The notes under the pieces: generated by a model | Seen by the model: only the letters and a program-made list of their open reading frames with translations | Databases searched by the model: none | Told to the model about the DNA's origin: nothing | Assembly: GCA_903877135.1 (NCBI GenBank) | Contig: CAIRCN010000020.1 | Span: 124,001-188,000, forward strand | Length of the DNA: 64,000 bases | Reading direction: 5' to 3' | Origin: an uncultured Opitutia bacterium | GTDB taxonomy: Bacteria; Verrucomicrobiota; Verrucomicrobiia; Opitutales; Opitutaceae | Part shown: positions 1 to 64,000 of the stretch, one piece after another | Layout: the number at the start of each line of letters is the position of its first letter | How positions within the stretch are numbered: position 1 is the first letter of the stretch | Position numbers and translations under genes: made by a program

Positions 1-890
1 GCAGCCGCATTTCCCTCCCAGACTACCTCGCCAAGCACGGCATCCCCGGCCTCAGCGAAATCGACACCCGCGCCCTCACGAAAAAACTCCGCGTCGACGG
101 CGCGATGAAGTCCTGTCTCAGCACGCTCCCCATCAGCGACGAGGAGGCGGTCGCCCGGGCCCGCGCCTGGCGCGACATGGCCGGCAGCGACTACGTGAAG
201 GACGTCACCTGCCGTGAGCCCTACCTCTGGCGCGCCGATTCCGCGGAAAACTTCAACGCCGCCTACATGCCCGTCGGCACCACGATGAACGCGCCCGCCA
301 CACCGGCGATTAAATTCCGCGTCGCCGCCTTCGACTACGGCGCGAAGCACACCATTTTTCGCAAACTCGTTCGTCACGGCTTCGAAGTGCAGGTTTTCCC
401 CGCTACCGCGACCCACGAGCAAATCCGCGAGCACGCGCCCGACGCCGTTTTCCTCTCCAACGGTCCCGGCGACCCCGCCGCCCTACCCTACATTCACAAA
501 ACCGTCACCGGCCTGCTGCCTGACTTCCCAATCTTCGGCATCTGTCTCGGGCACCAAATGCTCACGCACGCGCTCGGCGGCACGACGTTCAAGCTCAAGT
601 TCGGTCACCGCGGCGGCAACCAGCCCGTGAAGAACTTCGAGACCGGCAAAGTCTCCATCACCGCGCAAAACCACGGCTTCGCCACCGACCCGAAATCACT
701 CGATAAAACCGGCGCGAAAGTCACCGAGATCAACCTCAACGACCAGACCGTCGAAGGCCTGCGCCACACGACGCTCCCGATCTTCAGCGTGCAATACCAC
801 CCCGAAGCCGCCCCCGGCCCGAACGACGCCGACCCGCTCTTCACCGATTTTTACCGAATGGTCGAAGCCCGCAAAGCCGGGAAGGTTTAA
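1..890 (+). CDS. carA: Carbamoyl-phosphate synthase small subunit (3' part)
   Basis: The gene begins before the window; the open frame runs from base 3 to the TAA at 888-890. The protein is the glutamine amidotransferase subunit of carbamoyl-phosphate synthase, which hydrolyses glutamine and passes ammonia to CarB for arginine and pyrimidine synthesis in the cytoplasm. The visible part holds the end of the N-terminal CPSase domain (GLSEIDTRALTKKLR, GAMK) and the whole class I amidotransferase domain: the NGPGDP oxyanion motif, the nucleophile Cys in FGICLGHQ (codon 543-545) and the catalytic His/Glu in QYHPEAAPG. CarB is not in the window. The family assignment is secure; only the start is missing. 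Confidence 0.96.
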   Translation, partial: SRISLPDYLAKHGIPGLSEIDTRALTKKLRVDGAMKSCLSTLPISDEEAVARARAWRDMAGSDYVKDVTCREPYLWRADSAENFNAAYMPVGTTMNAPATPAIKFRVAAFDYGAKHTIFRKLVRHGFEVQVFPATATHEQIREHAPDAVFLSNGPGDPAALPYIHKTVTGLLPDFPIFGICLGHQMLTHALGGTTFKLKFGHRGGNQPVKNFETGKVSITAQNHGFATDPKSLDKTGAKVTEINLNDQTVEGLRHTTLPIFSVQYHPEAAPGPNDADPLFTDFYRMVEARKAGKV

Positions 891-927
891 TCTGGCCTTT
901 GCTAGGTTTCGGTTCGAGGAATCGAGC

Positions 928-1263
928 ATGAGCTCTCCTGAAATCGTCTTTGATTCGGAGGACATCGCGAAGAATAAGGTTTTCGCCGTCCTCGCCTACA
1001 TCTGGATTTTGTTTCTCATCCCGCTCCTTGCCGCGAAGGACTCGAAGTTTGCGCGCTTTCACGCCTATCAAGGCGTGGCCCTATTCGTGACTTGGGTAGT
1101 CGTCGGCGTGATCGACCGTCTGCTGCCCTACAGCCTGAGCGGCATCGGTTGGCTGCTCTCGGTTGGTCTGTTCGTGCTAATGGTCATCGGCATCATCAAC
1201 GCCGCCCAGGGCCGTGGACGCCAGCTGCCGGTTATTGGGGGCTTCCTGCAGCCCGACCGCTGA
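928..1263 (+). CDS. Small DUF4870/Tic20-like membrane protein
   Basis: A 111-residue protein with three hydrophobic segments (about residues 20-38, 50-66 and 72-92). The motif with ARFHAYQGVALF after the first membrane span and the NAAQGR segment near the end match the DUF4870/Tic20-like family of small inner-membrane proteins, whose function is unknown. A GAGGA ribosome site at 916-920 lies 7 bases before the ATG, supporting this start. It follows carA by 37 bases on the same strand but has no obvious link to it. Confidence 0.75.
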   Translation: MSSPEIVFDSEDIAKNKVFAVLAYIWILFLIPLLAAKDSKFARFHAYQGVALFVTWVVVGVIDRLLPYSLSGIGWLLSVGLFVLMVIGIINAAQGRGRQLPVIGGFLQPDR

Positions 1264-1284
1264 GCGCCGGGCAGACCGCCCGCG

Positions 1285-3405
1285 CTAATCCAATTCGACG
1301 GCACCATTGCGCGTGATTTTCAACACGCGCTCCCGACCCAGATGCTGCAATCGCACCGTCGCCGGATAGGCGTCGGCTGGCAGCACGGGATTCGCCGTCA
1401 CGCCACGCAAAGTCAGTTCGATCCCCAGCAGCCACCTCGGCAACGCGCACGCAACCAGTCCCTGATCAGCCAGAAACGGCTCGGCCGCGATCGGTTCGTA
1501 GGAAGGAAATTCCTTCGGAATCATCACGGCCTGCACCACGGTGCGGCTCGGCTGCCCGGAAAAATCCCAATAGTTGGAGCCCTCAACCAGCGCCGTGGCG
1601 GCGAAGCGCGCCAGCAGTTTCCACCACGCCGCCAGCGCCTCGTCGATGCAGCCCACCTTCACGAGCGCGCCAATCCAGTGGTAATTCCACGAGGCGAGAC
1701 AGCCGCCGTTCATAGTCTCGCCAAAGCGCGTGACGTCGGCGTCAAACCTGCGCCGCATGAACGAAAATTCCTCTGCGTCGTAGAGATTTGTCTGAATCGA
1801 AAAACAGTTTTCCCACGCCGGCCCGAGTTCGAGCCGGCGCGCCAGCACGGCATCGACGATGCGCCGTGCGCGGTCTGCCGACACCATGCCCGCCACGACC
1901 GCCATGAGCTGCGGCGGGGCGTAGAGGAAAAATCGAGGCACACCCTGCAGATCGATCCAGTCAGCGTAATAGCCGCGTTCTTCGCTCCAGAAATCGCGGT
2001 CGTATTTTTCGCGCAGCGCTTCGGCCTGCGCGGTGATCGCAGGAATTTCGTTGGCGTGGCCCAGCCATTCGGCGACCTCCGCGGCAGCGCGCAGCGCCAT
2101 CCACGCGAGCACGTTGACATAGCCGATGTGGCCGTCGCGCGAAATCCAGTCCCAGTAGTCATTCCCCTCGTCGCGTGTCGCGCAGATCATCCCGCGCCCC
2201 TCCGCGATCTGGCGATTAATCTGCTCCAGTGCGCAACGTCCGCCGCGCCAGAGCCGTTCACCCAACTCGCGATCGCCTGTCAGCAGCAGCACATCGCGCA
2301 GGCAGAGCAGGAACGAAGTGTAGAGATCGAGCGACGTCGAACTCTGGTAACCCGGTCCTACGGTTCCATCGCGCACAAGGTGATCCGCCATGCGCGTAAC
2401 CTCGTCGCACAGCACGCGCTGCACATCAGTGCTGTCCGGCCCGAGCGCACCGCCCGGCACGCCAAACCGCAGCATCTCCGCGTGCATATAACGGCACAGC
2501 AGCGCCACGTAGCCCGATGGACAGTTGCCCAGCCGCCAATCGTGCGTGTCGGCCATGATGCCGCAGTTCGCATAGACATCAAAAAAACGGCGGTTCGTGG
2601 CGGCGGCTTCCTGCCACGCGCCACCGAGCGCAACCTCCAACCCCACACCCGTCGCCGACGCAACCGGCTCGAGCGTTAACCGCGTCTCGACCACCTCGCC
2701 TGCCCGCCGCGTGACTACCTCCGAAGCGTCGCACCACGAACTCTGGCCCAGCATCGACGCAAAATTGGTGATCTCGCCCTTCTTGAGGTGATGCGAAACC
2801 GTCACGCGCAAATCGCCATTTGGCCCCGCATGCGAGAGCAGTTTCGCCATCGCCCAACCGCCGGCCATCGTTCGCGTGTGGCGGGTCGTCAGCGTCGTGC
2901 TCTCGGGCCCGAGAATGCTACCCGAGCCATAGAACGCGTCCTTCGCCATGCCGCGCTCCCAGAGCTGAAACACCGTCGCCTCGCCCCACAAAGCCTGCGC
3001 CGCGAAAAACAGCCCCGGTGCAAACGCATCCGCCAGCACCGTCTCCCGCCGCCACGTTTGCCGGATCGTCCACTCCAGCTTCGCGCCATCGAGCCGTAGC
3101 CGCCATTGCTCATCCGCATCCCCGTAGCCGATGCCGTTGAGCCCGGCCTCGGTCTCGCTGACCGTGCCGACTTCCGCAGACCCGGACGACGAACTCAGCC
3201 ACCAAGCGCCCGCGACGTCCACGTAGCCGCTTTGTCCGCTGGTTGGCCCGGTGAGCGGCAGGTGCGAAGAAATCGGCGTGCCGGTCTTCAGCAGATTCGC
3301 GCACCATTGAGAGCCGCCGTGGGCGTCGAAGCCGAGTGCCGCCAGCTGCGGCCGCGCGGGATCAAGCACGACTTTCCAGAATGGGTTTTGGAGTCTGATC
3401 GGCAT
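1285..3405 (-). CDS. Six-hairpin glycosidase-like protein
   Basis: A 706-residue protein without signal peptide or membrane span, so probably cytoplasmic. The first ~260 residues look like an all-beta domain; from about 290 to 650 the pattern of aromatic and acidic helices (DLYTSFLLCLRDV, NDYWDWISRDGHIGYVN, NGGCLASWNYHW, EGSNYWDFSG) is that of an (alpha/alpha)6 six-hairpin glycosidase such as the MGH1-like/GH63/trehalase clan. The substrate cannot be told from sequence; Asp/Glu residues in the NDYWDW and AWENCF regions are candidate catalytic groups. It stands alone, divergent from the next gene across ~120 bases. It could instead be a phosphorylase-like or rhamnosidase-like member of the same fold. 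Confidence 0.7.
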   Translation of the reverse strand: MPIRLQNPFWKVVLDPARPQLAALGFDAHGGSQWCANLLKTGTPISSHLPLTGPTSGQSGYVDVAGAWWLSSSSGSAEVGTVSETEAGLNGIGYGDADEQWRLRLDGAKLEWTIRQTWRRETVLADAFAPGLFFAAQALWGEATVFQLWERGMAKDAFYGSGSILGPESTTLTTRHTRTMAGGWAMAKLLSHAGPNGDLRVTVSHHLKKGEITNFASMLGQSSWCDASEVVTRRAGEVVETRLTLEPVASATGVGLEVALGGAWQEAAATNRRFFDVYANCGIMADTHDWRLGNCPSGYVALLCRYMHAEMLRFGVPGGALGPDSTDVQRVLCDEVTRMADHLVRDGTVGPGYQSSTSLDLYTSFLLCLRDVLLLTGDRELGERLWRGGRCALEQINRQIAEGRGMICATRDEGNDYWDWISRDGHIGYVNVLAWMALRAAAEVAEWLGHANEIPAITAQAEALREKYDRDFWSEERGYYADWIDLQGVPRFFLYAPPQLMAVVAGMVSADRARRIVDAVLARRLELGPAWENCFSIQTNLYDAEEFSFMRRRFDADVTRFGETMNGGCLASWNYHWIGALVKVGCIDEALAAWWKLLARFAATALVEGSNYWDFSGQPSRTVVQAVMIPKEFPSYEPIAAEPFLADQGLVACALPRWLLGIELTLRGVTANPVLPADAYPATVRLQHLGRERVLKITRNGAVELD

Positions 3406-3526
3406 GGGAGGTGCTCCAATCCGACGGCGAACCGGGCCGAATTCAAGTCCGCATCAACTCCAGCCCCAATTGGCCGCCCAGTCGGCCGCACTTGCCCGGG
3501 CGGCGGCATTGATCCATATCAGCGCC

Positions 3527-4117
3527 GTGAAAAAAGCCCTCGCTCTCGTCGTCCTGCTGGCCGTGGCGTGGCTCTGGCTGCACGAGCCTGCGGCGAAGTG
3601 GCGCGGCATCCCGGCGCCCAACGACCCCGTGCAGACAGGCGCGCACCTGCCAAAACCGTTTCGCCACGACCGCTACACGGTCACCCCGCTCGCCCGTTAC
3701 GCCGTGACGGCCGTCGTCCTTTCCCGCGAACGCTACCGCTATGACCACGAGGCTGAGTTGGCGCCCGTTGATCTCGCCCTGGGTTGGGGACCGATGTCGA
3801 TCGCCTCGGTCATCAACGATCTCGAAATCAGCCAGTCTGCGCGCTGGTATGAATACCGCCCAAAAGACGAGCCTCCGCTTGATCTGAGCGAGATCGTCTC
3901 GCACTCCGCCAACACGCATTGCCTGCCCGCCAACGACGACGTGCGCGACACCCTACTCTCCGTGCGACGCCATGAGCTTGTAAAACTCCAAGGCTATTTA
4001 GTCGAGATTACATTGCCTGACGGCTATCGCTGGACCTCCTCATTGAGCCGCACCGACACCGGTGGCCATGCCTGCGAGGTGTTTTGGATTACCTCGGCCA
4101 CCCGCTGGTCGCTCTAG
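3527..4117 (+). CDS. Membrane-anchored hypothetical protein
   Basis: The frame is open from an ATG at 3404, but that start would overlap the upstream divergent gene and give a charged, low-information leader. The GTG at 3527 yields VKKALALVVLLAVAWLWLHE, a typical N-terminal membrane anchor or signal, so I start there (196 residues). The remainder is a soluble, presumably periplasmic domain with conserved-looking blocks (ARYAVTAVVLSRERYRYD, LALGWGPMS, HSANTHCLPA, GYLVEITLPDGYRWTSSLSRTDTG). I recall similar unnamed proteins in other bacteria but know no function. Its TAG stop shares the palindrome CTAG with the stop of the convergent kdsB. Confidence 0.75.
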   Translation: MKKALALVVLLAVAWLWLHEPAAKWRGIPAPNDPVQTGAHLPKPFRHDRYTVTPLARYAVTAVVLSRERYRYDHEAELAPVDLALGWGPMSIASVINDLEISQSARWYEYRPKDEPPLDLSEIVSHSANTHCLPANDDVRDTLLSVRRHELVKLQGYLVEITLPDGYRWTSSLSRTDTGGHACEVFWITSATRWSL

Positions 4118-4857
4118 CCCAGCCACTGCTCGAATTTTTTAGCATCCTCCCGCGTGTCGACGCCAATGGTCGGGTCCCCGGTGATCGCGCAGGCGATGTC
4201 GTAGCCGTTTTCGAGCACGCGCAGTTGCTCAAGTTTTTCCACCACCTCGTAGCGACCGGGAGGCAATTTCGCGAATTTCTCCAGCAGGTCCGCCTGATAG
4301 GCGTAGAGGCCGAGGTGTTTGTAGCAGGGGTTGGACTGCACCCAGGCGTCGTCGATGGTCAGTCCGAGGTCGCGCGAGAACGGCATGCGCGAACGCGAGA
4401 AATACAGTGCCCGCCCGTCGCGCCGCATCACGACTTTCACTTGGTTGGTGTTGTAAAAATCGACCACGCGCCTGAACGGCGTGACCAGCGTCGCCATCGG
4501 GGCACCACCCGCCAGCAACCCCGCCAGCGCCCGGAGCTGAGCCCCCGTCACCAGCGGTTCGTCGGCCTGGACATTGATGACGTGGTCGGCCCGCACCGTG
4601 CGGTTGGCCTGGGCAATGCGGTCGGTGCCGCTTGCGTGTGCCGGGTCGGTCATGATCGCCTGAAATCCCGCGTCAACCACGCATTCGCGCAACAACTCGT
4701 GGTCCACCGCGAACCACAGGGGGAATTCCGGTGCCTCGCGGGCGATCCGCTCTGCCACCCACAGCAGCAACGGCCGGTCCTTGATTTTGTGCAAAAGCTT
4801 GCGCGGGAAGCGGGTAGACTCAAGCCGACATGGCACGATGATAGCTGTGGTAGTCAT
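4114..4857 (-). CDS. kdsB: 3-deoxy-manno-octulosonate cytidylyltransferase
   Basis: CMP-Kdo synthetase activates Kdo with CTP for attachment to lipid A in LPS synthesis. The protein opens with TTTAIIVPCRLESTRFPRKLL, the family's nucleotide-binding start, followed by HASGTDRIAQA, the NVQADEPL metal-binding loop and KHLGLYAYQ near residues 185-195. The ATG at 4857 is chosen because homologues begin right before this motif; an in-frame upstream start at 4893 would add 12 unlikely residues. Its length of 247 residues fits the family. It is divergent from the HPr-like gene and shows that the organism makes a Kdo-containing outer membrane. Confidence 0.94.
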   Translation of the reverse strand: MTTTAIIVPCRLESTRFPRKLLHKIKDRPLLLWVAERIAREAPEFPLWFAVDHELLRECVVDAGFQAIMTDPAHASGTDRIAQANRTVRADHVINVQADEPLVTGAQLRALAGLLAGGAPMATLVTPFRRVVDFYNTNQVKVVMRRDGRALYFSRSRMPFSRDLGLTIDDAWVQSNPCYKHLGLYAYQADLLEKFAKLPPGRYEVVEKLEQLRVLENGYDIACAITGDPTIGVDTREDAKKFEQWLG

Positions 4858-4940
4858 CGACTTGCATGCTGACGACTGGTTTTTAGGTTGCAAGCCGAGC
4901 CCGCATGACGGATTTACGCCGGTTCCATTTCACGCCACCC

Positions 4941-5240
4941 ATGAATCCAAGCGACGCCATACCTTCCGCCCAACAGCTCGTCAAAGAACTGGTGGTGCAG
5001 AATAAGATGGGTATTCACGCCCGTCCCGCCGCCATGATCGTGCGCATCACCAACAAGTTCAAAGCTGAGGTGTTCGTCGAAAAGGACGAGGAGCAAGTCA
5101 ACGGCAAGAGCATCATGGGACTCATGATGTTGGCCGCTGGTAAAGGCTCGAAAGTCAAGTTTCTGGTCACTGGTGACGATGCCGCCGCGATGATCACCGA
5201 GTTGGAGCAGCTCTTCACTCGCAAGTTCGACGAGGCGTAA
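4941..5240 (+). CDS. HPr family phosphocarrier protein
   Basis: A small protein (99 residues from the ATG at 4941; an ATG at 4905 would add 12 residues) of the HPr fold. It carries the phosphorylatable His26 in KMGIHARPAAM and the regulatory serine region GKSIMGLMML (Ser57), so both the PEP-dependent site and the HPr-kinase site appear to be kept. No PTS permease is nearby; such stand-alone HPr proteins usually serve regulation through HPr kinase or nitrogen-type PTS. Neither candidate start has a strong ribosome site. The role is inferred from the family. Confidence 0.9.
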   Translation: MNPSDAIPSAQQLVKELVVQNKMGIHARPAAMIVRITNKFKAEVFVEKDEEQVNGKSIMGLMMLAAGKGSKVKFLVTGDDAAAMITELEQLFTRKFDEA

Positions 5241-5241
5241 T

Positions 5242-5280
5242 CGCGGAAACGAGAAAGCTTTCTGCTTTCGCGGTTCCGCG
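5242..5280. terminator. Hairpin between convergent genes
   Basis: An inverted repeat lies between the stops of the convergent HPr and TatD genes: CGCGGAA at 5242-5248 pairs with TTCCGCG at 5274-5280, and the centre holds the palindrome AGAAAGCTTTCT. There is no long T tract, so it may be a weak bidirectional terminator or simply an mRNA 3' stabilising hairpin. Confidence 0.4.
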
Positions 5281-5283
5281 CGA

Positions 5284-6093
5284 TCAGATCCCGAAAAACC
5301 GCCGCGCATTCGCGGTTGTGGCTTCCGCCAGCGCTTCATAGCTCACTCCGAAGACCTCTTTCGCGCAAAACTCCGCCGTGTGCTGGACGAATGCCGGCTC
5401 GTTCGTCTTGCCCCGGTGCGGCATCGGCGTGAGATAAGGCGCGTCGGTCTCGATCATCAGCCGCCCCAACCCCTGCGCCCTCGCCGCATCGCGGACGATG
5501 CCCGCAGACTTGTAGGTGATCACGCCTGTAAACGACCCAAACCCTCCCCGCCGCGCCAGCTCGGCCATCTCCGCCTCGCCTTCAGTGAAGCAGTGAAAAA
5601 CCACCCGCGTCCAATCGATCCCGCTCGCATCGATCATCTCCACACATTCGTGAAACGCCCCGCGTGAGTGCACGACGACCGGGCATCCAAGTCGTTTCGC
5701 TGTTTCCAGCTGCGCAGCGAATGCCGCCCTCTGCCACGCGAAAATTCGCTCCGCCGCAGTCAGGTCGTCTTTGGGTAGGTGAAACCGGTCCAGCCCGCAT
5801 TCACCGAGAGCCGCCGGTCGCATTAGCGCACTCCTTCCGGACCAAAATGTTTCAATCTGCCGCACTGCCACAGTCCAGTCTTCATCCACCGCGCATGGAT
5901 GCAGCCCAACCGTGTAGTGCACCAACCCGGCATGCTCGCGCGCGAGGCCCCGATACATCTCCCAGTCGTCCAAGCTCGTGCCGATGGTAATCATCGCCTG
6001 CACTCCGGCTTCACGGGCGCGAACGAGGATGTCCGGCAACGCGCCTTTGTGTGCAAACGATTCGAGATGCGTGTGTGTGTCGATGAGGCCCAT
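5284..6093 (-). CDS. TatD family metal-dependent hydrolase/DNase
   Basis: A 269-residue TIM-barrel metallohydrolase of the TatD family (3'-5' DNase or related phosphodiesterase). All metal ligands expected for the family are visible: DTHTHLE at the N terminus, Glu in ALGECGLDRF, His in VVVHSRG, His in VVFHCFTE and Asp in IETDAPYLTP. The length is normal. It converges on the HPr-like gene and has no functional partner nearby, as is usual for this housekeeping family. Confidence 0.93.
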   Translation of the reverse strand: MGLIDTHTHLESFAHKGALPDILVRAREAGVQAMITIGTSLDDWEMYRGLAREHAGLVHYTVGLHPCAVDEDWTVAVRQIETFWSGRSALMRPAALGECGLDRFHLPKDDLTAAERIFAWQRAAFAAQLETAKRLGCPVVVHSRGAFHECVEMIDASGIDWTRVVFHCFTEGEAEMAELARRGGFGSFTGVITYKSAGIVRDAARAQGLGRLMIETDAPYLTPMPHRGKTNEPAFVQHTAEFCAKEVFGVSYEALAEATTANARRFFGI

Positions 6094-6196
6094 GAAAACG
6101 CGTTTCGCGCCTGCTCTGTTTGTCGTTTTCCCGACTCACGAGTCGAGAACGATCAACCAACCCAAGCGCGAACAGGTCAGCGCTGAAACCCCTCGT

Positions 6197-7138
6197 TCAG
6201 CGCGTCTCGATGATCACATCGCCACCGCTGGAGCGTAGTTTCAGAAGCGGGCCGCCGCCATTGACCTTACCCGCGAGGCTACTCTTACCTGAGCCGCCTT
6301 TTTCGATCGTGATGGTCAACCCAGCCGCTTCTACATCTCCGCCACTGGTCGCAGCGTTGAGGTCAAACGCCGCCATTTTGTCCACCGCCACACGGACGCG
6401 TCCACCAGAGGTGCTGAGCCGACAGGCGCCCTTGAGCGCACCGACAATCCCGGCCGTGACATCCCCTCCGCTAGTAGTTGCGTGGAGTGTATTTTCTACC
6501 GACTTGATCGATATATCGCCGCCCGAGGTGTCCAAGTCCGTCGGCCCCACCGCCCGCTCGACGTGGATATTTCCGCCTGAAGTGCTGAGTTTCACAGTTG
6601 CAGCACCTTCGTTCAGGCTCACATCACCACCCGACGAGCCGGCGTCGACTTCCCCAGAGATCCTACCGAGCGAAATATTCCCTCCTGATGTCCGAGCGCG
6701 AACCTTGCCTAACAAGTCGGCAATCTTGATGTCGCCACCAGAGGTCTTGAGCGCGACATTGTAGTTGGCCGGCACTGTCACGGTAAAATCCACCTGCACT
6801 GGTGGCCAGGAACCCCAGTGGATCCCGGGCACACCCTTCTCGTATTTGGTGGTGGCCGTGACGCCTGCGGCATCCTGCGCCATGATGAGCGCGAGTTTCG
6901 CAAGAATCTGGTCAGCCTCTTTGTCTGAGCTAGCACGGATTTTCTCCTTTGCCACGACCATCACGGTAGCCTGGTTCGAGGTGAGGATGCGGATGTCGCC
7001 ACCTTGGGTATCGACGGTGAGTGTTCCACCTGGTTGAACAGAGAAGGACTTTTCGACCGTGCGCTCGATTTTGGCGTGCGCGCAGACAGATGCTAAGGCC
7101 AGCAGGCCGGCTGAGATCAGGAAGGTGTGGGTTTTCAT
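6197..7138 (-). CDS. DUF4097-type beta-strand repeat exported protein
   Basis: The start is set at the ATG at 7138, giving the signal peptide MKTHTFLISAGLLALASVCAHA; the longer frame from 7198 has no export signal at its end. The mature protein (about 290 residues) is a run of beta-turn repeats marked by SGG[DN][IV], roughly eight copies spaced 18-28 residues apart, which is the pattern of DUF4097/DUF4098 putative adhesin proteins and predicts a right-handed beta-solenoid. It is probably periplasmic or surface-exposed. These proteins often sit near envelope-stress regulators, but none is adjacent here. Its function is not known. Confidence 0.85.
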   Translation of the reverse strand: MKTHTFLISAGLLALASVCAHAKIERTVEKSFSVQPGGTLTVDTQGGDIRILTSNQATVMVVAKEKIRASSDKEADQILAKLALIMAQDAAGVTATTKYEKGVPGIHWGSWPPVQVDFTVTVPANYNVALKTSGGDIKIADLLGKVRARTSGGNISLGRISGEVDAGSSGGDVSLNEGAATVKLSTSGGNIHVERAVGPTDLDTSGGDISIKSVENTLHATTSGGDVTAGIVGALKGACRLSTSGGRVRVAVDKMAAFDLNAATSGGDVEAAGLTITIEKGGSGKSSLAGKVNGGGPLLKLRSSGGDVIIETR

Positions 7139-7201
7139 GGAGGATATGCCAAAAACCCGCCGGACCGCGCAAAAGTTACAGGAAAACTGCGGGGTCACCA
7201 G

Positions 7202-7459
7202 CTACACTTTCGCGCTGTTGTCGCACTTAAAGTGCACCTGCGAGCGCCGGAGCTTGTGCGTCCGCAGCGCCGACGTTTGCGCGGGGTCGTGCCGTTGGAT
7301 CAGAAAGCGCCGCTGCTCCTCCGCTTCGGCAGCGGTAGCCAGGGCAGCGAGACATAGCAACGCCTCGGCAGACGTCGCCAGCCGGCTCGCGGGAAAGCGC
7401 GTGTGCGCAGCGAGCCAGCAAACGGTTTCCTGCATCGGATCGGAGTTGGTGAAATTCAT
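7202..7459 (-). CDS. Possible small ORF, weakly supported
   Basis: The 410-base gap between the DUF4097 gene and the Wzc-type gene holds an 85-residue reading frame beginning MNFTNSDPMQETVCWLAAH. It has an Ala-rich helix in the middle but no recognisable domain, and no ribosome site precedes the ATG. Overlapping frames of similar length exist in this stretch, so it may be chance in high-GC DNA. I see no RNA gene, repeat or terminator in the gap. Confidence 0.25.
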   Translation of the reverse strand: MNFTNSDPMQETVCWLAAHTRFPASRLATSAEALLCLAALATAAEAEEQRRFLIQRHDPAQTSALRTHKLRRSQVHFKCDNSAKV

Positions 7460-7548
7460 GCCGGCAACAACAGTCGCACAGGACTTCGCCCAAGGCGAGC
7501 GAACAACCCGCAGCTCCTACCGACCGCAAGGATGCAAAGAACGCGCCC

Positions 7549-9759
7549 TCAGCGCCGCTTGCCCTCTTCCTCTTTGCTCATCACGACGTAGTAATCTTTG
7601 TAGGATTTGTCGTAATATTGGGCATAATAATAACCGGAAACGGCGAGATTGAGGCCGTTGAGCACGGCCCCGAAACAGGGAACATTCGAGTCAATCAGCT
7701 TCTTGGCACTGAACTGAGCCGCTTTGCGGCGAACTTTATTAAAGTAAATAGTGAAGATAGAACCGTCGACCAGCGGGAGCACAATCATGGCATCGCTCAC
7801 TGCCGCAAGCGGAGGCGTGTCGATAAATACCCGATCATAACGTTTGCGCAGTTCCGAGATCATGATCTCGAAATTCTTACTGTTGAGGATGTGGGTTGGG
7901 TTCTTGGCCCTTCCGCCAGCCGGGATGATATCAAGTCCGGGTTGGATGTTGCGCATTATGACGTCGTCCAGGGTCGCAGCGCCAGTGCATACATCGATCA
8001 GCCCTTTGAGGTTTTCGACCCGGAACGATTTGTGAATATTGGGTTTACGCAGATCACAATCAACGATCACGACCCGTTCGCCGTGCGCCGCAAAGGTGAG
8101 AGCCAGATTAGTCGTGATAAACGATTTACCTTCGCCGGGAACAGTGCTGGTCGTCAGAATGCACTTGGCGCTCTTGCTCTCGTCCTTGAGACGCAAGCTG
8201 GAGTGCAGGGTCAGGAAGGATTCGGCGACCTGCCGGTCGGTATTGGTGACGACGATCTGCGCCTTTTCAGCCTGCTCCATGCGTTTGATCTGCGGAATGA
8301 TGCCAATAAGCGGAACACCCACCACGCCTTCGATATCGAATGAGCTCTTCACCCGATCATCGACAAACGCGACGAGAAAGGCGAAGGCCACCCCAAGCGC
8401 GATACCGCCGACGAACCCGAGCCCAAGATTGAGCGTAATTTTTGGAAAGACGGGAGAGCCTGCGGGAGAAGCGTGGTCCAATACACGGGCATTTTGTGTT
8501 TCGAGTGTGCTCGTCATCGACGTTTCGCGCGTGCGGGCCACGATCGCCTGAAGAATTCCCTCGTTGATTCTCAAATCCCGCTGCATGTTGTCATATTCCA
8601 CAGCGTAGCGATCCAGGCCAAGCGACTCGCTCTCCTGCGTGGCCAACTGCGTCCTTGCCTCCTTGTCATTAAGAAGGGCGGTTTGGTATTCGGTCTCGAT
8701 GGTGGCGATCGCAGAATCGATGGCCTTCTTTAACTCGCGCTCCGTTTGCGCGAAGGAGTTGATCGCCTCGATCATCTTCGGGTGCTTCGGTTTGTAGCGC
8801 TCTTTCAACTGAGCGAGGGCGATCTTTTCGGCGGCAAGCTGCGACAGCAGGCTGCCGATGAGCGGTTGGCTGGCAATGAACGGCAGTTCCGTGAGGGCGG
8901 CCGTGCCCTCGCGTCGTTCTTTTACCTGATTCCAGCGGATTTCAGCATCCTTGAAACGGGTCGTCGTTTGGGTGACGTAGGAGTTGAGCGCCTTGAGCTT
9001 TTCAGTGACGATATCCTTCCGCTGATCCAAGGAGACCAGATTGTTCTTTTCGCGATATATTTGAAGATTGTTCGCAAGCTCATCCACTTTCTTGCGCTGT
9101 TGTTCAACGCGAACCTTGAGATCTTCCACCGCCTTCATCGATTCATCGATACGAACCCGGGCATTGTATGCAATATACTCATCGACAAACAGATTAGCAA
9201 CCTTCGCCGCAACGAACCGGTCGGGATGCTGAAACTGCACCCATATGATCAGCGATAGACGCTGCGGCACGATCTTGCGATTCCGAGCAACTATGGATCC
9301 TGCGCTCGCCGGGTCGCTCTTGCCATCTTTTTCATAGGGAGCGAGGAATTGGCGAAGGTCTTCTCCAGTGAGTCGATCGGTCACTTTCTGGATAATCGTG
9401 CCGCTCTCCAAAATCTTTACCTGTGTATTCAGATCCTCGGCCGAACGGATATCATTATCCATAACCGCCTGCACTTGCATAATCTTGGGGTCAGAACGAA
9501 AAATCTGAATCGTAGCGGCTGACTCGTAAATCTTTGTCTGGCTGAAGGTATAGACCAACGACGATGAAAAAACGACGAGGAAAACCACGACGATATACCA
9601 AATGCGCTCTCTGAAAATCAGTAGATAATCCTGAAAATTCCGTTGGGCCGATCCCGCTTCTCCATAGCCGATCGCTGAATAGCCGGCGTAGTCGCCGCCA
9701 TAATTATAATTGTAATTATAACCGCCACCATCTGATTTTTGTTTTGAAGCTGATTCCAT
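7549..9759 (-). CDS. Wzc-type polysaccharide co-polymerase / tyrosine autokinase
   Basis: A 736-residue inner-membrane protein that controls chain length and export of exopolysaccharide by cycles of tyrosine phosphorylation. It holds a Wzz-like chain-length domain with a first membrane span (IWYIVVVFLVVFSSSLVYTF, about residues 53-72), a long periplasmic coiled coil (about 200-400), a second span (about 445-470) and a cytosolic BY-kinase domain with Walker A STVPGEGKSF, Walker A' VIVDCDLRKP and Walker B RVFIDTPPL. The C-terminal tail has eight tyrosines in a short stretch, the expected autophosphorylation cluster. Unusually, the N terminus is also tyrosine-rich (Tyr 14, 16, 18, 20, 24, 27, 32). 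It lies downstream of the Wza gene in one operon. Confidence 0.94.
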   Translation of the reverse strand: MESASKQKSDGGGYNYNYNYGGDYAGYSAIGYGEAGSAQRNFQDYLLIFRERIWYIVVVFLVVFSSSLVYTFSQTKIYESAATIQIFRSDPKIMQVQAVMDNDIRSAEDLNTQVKILESGTIIQKVTDRLTGEDLRQFLAPYEKDGKSDPASAGSIVARNRKIVPQRLSLIIWVQFQHPDRFVAAKVANLFVDEYIAYNARVRIDESMKAVEDLKVRVEQQRKKVDELANNLQIYREKNNLVSLDQRKDIVTEKLKALNSYVTQTTTRFKDAEIRWNQVKERREGTAALTELPFIASQPLIGSLLSQLAAEKIALAQLKERYKPKHPKMIEAINSFAQTERELKKAIDSAIATIETEYQTALLNDKEARTQLATQESESLGLDRYAVEYDNMQRDLRINEGILQAIVARTRETSMTSTLETQNARVLDHASPAGSPVFPKITLNLGLGFVGGIALGVAFAFLVAFVDDRVKSSFDIEGVVGVPLIGIIPQIKRMEQAEKAQIVVTNTDRQVAESFLTLHSSLRLKDESKSAKCILTTSTVPGEGKSFITTNLALTFAAHGERVVIVDCDLRKPNIHKSFRVENLKGLIDVCTGAATLDDVIMRNIQPGLDIIPAGGRAKNPTHILNSKNFEIMISELRKRYDRVFIDTPPLAAVSDAMIVLPLVDGSIFTIYFNKVRRKAAQFSAKKLIDSNVPCFGAVLNGLNLAVSGYYYAQYYDKSYKDYYVVMSKEEEGKRR

Positions 9760-9774
9760 GGATCAATCAAAGGA

Positions 9775-10371
9775 TTAGAGAATCCGCTCTGGAACATAGA
9801 TGACATCGTCCCTGAGAATAACCCACGTTTCGTTCGTGGTCCCTTGAATGATGCTATCTGCGTTGATGACATAGGTCTCCGTTTTACCTTCTGCGGTAGT
9901 GCGGGTCAGCTTCACATGCTTGCGGTCGGCTAAACGGTTAAATGAACCCGCACGGGAAATGGCATCCAACAAGGTCAGCCCTTCTTCCTGTGGAAAATAC
10001 ACTACGCCTGGGGCGCCAACCGCCCCCAGCACGTTGATGCTGCGCTTGGCATATTCGACGACAATAATGTTGATCTGCGGATTCACCAGGAAGTCGCGGC
10101 GGTAAAGATCCTGAATCTGATCTTGGGCCTGCCTGATGGTCTTGTTTCTCAAATCGACTGAACCAATCAAAGGCAGCGTCACAGTGTATTCCTGGGAAAT
10201 CCTCACGTCGCGCGACAAGTCCTCCTCTTGGAAAATCTGGATTTTTATCATGTCCAATGGTTGGAGGACATAGTCCGCCTTTTGTGTTGGCGGCTGAGCG
10301 GTTTCAGCAAGCAGCCCGCACCCGCCCAAGCTCAAGAGGAGGCCGGCAAATCTGATCGAACGAAAAATCAT
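9775..10371 (-). CDS. Wza-type polysaccharide export lipoprotein
   Basis: The outer-membrane translocon component that carries exopolysaccharide out of the cell. The ATG at 10371 is chosen since it gives a lipoprotein signal MIFRSIRFAGLLLSLGGC with Cys18 as the lipidated residue; the frame extends further upstream without signal character. It contains the Poly_export motif (YVLQPLDMIKIQIFQEEDLS...ISQEYTVTLPLIG) and one SLBB-like domain (INVLGAVGAPGVVYFPQEEGLTLLDAISRAGSF). At ~198 residues it is shorter than E. coli Wza, as is common for this minimal form. It sits 15 bases upstream of the Wzc-type gene. Confidence 0.92.
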   Translation of the reverse strand: MIFRSIRFAGLLLSLGGCGLLAETAQPPTQKADYVLQPLDMIKIQIFQEEDLSRDVRISQEYTVTLPLIGSVDLRNKTIRQAQDQIQDLYRRDFLVNPQINIIVVEYAKRSINVLGAVGAPGVVYFPQEEGLTLLDAISRAGSFNRLADRKHVKLTRTTAEGKTETYVINADSIIQGTTNETWVILRDDVIYVPERIL

Positions 10372-10446
10372 GGTGGACAAAAAAAGCGGAAGAAGACCAA
10401 ACCGATCTTCTTCCGCAATCAAGAAATCTAGCTAGAGCAGCGATAA

Positions 10447-11565
10447 TCAGTAACGGAAATTGGCCGTAAGGCTGAAAACGTCTCCCGTAAAGGCCGCGCC
10501 AGTCAATGGCGAGGCGTTGTTCCGATGAATATAGGCAGCACTGATTCCGACATGGATGTTCACTGTGTAAGTCGCGCCGATTTGTCCCTCGATGTAGTGG
10601 TCTGTCCGAGTCGGATAGGTGATCGTGCGATGGCTGACGTTCAAATTAACGCTCCATTCCTCCGATACGTTTGTTTGAACACCGGCAGTAAACGTGAGGC
10701 TCTTTTGCTGCTGACCCTGTCCTGTTGTACCGAAATCGTTGTTCACCCCAAAATTTGCACTGGTCTTGGGCGAATAGGCATAGTTGAAATTCGATGTTAC
10801 ACCCAGCTGGTTTTCACTGCCGCCACCATTTGGTATGCTTCTCTGATTGAGACCGATGTTAAACTGACCGTTAAGCTTGGGCGTAAATTGGCCACGAGCA
10901 CCGACATTGTAGAAATAGTCATGCGAATCCTGACCGAGCGAGACTGTGGTGCTTCGGACGCGGTAACCCAGGCTCAGATCAACTTTCGGCGTCGCTTCGT
11001 AGTAATAATTGAACGGAACGGTTATGACATCGGAGTTCGAATATCCAGCACGACGGTAGGTCGTGCGGACATAGTCCGCGCCACCACCAACGCTGGATTT
11101 TTCGGTTACACCGAGCTCGGCGTTGCCGCCAACACTCAAGGTGTTATTGCGACTCAGAAAGTCGTGGTTAATGGTATCGGTTTGATTGGTATTGGACTCC
11201 ACGTAACTGCTGTTAAAACCGAGCTTCAATTTGCCATCATCATAATTGGTAACGAAGCGAACCGTGGCCAGCTGGCTATTCAAGCCGCTGTGGCTGGTAA
11301 AATTGCTAAAACTGTCCACTACGCTAAAAAGCCCGTTCGCCGCCGTGCGCGCCCCAAACTTGAGTTCCGCTCCGACATCAAGGTTAGCAATTGTATCACT
11401 CGTCGCCGTGTTTGACATGTAGACGTTGGAATCCGAGCGGATACCAGCGGTTCCCGTGAGAAACACTTCGGCGTTTTCACTGATGGCGAGGAAAGGGGCG
11501 GCATGAAGCGCTGTGGTAAATAACGCTGTTACAGCCAGCGAACGGGTGATTATTTTCATTTTCAT
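10447..11565 (-). CDS. Outer-membrane beta-barrel protein of the exopolysaccharide cluster
   Basis: A 372-residue protein with signal peptide (cleavage near LHA-AP, residue ~22) followed by alternating hydrophobic/polar strands ending in an aromatic residue (FSLTANFRY), the C-terminal signature of an outer-membrane barrel. The composition (many Gly, Asn, Thr, Tyr) and the position upstream of the Wza and Wzc-type genes match the putative beta-barrel porin 2 (BBP2-like) proteins found in exopolysaccharide clusters. It is the first gene of the three-gene operon and probably aids export or anchoring of the polymer; this role is inferred from context. Confidence 0.82.
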   Translation of the reverse strand: MKMKIITRSLAVTALFTTALHAAPFLAISENAEVFLTGTAGIRSDSNVYMSNTATSDTIANLDVGAELKFGARTAANGLFSVVDSFSNFTSHSGLNSQLATVRFVTNYDDGKLKLGFNSSYVESNTNQTDTINHDFLSRNNTLSVGGNAELGVTEKSSVGGGADYVRTTYRRAGYSNSDVITVPFNYYYEATPKVDLSLGYRVRSTTVSLGQDSHDYFYNVGARGQFTPKLNGQFNIGLNQRSIPNGGGSENQLGVTSNFNYAYSPKTSANFGVNNDFGTTGQGQQQKSLTFTAGVQTNVSEEWSVNLNVSHRTITYPTRTDHYIEGQIGATYTVNIHVGISAAYIHRNNASPLTGAAFTGDVFSLTANFRY

Positions 11566-11813
11566 TCTAATGGTCTGTCTGAAGCTGTTCTCTCAAGTTA
11601 TGCCTGCATGGGCATCGTAATTGACAATCTTTTTTCGTCTCGAGCAGAAATGATCCAAGGTGTTTAAGTTTCGGTTAAGAACTGGTTGGTGTAGCGAATA
11701 GAGCCACAAAGCGGTCACGATGCCTTGAGCGAATCAATGCGAGAAAGATGCAACAGGCTACCCGACGCAAGATATTATTTACTCTGTTTTGACCGTTGTT
11801 TTCGAGGGAAAAA
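11566..11813. promoter_or_regulatory. Divergent control region of the exopolysaccharide module
   Basis: A 248-base AT-richer stretch separates the beta-barrel gene and the divergent TPR pseudogene. It must hold the promoter of the export operon. TTGACA occurs at 11621-11626 on the plus strand, but I find no convincing -10 at the right spacing, so no promoter is assigned precisely. A GAGGG ribosome site at 11804-11808 precedes the pseudogene ATG at 11814. Confidence 0.4.
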
Positions 11814-13501
11814 ATGAATTCAGTTGTCGTTGATCACATGAATGATACCTCCGAACATAAGGTGCCGGTATCAGGCAGTGCGCCAGACCTCTCCGGTTGG
11901 ATAAAGCTCCTGCCCGCGGCAGTCTGCCAATCAGGCGGAATCAAGACCGTGAAAGTATTCTGGGGAAAACTCTGTTTGCTGATCCTGCTGTTAGTGGTGG
12001 CGTCATATCTTTTTTTCGTCTCCGGCCTCTATTTTTACGCCAAATATGCGCGCGGAATCCTTCAGACCAGCTATACGGACCTGCTGCTTCCCACTCACTG
12101 GGAACACTACCGGGCTGTTCAGGGCGAACACTACATTTCGTTTGCCGAACAGCAAATACGCGAAGGCAAAATCCTCGAGGCTTTTCACAACCTCCGTGTC
12201 GGGGTCGCCAAATCGCCAGAAAACGTGCAGGGGCGTCTGCTCCTCGCCCGGTTTTGGGCCTCGGCCAACCGCTTCGACTAAGCCCAGCAAACCCTGCTCG
12301 CTGGTCTGCCCATCCTTAACTCCCAACCCGCCGACCTCCAGGCGTTCTTTGGGTTCCTGCTCCAACAGCAACTGGACGACCTAACCCTGAAAATCGCCCG
12401 AGATCTGCTAGCCCGGCATCCGGTCCGCTCGGAACGCACCGGCATCATCGCGCTTGCCGCCGCCTAAGCCTGCTATTTTCGCGGCAATTACGATCAAGCC
12501 GAGGACTTTCTCCTCTCCCATGGGGTGGACCAATCTTACGATGGCCGGCTGCTTCGCGCGCAAATCGACTGGGAGCGCGGCTACCGGGAGCTGGCGCTGT
12601 TTCGCCTCACCGCGCTCGCCAGCTAGTTTCCCCGGAATGAAAGCGCTTCCGTGCAATTGGGCAGCTGGCTTCGCGAACTCGGCCGCAATGACGAGTTCCG
12701 GCGTCTCTCATTGATGCGGCAGATTGCCAATCCACAAAGCCCTACCTCGCGCATCGACCTGCTTTACGCTCTGCGCAACGATGGCGAGACGGAGAAAATT
12801 TCCCGGGAAACCGCGTCGCTACTCCACGAATTCGCCCACGACCAACCCTTCCTTGTGGCCCTCGCCGATTTCGCCACCAACATCGGCGATGCCGCGCTGG
12901 TCCGCCAAGTTTACGACCACTGCAAAATACTCCGCCTGCCTTGGAAGCGCCGGCCTTTCTCACCGTCGAAGCCTTGGTCGTGCAGCGAGATTATAGCGGT
13001 GCGCTTGAACTGACGCGCGAGCTGCTGAAAGTGCATCCCGACTGGGCCAAGCACTACTACGCCCTCTTCAACAGGCTCCAGGCCGTGGCTAACCACGGCC
13101 TCGGCGATTCCGCGTCGGCCCAACTCTAACTCACCAATTTCCTCGGCCAGGCCGACCTGAGGGCAGACAACCTCCTGGCCGTTGCCCAGCGGTTTGCTGA
13201 CGTGGGTCCCAGCGCGCAGGCGCGGCAGGTGCTGGCCCAAGCGGTCGTCGCCGATCCGCTCAATCAAGCCGCACTCACCGGCCTGATCCGGTTGGCTCTC
13301 GAACAAAACAACCTCGCTCCTCTGCCCGACAACCTTCGCCGGCTGGTCGCCATGCGCAAACCCTCCGCCGACATCCTGCGCTCTGCCTACCGAAAGCTCG
13401 CCAGCGACCAGCTGCTTTTTTCGCCATCCCGCGACGAGACGCTACGACTCCTTCAAAACGCCTTGGCCGCTTCGGCCACCGCTGCGCGCGCAAATAGTTA
13501 G
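11814..13501 (+). pseudogene. Broken TPR membrane protein gene next to the exopolysaccharide operon
   Basis: The frame starts at ATG 11814 after a good GAGGG site and encodes an N-terminal membrane segment (LCLLILLLVVASYLFFVSGLYF) and then TPR-like helices (EQQIREGKILEAFHNLRVGV). It is interrupted by in-frame stops at 12279-12281 (TAA), 12465-12467 (TAA), 12624-12626 (TAG) and 13127-13129 (TAA), and by a -1 frameshift near 12935, after which the downstream frame (EAPAFLTVEALVVQRDYSGALEL) runs to 13501. On both sides of each stop the TPR-like sequence continues without loss. Each stop is one C-to-T change from a Gln codon. Intact, it would be a ~560-residue TPR protein, a type often seen in exopolysaccharide clusters. 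A sequencing or assembly fault would not readily explain four separate stops. Confidence 0.85.
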
Positions 13502-14586
13502 CCGACTTCCGCCAGCCCGGCCAGCAGCCGCTCGTTCTGCGCCCGGGACCCCACCGTGATCCGCAACCACTCGGGCATGCCGTAACTCTGCATCGGCCGC
13601 ACGATCACACCGCGCCGCTGCAACGCATCAAACACCCGCGCCCCGTCCCCCACCCCCACGAGGATGAAATTCGCCACGCTAGGCACGCACTCCAGTCCCA
13701 GCCGCCGAAATCCTTGCTCAAGCTGCGCCAGCCCCAGCCGGTTCTCCCACACGCACCTCTCGGTGAACGCCCGGTCGTCAAGCGCCGCCAGAGCCGCTGC
13801 CTGCGCGATGGCATTGACGTTGAATGGCTGCCTCACGCGGTTCAGCAGCGTCGCGATCTCCGCCGCCGCGTAGCCGTAGCCGATCCGCAGCGCGGCCAGC
13901 CCGTAGATTTTCGAAAACGTCCGCAAGCAAATCACCTTTCGCCCCTCCCGCACTAGCGGCCGCAGATCGGGCGCGTTCTCCACGTATTCGGCATATGCCT
14001 CGTCGAAAACCGCCACCACATGCTCCGGCAGCGCCCGCGCAAACGCCAGCAGCTCCGCCTCCGTGTTGGCCGTGCCCGTCGGGTTGTTCGGGCTGCAGAC
14101 GAAAACTAGCTTGGTGCGTGGGGTGACGGCCGCCGCGATCCGCCCGAGATCGTGCCGGTGATTCACCAGCGGCACCTCGACCGCCTTCGCGCCAAACAGC
14201 AGCGTCACCAGTTTGTAGACCACGAATGCCGGCGCGCCCATCACTACCTCGTCGCCCGGCCGCAGCAGCACGTGCCCCAACAGTTCAATGATCTCGTTCG
14301 ATCCGTTGCCTATGATAAACTGGGCCGGATCCATCCCGCGCGCCGCCGCGAGCTTCTGCCGCAGTTCGAAGCACCCGCCATCTGGATAGAGCTCGCCATG
14401 TTCCAGCGCCCGCTTTGCCGCTGCCACCGCCAGCGGCGACGGTCCGAACGGATTCTCGTTCGACGCCAGCTTGATGATGCCCGCCGGATCAAGCCCGAGC
14501 TCGCGCGCGACATATTCAATCGGTTTTCCCGGCTCGTAAACCGGCTGTGTCCGCACCGCAGGATTGACCAACGCCTCAAACTTCAT
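13498..14586 (-). CDS. hisC: Histidinol-phosphate aminotransferase
   Basis: A 362-residue class I/II PLP aminotransferase that converts imidazole acetol-phosphate and glutamate to histidinol-phosphate. Family marks include KLASNENPFGPSP near the N terminus, IIGNGSNEIIE, CSPNNPTGT, FDEAYAEY and the PLP lysine in RTFSKIYGLAALRIGYG. The other his genes are not in the window, so a role with aromatic amino acids is also possible; the name follows overall similarity. Its stop overlaps the end of the TPR pseudogene, and a HAD phosphatase lies 57 bases upstream on the same strand. Confidence 0.9.
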   Translation of the reverse strand: MKFEALVNPAVRTQPVYEPGKPIEYVARELGLDPAGIIKLASNENPFGPSPLAVAAAKRALEHGELYPDGGCFELRQKLAAARGMDPAQFIIGNGSNEIIELLGHVLLRPGDEVVMGAPAFVVYKLVTLLFGAKAVEVPLVNHRHDLGRIAAAVTPRTKLVFVCSPNNPTGTANTEAELLAFARALPEHVVAVFDEAYAEYVENAPDLRPLVREGRKVICLRTFSKIYGLAALRIGYGYAAAEIATLLNRVRQPFNVNAIAQAAALAALDDRAFTERCVWENRLGLAQLEQGFRRLGLECVPSVANFILVGVGDGARVFDALQRRGVIVRPMQSYGMPEWLRITVGSRAQNERLLAGLAEVG

Positions 14587-14643
14587 CCCGCCAACAGAAC
14601 AGAAATTTGCTATCGCGCAAAACTCTTTCCCATCCTCGTGTGC

Positions 14644-15234
14644 CTATTTCCGGCTCGGCACGCGCACCACCTGCATCCCCGCTGCCAGCGCGGCCTTGAT
14701 CCCCGGCTCCGCATCCTCGAACACCAAGCACCGCGTCGGCTCGACGCCCAGCAGCTTCGCCGCCAGCAGAAACATGTCTGGCGCCGGCTTGCCGTGCACC
14801 ACGTCGTCCGCCGTCACCACCGCCTTGAACAGCGGCGCCAGCCCCGTCAGCTCGAGCGAGCGCCGCACAATGTCGCGCGGCCCGCCCGACGCCACCGCCA
14901 GCGGATGCGTCGCCGCCGCGCGCCGCGCAAACGCCACCACCGGTTCGATCAGCCGCGCGTCGGCCTGCAATTCCCGAAACAACGCCTCCTTCTCGTGAAA
15001 CAGCCGGTCCGCGTCGAGCTTCAGCCCGTAGTGCGCCCCCATCAGCTCGCCCACCCGCCGCGTAGGCACACCGCCCAGCGAGTAAAACAGATTCTCGTCG
15101 AGCGGCACCTGTAGCCCCGCCCGCCGCATCGCCTCGTCCCACGCCCGGAAGTGCAGTGGCATCGTGTCGATAAGCGTGCCATCGAGGTCAAAAATGTAGC
15201 CAACGAAGTCGCCGTCCGGAATGTCGAGTTTCAT
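14644..15234 (-). CDS. HAD-family phosphatase / phosphoglucomutase-like
   Basis: A ~196-residue HAD hydrolase starting at the ATG at 15234 (MKLDIPDGDFVGYIFDLDGT); an in-frame start at 15252 would add six residues. It shows motif I DLDGTLIDTMPLHF, motif II VASGG, the motif III lysine region HGKPAPDMF, and motif IV VFEDAEPGIKAALAAGM. This arrangement is that of subfamily IA enzymes such as beta-phosphoglucomutase or sugar-phosphatases (GPH-like). The substrate cannot be told. It may be cotranscribed with hisC, and could supply a histidinol-phosphatase-like activity, but that is only a guess from position. Confidence 0.88.
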   Translation of the reverse strand: MKLDIPDGDFVGYIFDLDGTLIDTMPLHFRAWDEAMRRAGLQVPLDENLFYSLGGVPTRRVGELMGAHYGLKLDADRLFHEKEALFRELQADARLIEPVVAFARRAAATHPLAVASGGPRDIVRRSLELTGLAPLFKAVVTADDVVHGKPAPDMFLLAAKLLGVEPTRCLVFEDAEPGIKAALAAGMQVVRVPSRK

Positions 15235-15369
15235 GCGAACGGCCACGCTCACACGCGTCCCTCAACTTTCAATCTTCATTTGAAAACCCTGTGGCAGCGC
15301 GCTCCCCGCCCGGGAACAGACTGCGCCATGTGCACCGCCAGATCCCACACTTCTCAGCGTTCGGCACCT

Positions 15370-15819
15370 TCAATTGATGTCTCCGAAATAGCGTTTAGTG
15401 GGCGAAAAAAACTCACTTCCCAGCGCCCGTGGATAGACGCGGATTCGCCCAAAATCGGCAATCGGCACCCAATCCACGCTGACTTGGCCGTCATCGATGT
15501 TTGAACCATTGCCCGGCACGGCGCCTGGAACAAGGCGACACGAGAAGTAAAACTCGACCTGATGCACATCGGGCTCTGTGTCGGCGAATTCGTGATTACT
15601 CCCGATATATTCGCGCACCAGCACTAGATCATCGACTATGACGCTCGCAGCGATCTCTTCGTGGCACTCGCGCTGAAGAGTCGATTCCATCGTTTCAAAT
15701 TTATCCTGCCCGCCCCCCGGGAAAATGGTGTAATCGCCCGATGAATCTTTCTCGCGGATCAGGAGCACTGAGTCGCCCCTGCGGATGATGGCCTTAACCG
15801 AATTACGAATAGGCTTCAT
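15370..15819 (-). CDS. NUDIX hydrolase
   Basis: A 149-residue NUDIX domain protein. The Nudix box is complete: GGGQDKFETMESTLQRECHEEI matches G-x5-E-x7-R-E-x2-E-E. It starts with MKPIRNSVKAIIRRGDSVLLIREKD, a normal first strand pair. The substrate is unknown; family members remove nucleoside diphosphate-linked groups. It lies 25 bases downstream of the TauE-type gene on the same strand and might be the tail of the arsenic operon transcript, although no functional link is evident. Confidence 0.88.
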   Translation of the reverse strand: MKPIRNSVKAIIRRGDSVLLIREKDSSGDYTIFPGGGQDKFETMESTLQRECHEEIAASVIVDDLVLVREYIGSNHEFADTEPDVHQVEFYFSCRLVPGAVPGNGSNIDDGQVSVDWVPIADFGRIRVYPRALGSEFFSPTKRYFGDIN

Positions 15820-15844
15820 GATTTTCCCCAGAGTCTCGCGCCCC

Positions 15845-16573
15845 TCACACGATCACCATCTTCACCGCCGCCACCGCCAGCACGAGCGCCAGCGCCGGGC
15901 GCAACTGCGCCGGCTTCGCGATGCCGCTGCCCCACCGCGCGCCGACCCATCCGGCAGCCACCACCGCGACCGCCAGCCACGGCCACGCCGCCGGCAGTTT
16001 GTGCAGCGACGCCGACGCCCCCGCCAGCCCCGCCGCCGAGTTCACGAAAATAAACGGCGCCGACACCGCTGCCGCGGTCTTGGTGTCGGACCACCGGCAC
16101 AGCAGCAGCAGCGGCGTCAGAAAAATCCCACCGCCCACCCCGATGAGCCCGGACAACAGTCCGATGACCGCGCCCGCCACGATCACGCCGACGACAGGCG
16201 GCCGGCGCAGTTCACCGCCTGCCGCCGCCGGCAGCACGAACCGCACCGCCGCAAACGCCAGCGCCGCCGCCAGCAGCCAGCGGAAATACTCCGCCGGCAA
16301 AGCCACCCGCCCCCCGAGAAACGCGCACGGCACCGCCACCGCCGCGAACGGCCAGAACAGCCGCCACGCAAAATGCCCTGCGCGAAAAAACATCACCGTG
16401 CCCACCAGCGACACCGCCAGGTTGAGCGTCAGCGCCGTCGGCTTCATCACCGCCGGGGCAACGCCCGCCAGCGCCATCACCGCCAGATAGCCAGAAGCGC
16501 CACCGTGCCCGACCGACGCGTAGAGCACCGCGATCAGCGCCAGTGGCAGCAGGAGAAGGAGCCAGTCGTTCAT
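15845..16573 (-). CDS. TauE/SafE family anion permease
   Basis: A 242-residue membrane protein with about eight hydrophobic segments arranged as two similar halves; each half carries the family's Gly-rich motif (YASVGHGGASGYLAVMALAGV at the N terminus, GLLSGLIGVGGGIFLTPLLLL near residue 140). The family exports sulfite, sulfoacetate or related anions. It is 54 bases downstream of acr3 on the same strand, so it probably belongs to the arsenic operon; whether it moves an arsenic compound, sulfite or something else is unknown. Confidence 0.85.
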   Translation of the reverse strand: MNDWLLLLLPLALIAVLYASVGHGGASGYLAVMALAGVAPAVMKPTALTLNLAVSLVGTVMFFRAGHFAWRLFWPFAAVAVPCAFLGGRVALPAEYFRWLLAAALAFAAVRFVLPAAAGGELRRPPVVGVIVAGAVIGLLSGLIGVGGGIFLTPLLLLCRWSDTKTAAAVSAPFIFVNSAAGLAGASASLHKLPAAWPWLAVAVVAAGWVGARWGSGIAKPAQLRPALALVLAVAAVKMVIV

Positions 16574-16627
16574 GTGGACGCGACTTCAACAGCGCTCCCC
16601 CGCGCATGGCCAGCCCCGACTCTGTCC

Positions 16628-17698
16628 TCAGCCCGCTTTCCGCTCCATCCGCGACCGCCACCGCAACGCCACCGTCACGAGCGCGATCAGCGCCGGCACC
16701 TCGACCAGCGGCCCGATCACCGCCGCAAACGCCGCGCCCGACGCGATCCCGAACACCCCCACCGCCACCGCGATCGCCAGCTCGAAATTGTTGCCCGACG
16801 CCGTGAACGCCAGCGTCGCCGCCCGCGGATAATCCGTCCCCGCCTTCACGCTCATCCAAAACGTCGCGGTGAACATGATCCCGAAATACACTACCAGCGG
16901 CAGCGCCACGCGCAGCACATCGAGCGGGATGCGCACCACCGTGTCGCCCTTCAAACTGAACATCACCACAATCGTGAACAGTAGCGCCACGAGCGTGATC
17001 GGGCTGATGAACGGCAGAAACTTCCGGTCATACCACTCGACGCGCGCCCCGCGCCGCAGCCCGAACCGCGACACCAGCCCGCCGAGAAACGGAATCCCGA
17101 GGTAAATGAACACGCTCTTCGCCACCGCGCCGATCGTCACGCCCGACAAATCCAGTTCGCCGAGCGTCACGCCGACGAGCGGCGGCAGCACCTTTAAAAA
17201 CAGCCATGCCATCGGTGCGAAAAAGAAGACCTGGAACAGCGCGTTCGCCGCCACCAGCCCCGCGCAATACTCCCGGCTCCCCTCGGCGAGATCGTTCCAC
17301 ACGATTACCATCGCGATGCACCGCGCCAGCCCGATGAGCACCAACCCCGCAAAATATTCTGGCCGGTCGCGCAGGAAAATCACCGCCAGCGTGAACATCA
17401 GCACCGGCCCCACGAGCCAGTTCTGCACGAGCGAGAGGGCGAGCACCTTCTTGTCGCGAAACACGTCGGGCAGTTCCTCGTAGCGCACCTTCGCCAGCGG
17501 GGGATACATCATCAGGATCAGCCCCGCCGCGATCGGCACCGACGTCGTGCCAACGCTCCACGCCGTCAGCAGCCTCGGCAGCGCCGGCAGAAACCGCCCC
17601 GCCAGCACGCCCGCCGCCATCGCCAGAAAAATCCAGCCCGTCAGATAACGGTCCAGAAACGACAGGCGGCCCAGCACAGGATGTTTTTCGGTGTTCAT
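16628..17698 (-). CDS. acr3: ACR3-type arsenite efflux permease
   Basis: A 356-residue inner-membrane transporter with ten predicted spans that exports As(III), driven by the proton gradient. The characteristic Cys127 in [15 protein letters not shown], required for arsenite transport in characterised ACR3 proteins, is present, together with the [11 protein letters not shown] and [18 protein letters not shown] motifs. Its ATG overlaps the stop of arsC by four bases (17695-17698), showing tight coupling of reductase and pump. Confidence 0.95.
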
Positions 17699-18150
17699 GA
17701 AATTCCTCCCACCCTCAGTGCGTCGCGCCGCCCGTCGGCGTAGGCTGTGAAAGTCCGCCGGATTTCATTCCGCACCCGGCGAAACACCGCCATCTGCTCC
17801 TCCTCCGACCCGGTCGCGTGCGCCGGGTCGTCGAACGGCCAGTGGTGCCGGTTCACCTGCCCCGGGAAAATCGGACACGCCTGGTCGACGTTGCCGCACA
17901 CTGTGATCACCGTCTCTATCTCGGCGGCGAGGAACTCTTTCATGTGCTTCGATCGGTGCCCGCAGATGTCGATGCCAATCTCCGCCATCGCCCGGATCGC
18001 CAGCGGATGCACGTAACCCGCCGGCTTCGAGCCCGCGCTCGCCACGTTGAGGAAGTCCCCCGCCACCGCGCGCAGCACGCCCTCCGCCAAGTGCGAGCGG
18101 CACGAATTCCCAGTGCAGAGAATCAAGATTGTCGGTTTATCGGTGGCCAT
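17695..18150 (-). CDS. arsC: Thioredoxin-coupled arsenate reductase
   Basis: A 151-residue low-molecular-weight-phosphatase-type ArsC that reduces arsenate to arsenite for export by the adjacent ACR3. The P-loop CTGNSCRS (Cys12, Cys17, Arg18) and the redox pair Cys85 and Cys92 ([15 protein letters not shown]) correspond to the catalytic and relay cysteines of the Staphylococcus aureus enzyme, so electrons should come from thioredoxin. The later aspartate in WPFDDPA is the general acid. It overlaps acr3 by four bases. Confidence 0.95.
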
Positions 18151-18159
18151 GAAAAGGAA

Positions 18160-18714
18160 TCAGCACTGGCAGGCCTGCGGCTTCCGCCTCTCATAGCCAA
18201 TAATTTTCCCCATGCGGTCAAACTCCAGCCGGCAGCAGTCCTGCAATTTCTTCTTCAGCATCGCCCGGCCGCGGCGAACACGGGACTTCACCGCCGTGAG
18301 CGAGAGGTTCATCCGCAGTGCGATCTTTGCGAGGGGCAACCCCTCAAACTCCGCCAGCCGCACCGGCTCGCGGTAGGCTTCGGGCAATTCCTCCAGGAAT
18401 TTCCGCAACGAGCGCGCCATGGCCGCCGATGCCTCGTCAGCCGGTTCCGGCACCTCGGCGGTGAGGTTGGCGGGCAATTCGCCGTCCGGTCGCTGCCGCC
18501 GGTAAAAATCGATCACCGTCGTCCGCGCAATCCGGTAGAGCCAGGCCTCAAGCCGCAGTCCGTCGCGGAGCGCCGCACGCGAACGGAACACCTTCAGCAT
18601 TGTCTCCTGCGCGAGGTCGTCCGCCGTTGCGTCGTCACGCACGCGCCGCCGGATGAAGGCGTGCAGTTTCCCGGAAAAATCCGCCACCGCGCTGTCGAAC
18701 TCGGCAACGCTCAT
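18160..18714 (-). CDS. sigZ: ECF sigma factor of the SigZ type
   Basis: The protein (184 residues from the ATG at 18714, which overlaps the arsN2 stop by four bases) has sigma region 2 (residues ~12-75, DDLAQETMLKVFRSR and WLYRIARTTVIDFYRR) and region 4 (~105-155, LPLAKIALRMNLSLTAVKSRVRRGR). After region 4 comes a short cysteine tail with Cys160, Cys161, Cys182 and Cys184 around the segment FDRMGKIIGYERR, which I recognise from SigZ-like sigma factors. No anti-sigma gene is adjacent. Lying in the middle of the arsenic operon, it may direct transcription of this operon; the cysteines could sense arsenite or redox state, which is inference. Confidence 0.88.
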   Translation of the reverse strand: MSVAEFDSAVADFSGKLHAFIRRRVRDDATADDLAQETMLKVFRSRAALRDGLRLEAWLYRIARTTVIDFYRRQRPDGELPANLTAEVPEPADEASAAMARSLRKFLEELPEAYREPVRLAEFEGLPLAKIALRMNLSLTAVKSRVRRGRAMLKKKLQDCCRLEFDRMGKIIGYERRKPQACQC

Positions 18715-19169
18715 GCGAACTCCCTCCGTTCCCGCTTCAGGCACACCGCCGAGCGGCAGCACCCGCCGGCAAACTGTCCCGTGCGCCGGATCGCCTCCGG
18801 CGCCTCGCTGCGCGCCACCACGCGAAAACCACGCGCCGCGAAAAATCCCTCCGCCGTCGTCGTGAGCAGCCACCAGCGGCGGACGCGCCACCCATCCGCA
18901 GCCCGTTCAAGTGCATCCACAAGCTGGCCGCCAAATCCCGCGCCGCGCTGGTTGACATGGACGACAAGCGAACGAAGCAACGCGTCTTCGCCGCAAACCT
19001 CCGCGCCAACCGCACCGACGACAACCTCACCGCTGCGCGCCACGAGGAAGTGCGCGATATGCGGCGCAAAATCGTCAGCGGGCAGTTCGGCGGCACGCAA
19101 TAGCGCCGCAATTTCCGGCACGTCGGCCGGCGCGGCAGGGCTGATGAGAATGTCGGTGGCGTTCGCCAT
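18711..19169 (-). CDS. arsN2: Arsenic-resistance N-acetyltransferase ArsN2-like
   Basis: A 152-residue GNAT protein. The acetyl-CoA loop VNQRGAGFGGQLVDALE and the segment RRWWLLTTTAEGFFAARGF are typical of ArsN2, a family repeatedly found in arsenic operons and thought to acetylate organoarsenical or amino-bearing toxins. Its stop overlaps the sigZ start by four bases and it starts only three bases after arsM ends, so the three genes are one translational unit. The C-terminal Cys-Cys pair (GGCCRSAVC) is notable. Confidence 0.88.
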   Translation of the reverse strand: MANATDILISPAAPADVPEIAALLRAAELPADDFAPHIAHFLVARSGEVVVGAVGAEVCGEDALLRSLVVHVNQRGAGFGGQLVDALERAADGWRVRRWWLLTTTAEGFFAARGFRVVARSEAPEAIRRTGQFAGGCCRSAVCLKRERREFA

Positions 19170-19172
19170 GAC

Positions 19173-19970
19173 TCAGGGCTTATACGCGGTGATGAGCGCG
19201 CTCACGACAAATTCTCCGGCCGTCGGGTCGTCGGTCCAATGCCCGATGTATTCCCGCGAACTCTCCTTCGGCGCGATGTCGACCCGCGCAAACCCGACCC
19301 CGGCCAGCAGCGCGCGCAATTTGTCGATCGGGGTCGCCCCTCCCACGCAGGCGCCGATCGCGCTCAGCTTGGCGCGCAGGTCCGCCGGCAGCGGCTTCGA
19401 CGCCACCACGTCCGCGATCGCCAGCCGTCCGCCGGGCTTCAGCACCCGAAATGCCTCGCCAAACACCCGCGCCTTCTCGGGCGACAGGTTGATCACGCAG
19501 TTCGACAGGATGAGGTCGACCGTGGCGTCGGCCACCGGCAAGGCCTCGATCTCACCGAGGCGGAACTCGACGTTCTGGTAGCCGCCCTTGGCGGCGTTGG
19601 CGCGCGCCTTTGTGATCATGGCGGCCGTCATGTCGACGCCGATCACGCGGCCCGTGCCGGCGAGCTGGCGTGCGGCGAGAAAGCAGTCGAAGCCTGCGCC
19701 GCTCCCGAGGTCGAGCACGGTCTCGCCGGGCTTGATCGAGGCGATGGCGAGCGGGTTGCCGCAACCGAGGCCGAGGTCGGCGCCGGCGGGTGCCGCCGCG
19801 AGTTGCTCGGCGGAATAACCGAGTTTCTCCCCGTAGTTTTCCGTGGCGCCGCCGCAACAGCCACTGGCCTTGCAGCAGCAGGAGTCGTCCGCCTGCTCCG
19901 CGATAGCGCCATAGCGTTCGCGGACGAAGCTGCGGATCTGTTCGGTGTTGGGTGTGGTCGTCTTGTTCAT
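19173..19970 (-). CDS. arsM: Arsenite S-adenosylmethionine methyltransferase
   Basis: A 265-residue class I methyltransferase that methylates As(III) to volatile or exportable species. It has the SAM motif VLDLGSGAGFDCF (about residues 85-97), the As-binding cysteines Cys70 (GLGCGNP), Cys158 (LSNCVINLSPEK) and Cys208 (IGACVGGATP), and an N-terminal Cys cluster (CCC..CC at residues 31-39). It is the first gene of the arsenic operon. The ATG at 19970 is directly preceded by an inverted repeat that contains its likely ribosome site. Confidence 0.95.
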   Translation of the reverse strand: MNKTTTPNTEQIRSFVRERYGAIAEQADDSCCCKASGCCGGATENYGEKLGYSAEQLAAAPAGADLGLGCGNPLAIASIKPGETVLDLGSGAGFDCFLAARQLAGTGRVIGVDMTAAMITKARANAAKGGYQNVEFRLGEIEALPVADATVDLILSNCVINLSPEKARVFGEAFRVLKPGGRLAIADVVASKPLPADLRAKLSAIGACVGGATPIDKLRALLAGVGFARVDIAPKESSREYIGHWTDDPTAGEFVVSALITAYKP

Positions 19971-19989
19971 AGGTGAATTGGGTTCACCT
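19971..19989 (-). promoter_or_regulatory. Hairpin covering the arsM ribosome site
   Basis: Read on the minus strand, the 19 bases before the arsM ATG are AGGTGAACCCAATTCACCT: a perfect 7-bp inverted repeat with a 5-base loop. The 5' arm AGGTGAA looks like the Shine-Dalgarno sequence (13 bases from the start) and the 3' arm abuts the ATG. Folding would hide the ribosome site; alternatively the repeat could be a protein operator. It does not resemble an ArsR box. Confidence 0.6.
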
Positions 19990-20028
19990 CTGCAGACGCC
20001 ACTCCCCGCGGAAGGACGCAGGGTTTTT

Positions 20029-22236
<2,208 letters not shown>

Positions 22237-22249
22237 CCGGCGTCCGGCC

Positions 22250-23905
22250 TCAGCGCCGCATCCCGCGGTGGAGCCGGCTTGTCGGCTTTACCGCGGCCGC
22301 CACCTCGTCCGCCAGCGCTTTCTGGTCGAACAGCGCCGAGTAGATGTAGGGGAAGCCCTCGATCTTCTTCCGCTCCACGGCGAGCCCCATATAGCGCTCG
22401 ATCGAGCGCGCATCGCGCACATCGTCCTCGGTCACAAGGGTGAAGGCGTCGCCGGTGTTGTGCGCCCGGCCCGTGCGGCCGATGCGGTGCACGTAGTCCT
22501 CGGCATTTTCTGGCACGTCGTAGTTGATCACGTGCGAGACGCCAGCGATGTCGAGCCCGCGAGCCGCAATGTCCGTCGCCACCAGCACCTCGAACTTGCC
22601 GCTCTTGAACCCGTCGAGCGCCTCGATGCGCTCGCGCTGGCTGCGGTCGGAGTGCATCACGCCCACCGTGTGCCCCTTGCTGATGAGCCGGTGCGCGATG
22701 CGGTCGGCGCCCATGCGCGTGCGGCTGAAAATCAGCACGCTCTTAAACTCCGTCTGCTCCAGCAGCAGTTGCAGCAAGTCGAATTTCTGCGACGCCACCA
22801 CGGGGTAAAACGCATGCGAGACCGTCTCGGCCGGCGAGCGCACGCGACCGATCTCGACCTTTACCGGATTGCGCAGCGCCCAAGCCGCGAGTGAGGCAAT
22901 CTCGGGCGGGACGGTCGCCGTAAAAAACAGCGTCTGGCGGGTAGCCGGCGTCTTCTGCACAATCCGCTTCACGTCTGGCAGGAAGCCCATGTCGAGCATC
23001 CGGTCCACCTCGTCGAGCACGAGGATGTCGATGTCCTTGAGCGAGCAGTTACCCTGCTCCAGATGGTCCAGCAACCGGCCCGGTGTCGCCGCGAGAATGT
23101 CCATGCCGCGCCTCAGGTCTTCGGTTTGCTTCCCGTAACCGACGCCGCCGTAAACGATCGTCACGCGCAGATCGGTGAACTTGGCAAACTTCTGAAACGC
23201 CTCCTCGACCTGCAGCGCCAGTTCGCGCGTCGGCTCGAGGATCAGCACGCGCAGTTTGCCGTGCGCGCCCAGCCTCTGGATGATCGGCAACGCAAACGCC
23301 GCCGTCTTGCCTGTGCCCGTCTGGGCCGAGCCGATGACGTCGCCACCCTTCAGCACAACGGGTATCGCCTGCGCCTGAATCGGCGTCGGCGACACATAAC
23401 CCATCTCCTGCACGGCAAACGCGAGGGCGTCGCAAAGCCCGAGCTTGGTAAACTCCGTGTCCATCTTGGGCACGTCTACCGGGATGGCCGGCTTGATCTC
23501 CGCCGTGCGCGGATGGTCGAACGTCTTGTCGATCATCGGCCGCTCACGCTCGCCGCGCGGGCCACCGTGACCGCCGCCACCCGAGCGTGAATGCAGCCCG
23601 CGCCCGCCGTGCGCACTGCCACCGCCACGCGGGCCATGCTCGTCGCGCCGCGGCCGCGCTTCGTGGGCCACACCCGGGGCGCGCGGCTCCTGCTCGTCCC
23701 GCGGGTCTCGTGGCTGCTGCCTGGCGCCGCCGCGCGGTCGGCCGCCGGACGATCTCGCATTGCGGTCGTGGGGCACGTCGCCGCGGTGCGGTGATGAGTG
23801 CGGTTTCGGTTGAAAAGCGGGTTTAGCGGCCGCAGGCGCGACGGGCTTCGTGGGGCGCGAGGGCACCATTTTCTCGCGCAGCTTCGCAAAGATTTTCTTC
23901 AGCAT
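22250..23905 (-). CDS. DEAD-box-type ATP-dependent RNA helicase (RhlE-like)
   Basis: A 551-residue RNA helicase. The core contains the Q motif, Walker A SAQTGTGKT (193-201), motif Ib TPGRLLDHL, motif II DEVD (298-301), motif III TAT, and motif VI HRIGRTGRA. Motif II reads DEVD rather than DEAD, from a GTG codon. The first ~125 residues form a basic, Arg/Gly/His-rich low-complexity tail that resembles RGG RNA-binding tails, but at the N terminus rather than the more usual C terminus. Likely role: ribosome assembly or mRNA turnover. Confidence 0.93.
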   Translation of the reverse strand: MLKKIFAKLREKMVPSRPTKPVAPAAAKPAFQPKPHSSPHRGDVPHDRNARSSGGRPRGGARQQPRDPRDEQEPRAPGVAHEARPRRDEHGPRGGGSAHGGRGLHSRSGGGGHGGPRGERERPMIDKTFDHPRTAEIKPAIPVDVPKMDTEFTKLGLCDALAFAVQEMGYVSPTPIQAQAIPVVLKGGDVIGSAQTGTGKTAAFALPIIQRLGAHGKLRVLILEPTRELALQVEEAFQKFAKFTDLRVTIVYGGVGYGKQTEDLRRGMDILAATPGRLLDHLEQGNCSLKDIDILVLDEVDRMLDMGFLPDVKRIVQKTPATRQTLFFTATVPPEIASLAAWALRNPVKVEIGRVRSPAETVSHAFYPVVASQKFDLLQLLLEQTEFKSVLIFSRTRMGADRIAHRLISKGHTVGVMHSDRSQRERIEALDGFKSGKFEVLVATDIAARGLDIAGVSHVINYDVPENAEDYVHRIGRTGRAHNTGDAFTLVTEDDVRDARSIERYMGLAVERKKIEGFPYIYSALFDQKALADEVAAAVKPTSRLHRGMRR

Positions 23906-24036
23906 TGTCGTTTGTTAAAGAGTGAAGCTCCGCCGAAACGGCCCGCTTTGCAATCCCCGATATGTCCGCCTCACTCGCAGACAGGCCCGCTACTTGACTT
24001 CCGGCTGATTTGTAACACCTGTGGTTACATAATATC

Positions 24037-24471
24037 ATGAGCGCCAATTCCCGTTTCGCCGTCAGCGTGCACATGCTCGCTTACCTAGCCCACCGCCAGG
24101 GCGCGGCCGTGCCATCGACGGAGATCGCGGCCAGCGTGGGCACCAACGCGGTCGTGATCCGGCGCCTGCTCTCCGCGCTGGTGAAAGCCCGGCTCGTCTC
24201 CACCCAAAAAGGCGCAACCGGGGGCTTCACCCTCGCCGTCTTCCCGGCGGGGATTTCTTTGCTCGCCATTTACCGGGCCGTCGAGCCCGCGCCCGAGCAC
24301 GGGATGCGCCGCTTCGCCCCGAATCACCAATGCCCCGTCGGCGCCAAAATCGAGGCGATCCTGCACGGGGTCTTCGTGAAGACGCAGGCGGCAATGGAGC
24401 AAGAGCTTTTACAGGTGACGCTCGCCCAAATCCACCAGCAACTCCACGCGGTCTGCCCGCGGAAAAAGTGA
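24037..24471 (+). CDS. Rrf2 family transcriptional regulator
   Basis: A 144-residue Rrf2 winged-helix protein: SRFAVSVHMLAYLAHRQG, STEIAASVGTNAVVIRRLLSALVKARLVSTQKGATGGFTL is the DNA-binding domain (residues ~5-65). It lacks the three-cysteine cluster of IscR/NsrR; Cys97 (HQCPVG) resembles the YwnA/YwgB-type subgroup. It precedes a VOC-family gene by 52 bases on the same strand and may control it, a common pairing, but no operator was identified. Confidence 0.9.
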   Translation: MSANSRFAVSVHMLAYLAHRQGAAVPSTEIAASVGTNAVVIRRLLSALVKARLVSTQKGATGGFTLAVFPAGISLLAIYRAVEPAPEHGMRRFAPNHQCPVGAKIEAILHGVFVKTQAAMEQELLQVTLAQIHQQLHAVCPRKK

Positions 24472-24523
24472 CGGTGTGCCAGGCATGCCACCACCCAAAT
24501 CACCATAATCCCCGTTTTCCCAA

Positions 24524-25303
24524 ATGAACTCTTCTCTCCACCTCCGATCCGTCAGACTGCGCGTGCCTGACCTCACGCGGAGCATGGCGTTCTATGTCGG
24601 CCAGCTGGGCTTTGCTCCCGTCCACAAAACCGTCGGTCGCGCCGACCTCGCCGTGGCGTCCGGTTCTCCCACGCTGCTTACATTGATGGAGGATCGCGCC
24701 GCCCGCCCTGCCCCGCCCGATGCCGCCGGTCTCTTTCACGCGGCGTTGCTGTTGCCAGGCCGGGCCGCCCTCGGCGCCTGGCTCCAACACGCGGCTAAAG
24801 CCGGGGTGGAGTTCGAGGGTTTTTCCGACCACGGTGTGAGCCAGGCCGTCTACTTCGCGGACCCCGATGGCAATGGCCTAGAGTTTTACGTCGACCGGCC
24901 GCGTGCCGAGTGGCCCTTCGCTCATGGCAAGCTCGCCATGCGCACCGATCCGCTCGACGTCCCAAAATTGCTCGCCGAAGCCGCACCCGCGGGCCCGTTT
25001 CCTCTCGCCGGTGCACGCTGGGGCCACCTCCACCTGCGCGTGACCAGCCTGGAGCGCAGCGAGGCGTTTTATCGGACGACACTCGGTCTGGATCTGATGC
25101 AGGACTCTTACCCCGGCGCACGATTCCTCGCCGCCGACGGCTACCATCACCACCTCGGGCTCAACATCTGGGGCCGCCCGCGCCAATCGCAACCGGCCGG
25201 CGCACTCGGCCTCGCCGAGACTGTGTTTGCGCAGCGCAGCATAACCAGCGAACAGCGCCTCACCGATCCCGACGGCATCACCCTACGGCTCGTCGGCCTC
25301 TGA
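24524..25303 (+). CDS. VOC family (CatE-like) protein with two glyoxalase domains
   Basis: A 259-residue protein with two vicinal-oxygen-chelate modules: the first about residues 5-125 (SVRLRVPDLTRSMAFYVGQLGF ... DPDGNGLEFYVDRP) and the second about 165-258 (HLHLRVTSLERSEAFYRTTLGLDL ... DPDGITLRLV). This is the layout of CatE-like catechol-2,3-dioxygenase relatives such as the B. subtilis YfiE type. It lies downstream of the Rrf2 gene. Substrate unknown; detoxification of quinones or thiol conjugates is possible. Confidence 0.88.
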   Translation: MNSSLHLRSVRLRVPDLTRSMAFYVGQLGFAPVHKTVGRADLAVASGSPTLLTLMEDRAARPAPPDAAGLFHAALLLPGRAALGAWLQHAAKAGVEFEGFSDHGVSQAVYFADPDGNGLEFYVDRPRAEWPFAHGKLAMRTDPLDVPKLLAEAAPAGPFPLAGARWGHLHLRVTSLERSEAFYRTTLGLDLMQDSYPGARFLAADGYHHHLGLNIWGRPRQSQPAGALGLAETVFAQRSITSEQRLTDPDGITLRLVGL

Positions 25304-25339
25304 TCCCGCGCCGCGGCTGAGCGAGACACCGTCGGTGGC

Positions 25340-25741
25340 TCAGAGATTCGCCCTGATCTTCTCGAGGAGGGCGAGCGAAACCGGCTCGTCGCCGATGATA
25401 CCCACGCGGATTTTCACGTTGGTGAGGGCACCACCGACATTCTCGATCTTGATCTGGATTTTTTTGTCGGCGGCATTGCGCGCCACGATGATCGCCAGCA
25501 ATGCGTCCTTGCTTTCGCTGATTTTTACGAACTCCAGTTGCCGCACCGCCTTGTTGGCTGCGGCCACCGTCTTATCGAAATTGCCGTTGACGGTCGTGCG
25601 CAGCTCGCCCCGGACCCAGGCCACAGCACTCGCCCCGGCACCCACCGCGACAGCCAGGCAGCCAGAAGTGAACGTTAGCACCAGCACTGCCAGCGCCAGC
25701 GGGAAAAACACGGATAGACTGGGCAGCAATCTGGTTTTCAT
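25340..25741 (-). CDS. DUF3568-like lipoprotein
   Basis: The ATG at 25741 gives MKTRLLPSLSVFFPLALAVLVLTFTSGCLAV, a lipoprotein signal with lipobox TSGC; the longer frame from 25822 adds a leader without sense. The ~100-residue mature part has a small alpha/beta pattern (VRGELRTTVNGNFDKTVAAANKAVRQLEF) typical of DUF3568, a family of envelope lipoproteins of unknown function. It converges with the VOC gene and is divergent from the PilT-like pair. Confidence 0.8.
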   Translation of the reverse strand: MKTRLLPSLSVFFPLALAVLVLTFTSGCLAVAVGAGASAVAWVRGELRTTVNGNFDKTVAAANKAVRQLEFVKISESKDALLAIIVARNAADKKIQIKIENVGGALTNVKIRVGIIGDEPVSLALLEKIRANL

Positions 25742-25845
25742 GGTCATGGGTGTGACCACAGACTGCAAATTTGGCAACAGGTTCGCGCCTTCGCGCTTGG
25801 CTTGCCCGAAACGTCCCATCATGGTCGGGGCAATCCCGGCTCAGC

Positions 25846-27255
25846 ATGAATCCCGACGTTCTCTGGTTAGCGCGCCTCGGCATCGACCAAGGGCTTTTCA
25901 CCCGCCAGCAATGTGCTGCCGTGCGCCACGCCGTCGGTGACAGTGCCGAGTTGATGGATTTCGCCCAGAAATTCATCGACGACGGCCTCGTCTCCAACAT
26001 CGAGAGACTCGAAAAACTCGCAGGCCTCGCACTGACCAAAGGCCAGAAAGGCCCACCCGCTGGCGACCCGTTTGCAGACGAAGGCACCACCGCACCCTTC
26101 GCCGCTGCAAGCGAGGCACAAAATACCAAGACTCCGGTCGTCCCGACCCCCTCTTTCCCCTTCGACACCATCGGCGTGATGGACGACGCTTCCCTCGCCG
26201 CCGGCCTGCGCGAATTACTCCGGTCCACCGCCCGTTACGGGGCGAGCGACCTCCACCTATCGACTGGCGCTCGCGCCTTCGTCCGCAAGAATCGCGCCCT
26301 CACCTATATTTCCGACTATACGCTCACTGCCGACGACGCCCTCCGGCTCAACGTCGCGCTCCTCTCCGAAGCACAGAAAAAATCCTTCCTCGAGAAAAAG
26401 GACTTCGACTACGCCCTCGCCGTCACCGGGGCCGAACGCTACCGCGTCAACCTCATGTTCCATAAGAACGGTGCGGCCGGCGCCTACCGCATGGTGCCCG
26501 CCGAGACGCGCACGCTCGAGCAACTCGGCTTCGCCAAGCACAACGCCACGCTGATGAAGCTGCTGTCCTACCACAACGGCCTCATCCTCATCACCGGCCC
26601 CGTCGGTTCCGGCAAGACCACCACGCTCGCCTCGATGGTCGACCATCTCAACGCGACCCGCACCGACCACATCATCACTGTCGAGGATCCGATTGAGGTC
26701 GTGCAACCAGCGAAAGGCTGCAACGTCACGCAGCGCGAAGCCGGCGTGCACACCAAGTCGTTTTTCACCGCCCTCAAAGGCGCCCTCCGCGAGGACCCCG
26801 ATGTCATCGTCATCGGCGAACTCCGCGACCTCGAGACCATCGAGATGGCGATCACCGCCTCCGAGACCGGCCACCTCGTCATCGGCACGATGCACACGAG
26901 CGACGCTGCCACGACACTCAACCGCCTGCTCGACGTGTTCCCACCGGCACAGCAGACGCAGATTCGCGCCAGCGTAGCCGAGAGCCTTCGCGGCGTCGTC
27001 TGCCAGCGCCTGCTCCCCGCCACCGACGGCACGGTCGTGCTCGCCTGCGAAATTCTCGTCAGCAACATCGCCATCCAAAACCTCATCCGCGAAGGCAAGT
27101 CCACCGGGCTGCGCAACACGATGGAGACCGGCGTGAAGGAGGGAATGTGCCTGATGGACAATGTCGTCTTCAACCTCTGGCAGGACAATAAAATCACCGC
27201 CGAAATCGCCCTCGCCAACATCACCAACCGCGTCCTGCGCGCAAAGGTTTCCTGA
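25846..27255 (+). CDS. PilT/PilU-like type IV pilus retraction ATPase with N-terminal extension
   Basis: A hexameric secretion-type ATPase (469 residues from the ATG at 25846, which precedes MNPDVLWLARLGIDQGLF). The first ~125 residues are an extra domain with helices (FTRQQCAAVRHAVG, MDFAQKFIDDGLV) and a Pro/Ala linker. The ATPase core follows: GASDLHLS, Walker A GPVGSGKTTT (from ~252), Walker B VIVIGELRDLETIEMA, and HTSDAATTLNRLLDVFP. It is probably the PilU-like partner of the PilT encoded 3 bases downstream. Other pilus genes are not in the window. Confidence 0.9.
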   Translation: MNPDVLWLARLGIDQGLFTRQQCAAVRHAVGDSAELMDFAQKFIDDGLVSNIERLEKLAGLALTKGQKGPPAGDPFADEGTTAPFAAASEAQNTKTPVVPTPSFPFDTIGVMDDASLAAGLRELLRSTARYGASDLHLSTGARAFVRKNRALTYISDYTLTADDALRLNVALLSEAQKKSFLEKKDFDYALAVTGAERYRVNLMFHKNGAAGAYRMVPAETRTLEQLGFAKHNATLMKLLSYHNGLILITGPVGSGKTTTLASMVDHLNATRTDHIITVEDPIEVVQPAKGCNVTQREAGVHTKSFFTALKGALREDPDVIVIGELRDLETIEMAITASETGHLVIGTMHTSDAATTLNRLLDVFPPAQQTQIRASVAESLRGVVCQRLLPATDGTVVLACEILVSNIAIQNLIREGKSTGLRNTMETGVKEGMCLMDNVVFNLWQDNKITAEIALANITNRVLRAKVS

Positions 27256-27258
27256 CCC

Positions 27259-28335
27259 ATGGCCGCCATCGACACGCTCCTCAAACAGATGCTCGACAAG
27301 GGCGGCTCCGACCTGCACCTCACCGTCGGCCTGCCGCCCAAGACCCGCGCCTCCGGCGCGCTCCAACTCCTCGCCCCGGACCCGCTCGACGCCCAGACGA
27401 TGGAGAGCCTGCTCAAGGAACTCGTGCCCGAACGCCGCTGGCAGGATTTCCTCGAACGCAAGGACCTCGACCTCGCGCACGAGATTCCCGGCGTCGCGCG
27501 TTTCCGCGGCAATTTCCTCTACAACCACTGGGGCCAGGCCGCCGTTTTTCGTCAGATCCCGGCGAAGATCCTCTCCTTCGAACAGCTCAACCTCCCCGAG
27601 GCGCTAAAGAAATTCTGCCACCTCAACGAAGGCCTCGTCGTCGTCACTGGCCCCACCGGCTCCGGCAAGTCCACCACGCTCGCCGCGATGATCGACTACA
27701 TCAATTCGAACCTCTCGCGGCACATCATCACCATCGAGGATCCGATCGAGTTCGTTCACCCGGTCAAAAAATCCGTCATCGTCCACCGCGAGGTCGGCGA
27801 GCACACGCAATCGTTCGCCGCCGCGCTTAAAGGCGCCATGCGCCACGACCCCGACATCGTGCTCCTCGGCGAGATGCGCGAGATGGAGACGATCAAGCTC
27901 GCGCTCGGCTGCGCCTCGATGGGCATGCTCGTCTTCGGCACGCTGCACACCAACAACGCCCCGAAGACCGTCGACCGCATCATCAACACCTTTCCCGCCG
28001 AAGAGCAGAATCAGGTCCGCGTGATGCTCTCCAGCTGCCTCGCCGGCGTCGTCGCCCAGCTCCTTTGCAAGAAAATCCCGAAGGGCCGCTGCGCCGTCCA
28101 TGAGATTCTGCTCACTCACGAGGCGCTGCCCAACACCATCCGCAGCGGCCAGATTGCCAACATCAAGAACATCATCGAGAGCGGCGGCGCCGACGGTATG
28201 ATCACGATGGACAACAGCCTGATGGCCCGCGTGAAGGACGGCACCGTCGAGGCGAAGGAAGCCTACATGAAGGGCGCCAACAAGGCCCTCTTCGCCCCGC
28301 TCCTCAGCCCTGGCGACCTTGACGGCGGGCATTGA
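27259..28335 (+). CDS. pilT: Type IV pilus retraction ATPase PilT
   Basis: A 358-residue ATPase that powers depolymerisation of type IV pili (twitching, DNA uptake). It opens with IDTLLKQMLDKGGSDLHLTVG and has Walker A GPTGSGKSTT (132-141), the Asp box EDPIEFVH, Walker B DIVLLGEMREMETI and the His box FGTLHTNNAPKTVDRIINTFP. The AIRAGK-like segment near the C terminus reads NTIRSGQIANI. It starts 3 bases after the upstream PilU-like gene, so both are cotranscribed. Confidence 0.94.
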   Translation: MAAIDTLLKQMLDKGGSDLHLTVGLPPKTRASGALQLLAPDPLDAQTMESLLKELVPERRWQDFLERKDLDLAHEIPGVARFRGNFLYNHWGQAAVFRQIPAKILSFEQLNLPEALKKFCHLNEGLVVVTGPTGSGKSTTLAAMIDYINSNLSRHIITIEDPIEFVHPVKKSVIVHREVGEHTQSFAAALKGAMRHDPDIVLLGEMREMETIKLALGCASMGMLVFGTLHTNNAPKTVDRIINTFPAEEQNQVRVMLSSCLAGVVAQLLCKKIPKGRCAVHEILLTHEALPNTIRSGQIANIKNIIESGGADGMITMDNSLMARVKDGTVEAKEAYMKGANKALFAPLLSPGDLDGGH

Positions 28336-28381
28336 TTCGGCACCGCACGCAGACCACCGCTTCGCGCATCTTGCCACGGAC

Positions 28382-31300
28382 TCATGGTTGCGCCAACACC
28401 GCGCGGATTGTCTCCGCCAGGTCCGGCAAGAGAAAAGGCTTGGGCACCACGCCGCGGAAACCGTGCTCGCGGTGGTTCGCCAGCACCGGATCGGTCGAAT
28501 AGCCGCTTGAGACAATAGCTCGCACCTGCGGATCGAGCTTCAGGAGTTCCCGCATCGCCTGCAGCCCGCCCATGCCACCTGGCACCGTAAGGTCCAGCAT
28601 GACGACATCATACGGCCGGCCGGCTGCGCGCGCCGCCCCGTATTCGCGCACCACCGCGGCCCCGTCGGTGACGGCGGTGGCCTCCATGCCGAGCTGGTTT
28701 AGCAGTTCCTTGGCCATTTCGCAGATGCCTACCTCGTCATCCATGAACAGAATCCGTCCCCGGATGGGATCGAACGGCGAGTGGCTCGAGACCGGCGCCG
28801 CCGGCTCGGCCTGCGCGGCGGGCAGCCAGAGTCGGAATGTCGTGCCGCGCCCAAATTCAGACTCCACGGCGACATGCCCGCGGTGTTTCTTGATGATCGA
28901 ATAAACTGTCGCCAACCCCAGCCCCGTGCCCTGCTCTTTCGTGGTGAAGTAGGGCTCGAAAATCCGCGCGAGGTGCTCCGGCGCGATGCCCGTGCCGGTA
29001 TCGGCGATCGTGAGACTCAGGTAGCGGCCTGCCGCCAGCGGCCCAGGCGCGTCCTTGTCCACCTGGGCATTGCCCAGTGTCACGCGGATCACGCCGCCGC
29101 CCGGCATGGCCTGTGCGGCGTTGATGATCAGATTCTGCACCACCTGTCCGATCTGCCCCTTGTCGGCATTGGCGGGCCAAAGGGCGGCGTCCACCATGAA
29201 CTCGCAGCGCGCCGAGGAGCCGTGCAGGGCAAACTCCGCGGCTTCGCGCACGACCTCGGGCAGTTGCACCGCACTGCGCACGGGCTCGCCGCCCTTCGCA
29301 AAAGTCAGCAACTGCTGAGTGAGATCGCGCGCCCGGAGCGCGCCGCGTTCAGCTTCCTTCAGCCAACGGGCCGATTTTTCCGAACGCGCGGGATCCAGCT
29401 GCGCCAGCGTCAGGTTGCCCATGACGACTGCCATGATATTGTTGAAGTCGTGCGCGATGCCGCCGGCGAGCAGGCCCACTGCCTCTAGTTTCGAGGCCCG
29501 CAGGAGCTCCAGTTCGAGTCGCGCGCGCTCCGTCACATCGCGCAGCACCATCACGACACCGATGCCGCGACCGGCAGTGTCGTGCATCGGCGCACAGCGA
29601 CCTTCCACCAGAAGTTTGCCGCCGTGTTTCTGCAGCATGGCCGTGTGCAGAGGCAGATCCATCACGCGGTCCGCCGCCAGCACCGAGGCGACCGGGGCAT
29701 GCACCAGCACCCCGCTTTTTTCGTGTCGCAGGACGCAGACTTCGTCGATCGAGCGATTGATGGCCTCCGCCACCGTCCGACCGGTCAGTTCGCACGCCGC
29801 GTCGTTAATGAAACGGACGATCCCGCCCGGATCGACGGTGACGACGCCCTCGCTCATCGCACCCAGCGTCACCCGCAGCCGCTCACGCTTGGCGGCCAGC
29901 GCCCGCTCGACCGTCTTCACCTCCGTGAGATCGAGCAGGGCCAGTTGTGTGCGCTCGTAATACGGCCTGCCTTCGATGATCGGCACCCACCAGTGCGAAT
30001 GCACATGCCGCGCAGTGCCGTCCAAAACGCTCATGGGCAGTTCGTTCTCCGCCTCGATGCAGCCCTCCCACATCGCGAGGTAAATCCGGCGCCGGGCTCC
30101 GCTCACCTCAGCCGAGAACAAGCGCGGGTAACTCGCGATTAACTCCTCCGCCGAGTTGGCGGCATACAACCGCACCGCGGCATCGTTCGCCCCGACGAGC
30201 GGCGCCATCCGCAATGCTGACTCGAGTTCCTGGGGATTGGCGGCGAGATAAGCCGCCAAGTCTGTCACCCCCGCGGAGCGAAGCCCGTTCATCCACCCCA
30301 GCACCGGGCGATAGTCGAACTCGATGATCGCGATCGGTGAATGCTCGAAAAGCACCCGGTATCGCGTCTCGCTCCTACGCAGAGCCAGTTCGGCCCTCTT
30401 GCGCGCCGTGATGTCCGTCACGAAACCCTGCAAATACTCCAGCCGTCCCTCTTTGTCGCGCACCGCGCGCACATTTTCCGAAATCCAGATCTTAGTCCCG
30501 TCGCGGCGACACACTTCCGACTCGAAATCGGCGATATCGTTCCTGGCCCCCAGCTGGGCCAAAAACTCCTTGCGCCGTCCCGGCTGCACATAGAGGTGGC
30601 TGAATTCCTCCGGCTTCAGTTCCACCAGCTCTTGCGACGAGCCATAACCCAGCATGCGTGCCATCGCCGGATTGGTGCGCTTGAAACCGCCCTGCGGGAG
30701 CGATTCAAACACCCCCTCCACCGCCCCCTCGAACAACGCCCGGTAACGCTCCTCCGAAGTGCGCAACTCGCTCAGATCGGTGTAAGTCAGGAGCACCCGC
30801 GACAGGTCTCGCACCCCATGGTGCACCGGCACCATCCACTGAAAAATCCCGGACCAGGTCCTGAATCCCGGCGGAGCCAGCGTCGCCTCGGTGGTCAGCG
30901 TGTGCCGGCCAGTCCAAACGGCTTCGATCTCCCCCGGAAAAGTCGCCGGTGGCGCCACCTGCGCCAGCCGATGCACCGTGGCGGCAAATTCCGCCGTGTC
31001 CGCCACGCCGAGCATTTCCAGCGCCCGGCGATTTGCCGCCGTGAAACGGATGAGGGCAAAGAGTTCGCGCAGCAGCGCCGGCTGAGCCTCAAGCTGATGG
31101 CGAATGTTCATCACCCCGGCGGCCCGCAGTTCGTCGAGCCGGCGGACCACCGCCGAGAGATCCTCCTCGATCATCACCACCGGCGTGTTGTTGAACAGCG
31201 TGTGCCACTGCTCTTCGGATACACGGAGTTCGTCCAGACGCCGCCGCTGCACTTCGCGTAAAAGATACGCCAGCACCACCACCGCGACACCGGCCAGAGC

Positions 31301-31426
31301 CTCCAAAATCAGCTCGGCCATCAGCGCCCAATCCTTCCGCGGCACCTCCTCCACCGCCTGTGCCGCCCGAGCCACCGACACCAACGCTACGCTAAGCAGG
31401 AGGAAAAACAGTTGGGGCAGCTTCAT
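28382..31426 (-). CDS. Hybrid sensor histidine kinase with multiple PAS domains
   Basis: A 1014-residue kinase starting at the ATG at 31426 (MKLPQLFFLLLSVALVSVARA); the frame is open upstream but without sense. An N-terminal signal/first span and a second span (ILEALAGVAVVVLAYLL, about 40-56) precede about four PAS regions (roughly 70-190, 205-330, 340-460, 475-605). Then come HisKA with the phospho-His in GGIAHDFNNIMAVV (about 628), a HATPase domain (NLIINAAQAM, DTGTGIAPEHL, GTGLGLATVYSI) and a C-terminal receiver with MDDE and the phospho-acceptor Asp in VVMLDLTVPGG. It stands alone without a partner regulator; the signal is unknown. The first and third PAS regions are divergent in sequence. 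Confidence 0.92.
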   Translation of the reverse strand: MKLPQLFFLLLSVALVSVARAAQAVEEVPRKDWALMAELILEALAGVAVVVLAYLLREVQRRRLDELRVSEEQWHTLFNNTPVVMIEEDLSAVVRRLDELRAAGVMNIRHQLEAQPALLRELFALIRFTAANRRALEMLGVADTAEFAATVHRLAQVAPPATFPGEIEAVWTGRHTLTTEATLAPPGFRTWSGIFQWMVPVHHGVRDLSRVLLTYTDLSELRTSEERYRALFEGAVEGVFESLPQGGFKRTNPAMARMLGYGSSQELVELKPEEFSHLYVQPGRRKEFLAQLGARNDIADFESEVCRRDGTKIWISENVRAVRDKEGRLEYLQGFVTDITARKRAELALRRSETRYRVLFEHSPIAIIEFDYRPVLGWMNGLRSAGVTDLAAYLAANPQELESALRMAPLVGANDAAVRLYAANSAEELIASYPRLFSAEVSGARRRIYLAMWEGCIEAENELPMSVLDGTARHVHSHWWVPIIEGRPYYERTQLALLDLTEVKTVERALAAKRERLRVTLGAMSEGVVTVDPGGIVRFINDAACELTGRTVAEAINRSIDEVCVLRHEKSGVLVHAPVASVLAADRVMDLPLHTAMLQKHGGKLLVEGRCAPMHDTAGRGIGVVMVLRDVTERARLELELLRASKLEAVGLLAGGIAHDFNNIMAVVMGNLTLAQLDPARSEKSARWLKEAERGALRARDLTQQLLTFAKGGEPVRSAVQLPEVVREAAEFALHGSSARCEFMVDAALWPANADKGQIGQVVQNLIINAAQAMPGGGVIRVTLGNAQVDKDAPGPLAAGRYLSLTIADTGTGIAPEHLARIFEPYFTTKEQGTGLGLATVYSIIKKHRGHVAVESEFGRGTTFRLWLPAAQAEPAAPVSSHSPFDPIRGRILFMDDEVGICEMAKELLNQLGMEATAVTDGAAVVREYGAARAAGRPYDVVMLDLTVPGGMGGLQAMRELLKLDPQVRAIVSSGYSTDPVLANHREHGFRGVVPKPFLLPDLAETIRAVLAQP

Positions 31427-31534
31427 CACGAACCGAAGGGTATTTGCGGAGCCATAGCGCACAAAACCCGTGCGCACGTCAAACCGGATGCGCGGCTTGA
31501 CATTCGGCGTCGGCAGCCCGCCTTGGAATCCGCC

Positions 31535-32014
31535 ATGTCCACCAGCATCCGCCCCGCCGACCCCGACGACGCCGCGCTCATCCTCGCCTTCATCCGCGGC
31601 CTCGCGGACTACGAACGCCTTTCCCACGAAGTTGAAGCCACCGAGAAAAAACTCCGCGGCACGCTCTTTCCCGCGCACGGCCAGCCCGCCGCCGAGTGCC
31701 TGCTCGCCTTCGAGGGCGAAACCCCGGCTGGCTTCGCCCTATTTTTCACCAACTTCTCTACCTTCCTCGCCAAGCCGGGAATCTACCTCGAGGACCTCTT
31801 CGTCCAGCCTGCATTCCGCGGTCGCGGCATCGGCAAAGCTTTACTGCTGCACGTGGCCAAACTCGCCAATGCCCGCGGCTGCGGCCGCATGGAGTGGGCC
31901 GTTCTCGACTGGAACCAGCCTGCAATCGACTTCTACGAATCGCTCGGCGCCGAGCGCAAGACCGACTGGACCGTCTGCCGCCTGACCGGCGCAGCGCTCG
32001 CCCACTACGCCTGA
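31535..32014 (+). CDS. GNAT family N-acetyltransferase
   Basis: A 159-residue GNAT protein starting at the ATG at 31535 (MSTSIRPADPDDAALILAF). It holds the acetyl-CoA loop LFVQPAFRGRGIGKALLLHVAKLA and the segment RMEWAVLDWNQPAIDFYESLGAE, which groups it with diamine acetyltransferase-like (SAT-type) enzymes. It is divergent from the hybrid kinase. The true substrate is not known. Confidence 0.9.
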   Translation: MSTSIRPADPDDAALILAFIRGLADYERLSHEVEATEKKLRGTLFPAHGQPAAECLLAFEGETPAGFALFFTNFSTFLAKPGIYLEDLFVQPAFRGRGIGKALLLHVAKLANARGCGRMEWAVLDWNQPAIDFYESLGAERKTDWTVCRLTGAALAHYA

Positions 32015-32029
32015 CACCGATATTCGGAC

Positions 32030-32107
32030 TGCCATTGCGAGGAGCCTGGCGACGAAGCAATCCAGCTGGATCGCCACGGCGCGCTTCGCGCTCCTCGCGA
32101 TGACAGG
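32030..32107. repeat. Palindromic intergenic repeat (REP/MITE-like)
   Basis: A 78-base element between two converging genes. Its outer arms CATTGCGAGGAGC (32033-32045) and GCTCCTCGCGATG (32090-32102) are inverted with one mismatch, and its centre contains the palindrome GATCCAGCTGGATC-like core (CAATCCAGCTGGATCG). The form CATTGCGAGGAGC...GACGAAGCAATCC...CTCGCGATGACA resembles a palindromic sequence I know from many unrelated bacterial genomes. Possible role: transcription end or mRNA stabiliser for the acetyltransferase gene just upstream. Confidence 0.75.
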
Positions 32108-32137
32108 AGTCAGGTTAATTCGGAACGCTGGTGCGAA

Positions 32138-32728
32138 TCACGCGGTGCCAGCACCGCTTCCCGCCCGCTCCCGCACCCACCGCCGCAGCGCCCGGAAATC
32201 CTCCGGCAGAAACACCTCGCGCTGCGCGGCGAACTCTGCCGCGTCGCCCACCCACGCCTTCACCAGCAATTTCCCGTGCTGGTCCGGCGACAGCGCCGTC
32301 CAGTAGGGACAGTCCACGCAATGCGCGCCGCTCACGCGGCCCCGCGCCTTGGCCAGCTGCTGCCGTCGGCACGTTCCATCCAGTTCCACCTCGCGGTAGG
32401 AATCGCGGCACTTCCTGAACTCCGGCTGGAAACACGCTTTCACCAATTGCCGCGCCGGCGCCGCCCATGGTCCAGCCGCCCCCAAGTCGTCGCCTAGCGC
32501 GCGCGCCACCAGCGGCCCGGCCTCGTCTGGTCCCATTTCGTGCGCCTCGCCCTGTTCGCCCCACGCCAGTGGCGGCGGCAGCCCGCGCTCCTCGGCGAGC
32601 GCCCACAGGCGCCCGGCAAACCCCGTCAGTTCCGCCTCGCCCGGTGCGGGTTGTTCGTTCTGGCGGAAATAGCACTCGAGGATCGCGCGGACGAGCGCGG
32701 CAAAGTCCGGATCGATCGTTGTGCTCAC
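32138..32728 (-). CDS. Hypothetical protein with conserved-looking cysteines
   Basis: A 196-residue soluble protein with no signal peptide. Helical N-terminal half; the second half has Cys at ACFQPEFRKCRDSY, DGTCRRQQLAKARGRVSGAHCVDCPYW, an arrangement (C-x7-C, C, C-x2-C) that could bind a metal or iron-sulphur cluster. Its beginning (DPDFAALVRAILECYF) and end (EVFLPEDFRALRRWVRERA) read as coding sequence with normal codon use. I do not recognise the family. It converges on the palindromic repeat. Confidence 0.65.
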   Translation of the reverse strand: MSTTIDPDFAALVRAILECYFRQNEQPAPGEAELTGFAGRLWALAEERGLPPPLAWGEQGEAHEMGPDEAGPLVARALGDDLGAAGPWAAPARQLVKACFQPEFRKCRDSYREVELDGTCRRQQLAKARGRVSGAHCVDCPYWTALSPDQHGKLLVKAWVGDAAEFAAQREVFLPEDFRALRRWVRERAGSGAGTA

Positions 32729-32880
32729 CGCGCCAAACCAACCATCCGACCCGCGCTGTCAACCGGGCCGGCGACAAAATAGTTCGTGCCGCGCTACCGA
32801 AATCCGGTTTCTTCCTGCCTGCCGGGCTAACCACATCCCGCCCACCTCCTCACCCGACCATCAATTCACCGCACCCTGTC

Positions 32881-33462
32881 ATGAAGCAAAACATCGCCAT
32901 TTTGATTTTCGACGACGTGGAGGTGCTCGACTTCGCCGGGCCATTTGAAGTCTTCGCCGTCATCGATGGGTTGCGCGGCCATGAGACGTTCAACGTCTTC
33001 ACCGTCGCGGAGGAGCTGCGCCCGGTCCGCGCCCGCCACGGCCTCAGTGTGAATCCTACCCACGACTTCGCCTCGTGTCCCGCGCCTCACCTGCTTGTGG
33101 TGCCGGGCGGCTTCGGCACCCGCGCGCTGTTGAAGAACGAATGTGTCCTCGCGTGGCTCCGCGCCCAGACCGCGCAGGCCGAAATCGTGATGAGCGTCTG
33201 CACCGGCTCGGTCGTGCTGGCGCAGGCTGGGCTGCTCGACGGTTTGCGGGCGACGACGCACCACACGTGTTTCGCCCTGCTCCGCGAGCACGCGCCGCGC
33301 ACCGAGGTCGTCGAGACGGACCGCTTTGTGGACAACGGCAAATTCCTGACCTCCGCCGGCATTTCCGCCGGCATCGACTGCTCGCTCCACGTTGTCGCAC
33401 GCCTGCTTGGCGCTGACGCCGCCGACCAGACCGCCCGCCACATGGAATACCGCCGCGCATGA
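32881..33462 (+). CDS. DJ-1/PfpI family protein
   Basis: A 193-residue DJ-1/PfpI domain protein starting MKQNIAILIFDDVEVLDFAGPFEVF at 32881. The nucleophile elbow reads VMSVCTGSVVLAQAG with the Cys at about position 106, followed by the conserved GLRATTHH segment and SAGISAGIDCSLHVV. This resembles the N-terminal domain of GATase1-type AraC regulators (FtrA-like) but lacks the DNA-binding part, like isonitrile-hydratase-type enzymes. Its stop overlaps the start of the EamA transporter gene by four bases. Confidence 0.88.
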   Translation: MKQNIAILIFDDVEVLDFAGPFEVFAVIDGLRGHETFNVFTVAEELRPVRARHGLSVNPTHDFASCPAPHLLVVPGGFGTRALLKNECVLAWLRAQTAQAEIVMSVCTGSVVLAQAGLLDGLRATTHHTCFALLREHAPRTEVVETDRFVDNGKFLTSAGISAGIDCSLHVVARLLGADAADQTARHMEYRRA

Positions 33463-34400
33463 ATTCCCCGCAAAATCTCCGCACCCCGCTCCTGCTCGCG
33501 TTCGCCGCGATCTATCTCATCTGGGGCAGCACCTACCTCGCCATCCGCGTGGCCGTGGAGTCGATGCCACCCTTTCTCGCCGCCGGGGCGCGCTTCATCG
33601 TGGCCGGCGCAATACTCGCCGGCTGGATCGCCGCGACGCGCGGCCTGCGCCCGACGGCGCGGCAGTGGCGCGACAACACCCTCGTCGGCCTCCTGCTTCT
33701 CGTCGGCGGCAACGGCATCGTCATGTGGGCCGAGCAGCGCATTCCTTCCGGCATCACCACACTCATCATCTCGTGCAGCCCGCTCTTTATGGTGATGATC
33801 GACTGGGCCGCGCTGAAACTCAGCCCGCCCGGCGCCTCGCGCGGCGCCCGCCCCTCCGTCGCCACGCTGATCGGCCTCGCCCTGGGTTTTGGCGGGCTTG
33901 TGCTCCTGATCACCGGGGCCTCGGCCACGGATGCTCCGGTGGATTTGTGGCGCGCGGGCGGTTTGCTTCTGGGCTCCGTCTCGTGGTCGCTTGGCTCGCT
34001 CTACTCACGCTACACACGCCAGCCAGCCGAGCCGCTCACTGCCGCGACACTCCAAATGCTCTGCGGCGGCGCACTCATGGTCTTCACTGGCGCGCTGCTG
34101 GGCGAACTGCGCGGCTTCGACGCCGCCGCAGTTTCGCGGCAATCCTGGCTCGCGTGGGGCTACCTCGTCGCCGCCGGCTCACTCGTGGCGTTTCCCTCCT
34201 ACGTCTGGCTGCTCAAGCACAGCACGCCCGCGCGCGTCTCCACCTACGCCTACGTGAACCCCATCGTCGCCGTTTTCCTCGGCTGGCTACTGCTGCGCGA
34301 ACCGGTCTCAGGCCGCACCATTCTCGCCGCCGCCGTGATCGTCGGGGCTGTCGCGATCATCACCACGCAAAAAGCCCGCCTCACCACCAAGAAAGCCTGA
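33459..34400 (+). CDS. EamA family drug/metabolite exporter
   Basis: A 313-residue membrane protein with ten spans in two EamA repeats (DMT superfamily), of the YedA type. It begins LLLAFAAIYLIWGSTYLAIRVAVESMPPFLAAGARFIVAG, the family's standard start, and repeats the pattern at GSVSWSLGSLYSRY and AYVNPIVAVFLGWLLLREPVSG. It likely exports amino acids or similar metabolites. The four-base overlap with the PfpI-like gene shows cotranscription. Confidence 0.92.
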   Translation: MNSPQNLRTPLLLAFAAIYLIWGSTYLAIRVAVESMPPFLAAGARFIVAGAILAGWIAATRGLRPTARQWRDNTLVGLLLLVGGNGIVMWAEQRIPSGITTLIISCSPLFMVMIDWAALKLSPPGASRGARPSVATLIGLALGFGGLVLLITGASATDAPVDLWRAGGLLLGSVSWSLGSLYSRYTRQPAEPLTAATLQMLCGGALMVFTGALLGELRGFDAAAVSRQSWLAWGYLVAAGSLVAFPSYVWLLKHSTPARVSTYAYVNPIVAVFLGWLLLREPVSGRTILAAAVIVGAVAIITTQKARLTTKKA

Positions 34401-34402
34401 CA

Positions 34403-34837
34403 ATGTCCACGCCTGCCATCGCCCTCGTCGAGTCCGACACCGACATAGCCCGCTGCTTTCCCGTGATGGCGCAACTGCGCCCGCACCTTCTGGAGGCCGA
34501 TTTCGTCGCCCGCGTCCGCCGCATGCAACGCGAGGGTTTCCATCTCGCGTTTCTCGCCGAAGATGGCGCCGTCCGCGCCGTCGCCGGCTATCGTTTTCAG
34601 GACAAACTTTTTTCCGGTAAAAATCTCTACGTCGACGACCTCGTCACCGCTGCCACCGCGCGCTCCCGCGGCCACGGCCGCACCCTCCTCGCGTGGCTCA
34701 TTGGACAGGCCCAAGCGCGGGGCTGCGACAACTTCGAGCTCGATTCCGGCGTGCAGCGGCACGACGCCCACCGCTTCTACCTGCGCGAGCGGATGAAGAT
34801 CGCGTCCTACCACTTCACGCTGCCGCTCACGCGCTGA
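34403..34837 (+). CDS. GNAT family N-acetyltransferase
   Basis: A 144-residue GNAT protein beginning at the ATG at 34403, two bases after the EamA stop. It shows AVAGYRFQDKLFSGKNLYVDDLVT, the acetyl-CoA loop ARSRGHGRTLLAWLIGQAQ and the C-terminal strand FELDSGVQRHDAHRFYLRERMKI. It is the third gene of the PfpI-EamA-GNAT operon. The end overlaps by eleven bases with the convergent isomerase gene. Confidence 0.88.
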   Translation: MSTPAIALVESDTDIARCFPVMAQLRPHLLEADFVARVRRMQREGFHLAFLAEDGAVRAVAGYRFQDKLFSGKNLYVDDLVTAATARSRGHGRTLLAWLIGQAQARGCDNFELDSGVQRHDAHRFYLRERMKIASYHFTLPLTR

Positions 34838-35591
34838 GCCACCCGCGCAACACCGCCGCGTCGCGCAGGAAACACTCCGGCGCATCGCGCTCGACGAATT
34901 CCAGCAGAGCATAGCGGTCGCCCGGCGCCTCCGCCGCCGCGGCGAGATAACTCCCCCACCTCTCCGCCCCCTCGCCGAGTGGCCGTCGCTCTGTGGTCGC
35001 CTGCCGCCACTGAAACACATGCACATTGGCCAGGTGCGGTAGCAACCCCCTCAGTCCCACCAAACTCGCCGCCGGCTCAAGATCCACCGGCGGTTGCCAG
35101 CAGGTCGCGAGATTCGCGTGCCCCGCCTCGCGCAGCAACCGGCCCGTCGATTCCGCGGTGTCGGTCAGCGTGCCTCCATGAAACTCCAGCACGATCCGCA
35201 CTCCGGTCGAGGCGGCCAGCGCGGCGATCCGCCGCAAATCCGCTGCCACGGCCGCGCGCTGCTCCGGCCGCGCCACCACCGAGCCCACCGTGCCCGCCCA
35301 CACCCGGATCGCCGGCGCGCCCAGCTCGACCGCCGTCTCCAGCACCCGCGCGAACGGCAGCCCGGCATTCTCACTCTCCCCGGTCCGGTAGTAACTGCCA
35401 TAAGCGGCCACATGCAGACCGGACTCGCCGGTCATCTCGCGCGTCTCGCGGGCCCGTCCGATTTCACCGTGCGGCACATGAATGTCGCCGCCCCACTCGA
35501 TCCCGCGCAGGCCCGCCTGCCGCACCAACGCTATCACCTCCGCGGGCGTGAGCTGGCGAAACGTGACCGAAACCAGTCCGGGATGAATCAT
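34827..35591 (-). CDS. Sugar phosphate isomerase/epimerase family TIM-barrel protein
   Basis: A 254-residue xylose-isomerase-like TIM barrel (AP endonuclease family 2 fold), starting at the ATG at 35591 (MIHPGLVSVTFRQLTPAEV). Metal-site residues are suggested by GIEWGGDIHVPHG, RIVLEFHGGTLTD, and VHVFQWR near the C terminus. The family includes inosose dehydratases and hexose isomerases; the substrate is unknown. It converges on the acetyltransferase gene. Confidence 0.85.
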   Translation of the reverse strand: MIHPGLVSVTFRQLTPAEVIALVRQAGLRGIEWGGDIHVPHGEIGRARETREMTGESGLHVAAYGSYYRTGESENAGLPFARVLETAVELGAPAIRVWAGTVGSVVARPEQRAAVAADLRRIAALAASTGVRIVLEFHGGTLTDTAESTGRLLREAGHANLATCWQPPVDLEPAASLVGLRGLLPHLANVHVFQWRQATTERRPLGEGAERWGSYLAAAAEAPGDRYALLEFVERDAPECFLRDAAVLRGWLSA

Positions 35592-35690
35592 GAGATCACG
35601 ATGACACTCCGCGCCCAGGCCGCCAAGTCTTCCGTGGCCGGCGCTTGCGCCGCGGCGAACCCTTGTCACCCTTTGCGGTCACACCGAGCC

Positions 35691-36146
35691 ATGAGACTGC
35701 CTACCCTCCTCCTTTCCGCCGCCTTGGGACTGGTGGTCTTCTCGGGCTGCGACACGTTTGAAAACCGGGCGAAGCAAAAGGCCGGCGTGGTGACCCAGCT
35801 CGACCCCAAGACCCGCGCGAAACTGGAGCGCGGCATCATCGAAATCGGCCAGACGCCGGATATGGTTTACCTCGCGCTCGGCACGCCAGACGACGAATAC
35901 GAGACCACCTCCTCCACTCACGGCAAGGAGAAGACTTGGATCTACAACGACTATCATCAGGAGTTCGCCGGCAATCACGAGACCGGTTACCGCCGCGTGC
36001 TGGTTTACGACAAGAATGCCAAGGGCTACGCCGTCTATTTGGAGCCGGTTTACACCAACGTCTACGTTGACCGCGCCGAGGAGAAGATCCGCATCACCTT
36101 CCGCGACTGCAAGGTCGCCGTCATCGAGCAACCCAAGGCACCCTAG
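35691..36146 (+). CDS. Small SmpA/BamE-like lipoprotein, first of an array
   Basis: A 151-residue lipoprotein with signal MRLPTLLLSAALGLVVFSGC (Cys20). The mature part has the block IIEIGQTPDMVYLALGTPDDEY followed by beta strands (TWIYNDY, RRVLVYDKN, KIRITFRDCKVAVIEQ). The G-x-T-x-x-x-V-x-x-A-L-G-x-P motif recalls the SmpA/OmlA/BamE fold. It is the most divergent member of four adjacent genes of similar design. Function unknown; probably in the periplasm, anchored to a membrane. Confidence 0.8.
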   Translation: MRLPTLLLSAALGLVVFSGCDTFENRAKQKAGVVTQLDPKTRAKLERGIIEIGQTPDMVYLALGTPDDEYETTSSTHGKEKTWIYNDYHQEFAGNHETGYRRVLVYDKNAKGYAVYLEPVYTNVYVDRAEEKIRITFRDCKVAVIEQPKAP

Positions 36147-36224
36147 CCACGACGTTCTTGCCTTCGCGCCCGTTCCAACTATTTTCCCCACGAGCTTTCC
36201 CAGCGTTTCCACCAAAAAAACAAC

Positions 36225-36731
36225 ATGAATAAATCCACCGCCATCACCCTTCTGGCGCTCGCGTTCGGCTTCGCCGGCTGCGGCTCCATGAGCACCATCG
36301 ACAGCCGCAGCAAAGAAATGAGTTCCACCTACGCCGCTGCTTCCGGCCGCGACAAAAACCTGATGAATCGCGGCCTCATCGGCCCCGGCTTCACGCCCAA
36401 CATGGTTTACATTGCCCTCGACAAGCCCGACTCCATGACGAAGTTGCCCGACGGCCATACTGAACGCTGGATTTACCGGAATTTCTCGGCCGACCCCGGC
36501 AGTTTCACCCTGGGTGCCACGAAGGTCGTGAGCGGCGGCAGTTTCAGCGGCGGATCGTCCACGAGCTCCAACCCGGGGTCCAGCAACAGTTCAAGCTCTC
36601 ACACTGGCACCGGCGCCGGCTCCGTCGGGACGCGCTCCGACGCGTCGCAGGCCGTCGATGCTTGGCAACGCAACCTCGTAGTCACCTTCACCGACGGCAA
36701 GCTCACCTCGATGGAGATGCTGCAAATGTAA
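36225..36731 (+). CDS. Small lipoprotein paralogue, second of the array
   Basis: A 168-residue lipoprotein with signal MNKSTAITLLALAFGFAGC (Cys19). It has the shared blocks GLIGPGFTPNMVYIALDKPD, ERWIYRNF and, after a Ser/Gly-rich linker (about residues 105-130), VDAWQRNLVVTFTDGKLTSMEMLQM. It is closest to the following gene: both share LALAFGFAGCGxMSTI and the TERWIYRNF block. The purine/AC-rich leader just before the ATG lacks a clear ribosome site. Confidence 0.82.
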   Translation: MNKSTAITLLALAFGFAGCGSMSTIDSRSKEMSSTYAAASGRDKNLMNRGLIGPGFTPNMVYIALDKPDSMTKLPDGHTERWIYRNFSADPGSFTLGATKVVSGGSFSGGSSTSSNPGSSNSSSSHTGTGAGSVGTRSDASQAVDAWQRNLVVTFTDGKLTSMEMLQM

Positions 36732-36785
36732 GCCGCAGTTGCCGGGTTGCGGGAAGTTGGTTATATTTCCTGCCATGATCCTCCC

Positions 36786-37319
36786 ATGAAAAAGACCGCC
36801 GCCCAGACCTTCCTCCTGGCGCTCGCGTTCGGTTTTGCCGGCTGCGGCACCATGAGCACCATCGCCAGCCGCAGCCAGGAGAAGAGTGCCAGCTTCTCCG
36901 CCGCTTCCCTCCGTGATCAACGCATCATGCAGCGCGGCCTCGTTGCCGCCGGCTTCACGCCCGACATGGTTTACATCGCCCTCGACAAGCCCGACACGGC
37001 CACGAAGATGCCCGACGGGCATACCGAGCGCTGGATTTACCGGAATTTTCCGCTAGACTCTGGCAGTTTTGTCATGGGAAAACAGAAAGTCGTGAGTGGC
37101 GGCCCGTTTGGCGGGGGCAGCGGCGGAGTTTCACCCACCAGACCTGCGGTGGTTGCGGGGCCCGGTGGCGTGGCTGCCAATGCCGGGGCCAGCAACGTGT
37201 CCGGCGGCTCCGTCGCCACGCGCGCCGACCCGTCGCAAGCCATCGACGCCTGGCAACGGCATCTCGTCCTCACTTTCACTGACGGCAAGCTCACCGCCAT
37301 GGAGCTGTTCGAGATGTAA
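36786..37319 (+). CDS. Small lipoprotein paralogue, third of the array
   Basis: A 177-residue lipoprotein from the ATG at 36786 with signal MKKTAAQTFLLALAFGFAGC. It repeats the array's core: GLVAAGFTPDMVYIALDKPDT, TERWIYRNFPLD, a Gly/Ser/Val-rich linker and IDAWQRHLVLTFTDGKLTAMELFEM. The high similarity to the preceding gene, at protein and apparently DNA level, points to a rather recent tandem duplication. Function unknown. Confidence 0.82.
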   Translation: MKKTAAQTFLLALAFGFAGCGTMSTIASRSQEKSASFSAASLRDQRIMQRGLVAAGFTPDMVYIALDKPDTATKMPDGHTERWIYRNFPLDSGSFVMGKQKVVSGGPFGGGSGGVSPTRPAVVAGPGGVAANAGASNVSGGSVATRADPSQAIDAWQRHLVLTFTDGKLTAMELFEM

Positions 37320-37370
37320 CCACCTGCCTCCGCAGAACGAGCCCAAGCCAGGCTCGTGACCTACCCGCCC

Positions 37371-37835
37371 ATGACACGGCTCTCCTTCGCTCTCCTCCTC
37401 GGCCTCGTGCTCAGCAGTTGCGCCACCGTCAGCACCGTCGAGCGGCGCACGCAGGAACGAAACGCCGCCTTCGCCGGCGCCAGCCAAGCCCAGCAGCGGA
37501 TCATGCGCCACGGCTCGATCGCCCCGGGCTTTACCGCGGACATGGTTTACATCTCGCTCGACCAGCCCAATCGCATCAACCGCGATTCCGGTGGCCGCCT
37601 CGAGCGCTGGTTCTACTACAACTTCGGCCACCACCCCGCCGCGTCCTACCTGGGTGGCGCCAAAGTCGACAATGTGAACCCAAATTCCACCCCAAAAGTG
37701 TCGTCGCGCAGTTACAACACCAGCGCCTACAGCACCCGCGCCGATCCCTCGCAGGCCGTCGATGCCTGGCAGCGCCACCTCGTCGTCACCTTCCTCGACG
37801 GCAAAGTCGTGACCATCGAGCTGTTTCAGATGTAG
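37371..37835 (+). CDS. Small lipoprotein paralogue, fourth of the array
   Basis: A 154-residue lipoprotein from the ATG at 37371 with signal MTRLSFALLLGLVLSSC. It keeps the core GSIAPGFTADMVYISLDQPN, LERWFYYNFG, a shorter linker and VDAWQRHLVVTFLDGKVVTIELFQM. It shares ATVSTVERRTQERNAAFAGAS with the pattern in copies 2 and 3. The four genes run in one direction with gaps of 78, 54 and 51 bases, so they may form one operon. Confidence 0.82.
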   Translation: MTRLSFALLLGLVLSSCATVSTVERRTQERNAAFAGASQAQQRIMRHGSIAPGFTADMVYISLDQPNRINRDSGGRLERWFYYNFGHHPAASYLGGAKVDNVNPNSTPKVSSRSYNTSAYSTRADPSQAVDAWQRHLVVTFLDGKVVTIELFQM

Positions 37836-37872
37836 CGCAGCCTAGGCACCCGTTCCGCCACACTTCCCTCCG

Positions 37873-37914
37873 TCTTCCGTTCTCCGTTCTCTGTTCTCTA
37901 TTCTCTGTCCTCCG
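37873..37914 (+). repeat. Heptanucleotide tandem repeat
   Basis: Six imperfect 7-base units in a row: TCTTCCG, TTCTCCG, TTCTCTG, TTCTCTA, TTCTCTG, TCCTCCG. The tract lies between the lipoprotein array and the response regulator gene. Such TTCTCTG-type heptamers occur between genes in several bacterial groups. It may vary in copy number between strains. Confidence 0.75.
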
Positions 37915-37976
37915 CGGCGCGGCGGACACGAATGACGTTGACCGCGCATGGCGATCAACAATCCTTGGTCTGAACG

Positions 37977-38645
37977 ATGGCCAAGGCTGCCAAATCAAAA
38001 GCGCAGCGCGTGCTGCTAGTCGATGAGCACCCGCTGGTTCGCGTGCCGCTCGCCACCCTGATCAACGCCGAACTGGATTTCGTCGTGTGCGGGCAGGCTT
38101 GTAGCCGAACAGAGGCGTTGGCCGTCGCCCGGGTGAAATCGCCTGATCTGGCTGTCGTCGGCCTCGAGCTGCGTGATTCTCACGGCTTGGACCTGATCAA
38201 AGACCTGCACAGCCAGTGGCCCGATGTGGCGGTGCTTGTGTTGTCGGCGCTCGATGGGGACAACTGGGGCGAACGCAGCTTCCGGGCGGGCGCGCGCGGG
38301 TTCGTTTCCAAGACACAGCAACCAGCCGAATTGCTGACGGCCATGCGCCAAGTGCTGGCCGGCGAGTTTTATTTCAACAGCTCGGTGATCCAGCGCCTGG
38401 CCAAGCATCGGTCCAGCGCGGGCGATTTGACCACCCGCTTGGACGATCTACCGGACCGGGAATATCAGGTGCTCTGGTATATTGGGCACGGCTACGCGGT
38501 CAGAGAGATTGCCCAACGCTTGCGCGTTTCGGCGCCAACCGTTGAAACCTACCGCAACCGGCTCAAAGTTAAACTTGGTTGTGACGACCAAACGGACCTG
38601 TTGAAATGCGCCATCCAATGGGCGCACAGCAATTCGGAGGTATGA
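37977..38645 (+). CDS. LuxR/NarL-type response regulator with a degenerate receiver
   Basis: A 222-residue regulator with an N-terminal receiver (about 10-130) and a C-terminal LuxR-type helix-turn-helix (about 150-215, DLPDREYQVLWYIGHGYAVREIAQRLRVSAPTVETYRNRLKVKLG). The receiver retains the acidic pair (VDEHP, Asp16-Glu17) and the Lys112 (FVSKTQ), but the phospho-acceptor position, expected in PDLAVVxLEL, is Gly62. It therefore cannot be phosphorylated in the usual way. It is followed by a 232-base gap with two palindromes and by the giant HYR/MBG protein gene, which it may control. Confidence 0.9.
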   Translation: MAKAAKSKAQRVLLVDEHPLVRVPLATLINAELDFVVCGQACSRTEALAVARVKSPDLAVVGLELRDSHGLDLIKDLHSQWPDVAVLVLSALDGDNWGERSFRAGARGFVSKTQQPAELLTAMRQVLAGEFYFNSSVIQRLAKHRSSAGDLTTRLDDLPDREYQVLWYIGHGYAVREIAQRLRVSAPTVETYRNRLKVKLGCDDQTDLLKCAIQWAHSNSEV

Positions 38646-38707
38646 CGCGTTGCCGGCGGCGGCAGTGACACGGGCCGGGGCGCGGCGGGTTGCGGAAGAT
38701 CGCGTGG

Positions 38708-38755
38708 TCATGCCAGCCCATGACAGGAGAATCATGCCACGTCATGACAGACGAA
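38708..38755. promoter_or_regulatory. Two tandem palindromic operator-like sites
   Basis: Two adjacent 24-base units (38708-38731 and 38732-38755; 18 of 24 bases equal) each contain the inverted repeat TCATG-N6-CATGA (38708-38723 and 38732-38747). The core TCATGCCAnnnCATGACAG is common to both. A third half-site GGCATGA, in inverse orientation, lies at 38769-38775. The sites are 24 bases apart, a little over two helical turns, about 130-170 bases before the giant protein's start. They look like binding sites of a dimeric regulator, possibly the LuxR-type protein encoded just upstream. Confidence 0.6.
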
Positions 38756-38877
38756 CTCCGGCCGGCAGGGCATGATCGGGCTATTCCCTCTCTGGGATGA
38801 AAAACTAATTTCTACTCAAGCGGTAGCGGAACTTCCTGCCGCCAGGAGTCGCCCTTCAAACAGTCCCCGAATCTGTC

Positions 38878-41800
38878 ATGTCCATGAAAACAAAATCCAC
38901 CCTCAGCTCCCGTTGGCACGGCCTCCGCTTGGTATCCCATGCGCGCACCTTGCTGGCTGTTTCCGCATTGGCCGCACTCGCGGTTCCCATTACCGCCAAA
39001 TCTCAAGTGGCGACCCAGACTCTCACTATCCTCGGTGGCAACGGCAACGCCGGCGCCATTGCGTCCAACGTGGAATACTTCAATCCCGTCACCCAGAACT
39101 GGCAGCCGGCTTACTTGGCGCAATTCTATAACGGACCCGGATTCAGCCAACCGATTTCCATGCACCCGTGGGGAAACATTTCAGGCACCAATCAGTGGAT
39201 CAATTACAGGGTGGATGGCCATTCCGACCCGGGCGCCGGTGTTCCCAATGGCACAAACAGCACCTTATGGTATCTCTATCGCGTGCGCTTCACTGTCCCG
39301 TCGGACGCAGTGAACCCCAAGATGACGTTTTCGATCAAGGCCGACAATTATGCGCAGGTCGCAATCAACGGCGTCACCACGGGTGGATCGACGCAGTATC
39401 TCAATAATACCTATATGAATAACGTGATCGTGGGCGCGGCCGATCAGCTGAACGCCGACGCGGTCTTCGCCCAAGCGGTGCATACCGGTGATAACACGAT
39501 CACCATCAACGCCGGTGACACCGGCGGGTTGAACGGCTTCAACTTCCGCATCGATTTGAGCATGCAGTCCAGCCAGCCGTTGGTCATCGTCCCGCCGGGC
39601 ACTCCGACGACAACGGTTTCCCCACCGGTCATCAGCCCCGTGCCGGCAGACATTACGGTCAACGCCACGAGCGCTGCGGGCGCTGTCGTCAACTGGAGCA
39701 CCCCGACCGCGTCGAGCGCGATCAGTTCGGAAATCTTCCGCCGCAAGACTGTGACCGCCGAGCCGTGGAAGGCCTACTCGGTCGTTTTCACGCCCACGAT
39801 CTCCGGCAACTTCAAGTTGCGCTTCCGCACGGTCTCGGACGACGGCTACGACAACACCTTCTTCATCGACGACGTGCACGTGATCGCGAATGCCACCAAC
39901 ACCGAACTCTTCCACTCCGGATTCGAACTGCCGACGGTGACCGACGCTCACTATGTCTCGTGGCTGAATACTACCACTGGCAGCCTGCTGTCCAACGAGC
40001 CATTCGGCGATTGGACGTTCACCAACTATAGCGGCGTGATTAACGGCAGCCCCGGCTCGTTTGGCGGCTCCGGACCACAAGAGGGCAGTCAGCGCGGATT
40101 CGTGCAGTCATTCTATGGCGTGCTCGGTAACGTCACCTCCGCGTCCTCCTTCTCCTTGGTCGCTGGCCAGACCTACACGGTCAAATTTTACCAGGCGACT
40201 CGCATAAACTTTGCCGGTAATCTCACCTACGCCGTCACGCTCGAAAGCACGGAATCCGATCCGGTCACGTTCACGCCCGCCTCGGGCAGCACCTTCACCG
40301 TCGGCACCACGAACGTCAGCCTCTCGGCGACGAATTCGGTCGGCGCGACCACGACCGGCTCATTCAACGTCACGGTCAAGGGCACGCCGCCCGTGATTTC
40401 GGCTTCCAGCCCCATCACTGTCGAGGCCACGAGTTCGGCGGGAGCTTCGGTTGCAGCTGCGTCCCTCGGCACGGCCACCGATTCCTACGGAGCCTCTTTG
40501 CCTGTCACCGCGAGCCCGGCCGGCCCGTATGCGATTGGAATCAACCAAGTCAATTTGAGCGCAACAGATGCGATAGGTCTGACGACGACAAAGCAAATCC
40601 TCGTCAACGTCGTCGACACGACGCCCCCGGTCATCAAGTTGCCGGATAACATCACCGCCGAAGCAACCAGTCCCACCGGCGCGACCGTGGCGTTCAGCGC
40701 GACCGCGCTGGACAGCGTCAGCAGCGGTCTCCCCGTCACGCTCACGCCGGCCTCGGGCAGCATGTTCCCGCTTGGAACCACGACGGTGAACGGGACCGCC
40801 ACCGATGCGGCGGGCAACGTCGCGACTGCTTCATTCACTGTCACCGTCCGTGACACCACGCCGCCGGTCATCTCGGTCACGACCGGAGCCGATTTCAGCG
40901 AAAACTTCTCCGGCTACACACCCGGCGCCGGCGCCACCAATACCCAATTCCAATCGGGCCTCACGGTGGGGTATCTCGGCAATATCCCGGGCTGGACGAA
41001 TGTCGGCGTGCACGCGGTTCATGCCGTCGACCTCGACGGTCACGGCAATTGGGCCGTCATGATCTGGCAGGACAACGTCATCACATCCACGCACACCACC
41101 GCGGATAACGCCAGCGGCGCCGACTACGTCGTGCACTTCAACGCTGGTCCGGCGGTCGATCAGATTACATCCCAACTCACCTCTCCGACCGATGGCCTGC
41201 TGATTCAGATTCTCCGCGCCGACAACACGGTGCTGAGCCAATTCACCTACCACCCCGGCGCATGGACCGGCGCGCCTGCACTGGTGCCGGTGAGTTTCCA
41301 CTACACCGGCGACGGCAGCGGCCTGCTGCACCTGAGCGTCGGCCCGTCGGCGCCGAACAGCAACCGTTTCGGCGGCACGATCGACGACATCAGCATCACG
41401 CCTTCAACGCCGGCAGACATCACGCTCGAGGCCACATCACCTGCTGGCGCGGTGGCGACCTTCGGCGCCGCGGCCCACGATCTTGTGAGCGGCGCGGTGT
41501 CGGTGACCGCTTCGTCGGCCAGCGGCAGCACCTTCCCGATCGGCACGACACCAGTCACGCTTACCGCCATCGATGGCGCGGGCAATAGCGCGACCGCCAC
41601 CTTCAACGTGATCGTCAAGGACACCACTCCGCCCGCGCTCACCGTGCCGAACAACGTCGTCGCCGAGGCCACCAGCGCCGCCGGCGCGGCCGTGACCTTT
41701 GCCGCCACTGCCACAGATGCCGTCACCACCAGCCCGACGATCACCTATGCGGTAAACGGAGTTGCGACAACTTCGGGCAGCACGTTCCCACTTGGCACCA

Positions 41801-43674
41801 CCACCGTGACCGTCACCGCCAAGGACGCCGCGGGCAACACGAGCACCGGCTCGTTCACCGTCACCGTGCGCGACACCAAGCCGCCGGTGATCACCGCGCC
41901 AGCCAACATTGTCACCGAGGCCACCAGCGCCGCCGGCGCGGTTGTGACCTTCACCGCCACCGCGAATGATCTCGTTGACGGCACTGTTGCCGTCTCCGCG
42001 AGTCCCGGGTCGGGCAGCACGTTTGCCCTCGGCACGACCACCGTCACGCTAACCGCGACCGATGCGCATGGCAACACTGCCACCAGCTCGTTCACCATCA
42101 CCGTGAATAAGGTGACAGCCCCCATCACACTATCGAATCTCAGCACGACCTACGATAGCACGGTGCAGTCCGCCGGCGCCACCACCACGCCGGCCGGGCT
42201 AACCGTGGTCTTCAATTACGTGGGCACGCCGCTCAACACCGGCAGCTACAATTTCACCGCGTCGATCGACGACCCCATCTACACCGGCTCGACCAATGGC
42301 ACGCTGGTGATCTCCCAAGCCGCGTCCTTTACGAAGACGGTCGGTGCGGGTCCGTTCACCTACAGCAGCAGCGCCCAGGTGGGCGGCTCGGGCACGGTGA
42401 TCGGAGCGGGAGGCCTCAGCACCAGCGCCACCTCCCTGACCTATTCGGCCAACGCTGATGGAACAGGAACGGCCGACCAGACCAATGCCGGGACCTACTA
42501 CGTGACCGCGCACTACTCCGGTGATGCCAACCACACGGCCAGCGACGGCTCGGCTGTGGCCATCAAGATCAACCAAGCCGCGTCTACCACGACGACGGGC
42601 GGTGCGGGTCCGTTCACCTACGACGGCACCACCCATGCCGGCGGCTCGGGCACAGTTGCTGGAATCAACCTCAGCACCAGCGCCACCTCCCTGACCTATT
42701 CGGCCAACGCTGATGGAACAGGAACGGCCGACCAGACCAATGCCGGGACCTACTACGTGACCGCGCACTACTCCGGTGATGCCAACCACACGGCCAGCGA
42801 CGGTCTCCCCGTGGCCATCACGATCATCAAGGCCACGTCCGCCACGACGACGGTCGGGGCGGCTCCGTTCACCTACGACGACACCACCCACGCCGGCGGC
42901 TCGGGCACGGTGACCGGAATCAACCTCAGCACCAGCGCCACCTCGCTGACTTACCTTGGCGACCAAATCGATGCGGGCAGCTATACCGTGACGGCGCACT
43001 ACTCAGGTGATACCAACCACACGCCCAGCGACGGTCTCTCCGTGACCATAACCATCAACCAGGCCACCGCGACGGTCGTGCCCGCACCTTACACCGTGAC
43101 GTATGACGGCAGTCCGCACACGGCGGGCTTCGCGATCACGGGCGTGAACAACGAGACGGGCGCCACCGTCGGCAACGTCACGCAGAACACGACGCACACC
43201 GATGTCGGCATCTACTCCGACACCTGGAGCTTCACGGGCACCCGTAATTACAGCAACATCGCCGCCACGGCGATCAAAGACACGATCACAGGCACCGCGA
43301 CCGCAAGCCTCGTCCCCGTGCGCAGCGGCGGGGACGACGAATCCACCCAGTCGTTCACCGTGGCCTTCTCCGCCACTGACCCGGCTGGCGTAAAAACGCT
43401 GGTGGCTAACCTGAACGGAGTCGCGGTGACCAATGGGCAAATCGTGCAGTTGCAGGTTATAAAATCTAGCGCGCAACGGATTGAGCGCGACGACGGCCGT
43501 CTGCATATCAGCGCGACGTCGTTCACGCTGACGGCGGTCGCCACTTACACCTATGGCGGCACCGCCACCGCGACGGCCGTGCCGGTGTTCAAAAAGAGCG
43601 GCCAGGACAGCGACACCAGCAAGAGCGCCAACTCCAATGACAGCAGCAGCAGCGACAAGAAAGGTGGCGGCTGA
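38878..43674 (+). CDS. Giant secreted HYR/MBG repeat protein
   Basis: A 1598-residue exported protein with signal peptide (hydrophobic stretch TLLAVSALAALAVPITAKS, to about residue 42). An N-terminal beta-rich region (45-245) is followed by about six HYR (hyalin-repeat, Ig-like) domains between 248 and 1078, marked by DTTPPVI, AEATSPAGA, GSTFPLGTTTVT and DAAGNxATxSFTVTV. Two other domains interrupt them (about 285-457 and 668-842), both jelly-roll-like and ending near FxxTIDDI or FIDDVHV segments. From 1079 to ~1477 come four or five MBG-type repeats (TYDGTTHAGGSGTV, TAHYSGDANHTASDG). The C terminus is a low-complexity Ser/Asp/Lys stretch; no known sorting signal is visible. It is probably a surface adhesin or matrix protein. 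Confidence 0.88.
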   Translation: MSMKTKSTLSSRWHGLRLVSHARTLLAVSALAALAVPITAKSQVATQTLTILGGNGNAGAIASNVEYFNPVTQNWQPAYLAQFYNGPGFSQPISMHPWGNISGTNQWINYRVDGHSDPGAGVPNGTNSTLWYLYRVRFTVPSDAVNPKMTFSIKADNYAQVAINGVTTGGSTQYLNNTYMNNVIVGAADQLNADAVFAQAVHTGDNTITINAGDTGGLNGFNFRIDLSMQSSQPLVIVPPGTPTTTVSPPVISPVPADITVNATSAAGAVVNWSTPTASSAISSEIFRRKTVTAEPWKAYSVVFTPTISGNFKLRFRTVSDDGYDNTFFIDDVHVIANATNTELFHSGFELPTVTDAHYVSWLNTTTGSLLSNEPFGDWTFTNYSGVINGSPGSFGGSGPQEGSQRGFVQSFYGVLGNVTSASSFSLVAGQTYTVKFYQATRINFAGNLTYAVTLESTESDPVTFTPASGSTFTVGTTNVSLSATNSVGATTTGSFNVTVKGTPPVISASSPITVEATSSAGASVAAASLGTATDSYGASLPVTASPAGPYAIGINQVNLSATDAIGLTTTKQILVNVVDTTPPVIKLPDNITAEATSPTGATVAFSATALDSVSSGLPVTLTPASGSMFPLGTTTVNGTATDAAGNVATASFTVTVRDTTPPVISVTTGADFSENFSGYTPGAGATNTQFQSGLTVGYLGNIPGWTNVGVHAVHAVDLDGHGNWAVMIWQDNVITSTHTTADNASGADYVVHFNAGPAVDQITSQLTSPTDGLLIQILRADNTVLSQFTYHPGAWTGAPALVPVSFHYTGDGSGLLHLSVGPSAPNSNRFGGTIDDISITPSTPADITLEATSPAGAVATFGAAAHDLVSGAVSVTASSASGSTFPIGTTPVTLTAIDGAGNSATATFNVIVKDTTPPALTVPNNVVAEATSAAGAAVTFAATATDAVTTSPTITYAVNGVATTSGSTFPLGTTTVTVTAKDAAGNTSTGSFTVTVRDTKPPVITAPANIVTEATSAAGAVVTFTATANDLVDGTVAVSASPGSGSTFALGTTTVTLTATDAHGNTATSSFTITVNKVTAPITLSNLSTTYDSTVQSAGATTTPAGLTVVFNYVGTPLNTGSYNFTASIDDPIYTGSTNGTLVISQAASFTKTVGAGPFTYSSSAQVGGSGTVIGAGGLSTSATSLTYSANADGTGTADQTNAGTYYVTAHYSGDANHTASDGSAVAIKINQAASTTTTGGAGPFTYDGTTHAGGSGTVAGINLSTSATSLTYSANADGTGTADQTNAGTYYVTAHYSGDANHTASDGLPVAITIIKATSATTTVGAAPFTYDDTTHAGGSGTVTGINLSTSATSLTYLGDQIDAGSYTVTAHYSGDTNHTPSDGLSVTITINQATATVVPAPYTVTYDGSPHTAGFAITGVNNETGATVGNVTQNTTHTDVGIYSDTWSFTGTRNYSNIAATAIKDTITGTATASLVPVRSGGDDESTQSFTVAFSATDPAGVKTLVANLNGVAVTNGQIVQLQVIKSSAQRIERDDGRLHISATSFTLTAVATYTYGGTATATAVPVFKKSGQDSDTSKSANSNDSSSSDKKGGG
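42414..42803 (+). repeat. 135-bp perfect direct repeat within the MBG region
   Basis: Bases 42414-42548 and 42669-42803 are identical over 135 bases, spaced by 255 bases, which equals one 85-residue protein repeat. The flanking parts of the same repeats differ. Perfect identity inside otherwise diverged repeats indicates recent duplication or gene conversion, and makes the region prone to slippage and to assembly collapse. Confidence 0.92.
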
Positions 43675-43704
43675 TCGTTACTGAAGACTATTCCCACTGC
43701 ACTC

Positions 43705-43735
43705 AGAGCCCGCCGAAAGGCGGGCTCTTTTTTTT
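43705..43735 (+). terminator. Strong intrinsic terminator
   Basis: A perfect 10-bp stem AGAGCCCGCC / GGCGGGCTCT (43705-43714 and 43719-43728) with a GAAA tetraloop, followed by seven or more T residues. It ends transcription of the giant HYR/MBG gene, 30 bases after its stop. Confidence 0.95.
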
Positions 43736-43872
43736 GACCAACGTTCTGGCAACCACTCGGCACGCTGCTTGCATGACTCGCTCGGGCTGCATCCGCCCGG
43801 CCCCGCATCCGCCTGCTCGCCACCGTCGGCACGATTGCCAGCCACGCGACCAACCCGCCCGGCGCCCGCTTG

Positions 43873-43901
43873 CGTTTATGACACGCCCCGTGTCATAAAC
43901 G
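43873..43901 (+). promoter_or_regulatory. 13-bp perfect inverted repeat abutting a start codon
   Basis: CGTTTATGACACG (43873-43885) and CGTGTCATAAACG (43889-43901) form a perfect 13-bp palindrome with a CCC loop, ending three bases before the ATG of the PLP enzyme gene at 43905. No Shine-Dalgarno sequence is seen. The arm contains an ATG at 43878 that would begin a six-codon frame (MTRPVS) stopping at 43896-43898. It may be a protein operator, a hairpin acting on translation, or both. Confidence 0.7.
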
Positions 43902-43904
43902 GTC

Positions 43905-45713
43905 ATGCAAGAATCCCCCGCCGCTCCCCGCTCGCCCTGCGCCGAAGATGCGCCGGCCGCCCGCCTCCTCTCGCCCCGCCGCAAGACCACGCAGGCCACC
44001 ACGCTGCCCGGTCTCGCCCATGAGCAGCTCGAGCATTTCCACATCGACCCCGCCTCGCCCGTCGGCCAGCCGCTGCTCCGCCTCGCTGAGCGGCTCTACC
44101 ACGTCAACGACGACCTCACCGACCTCTGGGAAGTCACGTTGCGTGAGCTTGGCCGGCTCCCGCGCAGCGACCGCCTCGCGCTCTTCAACGCGAAAAAATT
44201 CCTCGCCTTCCAGTTGGCGAAGCTCCTCGACAACCTCCAAAACCCCACCCGCGCCGTTCACCAATCGCTCGGTCACTCGACCGCGACCACGCTCGCAAAA
44301 GGCCCCTACCCGACCTTCGACAACGTCGCCGCCATCTTCTCCGCCAACCCCGTCATCACCCGCACCGCGACCTACATCTTCGCCTGCGCCGAATGGATCG
44401 ACGACGCCTTCCAAGGCCGCGAATTCCTCCACGAGATCTACTCACGCCTCCTCAACCCCACCTCGATCTCGCTCGCCAACCACATCGTCGACATCGAGGC
44501 CGGCGCCATGTCGGCCGACTACATGGCGTGGAATTTCAACAGCGGCATGGCCGCCATCGACGGCGCTCTCTCGCACCTCGTCGGCTACGAGGATGTCGTG
44601 CTCTCCTCGCGCAACGTCTACGGCGGCACCTACCAACTCCTCCACGACTGGTATGCGAAAAAATCCAACCTCAACGTCGCCGTGGAGTTTTTCGACGGTG
44701 CCACGTCCGCCGATTTCGAGCGCGCTCTCGCCGACGCGAAAACAAAGCACGCCGCCCGCCTCGCCCGCGGCCGCGAGATTTACGTGCTGCTCGAGAGCCC
44801 GTGCAACCCCCACGGCGTCTTCCTCGACGTGCCCGCCATCTGCCGCGCCGCCCACGCCGCCGGCCTCACCGTGATGCTCGACGCCACCGTCGGCACGCCC
44901 TTCCTCGTCCGCCCGCTCCAGCGCCCCGACCCCGCCGAGCGCCCCGACTACGTCATCCACAGCTACACTAAGGACCTCACCGGCAGCGGCAATACCACTG
45001 CCGGCTGCGTCATCGGGCGCAACGCCGACATGTTCAAGGTGAAGGGCGAGCCCGGCTGGGAGCACACGATGTTTTGGAATGTTTACTACATCAAAGGTGC
45101 GTTCCTCGACGCCGACAAAGCCTTCGAAGTCCTCAGCGGCATGAAGACGCTCGAGATGCGCATGCTGAAGAAATGCATCAACACGCTCATCCTTGCCCGC
45201 TGGCTCGCCTCGCATCCGCAGGTGCATGTCAGCGGCCCGGCGAGCCCCCGCGACCCGAACCATGAAATCTGCGCCCGGCTCAGCTACCTCGGGCTGCCCT
45301 CGCCGCTCTTCACTATCGATTTCGAGTCCGCCGGCCTCGACCGCATGACGTTCGAGCGTTTCTTTGATTCGCTGTCGCCGATGTTCGGCCATCAGGTCAC
45401 CCTCGGCCAGGGCAACACCGTCGTCCTCTGCCCGGCGCTCACCTCGCACAGCGAACTCTCGCCCGACGCCCTGCGCGCCGCCGGCATCGCTCCGACGACC
45501 ATCCGCATCGCCGTCGGCGACGAGGACCCGCGCGAGCTCATCCGCGACTTCCTCGCCACCGCGCGCCTCGCCATCGACGCCGACGTGCCGGGCTTCACCG
45601 GCAAATTCCTCGCCGGCCCCGCCGTTGACCAGCTTGTGGACGACACCTACGTGGACATCCACCGCCGCCACACCGCCGCCCAGCCGCGCTTCGCCGATAT
45701 CTGCCGCGACTGA
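43905..45713 (+). CDS. Cys/Met metabolism PLP-dependent enzyme, long form
   Basis: A 602-residue fold-type I PLP enzyme of the cystathionine gamma-synthase / methionine gamma-lyase family. The PLP lysine is Lys356 in HSYTKDLTGSGNTTAG; SRNVYGGTYQLLHD, LESPCNPHGVFLDVP and MLDATVGTPFLVRPL are the substrate- and cofactor-binding strands. Family members are usually ~380-430 residues, so the first ~150 residues (helical, with LYHVNDDLTDLWEVTLRELGRLP) are an additional domain. The reaction is uncertain: gamma-lyase, sulfhydrylase and synthase activities share these motifs. The next gene on the other strand converges. Confidence 0.85.
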   Translation: MQESPAAPRSPCAEDAPAARLLSPRRKTTQATTLPGLAHEQLEHFHIDPASPVGQPLLRLAERLYHVNDDLTDLWEVTLRELGRLPRSDRLALFNAKKFLAFQLAKLLDNLQNPTRAVHQSLGHSTATTLAKGPYPTFDNVAAIFSANPVITRTATYIFACAEWIDDAFQGREFLHEIYSRLLNPTSISLANHIVDIEAGAMSADYMAWNFNSGMAAIDGALSHLVGYEDVVLSSRNVYGGTYQLLHDWYAKKSNLNVAVEFFDGATSADFERALADAKTKHAARLARGREIYVLLESPCNPHGVFLDVPAICRAAHAAGLTVMLDATVGTPFLVRPLQRPDPAERPDYVIHSYTKDLTGSGNTTAGCVIGRNADMFKVKGEPGWEHTMFWNVYYIKGAFLDADKAFEVLSGMKTLEMRMLKKCINTLILARWLASHPQVHVSGPASPRDPNHEICARLSYLGLPSPLFTIDFESAGLDRMTFERFFDSLSPMFGHQVTLGQGNTVVLCPALTSHSELSPDALRAAGIAPTTIRIAVGDEDPRELIRDFLATARLAIDADVPGFTGKFLAGPAVDQLVDDTYVDIHRRHTAAQPRFADICRD

Positions 45714-45759
45714 ACGGGCGCTGCCGCGCTCAGCCGCCAACCGCCTCCGCTGGACGGCG

Positions 45760-47874
45760 TCAGGCGCCGAGCATCAGCACGCCTTTGAAGAACACGAGGA
45801 TGAAGCCGACGAGGGCACAGCAGCCGAGAAAGCCGAGCGTGTCCTCGCGGTTCCACTTCGTGAATTCCCAGTTGGAACGAGGAAAAAGTTTCGTGTGGTC
45901 GAACCGCGTGGGGTCGGCGTAGCTGGCCTCCACGTCGAGGGCGTCGACGGCGAGGTTCACGCCGACCGGCGTCTTCATGCGCACGTAAAAGCGGGCCACG
46001 CGTGCTGGATCGGTCGGCGGGGTGAGCAGGCTGACCCCGATCAGCAGCAGCAGCGGCAGGAGGGTATCGACGATATAGCGCAGCGTCAGCAGCACCGCCG
46101 GGCTGAACTGCGTGACGTCGACGCCGAGGCGCGAAACGAGCCAGACCTCGATATTGAACCGGCCGACGCCCTCCCGCGGCGAGGTGAGGTCGCGGGGGTT
46201 GATGCGAGCGACGCCGTCCTCGAAGAACACCGAGACGGGATCAAGGCGCTGGTTCTTGGCGATTTCCTGACCGGGGGCCGTGGCGCGGCCGGCGGCGACA
46301 TCGGCCGCGTTGGCCCGCGCGGTGACCACCACCATGCGCTCCTGAGTGGTTACCGTGAGCGAGGGCGCGCGGCGCAGTGACGGCGTCGCGGAGACGATCC
46401 ACGGCACGATGCCAATGAAGAGCAGCGTGGCAATGACCTGCACGCGCACGGCGGTCTCCGTCAGCCGGCGCCAGAGGAACATGACCGTGATCGGCGCGCC
46501 CCAAATCACCAGCAGGGTGATCATGAATTTTAGGAGGGAGACGACGTTGTTGATGTAGATCGCCACGATGATGCCGAGGCCCAGCATGAACGGCACGGTC
46601 GCGCGTGCCACGACCATGTAGTGCCGCTCCGATTTGCCGGGGAAGAGCGGCTCGTAGAGATTGCGCACCACGAGGCCGGAAAGGACGACCGAGCTCGCGC
46701 CGAGCGAGGCGAGTTTGCCGCCAAGGATGCCGACGATCATCGTGCCGATCAGGCCGACGGGCAGCAGCGTCCGCGTGAGCAGGCCCCAGGTTTGGTCCGG
46801 GTCGGGCAGGTTCGGCCCGAAGAGCCCGACGGCGATCAACCCGCAGAAGCACCACGCGATCGTGACAAAGCGTTTGCTGAAGCCGCCGGTGACGCCGCCG
46901 ATGCGCGCCGCAAACTCATTCTTGGCCGAGCCGCAGATCGTCATGCTGGCCTGCGAACCGACGATGCCGATGAACTGCACAAAGAGGAGCGCGCCGATGG
47001 AATACCAAGTGTATTCGCTCACATTCCCGGCGCCGAACACGAGGAACATGTATTCGGGCACCTTGGTGTGCAGCCCGTGCAACCCGCCGATCTGCGCGAG
47101 GCCGAACGGAATCAGGATGATGGAAATGATGATCACGAGCACAGCTTGGAGCGCATCGACCATCGCCGAGGCCTGCAGGCCGCCCAGCATGATGAACACC
47201 GCCACGAGCAGCGACGACATCAGGTAAAACGTCACCGGCGTGAGGTAGGAGACGTAGGGCTTCAGCTCGCCGCGGTCGTAGAAGGCCTTGAGTTCCTCGT
47301 AGCGCGTCGCCAGCTCGGGCGCCAACTGCGCCTCCTGGCGGTGCTTCCGCAGCTGCACGAACTCCTGGTAGTCGTGGACCATCTGGCGCTCGGTGACGGT
47401 GTAGGCCGACTCGGCCTTGGCCATGATGGGCTGGAGAGTCTTGAGCGCGACGACGTTGCCGCCGCCGATCGAGACGATGGCGACGAGAATGTTCACTATC
47501 GCGTAGAGGGTCGCGAGGAAGTTTGTCCCGAAGCGGTCCTCGAACAGATCCGCCATCGTCGTCAGGCGCACGCGGCGGAACCAGACGTTGGTGAACCAGT
47601 AGTAGGGCGTCAGGAACAGCGTGATGAGCGCGAGCCAGGCGCCGCCCGCGCCTTGCCGGTAAACCGAGCTCGAAGTCGTGGTGGCCTGACCGGGGTCGGT
47701 CATGTTGCCGAAGTTGAGGAAGAACTGGAACCACTTGCCGAGCTTGCGACCCGCGAGGAAGAAATCGTTCTCCCCCTTCACGCTGCGCGAGAGAAACTCG
47801 CCGATCGCGAGAACGGCGACGATGTAGAGGACAACGATGAGGGCGTCGATCCAGTGCAGTCCGAGGAAGGTCAT
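45760..47874 (-). CDS. Sodium:solute symporter family transporter
   Basis: A 704-residue SSS-family transporter. It starts MTFLGLHWIDALIVVLYIVAVLAIGEFLSRSVKGENDFFLAGRKLGKW, the canonical first span and loop, and has about thirteen spans, with the substrate/Na+ region NFGNMTDPGQATTTSSSVYRQGAGG in span 2. It is longer than SglT-type members through a loop at about 145-200 (rich in charged residues) and a soluble insertion near 510-600. Likely substrates are sugars or organic acids; sequence does not decide. Confidence 0.88.
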   Translation of the reverse strand: MTFLGLHWIDALIVVLYIVAVLAIGEFLSRSVKGENDFFLAGRKLGKWFQFFLNFGNMTDPGQATTTSSSVYRQGAGGAWLALITLFLTPYYWFTNVWFRRVRLTTMADLFEDRFGTNFLATLYAIVNILVAIVSIGGGNVVALKTLQPIMAKAESAYTVTERQMVHDYQEFVQLRKHRQEAQLAPELATRYEELKAFYDRGELKPYVSYLTPVTFYLMSSLLVAVFIMLGGLQASAMVDALQAVLVIIISIILIPFGLAQIGGLHGLHTKVPEYMFLVFGAGNVSEYTWYSIGALLFVQFIGIVGSQASMTICGSAKNEFAARIGGVTGGFSKRFVTIAWCFCGLIAVGLFGPNLPDPDQTWGLLTRTLLPVGLIGTMIVGILGGKLASLGASSVVLSGLVVRNLYEPLFPGKSERHYMVVARATVPFMLGLGIIVAIYINNVVSLLKFMITLLVIWGAPITVMFLWRRLTETAVRVQVIATLLFIGIVPWIVSATPSLRRAPSLTVTTQERMVVVTARANAADVAAGRATAPGQEIAKNQRLDPVSVFFEDGVARINPRDLTSPREGVGRFNIEVWLVSRLGVDVTQFSPAVLLTLRYIVDTLLPLLLLIGVSLLTPPTDPARVARFYVRMKTPVGVNLAVDALDVEASYADPTRFDHTKLFPRSNWEFTKWNREDTLGFLGCCALVGFILVFFKGVLMLGA

Positions 47875-48036
47875 GGGGGCGGAAGAACGGTGCGCGGCGG
47901 GGCGGAGGGTTTGTCCCTCCGCATCGGTGTCCGGCGACCGCGCGCATGGTGGGCGAACCCGGCGCGGCCAAGCCAGTTCAATTCTCGGGAAAACACGTGT
48001 TCATTCATTACGGATGCGCCACGCCCGGCGCATAGT

Positions 48037-49674
48037 TCAGCCGTCGATGTCGTTGTCCTTCGTCTCGGGCAGCACGAGCGCACCGACGATGAACGTCATC
48101 AGCGCGATGCCGATGGGATACCAGAGGCCCGCGTAAATGTCACCGGTGAAGACCACAATCGACGCGGCGATGAGCGGCAGGAAACCGCCGAACCAACCGT
48201 TGCCGATGTGGTAGGGCAGCGACATCGAGGTGTAGCGGATGCGCGTCGGAAACAGCTCGACCAGAAACGCCGCGATCGGACCGTAGACCATCGTGACGTA
48301 GAGCATCAGGAGCGTGAGGAGGCTGATGACGACGGGCTTGTTGATGGCGGCGGGATCGGCGGACTTCGGATAGCCGGCCGGCGCGAGCGCGGCCTCGTAG
48401 GCCTTGGCGTCGAAGCCCATCACGGTGGTCAGGCCGCCGACATTGAGGACGAGCGGTGCCTCGGGGCGCGTGGGCGCGAGGGTGAAGGGCACGCCGCGGG
48501 CGTTGAGGAAATTGCGGGCCTGATCAGTCGCCGTGACGGCCTTGGTGGGTAAAATGATCTTGTGCGCGGCGTCGAGGAGCGCGGCCACGGCAAGCTCGAC
48601 GGTGTTGCGGTATTCCGTGGTGTGCAGGACGACGGGGGCGCGATACATGGCGTCGGCCAGCGCGGGGTTGGCGGCGCGCGTGAGACCGCGGAAAATCGGC
48701 ATGTAGGTGAGCACTGCGAGCAGGCAGCCGGTGAGCATAATCTTTTTGCGCCCGATGCGGTCGGACAGCCGGCCGAACACGAGGAAGAAGGGTGTGCCGA
48801 TCAGGAGTGCGGCGGCCACGAGCAGGTAGGTGTTGACGTAGTCCACCTTGAGGGTGGAGGTGAGAAAATAGAGCGCGTAGAACTGTCCGGCATACCAGAC
48901 GACGCCCTGCCCAGCGGTGGCACCGAAGATCGCGCGCAGCACGAGCTGGGCGTTGGGCCAGCGGGCGAAGCTCTCGGTGAGCGGTGCGGTCGAGTGCCTG
49001 CCCTGCGCCTTCATCTCGGCGAAAACGGGCGACTCCTCAAGCTTCAGGCGGATGTAGACCGACACGCCGAGGAGGACGACCGAGACTAGAAATGGAATCC
49101 GCCAGCCCCAGCTCGCAAAACTTTCCGGGCTCATGATCTGACGGAGGCCGAGAATCACCGCGAGCGAGAGAAAGAAGCCGAGCGTGGCGGTCGTCTGAAT
49201 CCAGCTGGTGTAGGCGCCGCGCTTCCCGTGGGGCGCGTGTTCGGCCACATAGGTGGCCGCGCCGCCGTATTCGCCGCCGAGCGCGAGGCCCTGCGCAATG
49301 CGCAGCACGACGAGGATGATCGGCGCGAGGAAACCGATTTTCTCGTAGGTCGGCAGCACGCCGACCAGCGCGGTGGATAGGCCCATCACGAGGATGGTGA
49401 CGAGGAAGGTGTATTTGCGGCCCACGAGATCGCCGATGCGCCCGAACACGAGCGCGCCAAACGGCCGCACCGAGAAGCCCACGCCAAACAGCGCGAGGCT
49501 CGCGAGGAAGCCCGCGGTTTCGTTGCCAGGCGGGAAGAACAGCTTGCCGAAGAACACGGCAAGCGTGCCGTAGATGTAGAAATCATACCACTCGAACACG
49601 GTGCCGAGGGATGAAGCGAAGATGACCAACTTGTGTTTGCGGTCCAATGCCGCGGCGTCGAGTGGTGGACTCAT
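48037..49674 (-). CDS. MFS transporter of the metabolite:H+ symporter (MHS) family
   Basis: A 545-residue MFS protein from the ATG at 49674 (MSPPLDAAALDRKHKLVIFASSLGTVFEWYDFYIYGTLAVFF). The VFEWYDFYIYG motif in span 1, VRPFGALVFGRIGDLVGRKYTF and GLALGGEYGGAATYVAEHAP define the MHS group (proline/betaine, citrate and shikimate carriers). A ~110-residue insertion around 360-470 splits the second half. The frame is open further upstream on the same strand, but this has no family match. The substrate is unknown. Confidence 0.9.
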   Translation of the reverse strand: MSPPLDAAALDRKHKLVIFASSLGTVFEWYDFYIYGTLAVFFGKLFFPPGNETAGFLASLALFGVGFSVRPFGALVFGRIGDLVGRKYTFLVTILVMGLSTALVGVLPTYEKIGFLAPIILVVLRIAQGLALGGEYGGAATYVAEHAPHGKRGAYTSWIQTTATLGFFLSLAVILGLRQIMSPESFASWGWRIPFLVSVVLLGVSVYIRLKLEESPVFAEMKAQGRHSTAPLTESFARWPNAQLVLRAIFGATAGQGVVWYAGQFYALYFLTSTLKVDYVNTYLLVAAALLIGTPFFLVFGRLSDRIGRKKIMLTGCLLAVLTYMPIFRGLTRAANPALADAMYRAPVVLHTTEYRNTVELAVAALLDAAHKIILPTKAVTATDQARNFLNARGVPFTLAPTRPEAPLVLNVGGLTTVMGFDAKAYEAALAPAGYPKSADPAAINKPVVISLLTLLMLYVTMVYGPIAAFLVELFPTRIRYTSMSLPYHIGNGWFGGFLPLIAASIVVFTGDIYAGLWYPIGIALMTFIVGALVLPETKDNDIDG

Positions 49675-49748
49675 GGGGTGCGCCAAACTGAGTCGTATTC
49701 TCTGGCGGCGCAAGCCCGGCGAAGGTTTGCTGCTCGGCGGCCGGCCGG

Positions 49749-50747
49749 CTACTCGCGCTTGAGGCCGCGCGTCATAAGGGAGTTGAGGGCGCTGGCGGGG
49801 GTCTTGCCCCCAAAGAGGATGGCGTGCATTTCGCGAAGAATGGGGGCGTCGATGCCCTTGGCGACACAGAGCCCTTGGAAGGCCTCCGTAGTCTTGTATC
49901 CTTCCACGACCGTCCGGCGATGGCTCATGAGTTCCGCGACTGTGCGGCCCTCGCCGATGTGTTGGCCAAATTCCCGGTTGCGGCTCCAGGGGCCGTAGCA
50001 CGTCGCCACGAGATCGCCAAATCCGCTCAGACCGTAAAACGTTTCCGGCCTCGCTCCGAGTGCCGTGCCCACGCGCACCATCTCGGCCAGGGCGCGGGTG
50101 AGCAGCGCGGCCCGCGTGTTATCGCCAAGCCGCAGTCCGTCGGCACAACCTGCCGCGATCGCATAGATGTTTTTCAGGCAGCCGCCAAACTCAGCCCCGG
50201 CGACATCGGTGCTCGTGTATACGCGCAGCGTGGGGCCGCTGATCGCGGTCTGCACCGCCTGCACCTCGGCCGTCACTTGCGGCACCGCCAGCACCATCGC
50301 CGCGGGGAGGCCGCGCGCCACTTCGCCGGCATTGGTCGGACCGGTGATGCTGCCGCTGGGAAACTGCGGTAACACCTCGGCGACCACCTGTGAAGGGCGC
50401 AGATGGGTGCCGAGTTCAAGACCCTTTGCGAGGCTCAGGATCAGGCACACCCGAGGTGACGCCGGGAGCGCAGCGCGCACATGCGCCGCCGTCGCACGCA
50501 GTGCCTGCGACGGGCACGCCAACAAAATCGCCTCCGCGGCGGCCAGCACACCGCCGAGGTCATGGCTCACAGCGACGGCGGCCGGCAGCGCTACCCCGGG
50601 CAGGTAGTCGGTGTTTTCTCGGCTGGCGGTGATCGCCTGTGCCTGCTCTGCGCGACGTGGCACCAAAGCCACCCGCTGGCCGGTGCGCCCGAGGTGGAGA
50701 GCGAAGGCCGTGCCCCAGGCGCCGGCGCCGATGACCGCGAAGTTCAT
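49749..50747 (-). CDS. gpsA: NAD(P)+-dependent glycerol-3-phosphate dehydrogenase
   Basis: A 332-residue enzyme that reduces dihydroxyacetone phosphate to sn-glycerol-3-phosphate for phospholipid synthesis. It has the Rossmann motif FAVIGAGAWGTAFALHLGRTGQ, the family segments LSLAKGLELGT, SGPTNAGEVARGLP and the catalytic-site KNIYAIAAGCADGLRLGDNTRAALLTRALAEM. Length and motifs are normal. It lies between an MFS gene and lysA, all on the minus strand. Confidence 0.95.
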   Translation of the reverse strand: MNFAVIGAGAWGTAFALHLGRTGQRVALVPRRAEQAQAITASRENTDYLPGVALPAAVAVSHDLGGVLAAAEAILLACPSQALRATAAHVRAALPASPRVCLILSLAKGLELGTHLRPSQVVAEVLPQFPSGSITGPTNAGEVARGLPAAMVLAVPQVTAEVQAVQTAISGPTLRVYTSTDVAGAEFGGCLKNIYAIAAGCADGLRLGDNTRAALLTRALAEMVRVGTALGARPETFYGLSGFGDLVATCYGPWSRNREFGQHIGEGRTVAELMSHRRTVVEGYKTTEAFQGLCVAKGIDAPILREMHAILFGGKTPASALNSLMTRGLKRE

Positions 50748-50823
50748 GGGCTGGTTCTAGCCGACGGGGCACTCTGAACACACGGAAAAAACATGGTGAC
50801 TGCGAGGGATCCGCGGGCGGCGA

Positions 50824-52128
50824 TCACCTGAGGAATGCCGGGATTTTCTCGCCAGCCGTCATCTGCGCGAATGTCTCGCGGGTGTTGATGAGCTCGAAGG
50901 TTCTGCCCTGAACCAGCACCTCGGCAGGCAGCGGACGCGTGTTGTAGCGGCTGGCCATGGAGTAGCCGTAGGCGCCCGCACTCATGAAGGCGACCAGCTC
51001 GCCTTCGCCGACTTCCTGAATCTGGCGGTCCTTCGCGAAACAGTCGCCGCTCTCGCAAATCGGGCCGACGATGTCGACCTTCAGCGCGCGGCGCGAGGAG
51101 TCGCGGTGCAACGGCACGGTTTCGTGGTAGCTGTCATACATCGCGGGACGCACGAGGTCGTTCATGGCGGCGTCGACCACGAGGAAGTTTTTCCCGGCAC
51201 CGCGCTTCAGGTGCTCAACGCGCGACAAGAGCACCCCGGCGTTGCCAACCATGAAGCGGCCATGCTCCAGCAGCACCTTAAGCCCAAGCGGGGCGAGGAG
51301 CGGCGTGAGTGTGGCGCCGTAAAGCTCCGGCGTCAGCGGCCGCTGGTCGGCAGGAAGCGCCTCCCACCATGTTTGGGTGCCGCTCGCCAGCGCGTCGCGG
51401 TAAACGATGCCCATCCCGCCGCCGATGGAAAAATAACTGATGCCGAAATTCGCCTTCAGCTCGGCGGCGAACGGCGCGACCTTGGCCACCGCCTCGGTGA
51501 ACGGCCCGACCTGGGTGAGCTGCGAGCCGATGTGCATCTGCACGCCTTTGATGGCAATGTTCCGGCACTTCGCCGCCGCCTCGTAGGCCGCCGCCGCGTG
51601 CTGCAGCGGAATGCCGAATTTGTTGTCGCTCTTCCCGGTCGTGATCTTGGCGTGGGTGTGAGCGTCGACATCTGGGTTCACCCGGATCGCGATCGGCGCC
51701 TTCACGCCGAGCGTGCCGGCCACGTGGTTAATGCGTGCGAGTTCGGGTTCGCTCTCGACGTGCAAGGAGAAGATGCCGTTCTCCAGTGCGAGCCGGATCT
51801 CGGCCTCGGTCTTGCCGACCCCCGCGAACACGCTGCTCCGGACGTCGCCGCCAGCCGCGAGCACACGCCGGATTTCCCCGCCGCTCACCAGATCGAAACC
51901 CGCGCCGAGATTCGCGCAGAGCCGCAGAAGGGCCAGGTTGGAATTGGCCTTCGCCGCATAGCAGACCTGCACATCCAAACCGGCAAGGCTGTCCCGCAAC
52001 CGGCGGTAATTGTCCGCGATCGTCGCCGCGCTGTAAACGTAGGTCGGAGTGCCGTAGAGCCGGGCAACCGCGGCGAGATCGACGGACTCACAAACCAGAT
52101 CGGAGCCGGAATAATGAAAATGGTGCAT
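50824..52128 (-). CDS. lysA: Diaminopimelate decarboxylase
   Basis: A 434-residue fold-type III PLP enzyme that decarboxylates meso-diaminopimelate to L-lysine. The PLP lysine is in VCYAAKANSN (about residue 60); HIGSQL, the substrate-binding Cys in CESGDCFAKDR and the YGYSMASRYN segment are present. The start at 52128 gives MHHFHYSGSDLVCESVDLAAVARLYGTPTYVYS, in line with the family. It is divergent from a small membrane protein gene; no riboswitch could be recognised in the short gap. Confidence 0.95.
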   Translation of the reverse strand: MHHFHYSGSDLVCESVDLAAVARLYGTPTYVYSAATIADNYRRLRDSLAGLDVQVCYAAKANSNLALLRLCANLGAGFDLVSGGEIRRVLAAGGDVRSSVFAGVGKTEAEIRLALENGIFSLHVESEPELARINHVAGTLGVKAPIAIRVNPDVDAHTHAKITTGKSDNKFGIPLQHAAAAYEAAAKCRNIAIKGVQMHIGSQLTQVGPFTEAVAKVAPFAAELKANFGISYFSIGGGMGIVYRDALASGTQTWWEALPADQRPLTPELYGATLTPLLAPLGLKVLLEHGRFMVGNAGVLLSRVEHLKRGAGKNFLVVDAAMNDLVRPAMYDSYHETVPLHRDSSRRALKVDIVGPICESGDCFAKDRQIQEVGEGELVAFMSAGAYGYSMASRYNTRPLPAEVLVQGRTFELINTRETFAQMTAGEKIPAFLR

Positions 52129-52211
52129 GAACGGTCGGAAAAAGAGTGCGAAAATGGGACGTTAGCGAGATTCCCCTTGAAAAAACGACTTCAAATTTTC
52201 GAGATACGTTC

Positions 52212-52466
52212 GTGCTGCACGCATGGAGAAACCTGTTTCGCCGTCCCGCCATCCGTTCCGGACTGGCCCGGGATGGGCGTGGGCCGTTTCGCAACCCGCA
52301 GTTCGTGAGCTTTCTGGCCCAGAACAACCGCAAACGGCTCGACACCGATTTTCAGGACGCCGTGTTGCGGGGCCGCAAGTTCGTGCGCCAGGCGCTCGTT
52401 CTGCTGTTCGCCGGCGGACTGGCGTGGGTGGTGATCGAAAGTGCGCGGGCGCTGACGGTGTTTTGA
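52212..52466 (+). CDS. Small C-terminally anchored membrane protein
   Basis: A small frame with an Arg-rich N terminus (AWRNLFRRPAIRSGLARDGRGPF) and one C-terminal membrane span (LVLLFAGGLAWVVIESARAL). I start at the GTG at 52212 (84 residues); a start at 52146 would give 106. The arrangement is that of a tail-anchored inner-membrane protein. I do not recognise a family. It is divergent from lysA and followed by a lipoprotein gene on the same strand. Confidence 0.55.
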   Translation: MLHAWRNLFRRPAIRSGLARDGRGPFRNPQFVSFLAQNNRKRLDTDFQDAVLRGRKFVRQALVLLFAGGLAWVVIESARALTVF

Positions 52467-52539
52467 AGCCGGTTCGTGCAAGCGGCAGGCAAGCCTTGTG
52501 GTTTGCTTCCCGCGCGCCATTCGTCATATCTTGACGCCC

Positions 52540-53010
52540 ATGAAACATCTCCGGTCCAGCCTGTTCGCCCTGTTCCTTCTTGCGTTGGCTTTGTCCGGTT
52601 GCACCACCGGACCAAAAATCGGAGGCGTCACGGTGGCCGCGGTATCGCTGCAGTTGGGCGCCACCTCTCCCACGGAGGTTCGCGCCCCGCTGGTCTTGCG
52701 CTTCGCCAACGAAAACGTCGTCCCGCTCGGCTATTCCGGCTCGACCCACAAGCTCTTTCTCAACGGCACCTATGTGGGCAAAGCGGTCAACGACCAGCCC
52801 ATCGGTCTGCCGCCGATGAACGAGGCCACCCGCGAAGTTTACCTGCAGTTTGAGAACCCAGCGTTTGTCCGCCAACTCGCCGCCGGAGGGCCCGTTCACC
52901 AGGTGAACTACCGGCTCGAAACGGTGCTTTTCCAGACGGCGGGCGATGACAAGCACGAGATCAAGACCCACTCCGAAGGCAGCCTTGAGCTGCGCAATTC
53001 CGCGAACTGA
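52540..53010 (+). CDS. LEA-type-2-like lipoprotein
   Basis: A 156-residue lipoprotein from the ATG at 52540 with signal MKHLRSSLFALFLLALALSGC (Cys21). The mature part is an Ig-like beta sandwich with TEVRAPLVLRFANENVVPLGYSGSTHKLFLNGTYVGKAV and MNEATREVYLQF, matching LEA14/water-stress-and-hypersensitive-response domain proteins. Probably a stress-related envelope protein; role unknown. Confidence 0.75.
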   Translation: MKHLRSSLFALFLLALALSGCTTGPKIGGVTVAAVSLQLGATSPTEVRAPLVLRFANENVVPLGYSGSTHKLFLNGTYVGKAVNDQPIGLPPMNEATREVYLQFENPAFVRQLAAGGPVHQVNYRLETVLFQTAGDDKHEIKTHSEGSLELRNSAN

Positions 53011-53068
53011 AAAAAGCGGCCCCCGCGCAAAGCACAGGGGCCGCCCTTCCAGCGCGAGCCGGCGGCGA

Positions 53069-53290
53069 TCAAGCCGCCAGCCCAAGAGCCGGCGCACGGG
53101 ATGCAGCCGGCGCGAAGGACAGCACTTCGTCCCGGGTCTGCAGTGAACGCACCGGGCGACTGTAGTCGCCCATCAGGATGCAAAGCAGGCCAGCGGCAAA
53201 AAGCAGCGAGCCGGAAATTTCGAGGCTCAACGGGAGGAGGACAAACGCGACGAGCGCGGAGAGTAAGGCAATCAGAGGAAGTGTTTTCAT
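53069..53290 (-). CDS. Small two-span membrane protein
   Basis: A 73-residue protein from the ATG at 53290 with two hydrophobic segments (LPLIALLSALVAFVLLPLSL and ISGSLLFAAGLLCILMGDY) and a short cytosolic tail rich in Ala and Ser. I do not recognise a family with certainty. Codon use fits the neighbours and the frame ends properly, so it is probably a true small protein gene; it converges with the lipoprotein gene. Confidence 0.55.
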   Translation of the reverse strand: MKTLPLIALLSALVAFVLLPLSLEISGSLLFAAGLLCILMGDYSRPVRSLQTRDEVLSFAPAASRAPALGLAA

Positions 53291-53389
53291 GGGAAATAAA
53301 TCGGTTGTGCCCATAAAACACGGCCCGCCGCGAAAAGTTACACCGAACCCGCGGCAGCCAGGCGGCGGTGAACGCCGACAGAAGTTGCG

Positions 53390-54199
53390 TCAGGTGCCGC
53401 CGTCCGCACCCGCCGGCTCGGGCTTGAACGCATGGCGGATCGTGGCGCCAAGGTAGTCGCGATTCAGGCGCGCGATGAAATCATGCGTGATGAGCTTCGG
53501 GCACGCGGCGCTGCACTCGTATTGGTTGGTGCAGTTGCCGAAACCGAGCGCGTCCATCGTGGAAACCATCGCGAGCACGCGGCGGTCGCGCTCGGCCTGT
53601 CCCTGTGGAAGGAGGCCAAAATGCGAGACTTTCGCGGCGACGAAGAGCATTGCACTCGCGTTCTTGCACGCCGCAACACACGCGCCGCAGCCGATGCACG
53701 CGGCGGCGTCCATCGCCAGATCCGCGTCACCCTTCGGCACGGGGAGGGCGTTGGCGTCAGGCGCGGAACCGGTGCGGGCGGTGATGAAGCCGCCTGCCTG
53801 CTGGATCTTGTCGAAGGCGCTGCGATCAACGATCAGGTCCTTGATGATCGGGAACGCCGCTGCGCGGAATGGCTCGACAGTGATAACGTCGCCGTCGCGA
53901 AACGCGCGCATGTAAACCTGGCAGGTCGCAACGCCCTTGCCCGGACCATGGGCCTTGCCGTTGATCGTGGCCGAACAGGTTCCGCAGATGCCCTCGCGGC
54001 AGTCGTGCGCGAACGCGATCGGCTCCTCGCCCTTCAGCGTGAGCTCGTCGTTCACGACGTCGAGCATCTCGAGGAAGGACATGTTGGGGTTGAGGTCCTT
54101 CGACTGGTAGTCGACGAACTTGCCCGGCTGGTTCGGCCCGGCCTGGCGCCAGACGCGGAGGGTGATGCTGAGATTCTTGGTGGTATTTTCGGCGACCAT
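53390..54199 (-). CDS. sdhB: Succinate dehydrogenase iron-sulfur subunit
   Basis: A 269-residue electron-transfer subunit of complex II. Cysteines of the [2Fe-2S] centre are in [16 protein letters not shown]...ATC, and those of the 4Fe-4S/3Fe-4S centres in [17 protein letters not shown] and CSAACPK. The ATG at 54199 is preferred; a GTG at 54235 would overlap the end of sdhA by 20 bases. It is the last gene of sdhCAB. Direction (oxidation or fumarate reduction) cannot be told. Confidence 0.94.
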
Positions 54200-54215
54200 G
54201 GCGAGTGGAGATGGC

Positions 54216-56138
<1,923 letters not shown>

Positions 56139-56150
56139 GGCGGAGAGCGG

Positions 56151-56909
56151 TTAACGGTGGGCGACGGCGGTGACAGCGTCGGCCCGCGGTTGCAGGGTTC
56201 CCAGCAACACCGAGCCAGGAATCGCGAGATTGCCGAGGAAGTAGAGCGTGCAGTAGACGATCGCGATCTTGCGGAGGAGGACGGACCACCTCGCATTGCG
56301 CAATCCGAGGGTCTGAAAAAGGCTGTCGATGCCGTGCAGCAGGTGGAAGCTCAGGAGGCCCACGGCGAAGATGTAAAACAGCGAGACAACCTTACTCTGA
56401 AATCCGAGGATCACCATCGAGTGCACGTCGAGCACCTCGGTGCCCGCGCTCACCACCGGAAAGCCCATGACGTGGTAGTCGTCCTCCATGAGGTAGGGGG
56501 CCAGATTGGTCTTGAACGTGCCGGCTTGGGCGAACCCGACCGTGAAATGCGCGAGGTGGTAGAGGATGAAGGCAAGCACGATGTAGCCAGTCACGCGCAT
56601 CGCCCGCGAAGACAGCGTGGCCTGGATGGTGTGCGCGAAACCATAGGGCGTGCTTCGGGCGGTGGCGTTTTCCATCGCGAGCACAGTCGCAGCCCAAATG
56701 TGAATGCCGACGCAGGCGAGCAGCCCCAGCCGCACGAGCCAGAGCACGGGGCCAAGCGATTGCAAAAAATGGGCGTAACCATTGATCCGATCCGGGTGCT
56801 CGAAGACCTGCAGGTTGCCAATCAGATGGCCGGTCACGAAGCCGATCAGGATCACGCCGGTGACGGCCATGAGGATCTTGCGGCCGATGGAGGAGCAAAA
56901 GAAATTCAT
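56151..56909 (-). CDS. sdhC: Succinate dehydrogenase cytochrome b subunit
   Basis: A 252-residue membrane anchor with five spans. It begins MNFFCSSIGRKILMAVTGVILIGFVTGHLIGNLQVF; histidines in GHLIGN, GIHIWAAT, YHLAHF and FHLLHGIDSLFQTLG are the likely ligands of two haem b groups, as in the type B di-haem enzymes. There is no separate sdhD, which fits that type. It is the first gene of the operon. Confidence 0.93.
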   Translation of the reverse strand: MNFFCSSIGRKILMAVTGVILIGFVTGHLIGNLQVFEHPDRINGYAHFLQSLGPVLWLVRLGLLACVGIHIWAATVLAMENATARSTPYGFAHTIQATLSSRAMRVTGYIVLAFILYHLAHFTVGFAQAGTFKTNLAPYLMEDDYHVMGFPVVSAGTEVLDVHSMVILGFQSKVVSLFYIFAVGLLSFHLLHGIDSLFQTLGLRNARWSVLLRKIAIVYCTLYFLGNLAIPGSVLLGTLQPRADAVTAVAHR

Positions 56910-57054
56910 CGCTGAGAATCGCGTTGGGTGGGAAACTAGACTGGTGAAAAATCAACTGGTGAAGCTAGCATGTAAAGGCGCGTGCGCCCTATGACGCGCT
57001 TATTAGTCAGGCTAACCATTTTCAGAAGGCGGGACGGAAAGGAAGCTGAGACAA

Positions 57055-58311
57055 TTACTTCGCCAGCGGCTTGAGCAGCGAGAATTTGCCACTGGCCGCG
57101 GGGGCTATGACCCGGCGGCGGAACGCGCTTACCCGGGAACCATCACCAAGCAGACGCGCCAGCGCCGGCGCGGTATCCGCCGGGGCCACCACGTCGGCCA
57201 CATAGTGAAAATCCCAGCGCGTGTCGGTCGTCTGCACCAACGAGTAGTGCCAGCAGGCGAAATTCGCCGGCAGCGCCGCGTCGATGTCGGTGGGCGACAA
57301 GAGCGAGCCGTCGGGCCGGAAATACAGGTTGCCCTCGCGCCCGAGCAACCGGAAGCCCTTGGAAAACCGCTGCACGATGTCGCCGGTGTGGTAGCGCAGC
57401 AGCGGCATCGCCTCGCGGTCCCGGGTGGTCACGTGAATTTGGAAAACCTCCGGCAACGCCACGCGCCACGGCACGAGTTCGATGAAAGCGTTGGCGTCGA
57501 TGGCCTGCGAGTTGTCCTTGAATGCCTCGCCTACGAAAATGTAACCCGCCTCCGTGGAGCCGTAGAGATCGACCTGCGGAGCGGGAAACGCCTCGGCGAT
57601 GCGCCGGCCGTGCTGTGTGCTCGCCTTGCCATAGGTGAGGATCACTGCGCGCACGCTCGGCACGCGCACGCCGCGCTTCTTGACGGCCCGCGCGAGGAGC
57701 GAAAGATAGACTGGCTCGCCCTCGATCACCTCGGGCTTGGTCGCCTGGAGTTCCAGCACAATGCGGTCCCATTCCCGCTCGGGAAACGCGAACGGGTCGC
57801 TCGAAAGGTTCAGATAGACCACCCCGTCAAAGTAGCGGTGCGGAAACGGATGGTCCTCGTAGGGGCAGAGGTTGCTCGAACACCCAACCGGCGCGAGCAC
57901 GCACTTGCGATATGGGCGCCCTGCGAACTCCCGCAGGATGGGCGAGGCGCTGTAGGCACGCTCGGTCTGCGCGTTCCACCAACCGTCCTCCATGATCACC
58001 GTCATCGGTGCCTGCGTGGTGCCGCCGGTGGACTCGTATTCGAAGCGCTTTTGCTGCAACCCGCGCTCGATCTCCCGGTAGTCCGCGAAAAACGCCTGAT
58101 GCCCGCGCTCCACAATCTCTTTTTTCGACAGTGCCGGGATCTCGCGGTAGCATGACCATTGCATCGGCCGCTCATGCAGCGGAAACCGCGCCGCGTAGAG
58201 CGGACTGCGCGCGTAGATTTTCCGAATTTCGCTCTCCAACGGCGCCGGCAGAAAGCCGGCGGGCGCGGGACCGAGCGCCTCGGCGGCATTGGCGAACGTG
58301 GCGGTGGACAT
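57055..58311 (-). CDS. Adenylate-forming enzyme (phenylacetate-CoA ligase-like)
   Basis: A 418-residue AMP-binding enzyme starting at the ATG at 58311. The P-loop reads ESTGGTTQAPMTVI (about residue 100), the adenine motif LYGSTEAGYIFV (about 240) and the hinge-side motif LLRYHTGDIVQRF (about 305). This is the PaaK/CapK-type of adenylate-forming enzyme rather than acetyl-CoA synthetase. The substrate is unknown and no partner gene is nearby. The frame is open upstream to 58809 but that part overlaps the NUDIX gene and is meaningless. Confidence 0.82.
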   Translation of the reverse strand: MSTATFANAAEALGPAPAGFLPAPLESEIRKIYARSPLYAARFPLHERPMQWSCYREIPALSKKEIVERGHQAFFADYREIERGLQQKRFEYESTGGTTQAPMTVIMEDGWWNAQTERAYSASPILREFAGRPYRKCVLAPVGCSSNLCPYEDHPFPHRYFDGVVYLNLSSDPFAFPEREWDRIVLELQATKPEVIEGEPVYLSLLARAVKKRGVRVPSVRAVILTYGKASTQHGRRIAEAFPAPQVDLYGSTEAGYIFVGEAFKDNSQAIDANAFIELVPWRVALPEVFQIHVTTRDREAMPLLRYHTGDIVQRFSKGFRLLGREGNLYFRPDGSLLSPTDIDAALPANFACWHYSLVQTTDTRWDFHYVADVVAPADTAPALARLLGDGSRVSAFRRRVIAPAASGKFSLLKPLAK

Positions 58312-58388
58312 GGGTGGCGGTGGGAAGCGCAGTAAGCGCGCCTCGGTGGCGAAGTCAAATGCCCGGCCGGTCAGTCGCTCGCCGCCAC

Positions 58389-58958
58389 CTATCGCTTCAG
58401 TTCCGCCCAATGCGGTTGGAGAAACAACAGGGCGTTGAGCACGAGTCCGTGCGTGATCCGGCCGCTGCGCGCCCAGGCCAGCACCTCTTCGACCAGCGCC
58501 GTCGTCACTTCGATTTCCTCGTCCGTGTCCCACGCCATCGCCGCAGAGCGCACAGCCTGTTCGACGAGCACGAAGTGGCAGCGGTTGCTCTGAATCGCCG
58601 GGTTGGGTTGCACGCAGCCAAGCAGTCGCGCACCTGTGCCGGTGTAGCCCGTTTCCTCCTGCAGCTCGCGCAGTCCCGCCGCCACTGGCTCCTCGCCCGG
58701 TTCCATCACTCCGCCCGGGATCTCCAGTGAAAACGCGTCGACCCCGAAGCGGAACTGGCGCACCAGCACCAACCGGTGGTCCGGCGTCAGCGCCAGCACG
58801 TTCACCCAATCGGGCGAGTCCATCACGATGAAATCGCGCTCGGTCTGCCGCATGGGATGCCGGTAGCGGATGCTCTGAACATCGAACACGCGCGTTTTCA
58901 ACAGAGACGTATGGCCCAGTTTTTCCCAGCGCGCCGGGCCATCAGCGAATGAATTCAT
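58389..58958 (-). CDS. NUDIX hydrolase (ADP-ribose pyrophosphatase-like)
   Basis: A 189-residue NUDIX protein with box GGVMEPGEEPVAAGLRELQEETG, preceded by the QFRFG strand (LVLVRQFRFGVDAFSLEIPG) typical of ADP-ribose pyrophosphatases. It starts MNSFADGPARWEKLGHTSLLKTRVFDVQSIRYRHP. It may work in nucleotide-sugar turnover. The gene lies 77 bases upstream of the adenylate-forming enzyme on the same strand. Confidence 0.9.
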   Translation of the reverse strand: MNSFADGPARWEKLGHTSLLKTRVFDVQSIRYRHPMRQTERDFIVMDSPDWVNVLALTPDHRLVLVRQFRFGVDAFSLEIPGGVMEPGEEPVAAGLRELQEETGYTGTGARLLGCVQPNPAIQSNRCHFVLVEQAVRSAAMAWDTDEEIEVTTALVEEVLAWARSGRITHGLVLNALLFLQPHWAELKR

Positions 58959-58964
58959 GCGGTC

Positions 58965-59001
58965 AAAAAAAATGCCTCCTGACTTTTCGTCGAGGAGGCA
59001 T
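58965..59001 (-). terminator. Intrinsic terminator of the LysM gene
   Basis: On the minus strand a 9-bp stem (ATGCCTCCT at 58993-59001 read in reverse, paired with 58972-58980) with a 12-base loop is followed by a run of seven T (the A tract 58965-58971 on the plus strand). It lies just after the LysM gene and directly before the NUDIX gene. Confidence 0.88.
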
Positions 59002-59020
59002 CGAAATTTGTTTTTCCCGA

Positions 59021-59536
59021 TTACTTCTTCGGCAGTTTAATTTTCTGCCCCACATGCATCTTGTTCCAGTTCACGTCGGGGTTCACCGCGATGAGGTCGG
59101 CGAGAGAAACGCCCTGCGCACGAGCAATCTTCGCACCGGTGTCCCCGTGAGCAATGACGTATTCGCCGGGACCGGCGACGGCAGGAGCGCCACCTTTGCC
59201 ACCCTTGACTGCGACCGGCCGTTTCTGCGCTTCTTCAAGTTTAGTGAGCGAAGCCTGAAAACTGGTGAGGGAAGCCGCAACTGTGTTGAAGGCGTCCTGC
59301 GTCGTGCGCGACAGCGAGGCGATGTCCTTCGTGGCTTTGTCCGAAGCCGCGGACACGGAGCCAAGTTGCGACTCGAGGCCATCGATCTTCGCGACTTTTT
59401 CCTCCTGCGCTGCGACGGTTTTTTGCAGGCTTGAGACCTTAATTGCGGCGTAGCCGCCGACAATCAGGGCGAGCACGCCCACGATGACCCCGGCAACCGG
59501 GAGCATGCTGTTATTTTCGCGAGAAATGGTATCCAT
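59021..59536 (-). CDS. LysM domain protein with membrane anchor and coiled coil
   Basis: A 171-residue envelope protein: N-terminal membrane span (VAGVIVGVLALIVGGYAAIKV, about 14-34), a coiled coil (about 35-105, LQKTVAAQEEKVAKIDGLESQ), a short Gly/Ala/Lys linker and one C-terminal LysM domain (about 124-170, EYVIAHGDTGAKIARAQGVSLADLIAVNPDV..KMHVGQKIKLP). It probably reaches from the inner membrane to peptidoglycan. Function is otherwise unknown. Confidence 0.9.
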   Translation of the reverse strand: MDTISRENNSMLPVAGVIVGVLALIVGGYAAIKVSSLQKTVAAQEEKVAKIDGLESQLGSVSAASDKATKDIASLSRTTQDAFNTVAASLTSFQASLTKLEEAQKRPVAVKGGKGGAPAVAGPGEYVIAHGDTGAKIARAQGVSLADLIAVNPDVNWNKMHVGQKIKLPKK

Positions 59537-59889
59537 AGATAGGGTGTAAGTTTAGGATCGCAGGACTAGCGGAATCATCCGGCGTGGCAAGCAGAGATTA
59601 TTAACAATCGTTTTTCCCGAAAAAATCGGGCCGGGAAGATTAAACAACGCACTTGGGCAGTTCCCCTGCTCCGCCATGCCACGTGGGCACTGCACACCGC
59701 ACGGAAACCGCCCCTTTTCTCACTCGTGACCACATATCCCATGTCGCGGATCAGGTTAGCCCGGAGAGCCTCGCTCGTTGGGAATCAAGCTCCTGATACC
59801 AAGTCATCTGCCGTGCTCGACCATGGTGTCACCCGGCATCACGTCCCGCACCTGTGAGAATCCCCTTTGCCCGGCCACCCCAGATCCGG
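59537..59889. other. Intergenic stretch without recognised gene
   Basis: A 353-base gap between the LysM gene (its promoter must be here) and the end of the metW-like gene. It holds a short hairpin CCCGA-A5-TCGGG at 59616-59630 preceded by five T. I see no tRNA cloverleaf, no repeat and no convincing coding frame; the one 68-codon plus-strand frame runs into metW and has no ribosome site. Confidence 0.5.
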
Positions 59890-60522
59890 TTAAGACTCAC
59901 AGAGAAATACCGCCACGGTCGCAAATAGATTGGGCCGGACCTGCGCGAGCCAGGGCCAGCGGTCCAGATACCGCTCCCGCTTGATCCTCAGATCGTGCGC
60001 CACACAGAAACTCCGGAAATCGGCCACGCTCAGATGGTGGATATGGCCTGTGCTATACCAGTCGTAGCCGAAGATCATCGGCCGCGGCATCCGACCGCAA
60101 AACAGCAGATCGAGCCGGTTGGACCAGTGGGCAAAGTTGGGAAACGACACGATCTGGCACCGCGCAATGCGCTTCATCTGCGCCAGCAACACCTCGGGAT
60201 ACATGACCATCTGCACGGTGACATTGCACACAGCGTAGTCGAACTGCCGGTCCCGGTAATCCGCATAGCTCGTCGCCTGGTCGATCGGTGCGACGCGGGC
60301 GCTGAAGCCGTGTTTGCGGCAAAAATCCACGCCGGTTTGCGCGATATCCAGCCCCTCGATCTCGACGGATTTCTTGTCGCACAGCAGCTTCATCATCGAA
60401 CCGTTGCCGCACGCCAGATCGATCACCCGCGCCCCGGGTGGAATCCAGTCCACGACGATGTCGTATTCCTTCCGGTTGGAAAAGCCCCACGACGAGTAGT
60501 CGTAATTGCGGTTGTCGTTCAC
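59890..60522 (-). CDS. metW: MetW-like SAM-dependent methyltransferase
   Basis: A 210-residue class I methyltransferase. The SAM motif is VIDLACGNGSMMKLLCDKK, followed by IEGLDIAQTGVDFCRKHG; QFDYAVCNVTVQMVMYPEVLL and the SFPNFAHWSNRLDLLFCGRMP segment are diagnostic for MetW. In other bacteria MetW pairs with MetX in methionine synthesis; metX is not next to it here, so the role rests on the sequence alone. Confidence 0.88.
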   Translation of the reverse strand: MNDNRNYDYSSWGFSNRKEYDIVVDWIPPGARVIDLACGNGSMMKLLCDKKSVEIEGLDIAQTGVDFCRKHGFSARVAPIDQATSYADYRDRQFDYAVCNVTVQMVMYPEVLLAQMKRIARCQIVSFPNFAHWSNRLDLLFCGRMPRPMIFGYDWYSTGHIHHLSVADFRSFCVAHDLRIKRERYLDRWPWLAQVRPNLFATVAVFLCES

Positions 60523-60607
60523 GGCGCAGGATTATGCGGCTCCGTCATCCATCGCAACATTTTCAGTTTCCCTCCGCAGCCCTGCCCGGCGTAGCGTCGC
60601 CGCCTTC

Positions 60608-63040
60608 GTGAAAAACTCTCCCGCCGCGCCTACCGGCAACATCACCCCGCGCTTCTACACGTTCTGGTCGATCAACGGCCCGCTCGACCACTCGCGGCTC
60701 CGCCGGCAGTTGGAGGAGTTCCGCGCCGCGGGGCTCCACTGTGTCGTGTTTCACCCGCGGTTCTATCCCGGCATCCCGCCCTACATGAGCCCAGCCTACC
60801 TCGCTGAAGTCTCGGCGACGATTCTTGAGGCAAAGAAACTCGGTCTGCGGTTCTGGCTCTACGACGAAAACGGCTGGCCCAGCGGCACCGGCGATGGTCA
60901 GGTGCTCGCCCAATATCCCGACAGCGGCGCCATGCGGCTCGACCTCACGCCCGCGCCGACGGCCGATTCGCTCGGTTCCTTCCACACCGACGCCGCCAAC
61001 CGCCTCGTGCCCGCCGGCACACCCGGAGCGAAGACCTGGCACCTCACGCCGCGCAAAATCAACTACGTCGATTCGCTCGATCCGCGCGTGCTCGGCCACT
61101 TTCTCGAACTCATCCACGAGCGCTACCGTACCGGGCTCGACCCGGAGGCGTTCGCCTATATCGAGGCGATTTTCTTCGACGAGCCTGAGTCGGGCATGAT
61201 CAAGGACCCGTTTCCCGACCACGCCGGCATCCCTTGGTCGCGCGTCATGCCGGGAAAGCTGAAGGAGAAATTCGGCGCCGACTACGCGGCGAAACTCCCG
61301 TTGCTCTTCGCGCGCGGCGAGGGTTCCCGGGAGATGCGCGCCGCCTTCTGGGAGCTCGTCACCGACGTGCTGACGGACGGCTTCTTTGCGCCCTACCTCG
61401 CGTGGTGCCAGCGGCAGGGCAAACAGTTCATCGGCCACGTGAAGGGCGAGGAACATCCGCTCTTTCAACTCCCGATGGTCGGCTCGTGCCACCGCATTTT
61501 CCGTCACTTCAGCATGCCCGGCATCGACGCGCTGGAGCGGTATCCCTCGCTCGATTTCTTTCCGCGACAGGCCGCGTCGGTGGCGCGACAGTTCGGCGAC
61601 GGGCGCGCCATGGTGGAGTGTTTTGGCGGCGCGGGCTGGGGCGCCTCGCCTCAGGACCTCGAGCGCTACCTGCTCTGGCTCGGGCGCAACGGGATCACGG
61701 ACTTCGTCTTTCACCTCAGCCAATACCGCCTCGACACGCCCGCCATTACCGACTGGCCGCCCTCCGAGCCGCTGCACCTGAGCTGGCGCGATGCATTTCC
61801 TGAATTGCTGGCACGTGTCACCCGCGAACTCGCAGCGCATCCGCCCGCCGCAGCCGATACGCTCGTCGTCGCGCCCTACCGAGGGCTGATGGCGGAGTAT
61901 GAGCCGTGGGAGCTGCTCCAGACCAACGGCCACAACGCGAGCACGTTTCCCGACACGCCCGCGAGCCGGATCAACACGGCATTTCTCGCCCGGCTCGAGG
62001 AGCTCAAGGCCGCCGGCATCGCCTACGACATCACCGACGAGCGCACGCTCGAGGAGGACGGTCGCTGCGAAAACGGCCGCGTGCACCTCGGTCGCGCCAG
62101 TTACGCCCACCTCGTCGTCGATCCCGGCGCGCAGCTTCGCGGCGAGTGGCCGACAACCCCCGCGCAAATCTCCAGCGCCGCCGAGCAGCACGTCACGAAT
62201 AACGCGTCCTACCTCTCGCTCCCGCTCGCATGGAGTGTTCCCGCGCTCCCCGAAAACGCCTGGCTGATCGAGCCGCACCGCGAGGCGCCGCGCGCCTTCG
62301 TCGCGAAGTTTGCCACTGCGTTTACCGAATGCACGACACCGGCGCGGTTTCTCCATTTTGCCGACGATCTCGTTGACGCGAGCCTCGACGGTCACCCGCT
62401 CGCGCTGGAGACCAGCTACGACGGCACCCTCGCCCAGGTCGGCTCGCTCGGCCCCGGCGAACACACGCTGCGCATTCGCACCGTTCGCGAGTTTCCCGGC
62501 AAGCCCTATCTCTGGCTCAAGGGCCAGTTCACGCTGCGTAGTCTCGCGCCTTACGCGCCCGGACCCAACGGCACCATCCGCACAGCCGGGCCGTTTGTCG
62601 CCGGCGTCACCGCACCCACCGCCGCAGACGAACTCGTCGCCGGCGGCTTTCCGTTCCTGCATCGACCGCTCGTCGCCGAAACTACTATTACGCTCACGGC
62701 GCCCGCCTCAGCGCTGCGTTTCACTGCCGCCGGCGGCGACGCAGTGCGCGCCAGCATCGACGGACAGCCAGCAGGCTGGGCGTGGGGACCAGACTGGCAG
62801 CTCGCGCTCAAAAGCCCGCTCGCAGCCGGCGCGCATCGACTGCGGCTCGAGCTGGTGCCGAGCACGTTCAACCACTTTGGCCCGCACCACTACTACAACG
62901 GCGACTGGCACGTCGTCAGCCCCGGCCAGGTGCTCGGCGAGAAAAACTTCGCCGACCTGCCGGACGCGCCGGCGGCGACCCATGTGCCCGCTTGGCACTT
63001 CAAGCCACTGCGGTTGCCGGCCAGCCTGACTCCTTCGTAG
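60608..63040 (+). CDS. GH106-like glycoside hydrolase (alpha-L-rhamnosidase-like)
   Basis: An ~810-residue enzyme from the GTG at 60608 (VKNSPAAPTGNITPRFYTFWSINGPL); the frame begins earlier at 60506 but that would overlap the divergent metW start. The N-terminal half is a TIM barrel: FYTFWSINGPLDHSRLRRQLEEFRAAGLHCVVFHPRF, LRFWLYDENGWPSGTGDG and IEAIFFDEPESGM (Glu candidates for catalysis) fit the GH106 rhamnosidase family and its relatives. The C-terminal part (about 560-800) has beta-sandwich domains (GEHTLRIRTVREFPGKPYLWLKGQF, AGAHRLRLELV). No signal peptide is seen. The exact substrate is unknown. Confidence 0.78.
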   Translation: MKNSPAAPTGNITPRFYTFWSINGPLDHSRLRRQLEEFRAAGLHCVVFHPRFYPGIPPYMSPAYLAEVSATILEAKKLGLRFWLYDENGWPSGTGDGQVLAQYPDSGAMRLDLTPAPTADSLGSFHTDAANRLVPAGTPGAKTWHLTPRKINYVDSLDPRVLGHFLELIHERYRTGLDPEAFAYIEAIFFDEPESGMIKDPFPDHAGIPWSRVMPGKLKEKFGADYAAKLPLLFARGEGSREMRAAFWELVTDVLTDGFFAPYLAWCQRQGKQFIGHVKGEEHPLFQLPMVGSCHRIFRHFSMPGIDALERYPSLDFFPRQAASVARQFGDGRAMVECFGGAGWGASPQDLERYLLWLGRNGITDFVFHLSQYRLDTPAITDWPPSEPLHLSWRDAFPELLARVTRELAAHPPAAADTLVVAPYRGLMAEYEPWELLQTNGHNASTFPDTPASRINTAFLARLEELKAAGIAYDITDERTLEEDGRCENGRVHLGRASYAHLVVDPGAQLRGEWPTTPAQISSAAEQHVTNNASYLSLPLAWSVPALPENAWLIEPHREAPRAFVAKFATAFTECTTPARFLHFADDLVDASLDGHPLALETSYDGTLAQVGSLGPGEHTLRIRTVREFPGKPYLWLKGQFTLRSLAPYAPGPNGTIRTAGPFVAGVTAPTAADELVAGGFPFLHRPLVAETTITLTAPASALRFTAAGGDAVRASIDGQPAGWAWGPDWQLALKSPLAAGAHRLRLELVPSTFNHFGPHHYYNGDWHVVSPGQVLGEKNFADLPDAPAATHVPAWHFKPLRLPASLTPS

Positions 63041-63058
63041 CTGCGCAGGCCGCCCGGT

Positions 63059-63859
63059 TCACGGCGCCGGTTTATCCACCTCCGCAAGATGCTGGCGGAC
63101 GATGTAAACGCGGAGGTCGCGCGGATTCTCGACGAGAAACGTGCGGTAGAATTTCGCCGCCTGCACACGGTCGCCCGCGAGCCGCGAGAGCTCCGCGATC
63201 TGCACCAGCACCTCCACGCGTGTCGGCCAGTCAAGCTGACGGAGGCGTTCGGCCGCGAGCAGGTGCGGCAGCGCGTCCGCCGCGGGCAGCCGGTAAAAGA
63301 AGAGCGCGTTCGCTATCGTGTAGTGGAGTTCGCTCTCCGCCGCTGGTGTGCGGGCCTGCGCGAGCAGTTTTCCGGCTTCGGCAATCCGAACCGCCGGTGG
63401 CGCCGCCGGGTCGAGTTCGTAAATCTGCAGCAGCGCCAGTCGGCTAAGCGCGGCCTGAGCCCAGCGCGAGTTGCCATGCTCGCTGACGAGCCGCCGAAAC
63501 TGGCGCGCCGCCTCGACCGGGTCGGGCTGCGGCTGGTGGTGCTGCGCGATGCGGCCAAGAAAAAAGCGCGCGCCCTGCGCCGCATCGTCCGCGCCGATGT
63601 CTGCGAGTTCGGTGAAAACCCGACGGGCCTCGTCGAGTTGCGCGCCCGTGACCGGCTGAAGATCCAGCAGCGCCACACCGTGGCCGAAGCGCGCCTCGCG
63701 CGCCAGCGCTGTGTCTGTGGCCGCCCGGACGCCGTCGAAAATTCTCAGGGCGTCCACCGCGCGGTAATTCGCCAGCGCCTGCCAGCCGGCCGCCAGCGGC
63801 GAAGCACTCGCCGCTCCCGCCGCGAGGCAGAACCCGAGCAGCATGATCGCGGTCTTCAT
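63059..63859 (-). CDS. Exported TPR-like repeat protein
   Basis: A 266-residue protein with signal peptide (MKTAIMLLGFCLAAGAASA) followed by alpha-helical repeats (ALANYRAVDALRIFDGVRAATDTALAREARFGHGVALLDL, ARQFRRLVSEHGNSRWAQAALSRLALLQIYEL), suggesting TPR/Sel1-like folds in the periplasm. It starts with a four-base overlap to the upstream gene stop (ATGA), so it is cotranscribed with it. Role unknown; it may be a scaffold. Confidence 0.75.
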   Translation of the reverse strand: MKTAIMLLGFCLAAGAASASPLAAGWQALANYRAVDALRIFDGVRAATDTALAREARFGHGVALLDLQPVTGAQLDEARRVFTELADIGADDAAQGARFFLGRIAQHHQPQPDPVEAARQFRRLVSEHGNSRWAQAALSRLALLQIYELDPAAPPAVRIAEAGKLLAQARTPAAESELHYTIANALFFYRLPAADALPHLLAAERLRQLDWPTRVEVLVQIAELSRLAGDRVQAAKFYRTFLVENPRDLRVYIVRQHLAEVDKPAP

Positions 63860-64000
63860 GGCGTGGAGCGGACCGGTAGCGCCAGCGCCGCACGGGTTTG
63901 ATAGATATAGATCTCGTTGCCCACAGTCATCAGCCGCACCGGCTCGGCCCGCGCGTTGGCGGGGGCGAGCTCTGCCGCGGCTACGGCGGCCACGTCCTCG
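63856..64000 (-). CDS. 3' end of an unidentified gene
   Basis: An open frame enters from beyond the window on the minus strand and ends at TGA 63858-63856, overlapping the start of the TPR-like gene. The last 47 codons end in the visible sequence NEIYIYQTRAALALPVRSTP. Too little is visible to name the product; the four-base overlap shows it is translationally coupled with the next gene. Confidence 0.6.
   Translation of the reverse strand, partial: EDVAAVAAAELAPANARAEPVRLMTVGNEIYIYQTRAALALPVRSTP

Follow-up and report, generated by a model that had tools for sequence, protein, structure and literature searches.

Introduction

The closest described relatives of the proteins discussed here are grouped around BamE (PF04355), an accessory lipoprotein of outer-membrane barrel assembly that is encoded by a single-copy gene in E. 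coli. OsmE is another lipoprotein of similar fold, and a similar alpha/beta core unit is found in BLIP, a secreted two-domain beta-lactamase inhibitor without a lipid anchor. TpgA is presented in PMC13082670 as the periplasmic partner of an outer-membrane barrel, and TpgA-N (9vnj) has a similar core by structure. Finally, membrane-anchored, fast-evolving proteins with a BamE-like fold serve as immunity proteins, according to PMC12419801; BtiO (9uu1) is considered here alongside them.

Here, we analyzed a stretch of 64,000 nucleotides (the window) from an Opitutaceae genome (assembly of 4.23 Mb in 87 contigs), in which four lipoprotein genes stand in a row. Like BamE, the encoded proteins have a lipobox and the motif set G-x-T-x-x-x-V-x-x-A-L-G-x-P, W-x-Y and F-x(4)-V, which was read off against E. 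coli BamE, and they share its helix/beta core in structural alignments of the predicted models of copies 1 and 3 (for most E. coli BamE rows, 64-69 aligned residues with 25-28% identity). Unlike BamE, they stay below the Pfam cut-off, occur in multiple copies and have an enlarged beta2-beta3 loop, and a role at the BAM complex is only a proposal for them. They differ from OsmE, to which a sequence link of the family is undetectable, from TpgA, whose peptidoglycan-binding domain they lack, and from BLIP, as they are one-domain proteins with a lipobox and so depart from its plan. In contrast to the BamE-like immunity proteins, of which the family in PMC12419801 was compared by its description, no adjacent toxin was seen in the scanned genes. 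What is new here is a BamE-like family without a name that is spread over the phylum, in which loops are remodelled and tandem arrays have grown repeatedly.

Results and Discussion

Four lipoprotein genes in a row

The initial annotation had placed four consecutive lipoprotein genes at 35691-37835, and this span proved exact. All four are contiguous + strand ORFs, successive copies being separated by 78, 54 and 51 nt, and in each a signal peptide with a lipobox was recognized by eye (FSG-C in copy 1, FAG-C in copies 2 and 3, LSS-C in copy 4). The genes and their variable parts are:

35691..36146, + strand: copy 1, lipoprotein of group B with 151 aa; a syntenic gene conserved in Opitutaceae
35952..36074, + strand: segment of copy 1 (residues ~88-128) within the long beta-hairpin arm that is predicted from AlphaFold2 strands 78-107 and 112-138
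36225..36731, + strand: copy 2, C/D-type lipoprotein, 168 aa (ORF, genome search, C/D profile, tree)
36486..36656, + strand: Ser/Gly-rich linker of copy 2 (sequence, alignment)
36786..37319, + strand: copy 3, C/D-type lipoprotein, 177 aa (ORF, genome search, C/D profile, tree)
37050..37244, + strand: Gly/Ala/Ser/Val-rich linker of copy 3, predicted to be disordered (pLDDT 39-49 in the ten-residue blocks 91-150)
37371..37835, + strand: copy 4, C/D-type lipoprotein, 154 aa (ORF, genome search, C/D profile, tree)
37626..37760, + strand: Asn/Ser-rich linker of copy 4 (sequence, alignment)

Homology among the four copies is far above chance. In a whole-genome search with copy 2 as query, the best other places were copy 3 (E 1.6e-64), copy 4 (5.3e-32) and copy 1 (1.3e-7), and three further paralogues were found elsewhere in the host genome. 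The blocks G-x-T-x-x-M-V-Y-x-x-L and W-x-Y are common to all copies. A single plan had been described for the whole row; its lipobox, G-x-T and W-x-Y elements do occur throughout, whereas the Ser/Gly linker, the DAWQR-LVVTF-DGK stretch and the terminal Met are confined to copies 2 to 4. Copy 1 (GQTPDMVYLALGTP ... WIYNDY ... IRITFRDCKVAVIEQPKAP) ends in Pro, has no low-complexity Ser/Gly linker and no DAWQR block, and what it has in common with the others is limited to the lipobox and the blocks G-x-T-x-x-M-V-Y and W-x-Y. The residue at position +2 after its lipobox Cys is Asp, which acts as an inner-membrane signal in E. coli lipoproteins.

A foreign origin of the copies was considered from composition, and no sign of it was seen because their GC content (0.60-0.64) is close to the window value of 0.633. 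Promoter and terminator patterns at the locus remained at shuffle level (1 vs 0.7 expected and 4 vs 3.5 expected, respectively).

Two ancestries at one locus

Two trees were calculated, a quick one of 159 rows, from which rows without a recognized lipobox or with fewer than 100 residues had been dropped, and a careful one of 59 members chosen by hand from these rows. In the 59-row tree, each of the groups B, A, C/D and E is set apart by a single branch (support 96/89, 98/89, 96/87 and 100/99, respectively). Copy 1 and the group B gene of G001, a genome of the same genus, are sisters (100/98), while copies 2, 3 and 4 form a clade with the single neighbor of that gene in G001 (100/99), in which copies 2 and 3 are the closest pair (99/94). 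The quick tree agrees on the placement of copy 1 and of copies 2 to 4. Forcing copies 1 to 4 into one clade was 95 log units worse (p-AU 0.0003), and forcing them into one clade together with both G001 genes was 36 log units worse (p 0.009). The tree and the AU test thereby rule out four equal copies of one expansion. Instead, two ancestries meet in one gene row, an old group B gene and an array of C/D copies 2 to 4. The local expansion of four genes that had been assumed initially shrinks to copies 2 to 4 in the light of tree, synteny and C/D profile, and copy 1, rightly described as the most divergent, belongs to another orthologous group rather than being a diverged member of the expansion.

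The surroundings of copy 1 are in line with this placement. The relevant neighbors are:

33459..34400, + strand: EamA transporter, recurrent near group B
34830..35594, - strand: TIM barrel of the xylose-isomerase-like type (PF01261), in divergent orientation to copy 1; a conserved neighbor of group B
37977..38645, + strand: response regulator of the LuxR type, located after the array and before the PLP gene
38878..43674, + strand: HYR/MBG repeat protein, 1598 aa, likewise located after the array and before the PLP gene
43905..45713, + strand: Cys/Met-metabolism PLP enzyme, directly behind group B in some array-less relatives

Related loci were collected with a group-B-only alignment, a scan aimed at group B that would miss C/D copies placed elsewhere, and the best 80 of 121 loci were compared, many of which end too near group B to show both flanks. 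The records are mostly named Opitutaceae or Verrucomicrobia and are largely MAGs. The group B setting consists of a divergent TIM-barrel gene beside it, an EamA transporter upstream and a Cys/Met PLP enzyme after it; with neighbors assigned at blast scores of at least 100 bits, these were found in 11, 23 and 12 of the best 80 of 121 loci, respectively. In the latter 12 loci, the distance from group B downstream to the start of the PLP open frame is 4-126 bp (six loci) or 0.96-3.6 kb (the other six). Copy 1 is consequently the syntenic orthologue of an Opitutaceae-wide gene, and its comparison with the G001 orthologue (dN 0.23, dS 0.87) points to ordinary purifying selection.

Within the same best 80 of 121 loci, the G001 record is the only one in which group B is immediately followed by another family gene. 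One further locus (L113) has a second family ORF approximately 3.2 kb away on the opposite strand, and 78 loci show a single family member; several of the 80 loci end soon after group B. In G062, a genome of one contig, a C/D array of four copies lies directly before the PLP gene, an SSF symporter is located past that gene, and EamA, TIM barrel and group B are found in rearranged order 3-5 kb off on the other side of the array. Because the adjacency of array and PLP gene is found in two genera, it is suggested to predate the host genus.

The C/D subfamily and its linkers

A C/D-specific profile found the subfamily in 8 of 252 family genomes and 3 of 49 genera (g1, g62 and g19). All calls had E-values of 4.3e-46 or better, with the next match at 2.4e-30. 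Only the best 14 candidates per genome were scored and many genomes are drafts, which makes the copy numbers lower bounds: within one genus, at least three C/D copies were counted in the host genome versus at least nine in G001. Beside group B, there is one C/D gene in G001 and there are three in the host. Multi-copy arrays were seen in two genera, and each of the five g19 genomes has one C/D gene.

On the DNA level, copies 2 and 3 share a repeat of 300 nt with 79% identity, and a C-terminal repeat of 118 nt is common to copies 2, 3 and 4 (74-81%). Similarity is distributed unevenly along the genes. Between copies 2 and 3, dS and dN are 0.34 and 0.18 in the first core part, 0.94 and 0.66 in the linker and 1.37 and 0.12 in the C-terminal part, all measured on short stretches and with an uncertain linker alignment. 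Under the same restrictions, linker dN and dS are 0.72 and 0.65 for copies 2 and 4 and 0.99 and 0.93 for copies 3 and 4, and the C-terminal part has dN values of 0.12-0.18 vs dS values of 0.66-1.37 among copies 2 to 4. By these estimates, the linker appears to be near-unconstrained and the C-terminus constrained. As dS differs between parts of the copies, gene conversion is hinted at, with the same reservations as to stretch length and linker alignment. A diversifying envelope function, proposed earlier from the differing linkers, receives weak support, since a linker dN close to dS would be compatible with lost constraint as much as with selection for diversity.

Fold and remote link to BamE

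For copy 1, AlphaFold2 gave a model with a mean pLDDT of 94.1, helices at residues 23-29, 31-36, 39-46 and 56-63 and strands at 68-74, 78-107, 112-138 and 141-146; the blocks of the hairpin arm reached pLDDT values of 97-98. The model of copy 3 has matching helices and four short strands, with a core pLDDT mostly above 90 and values of 39-49 in the blocks 91-150. Among the Foldseek matches listed, none reached E < 0.001 for copy 1 or copy 3. For copy 1, BamE and a BLIP-like protein came first (E 0.23 and 0.50), and the rest of the 50 listed were other proteins; for copy 3, BamE, OsmE, BLIP or TpgA-N filled the top 11 of 50 listed rows (E 0.18-1.4). In a structural second look, 25 of 31 rows for copy 1 lay at Z 3.5-6.6 and were all BLIP, OsmE, BamE, TpgA-N or BtiO, with unrelated chains beginning at Z 3.4, and for copy 3 four other chains were mixed in at Z 5.0-5.5. 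OsmE (4dm5) scored Z 5.9 with copy 1 and 6.2 with copy 3, and BLIP and BLIP-like chains scored 3.8-6.6. Structural matches at Z 5-6.6 may reflect a common arrangement.

According to these models, the BamE helix/beta fold is predicted for copies 1 and 3, less cleanly for copy 3. The beta2-beta3 loop, which is short in BamE, is predicted to be remodelled, into a stiff hairpin arm in copy 1 and a disordered linker in copy 3. The arm would thus take the place of the BamE loop if the split between core and arm has been drawn correctly, and copies 2 and 4 probably carry a long flexible linker at the same position.

On the sequence level, a 51-row profile with signal peptides matched BamE in 16 of 18 PDB hits (best E 1.6e-4). 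Without signal peptides, BamE made up 16 of 17 hits at E-values of 0.32-1.4, so the stronger match was partly due to the signal peptide; moreover, these 16 hits represent few independent sequences because they are mostly E. coli constructs. Mature E. coli BamE scored 12.9 bits against the family profile, a value reached by none of 5000 shuffles (best shuffle 9.3), and OsmE scored 4.7 bits, with 33 of 5000 shuffles as high. With hhalign, 21 columns aligned to BamE at a probability of 54% (P 1.3e-4), and the probability for OsmE was 1.9%. A BamE-domain protein of a relative (L063), which lies over the PF04355 cut-off, reached 32.1 bits with the family profile and appears to bridge BamE and the unnamed family; three others over the cut-off (L058, L059 and L061) scored 8.7-11.3 bits. 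In the reverse search with PF04355, 10 of 80 matches listed were homologues of copy 3, all below the cut-off. No protein of the host genome exceeded the PF04355 cut-off of 23.2 bits (the best, one paralogue, had 12.7 bits), and none of the four copies matched the model. From fold, shuffle and bridge data, the family is therefore regarded as BamE-like by fold and remote homology and as lying outside PF04355. The BamE/SmpA-like core named in the initial annotation is upheld by the profile comparison with BamE and by the AlphaFold2 models compared with BamE, OsmE and BLIP, even though no single Foldseek match was significant.

An unnamed family across the phylum

A profile of 51 relatives, seeded from copies 1 to 4, found family members in 106 of 120 same-family genomes (E <= 1e-3). 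The copy number across Verrucomicrobiota, for which a count had been recommended, was followed with the same profile, and members were found in 107 of 240 genomes sampled from the phylum (E <= 1e-5). Because only the best 32 (family genomes) or 16 (phylum) candidates per genome were scored and many genomes are drafts, all copy numbers are lower bounds. On this basis, 99 of the 106 genomes have at least 1-5 members, and the highest counts are at least 6 in G077, 7 in the host and G127, 8 in G016 and G062, 9 in G131 and 13 in G001. A scripted lipobox pattern was passed by 161 of 176 distinct family sequences; the other 15 comprise 6 cut-off pieces and 9 sequences with a Cys missed by the script.

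As had been noted, the family has no name in the databases searched. None of the four copies had a Pfam or NCBIfam match over the cut-off (best chance match in Pfam, E 0.15), and the matches of other members are stray: among 77 members at E <= 0.01, BamE (E 7e-4), YadA_anchor, DUF5796 and PCC were found in one member each with Pfam, and GWxTD_dom (two) and csrA (one) with NCBIfam. None of the titles listed in searches of open-access papers dealt with the BamE-like family. We conclude that this is a Verrucomicrobiota family of the BamE/SmpA-OmlA-like superfamily which is unnamed in Pfam and NCBIfam. As it is spread phylum-wide below the reach of the Pfam model, its members become candidates for the missing BamE accessory factor. 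Furthermore, repeated tandem amplification with a remodelled loop amounts to a natural experiment on how a small fold gains partners, be it in barrel assembly, adhesin anchoring or immunity.

Proposed function and alternatives

In the host genome, BamA (E 8.6e-56) and a BamD-like protein (E 1.1e-14) were found. For verrucomicrobial methanotrophs, PMC10542722 reports that BamE is absent by BlastP. With BamA and a BamD-like protein present, no PF04355 protein over the cut-off and this report at hand, it is reasonable to regard the conserved gene of group B as a candidate for a task like that of BamE. The explanation that we favor, with moderate confidence, is that copy 1 is a housekeeping BamE-like lipoprotein and that copies 2 to 4 are accessory paralogues aiding barrel assembly or stability. 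We infer the outer-membrane location, the partner and the function of the copies as follows. All four proteins would be exported, lipidated at the Cys and held at a membrane face in the periplasm, as suggested by the lipobox, where a compact domain of helices and beta strands with the BamE motif would be presented by each of them. Copy 1 would dock on BamD or another outer-membrane partner and aid the insertion or stability of beta-barrels. Copies 2 to 4 would make this docking domain available to other partners or under other conditions, with their linkers acting as weakly constrained spacers.

Some observations count against a BamE-like role. At least 7 family members are present in the host and at least 13 in its relative, compared with a single-copy BamE. 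In addition, copy 1 carries the above-mentioned Asp at +2, LolA had no match in the host genome, and the neighbor listings contain no recurrent outer-membrane-protein gene that would hint at a client.

For copies 2 to 4, roles as outer-membrane-protein adaptors or anchors, as immunity proteins or as near-neutral dosage copies were considered. In the last case, the array would consist of decaying tandem duplicates from unequal crossing-over with no function beyond dosage. The linker dN/dS of approximately 1, the mosaic similarity with its hint of gene conversion and the copy number beside group B, which differs within the genus, are all compatible with such a scenario. However, the three array ORFs are intact and have kept lipobox, motifs and C-terminus, the C-terminal part has accumulated far fewer nonsynonymous than synonymous changes, and multi-copy C/D arrays exist in two genera, so that we regard a nearly neutral array as unlikely. 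A wider scenario, which we rate as distinctly doubtful, is that an ancestral BamE-like lipoprotein grew into a toolkit, in which the hairpin-arm core member replaces BamE at the BAM complex and the repeatedly amplified disordered-linker branches act as partner-specific adaptors or as immunity proteins directed at periplasmic toxins.

It is improbable that copies 2 to 4 and similar arrays are orphan tandem arrays of immunity lipoproteins against lipid-directed toxins of competitors. The idea draws on PMC12419801, in which a membrane-anchored, rapidly evolving BamE-like family provides the most widespread new immunity proteins against Lipocone toxins, and on the T6SS immunity protein BtiO, which ranked fifth for copy 1 (Z 5.7) and third for copy 3 (Z 5.8); the BtiO alignment, however, has an rmsd of approximately 6 A and is poorer than most BamE rows. 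The patchy occurrence of C/D and its variable copy number within one genus would fit as well. Conversely, the core is under purifying selection with drift mainly in the linker, PADLOC gave no match, and no toxin domain was detected among 17 scanned genes (7 in the window and 10 neighbors of arrays or single copies elsewhere, 5 of which had no match at all). Because of these 17 genes, the immunity reading is lowered but still stands.

Dedicated chaperone or anchor lipoproteins for large surface proteins, comparable to TpgA-N/AtaA and with the 1598-aa HYR/MBG protein as client candidate, are highly improbable, for although TpgA-N is among the structural matches (Z 4.9 for copy 1 and 5.0 for copy 3) and the HYR/MBG gene is located in the interval that separates group B from PLP, two genes downstream of the array, its product was unmatched at E 1e-8 in the compared loci and at 1e-5 in six C/D loci, the G062 array adjoins the PLP gene directly without it, and no beta-barrel anchor was detected in it by Pfam.

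With regard to other partners, no recurrent gene beside the arrays was recognized by eye in the neighbor lists, of which 10 neighbors were scanned against Pfam. In g19, where C/D is a single gene, it adjoins an FtsX-like permease in L241, and homologues of this permease adjoin C/D in L242 and L245.

Uneven divergence and lipobox of the tandem copies

Within window positions 36248-37835, the three later lipoprotein copies (copies 2-4) resemble each other unevenly along the gene length. Copies 2 and 3 have a low dS across the first core part, and a C-terminal repeat of 118 nt is common to all three. This uneven similarity hints at gene conversion among copies 2-4. In copy 1, the +2 position following the lipidated cysteine is occupied by Asp (35748-35753), a residue that serves in E. 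coli lipoproteins as a signal for inner-membrane retention. A scripted tally of this position over 159 family sequences gave S in 67, Q in 22, A in 19, E and N in 14 each, D in 11, and other residues in 12.

Family members in relatives

In G001, a genome of the same genus, copies of the subfamily that includes copies 2-4 (C/D) reach the contig ends on two contigs (L041 at the end of C115, L042 at the end of C105), and the true arrays are therefore probably larger than the assembled ones. Another genome, G131, carries three family genes in tandem (L199, 2764-4987) with a long insert differing from the other linkers; this trio is apparently an independent expansion.

Genes of group B, the conserved Opitutaceae orthologue group including copy 1, also occur in L130, whose record is titled Gammaproteobacteria, and in L138 and L143, both from records titled Akkermansia muciniphila. 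These bins may be mislabelled, since L130 and L138 nest inside group B of the 159-row family tree, a tree from which L143 is absent.

Other genes of the window

28385-31678, minus strand: hybrid histidine kinase containing PAS domains as well as a receiver domain
37977-38645: LuxR-type regulator, adjoining the following gene
38878-43674: protein of 1598 aa that contains four HYR stretches and an MBG domain and has an end rich in Ser, Lys and Gly
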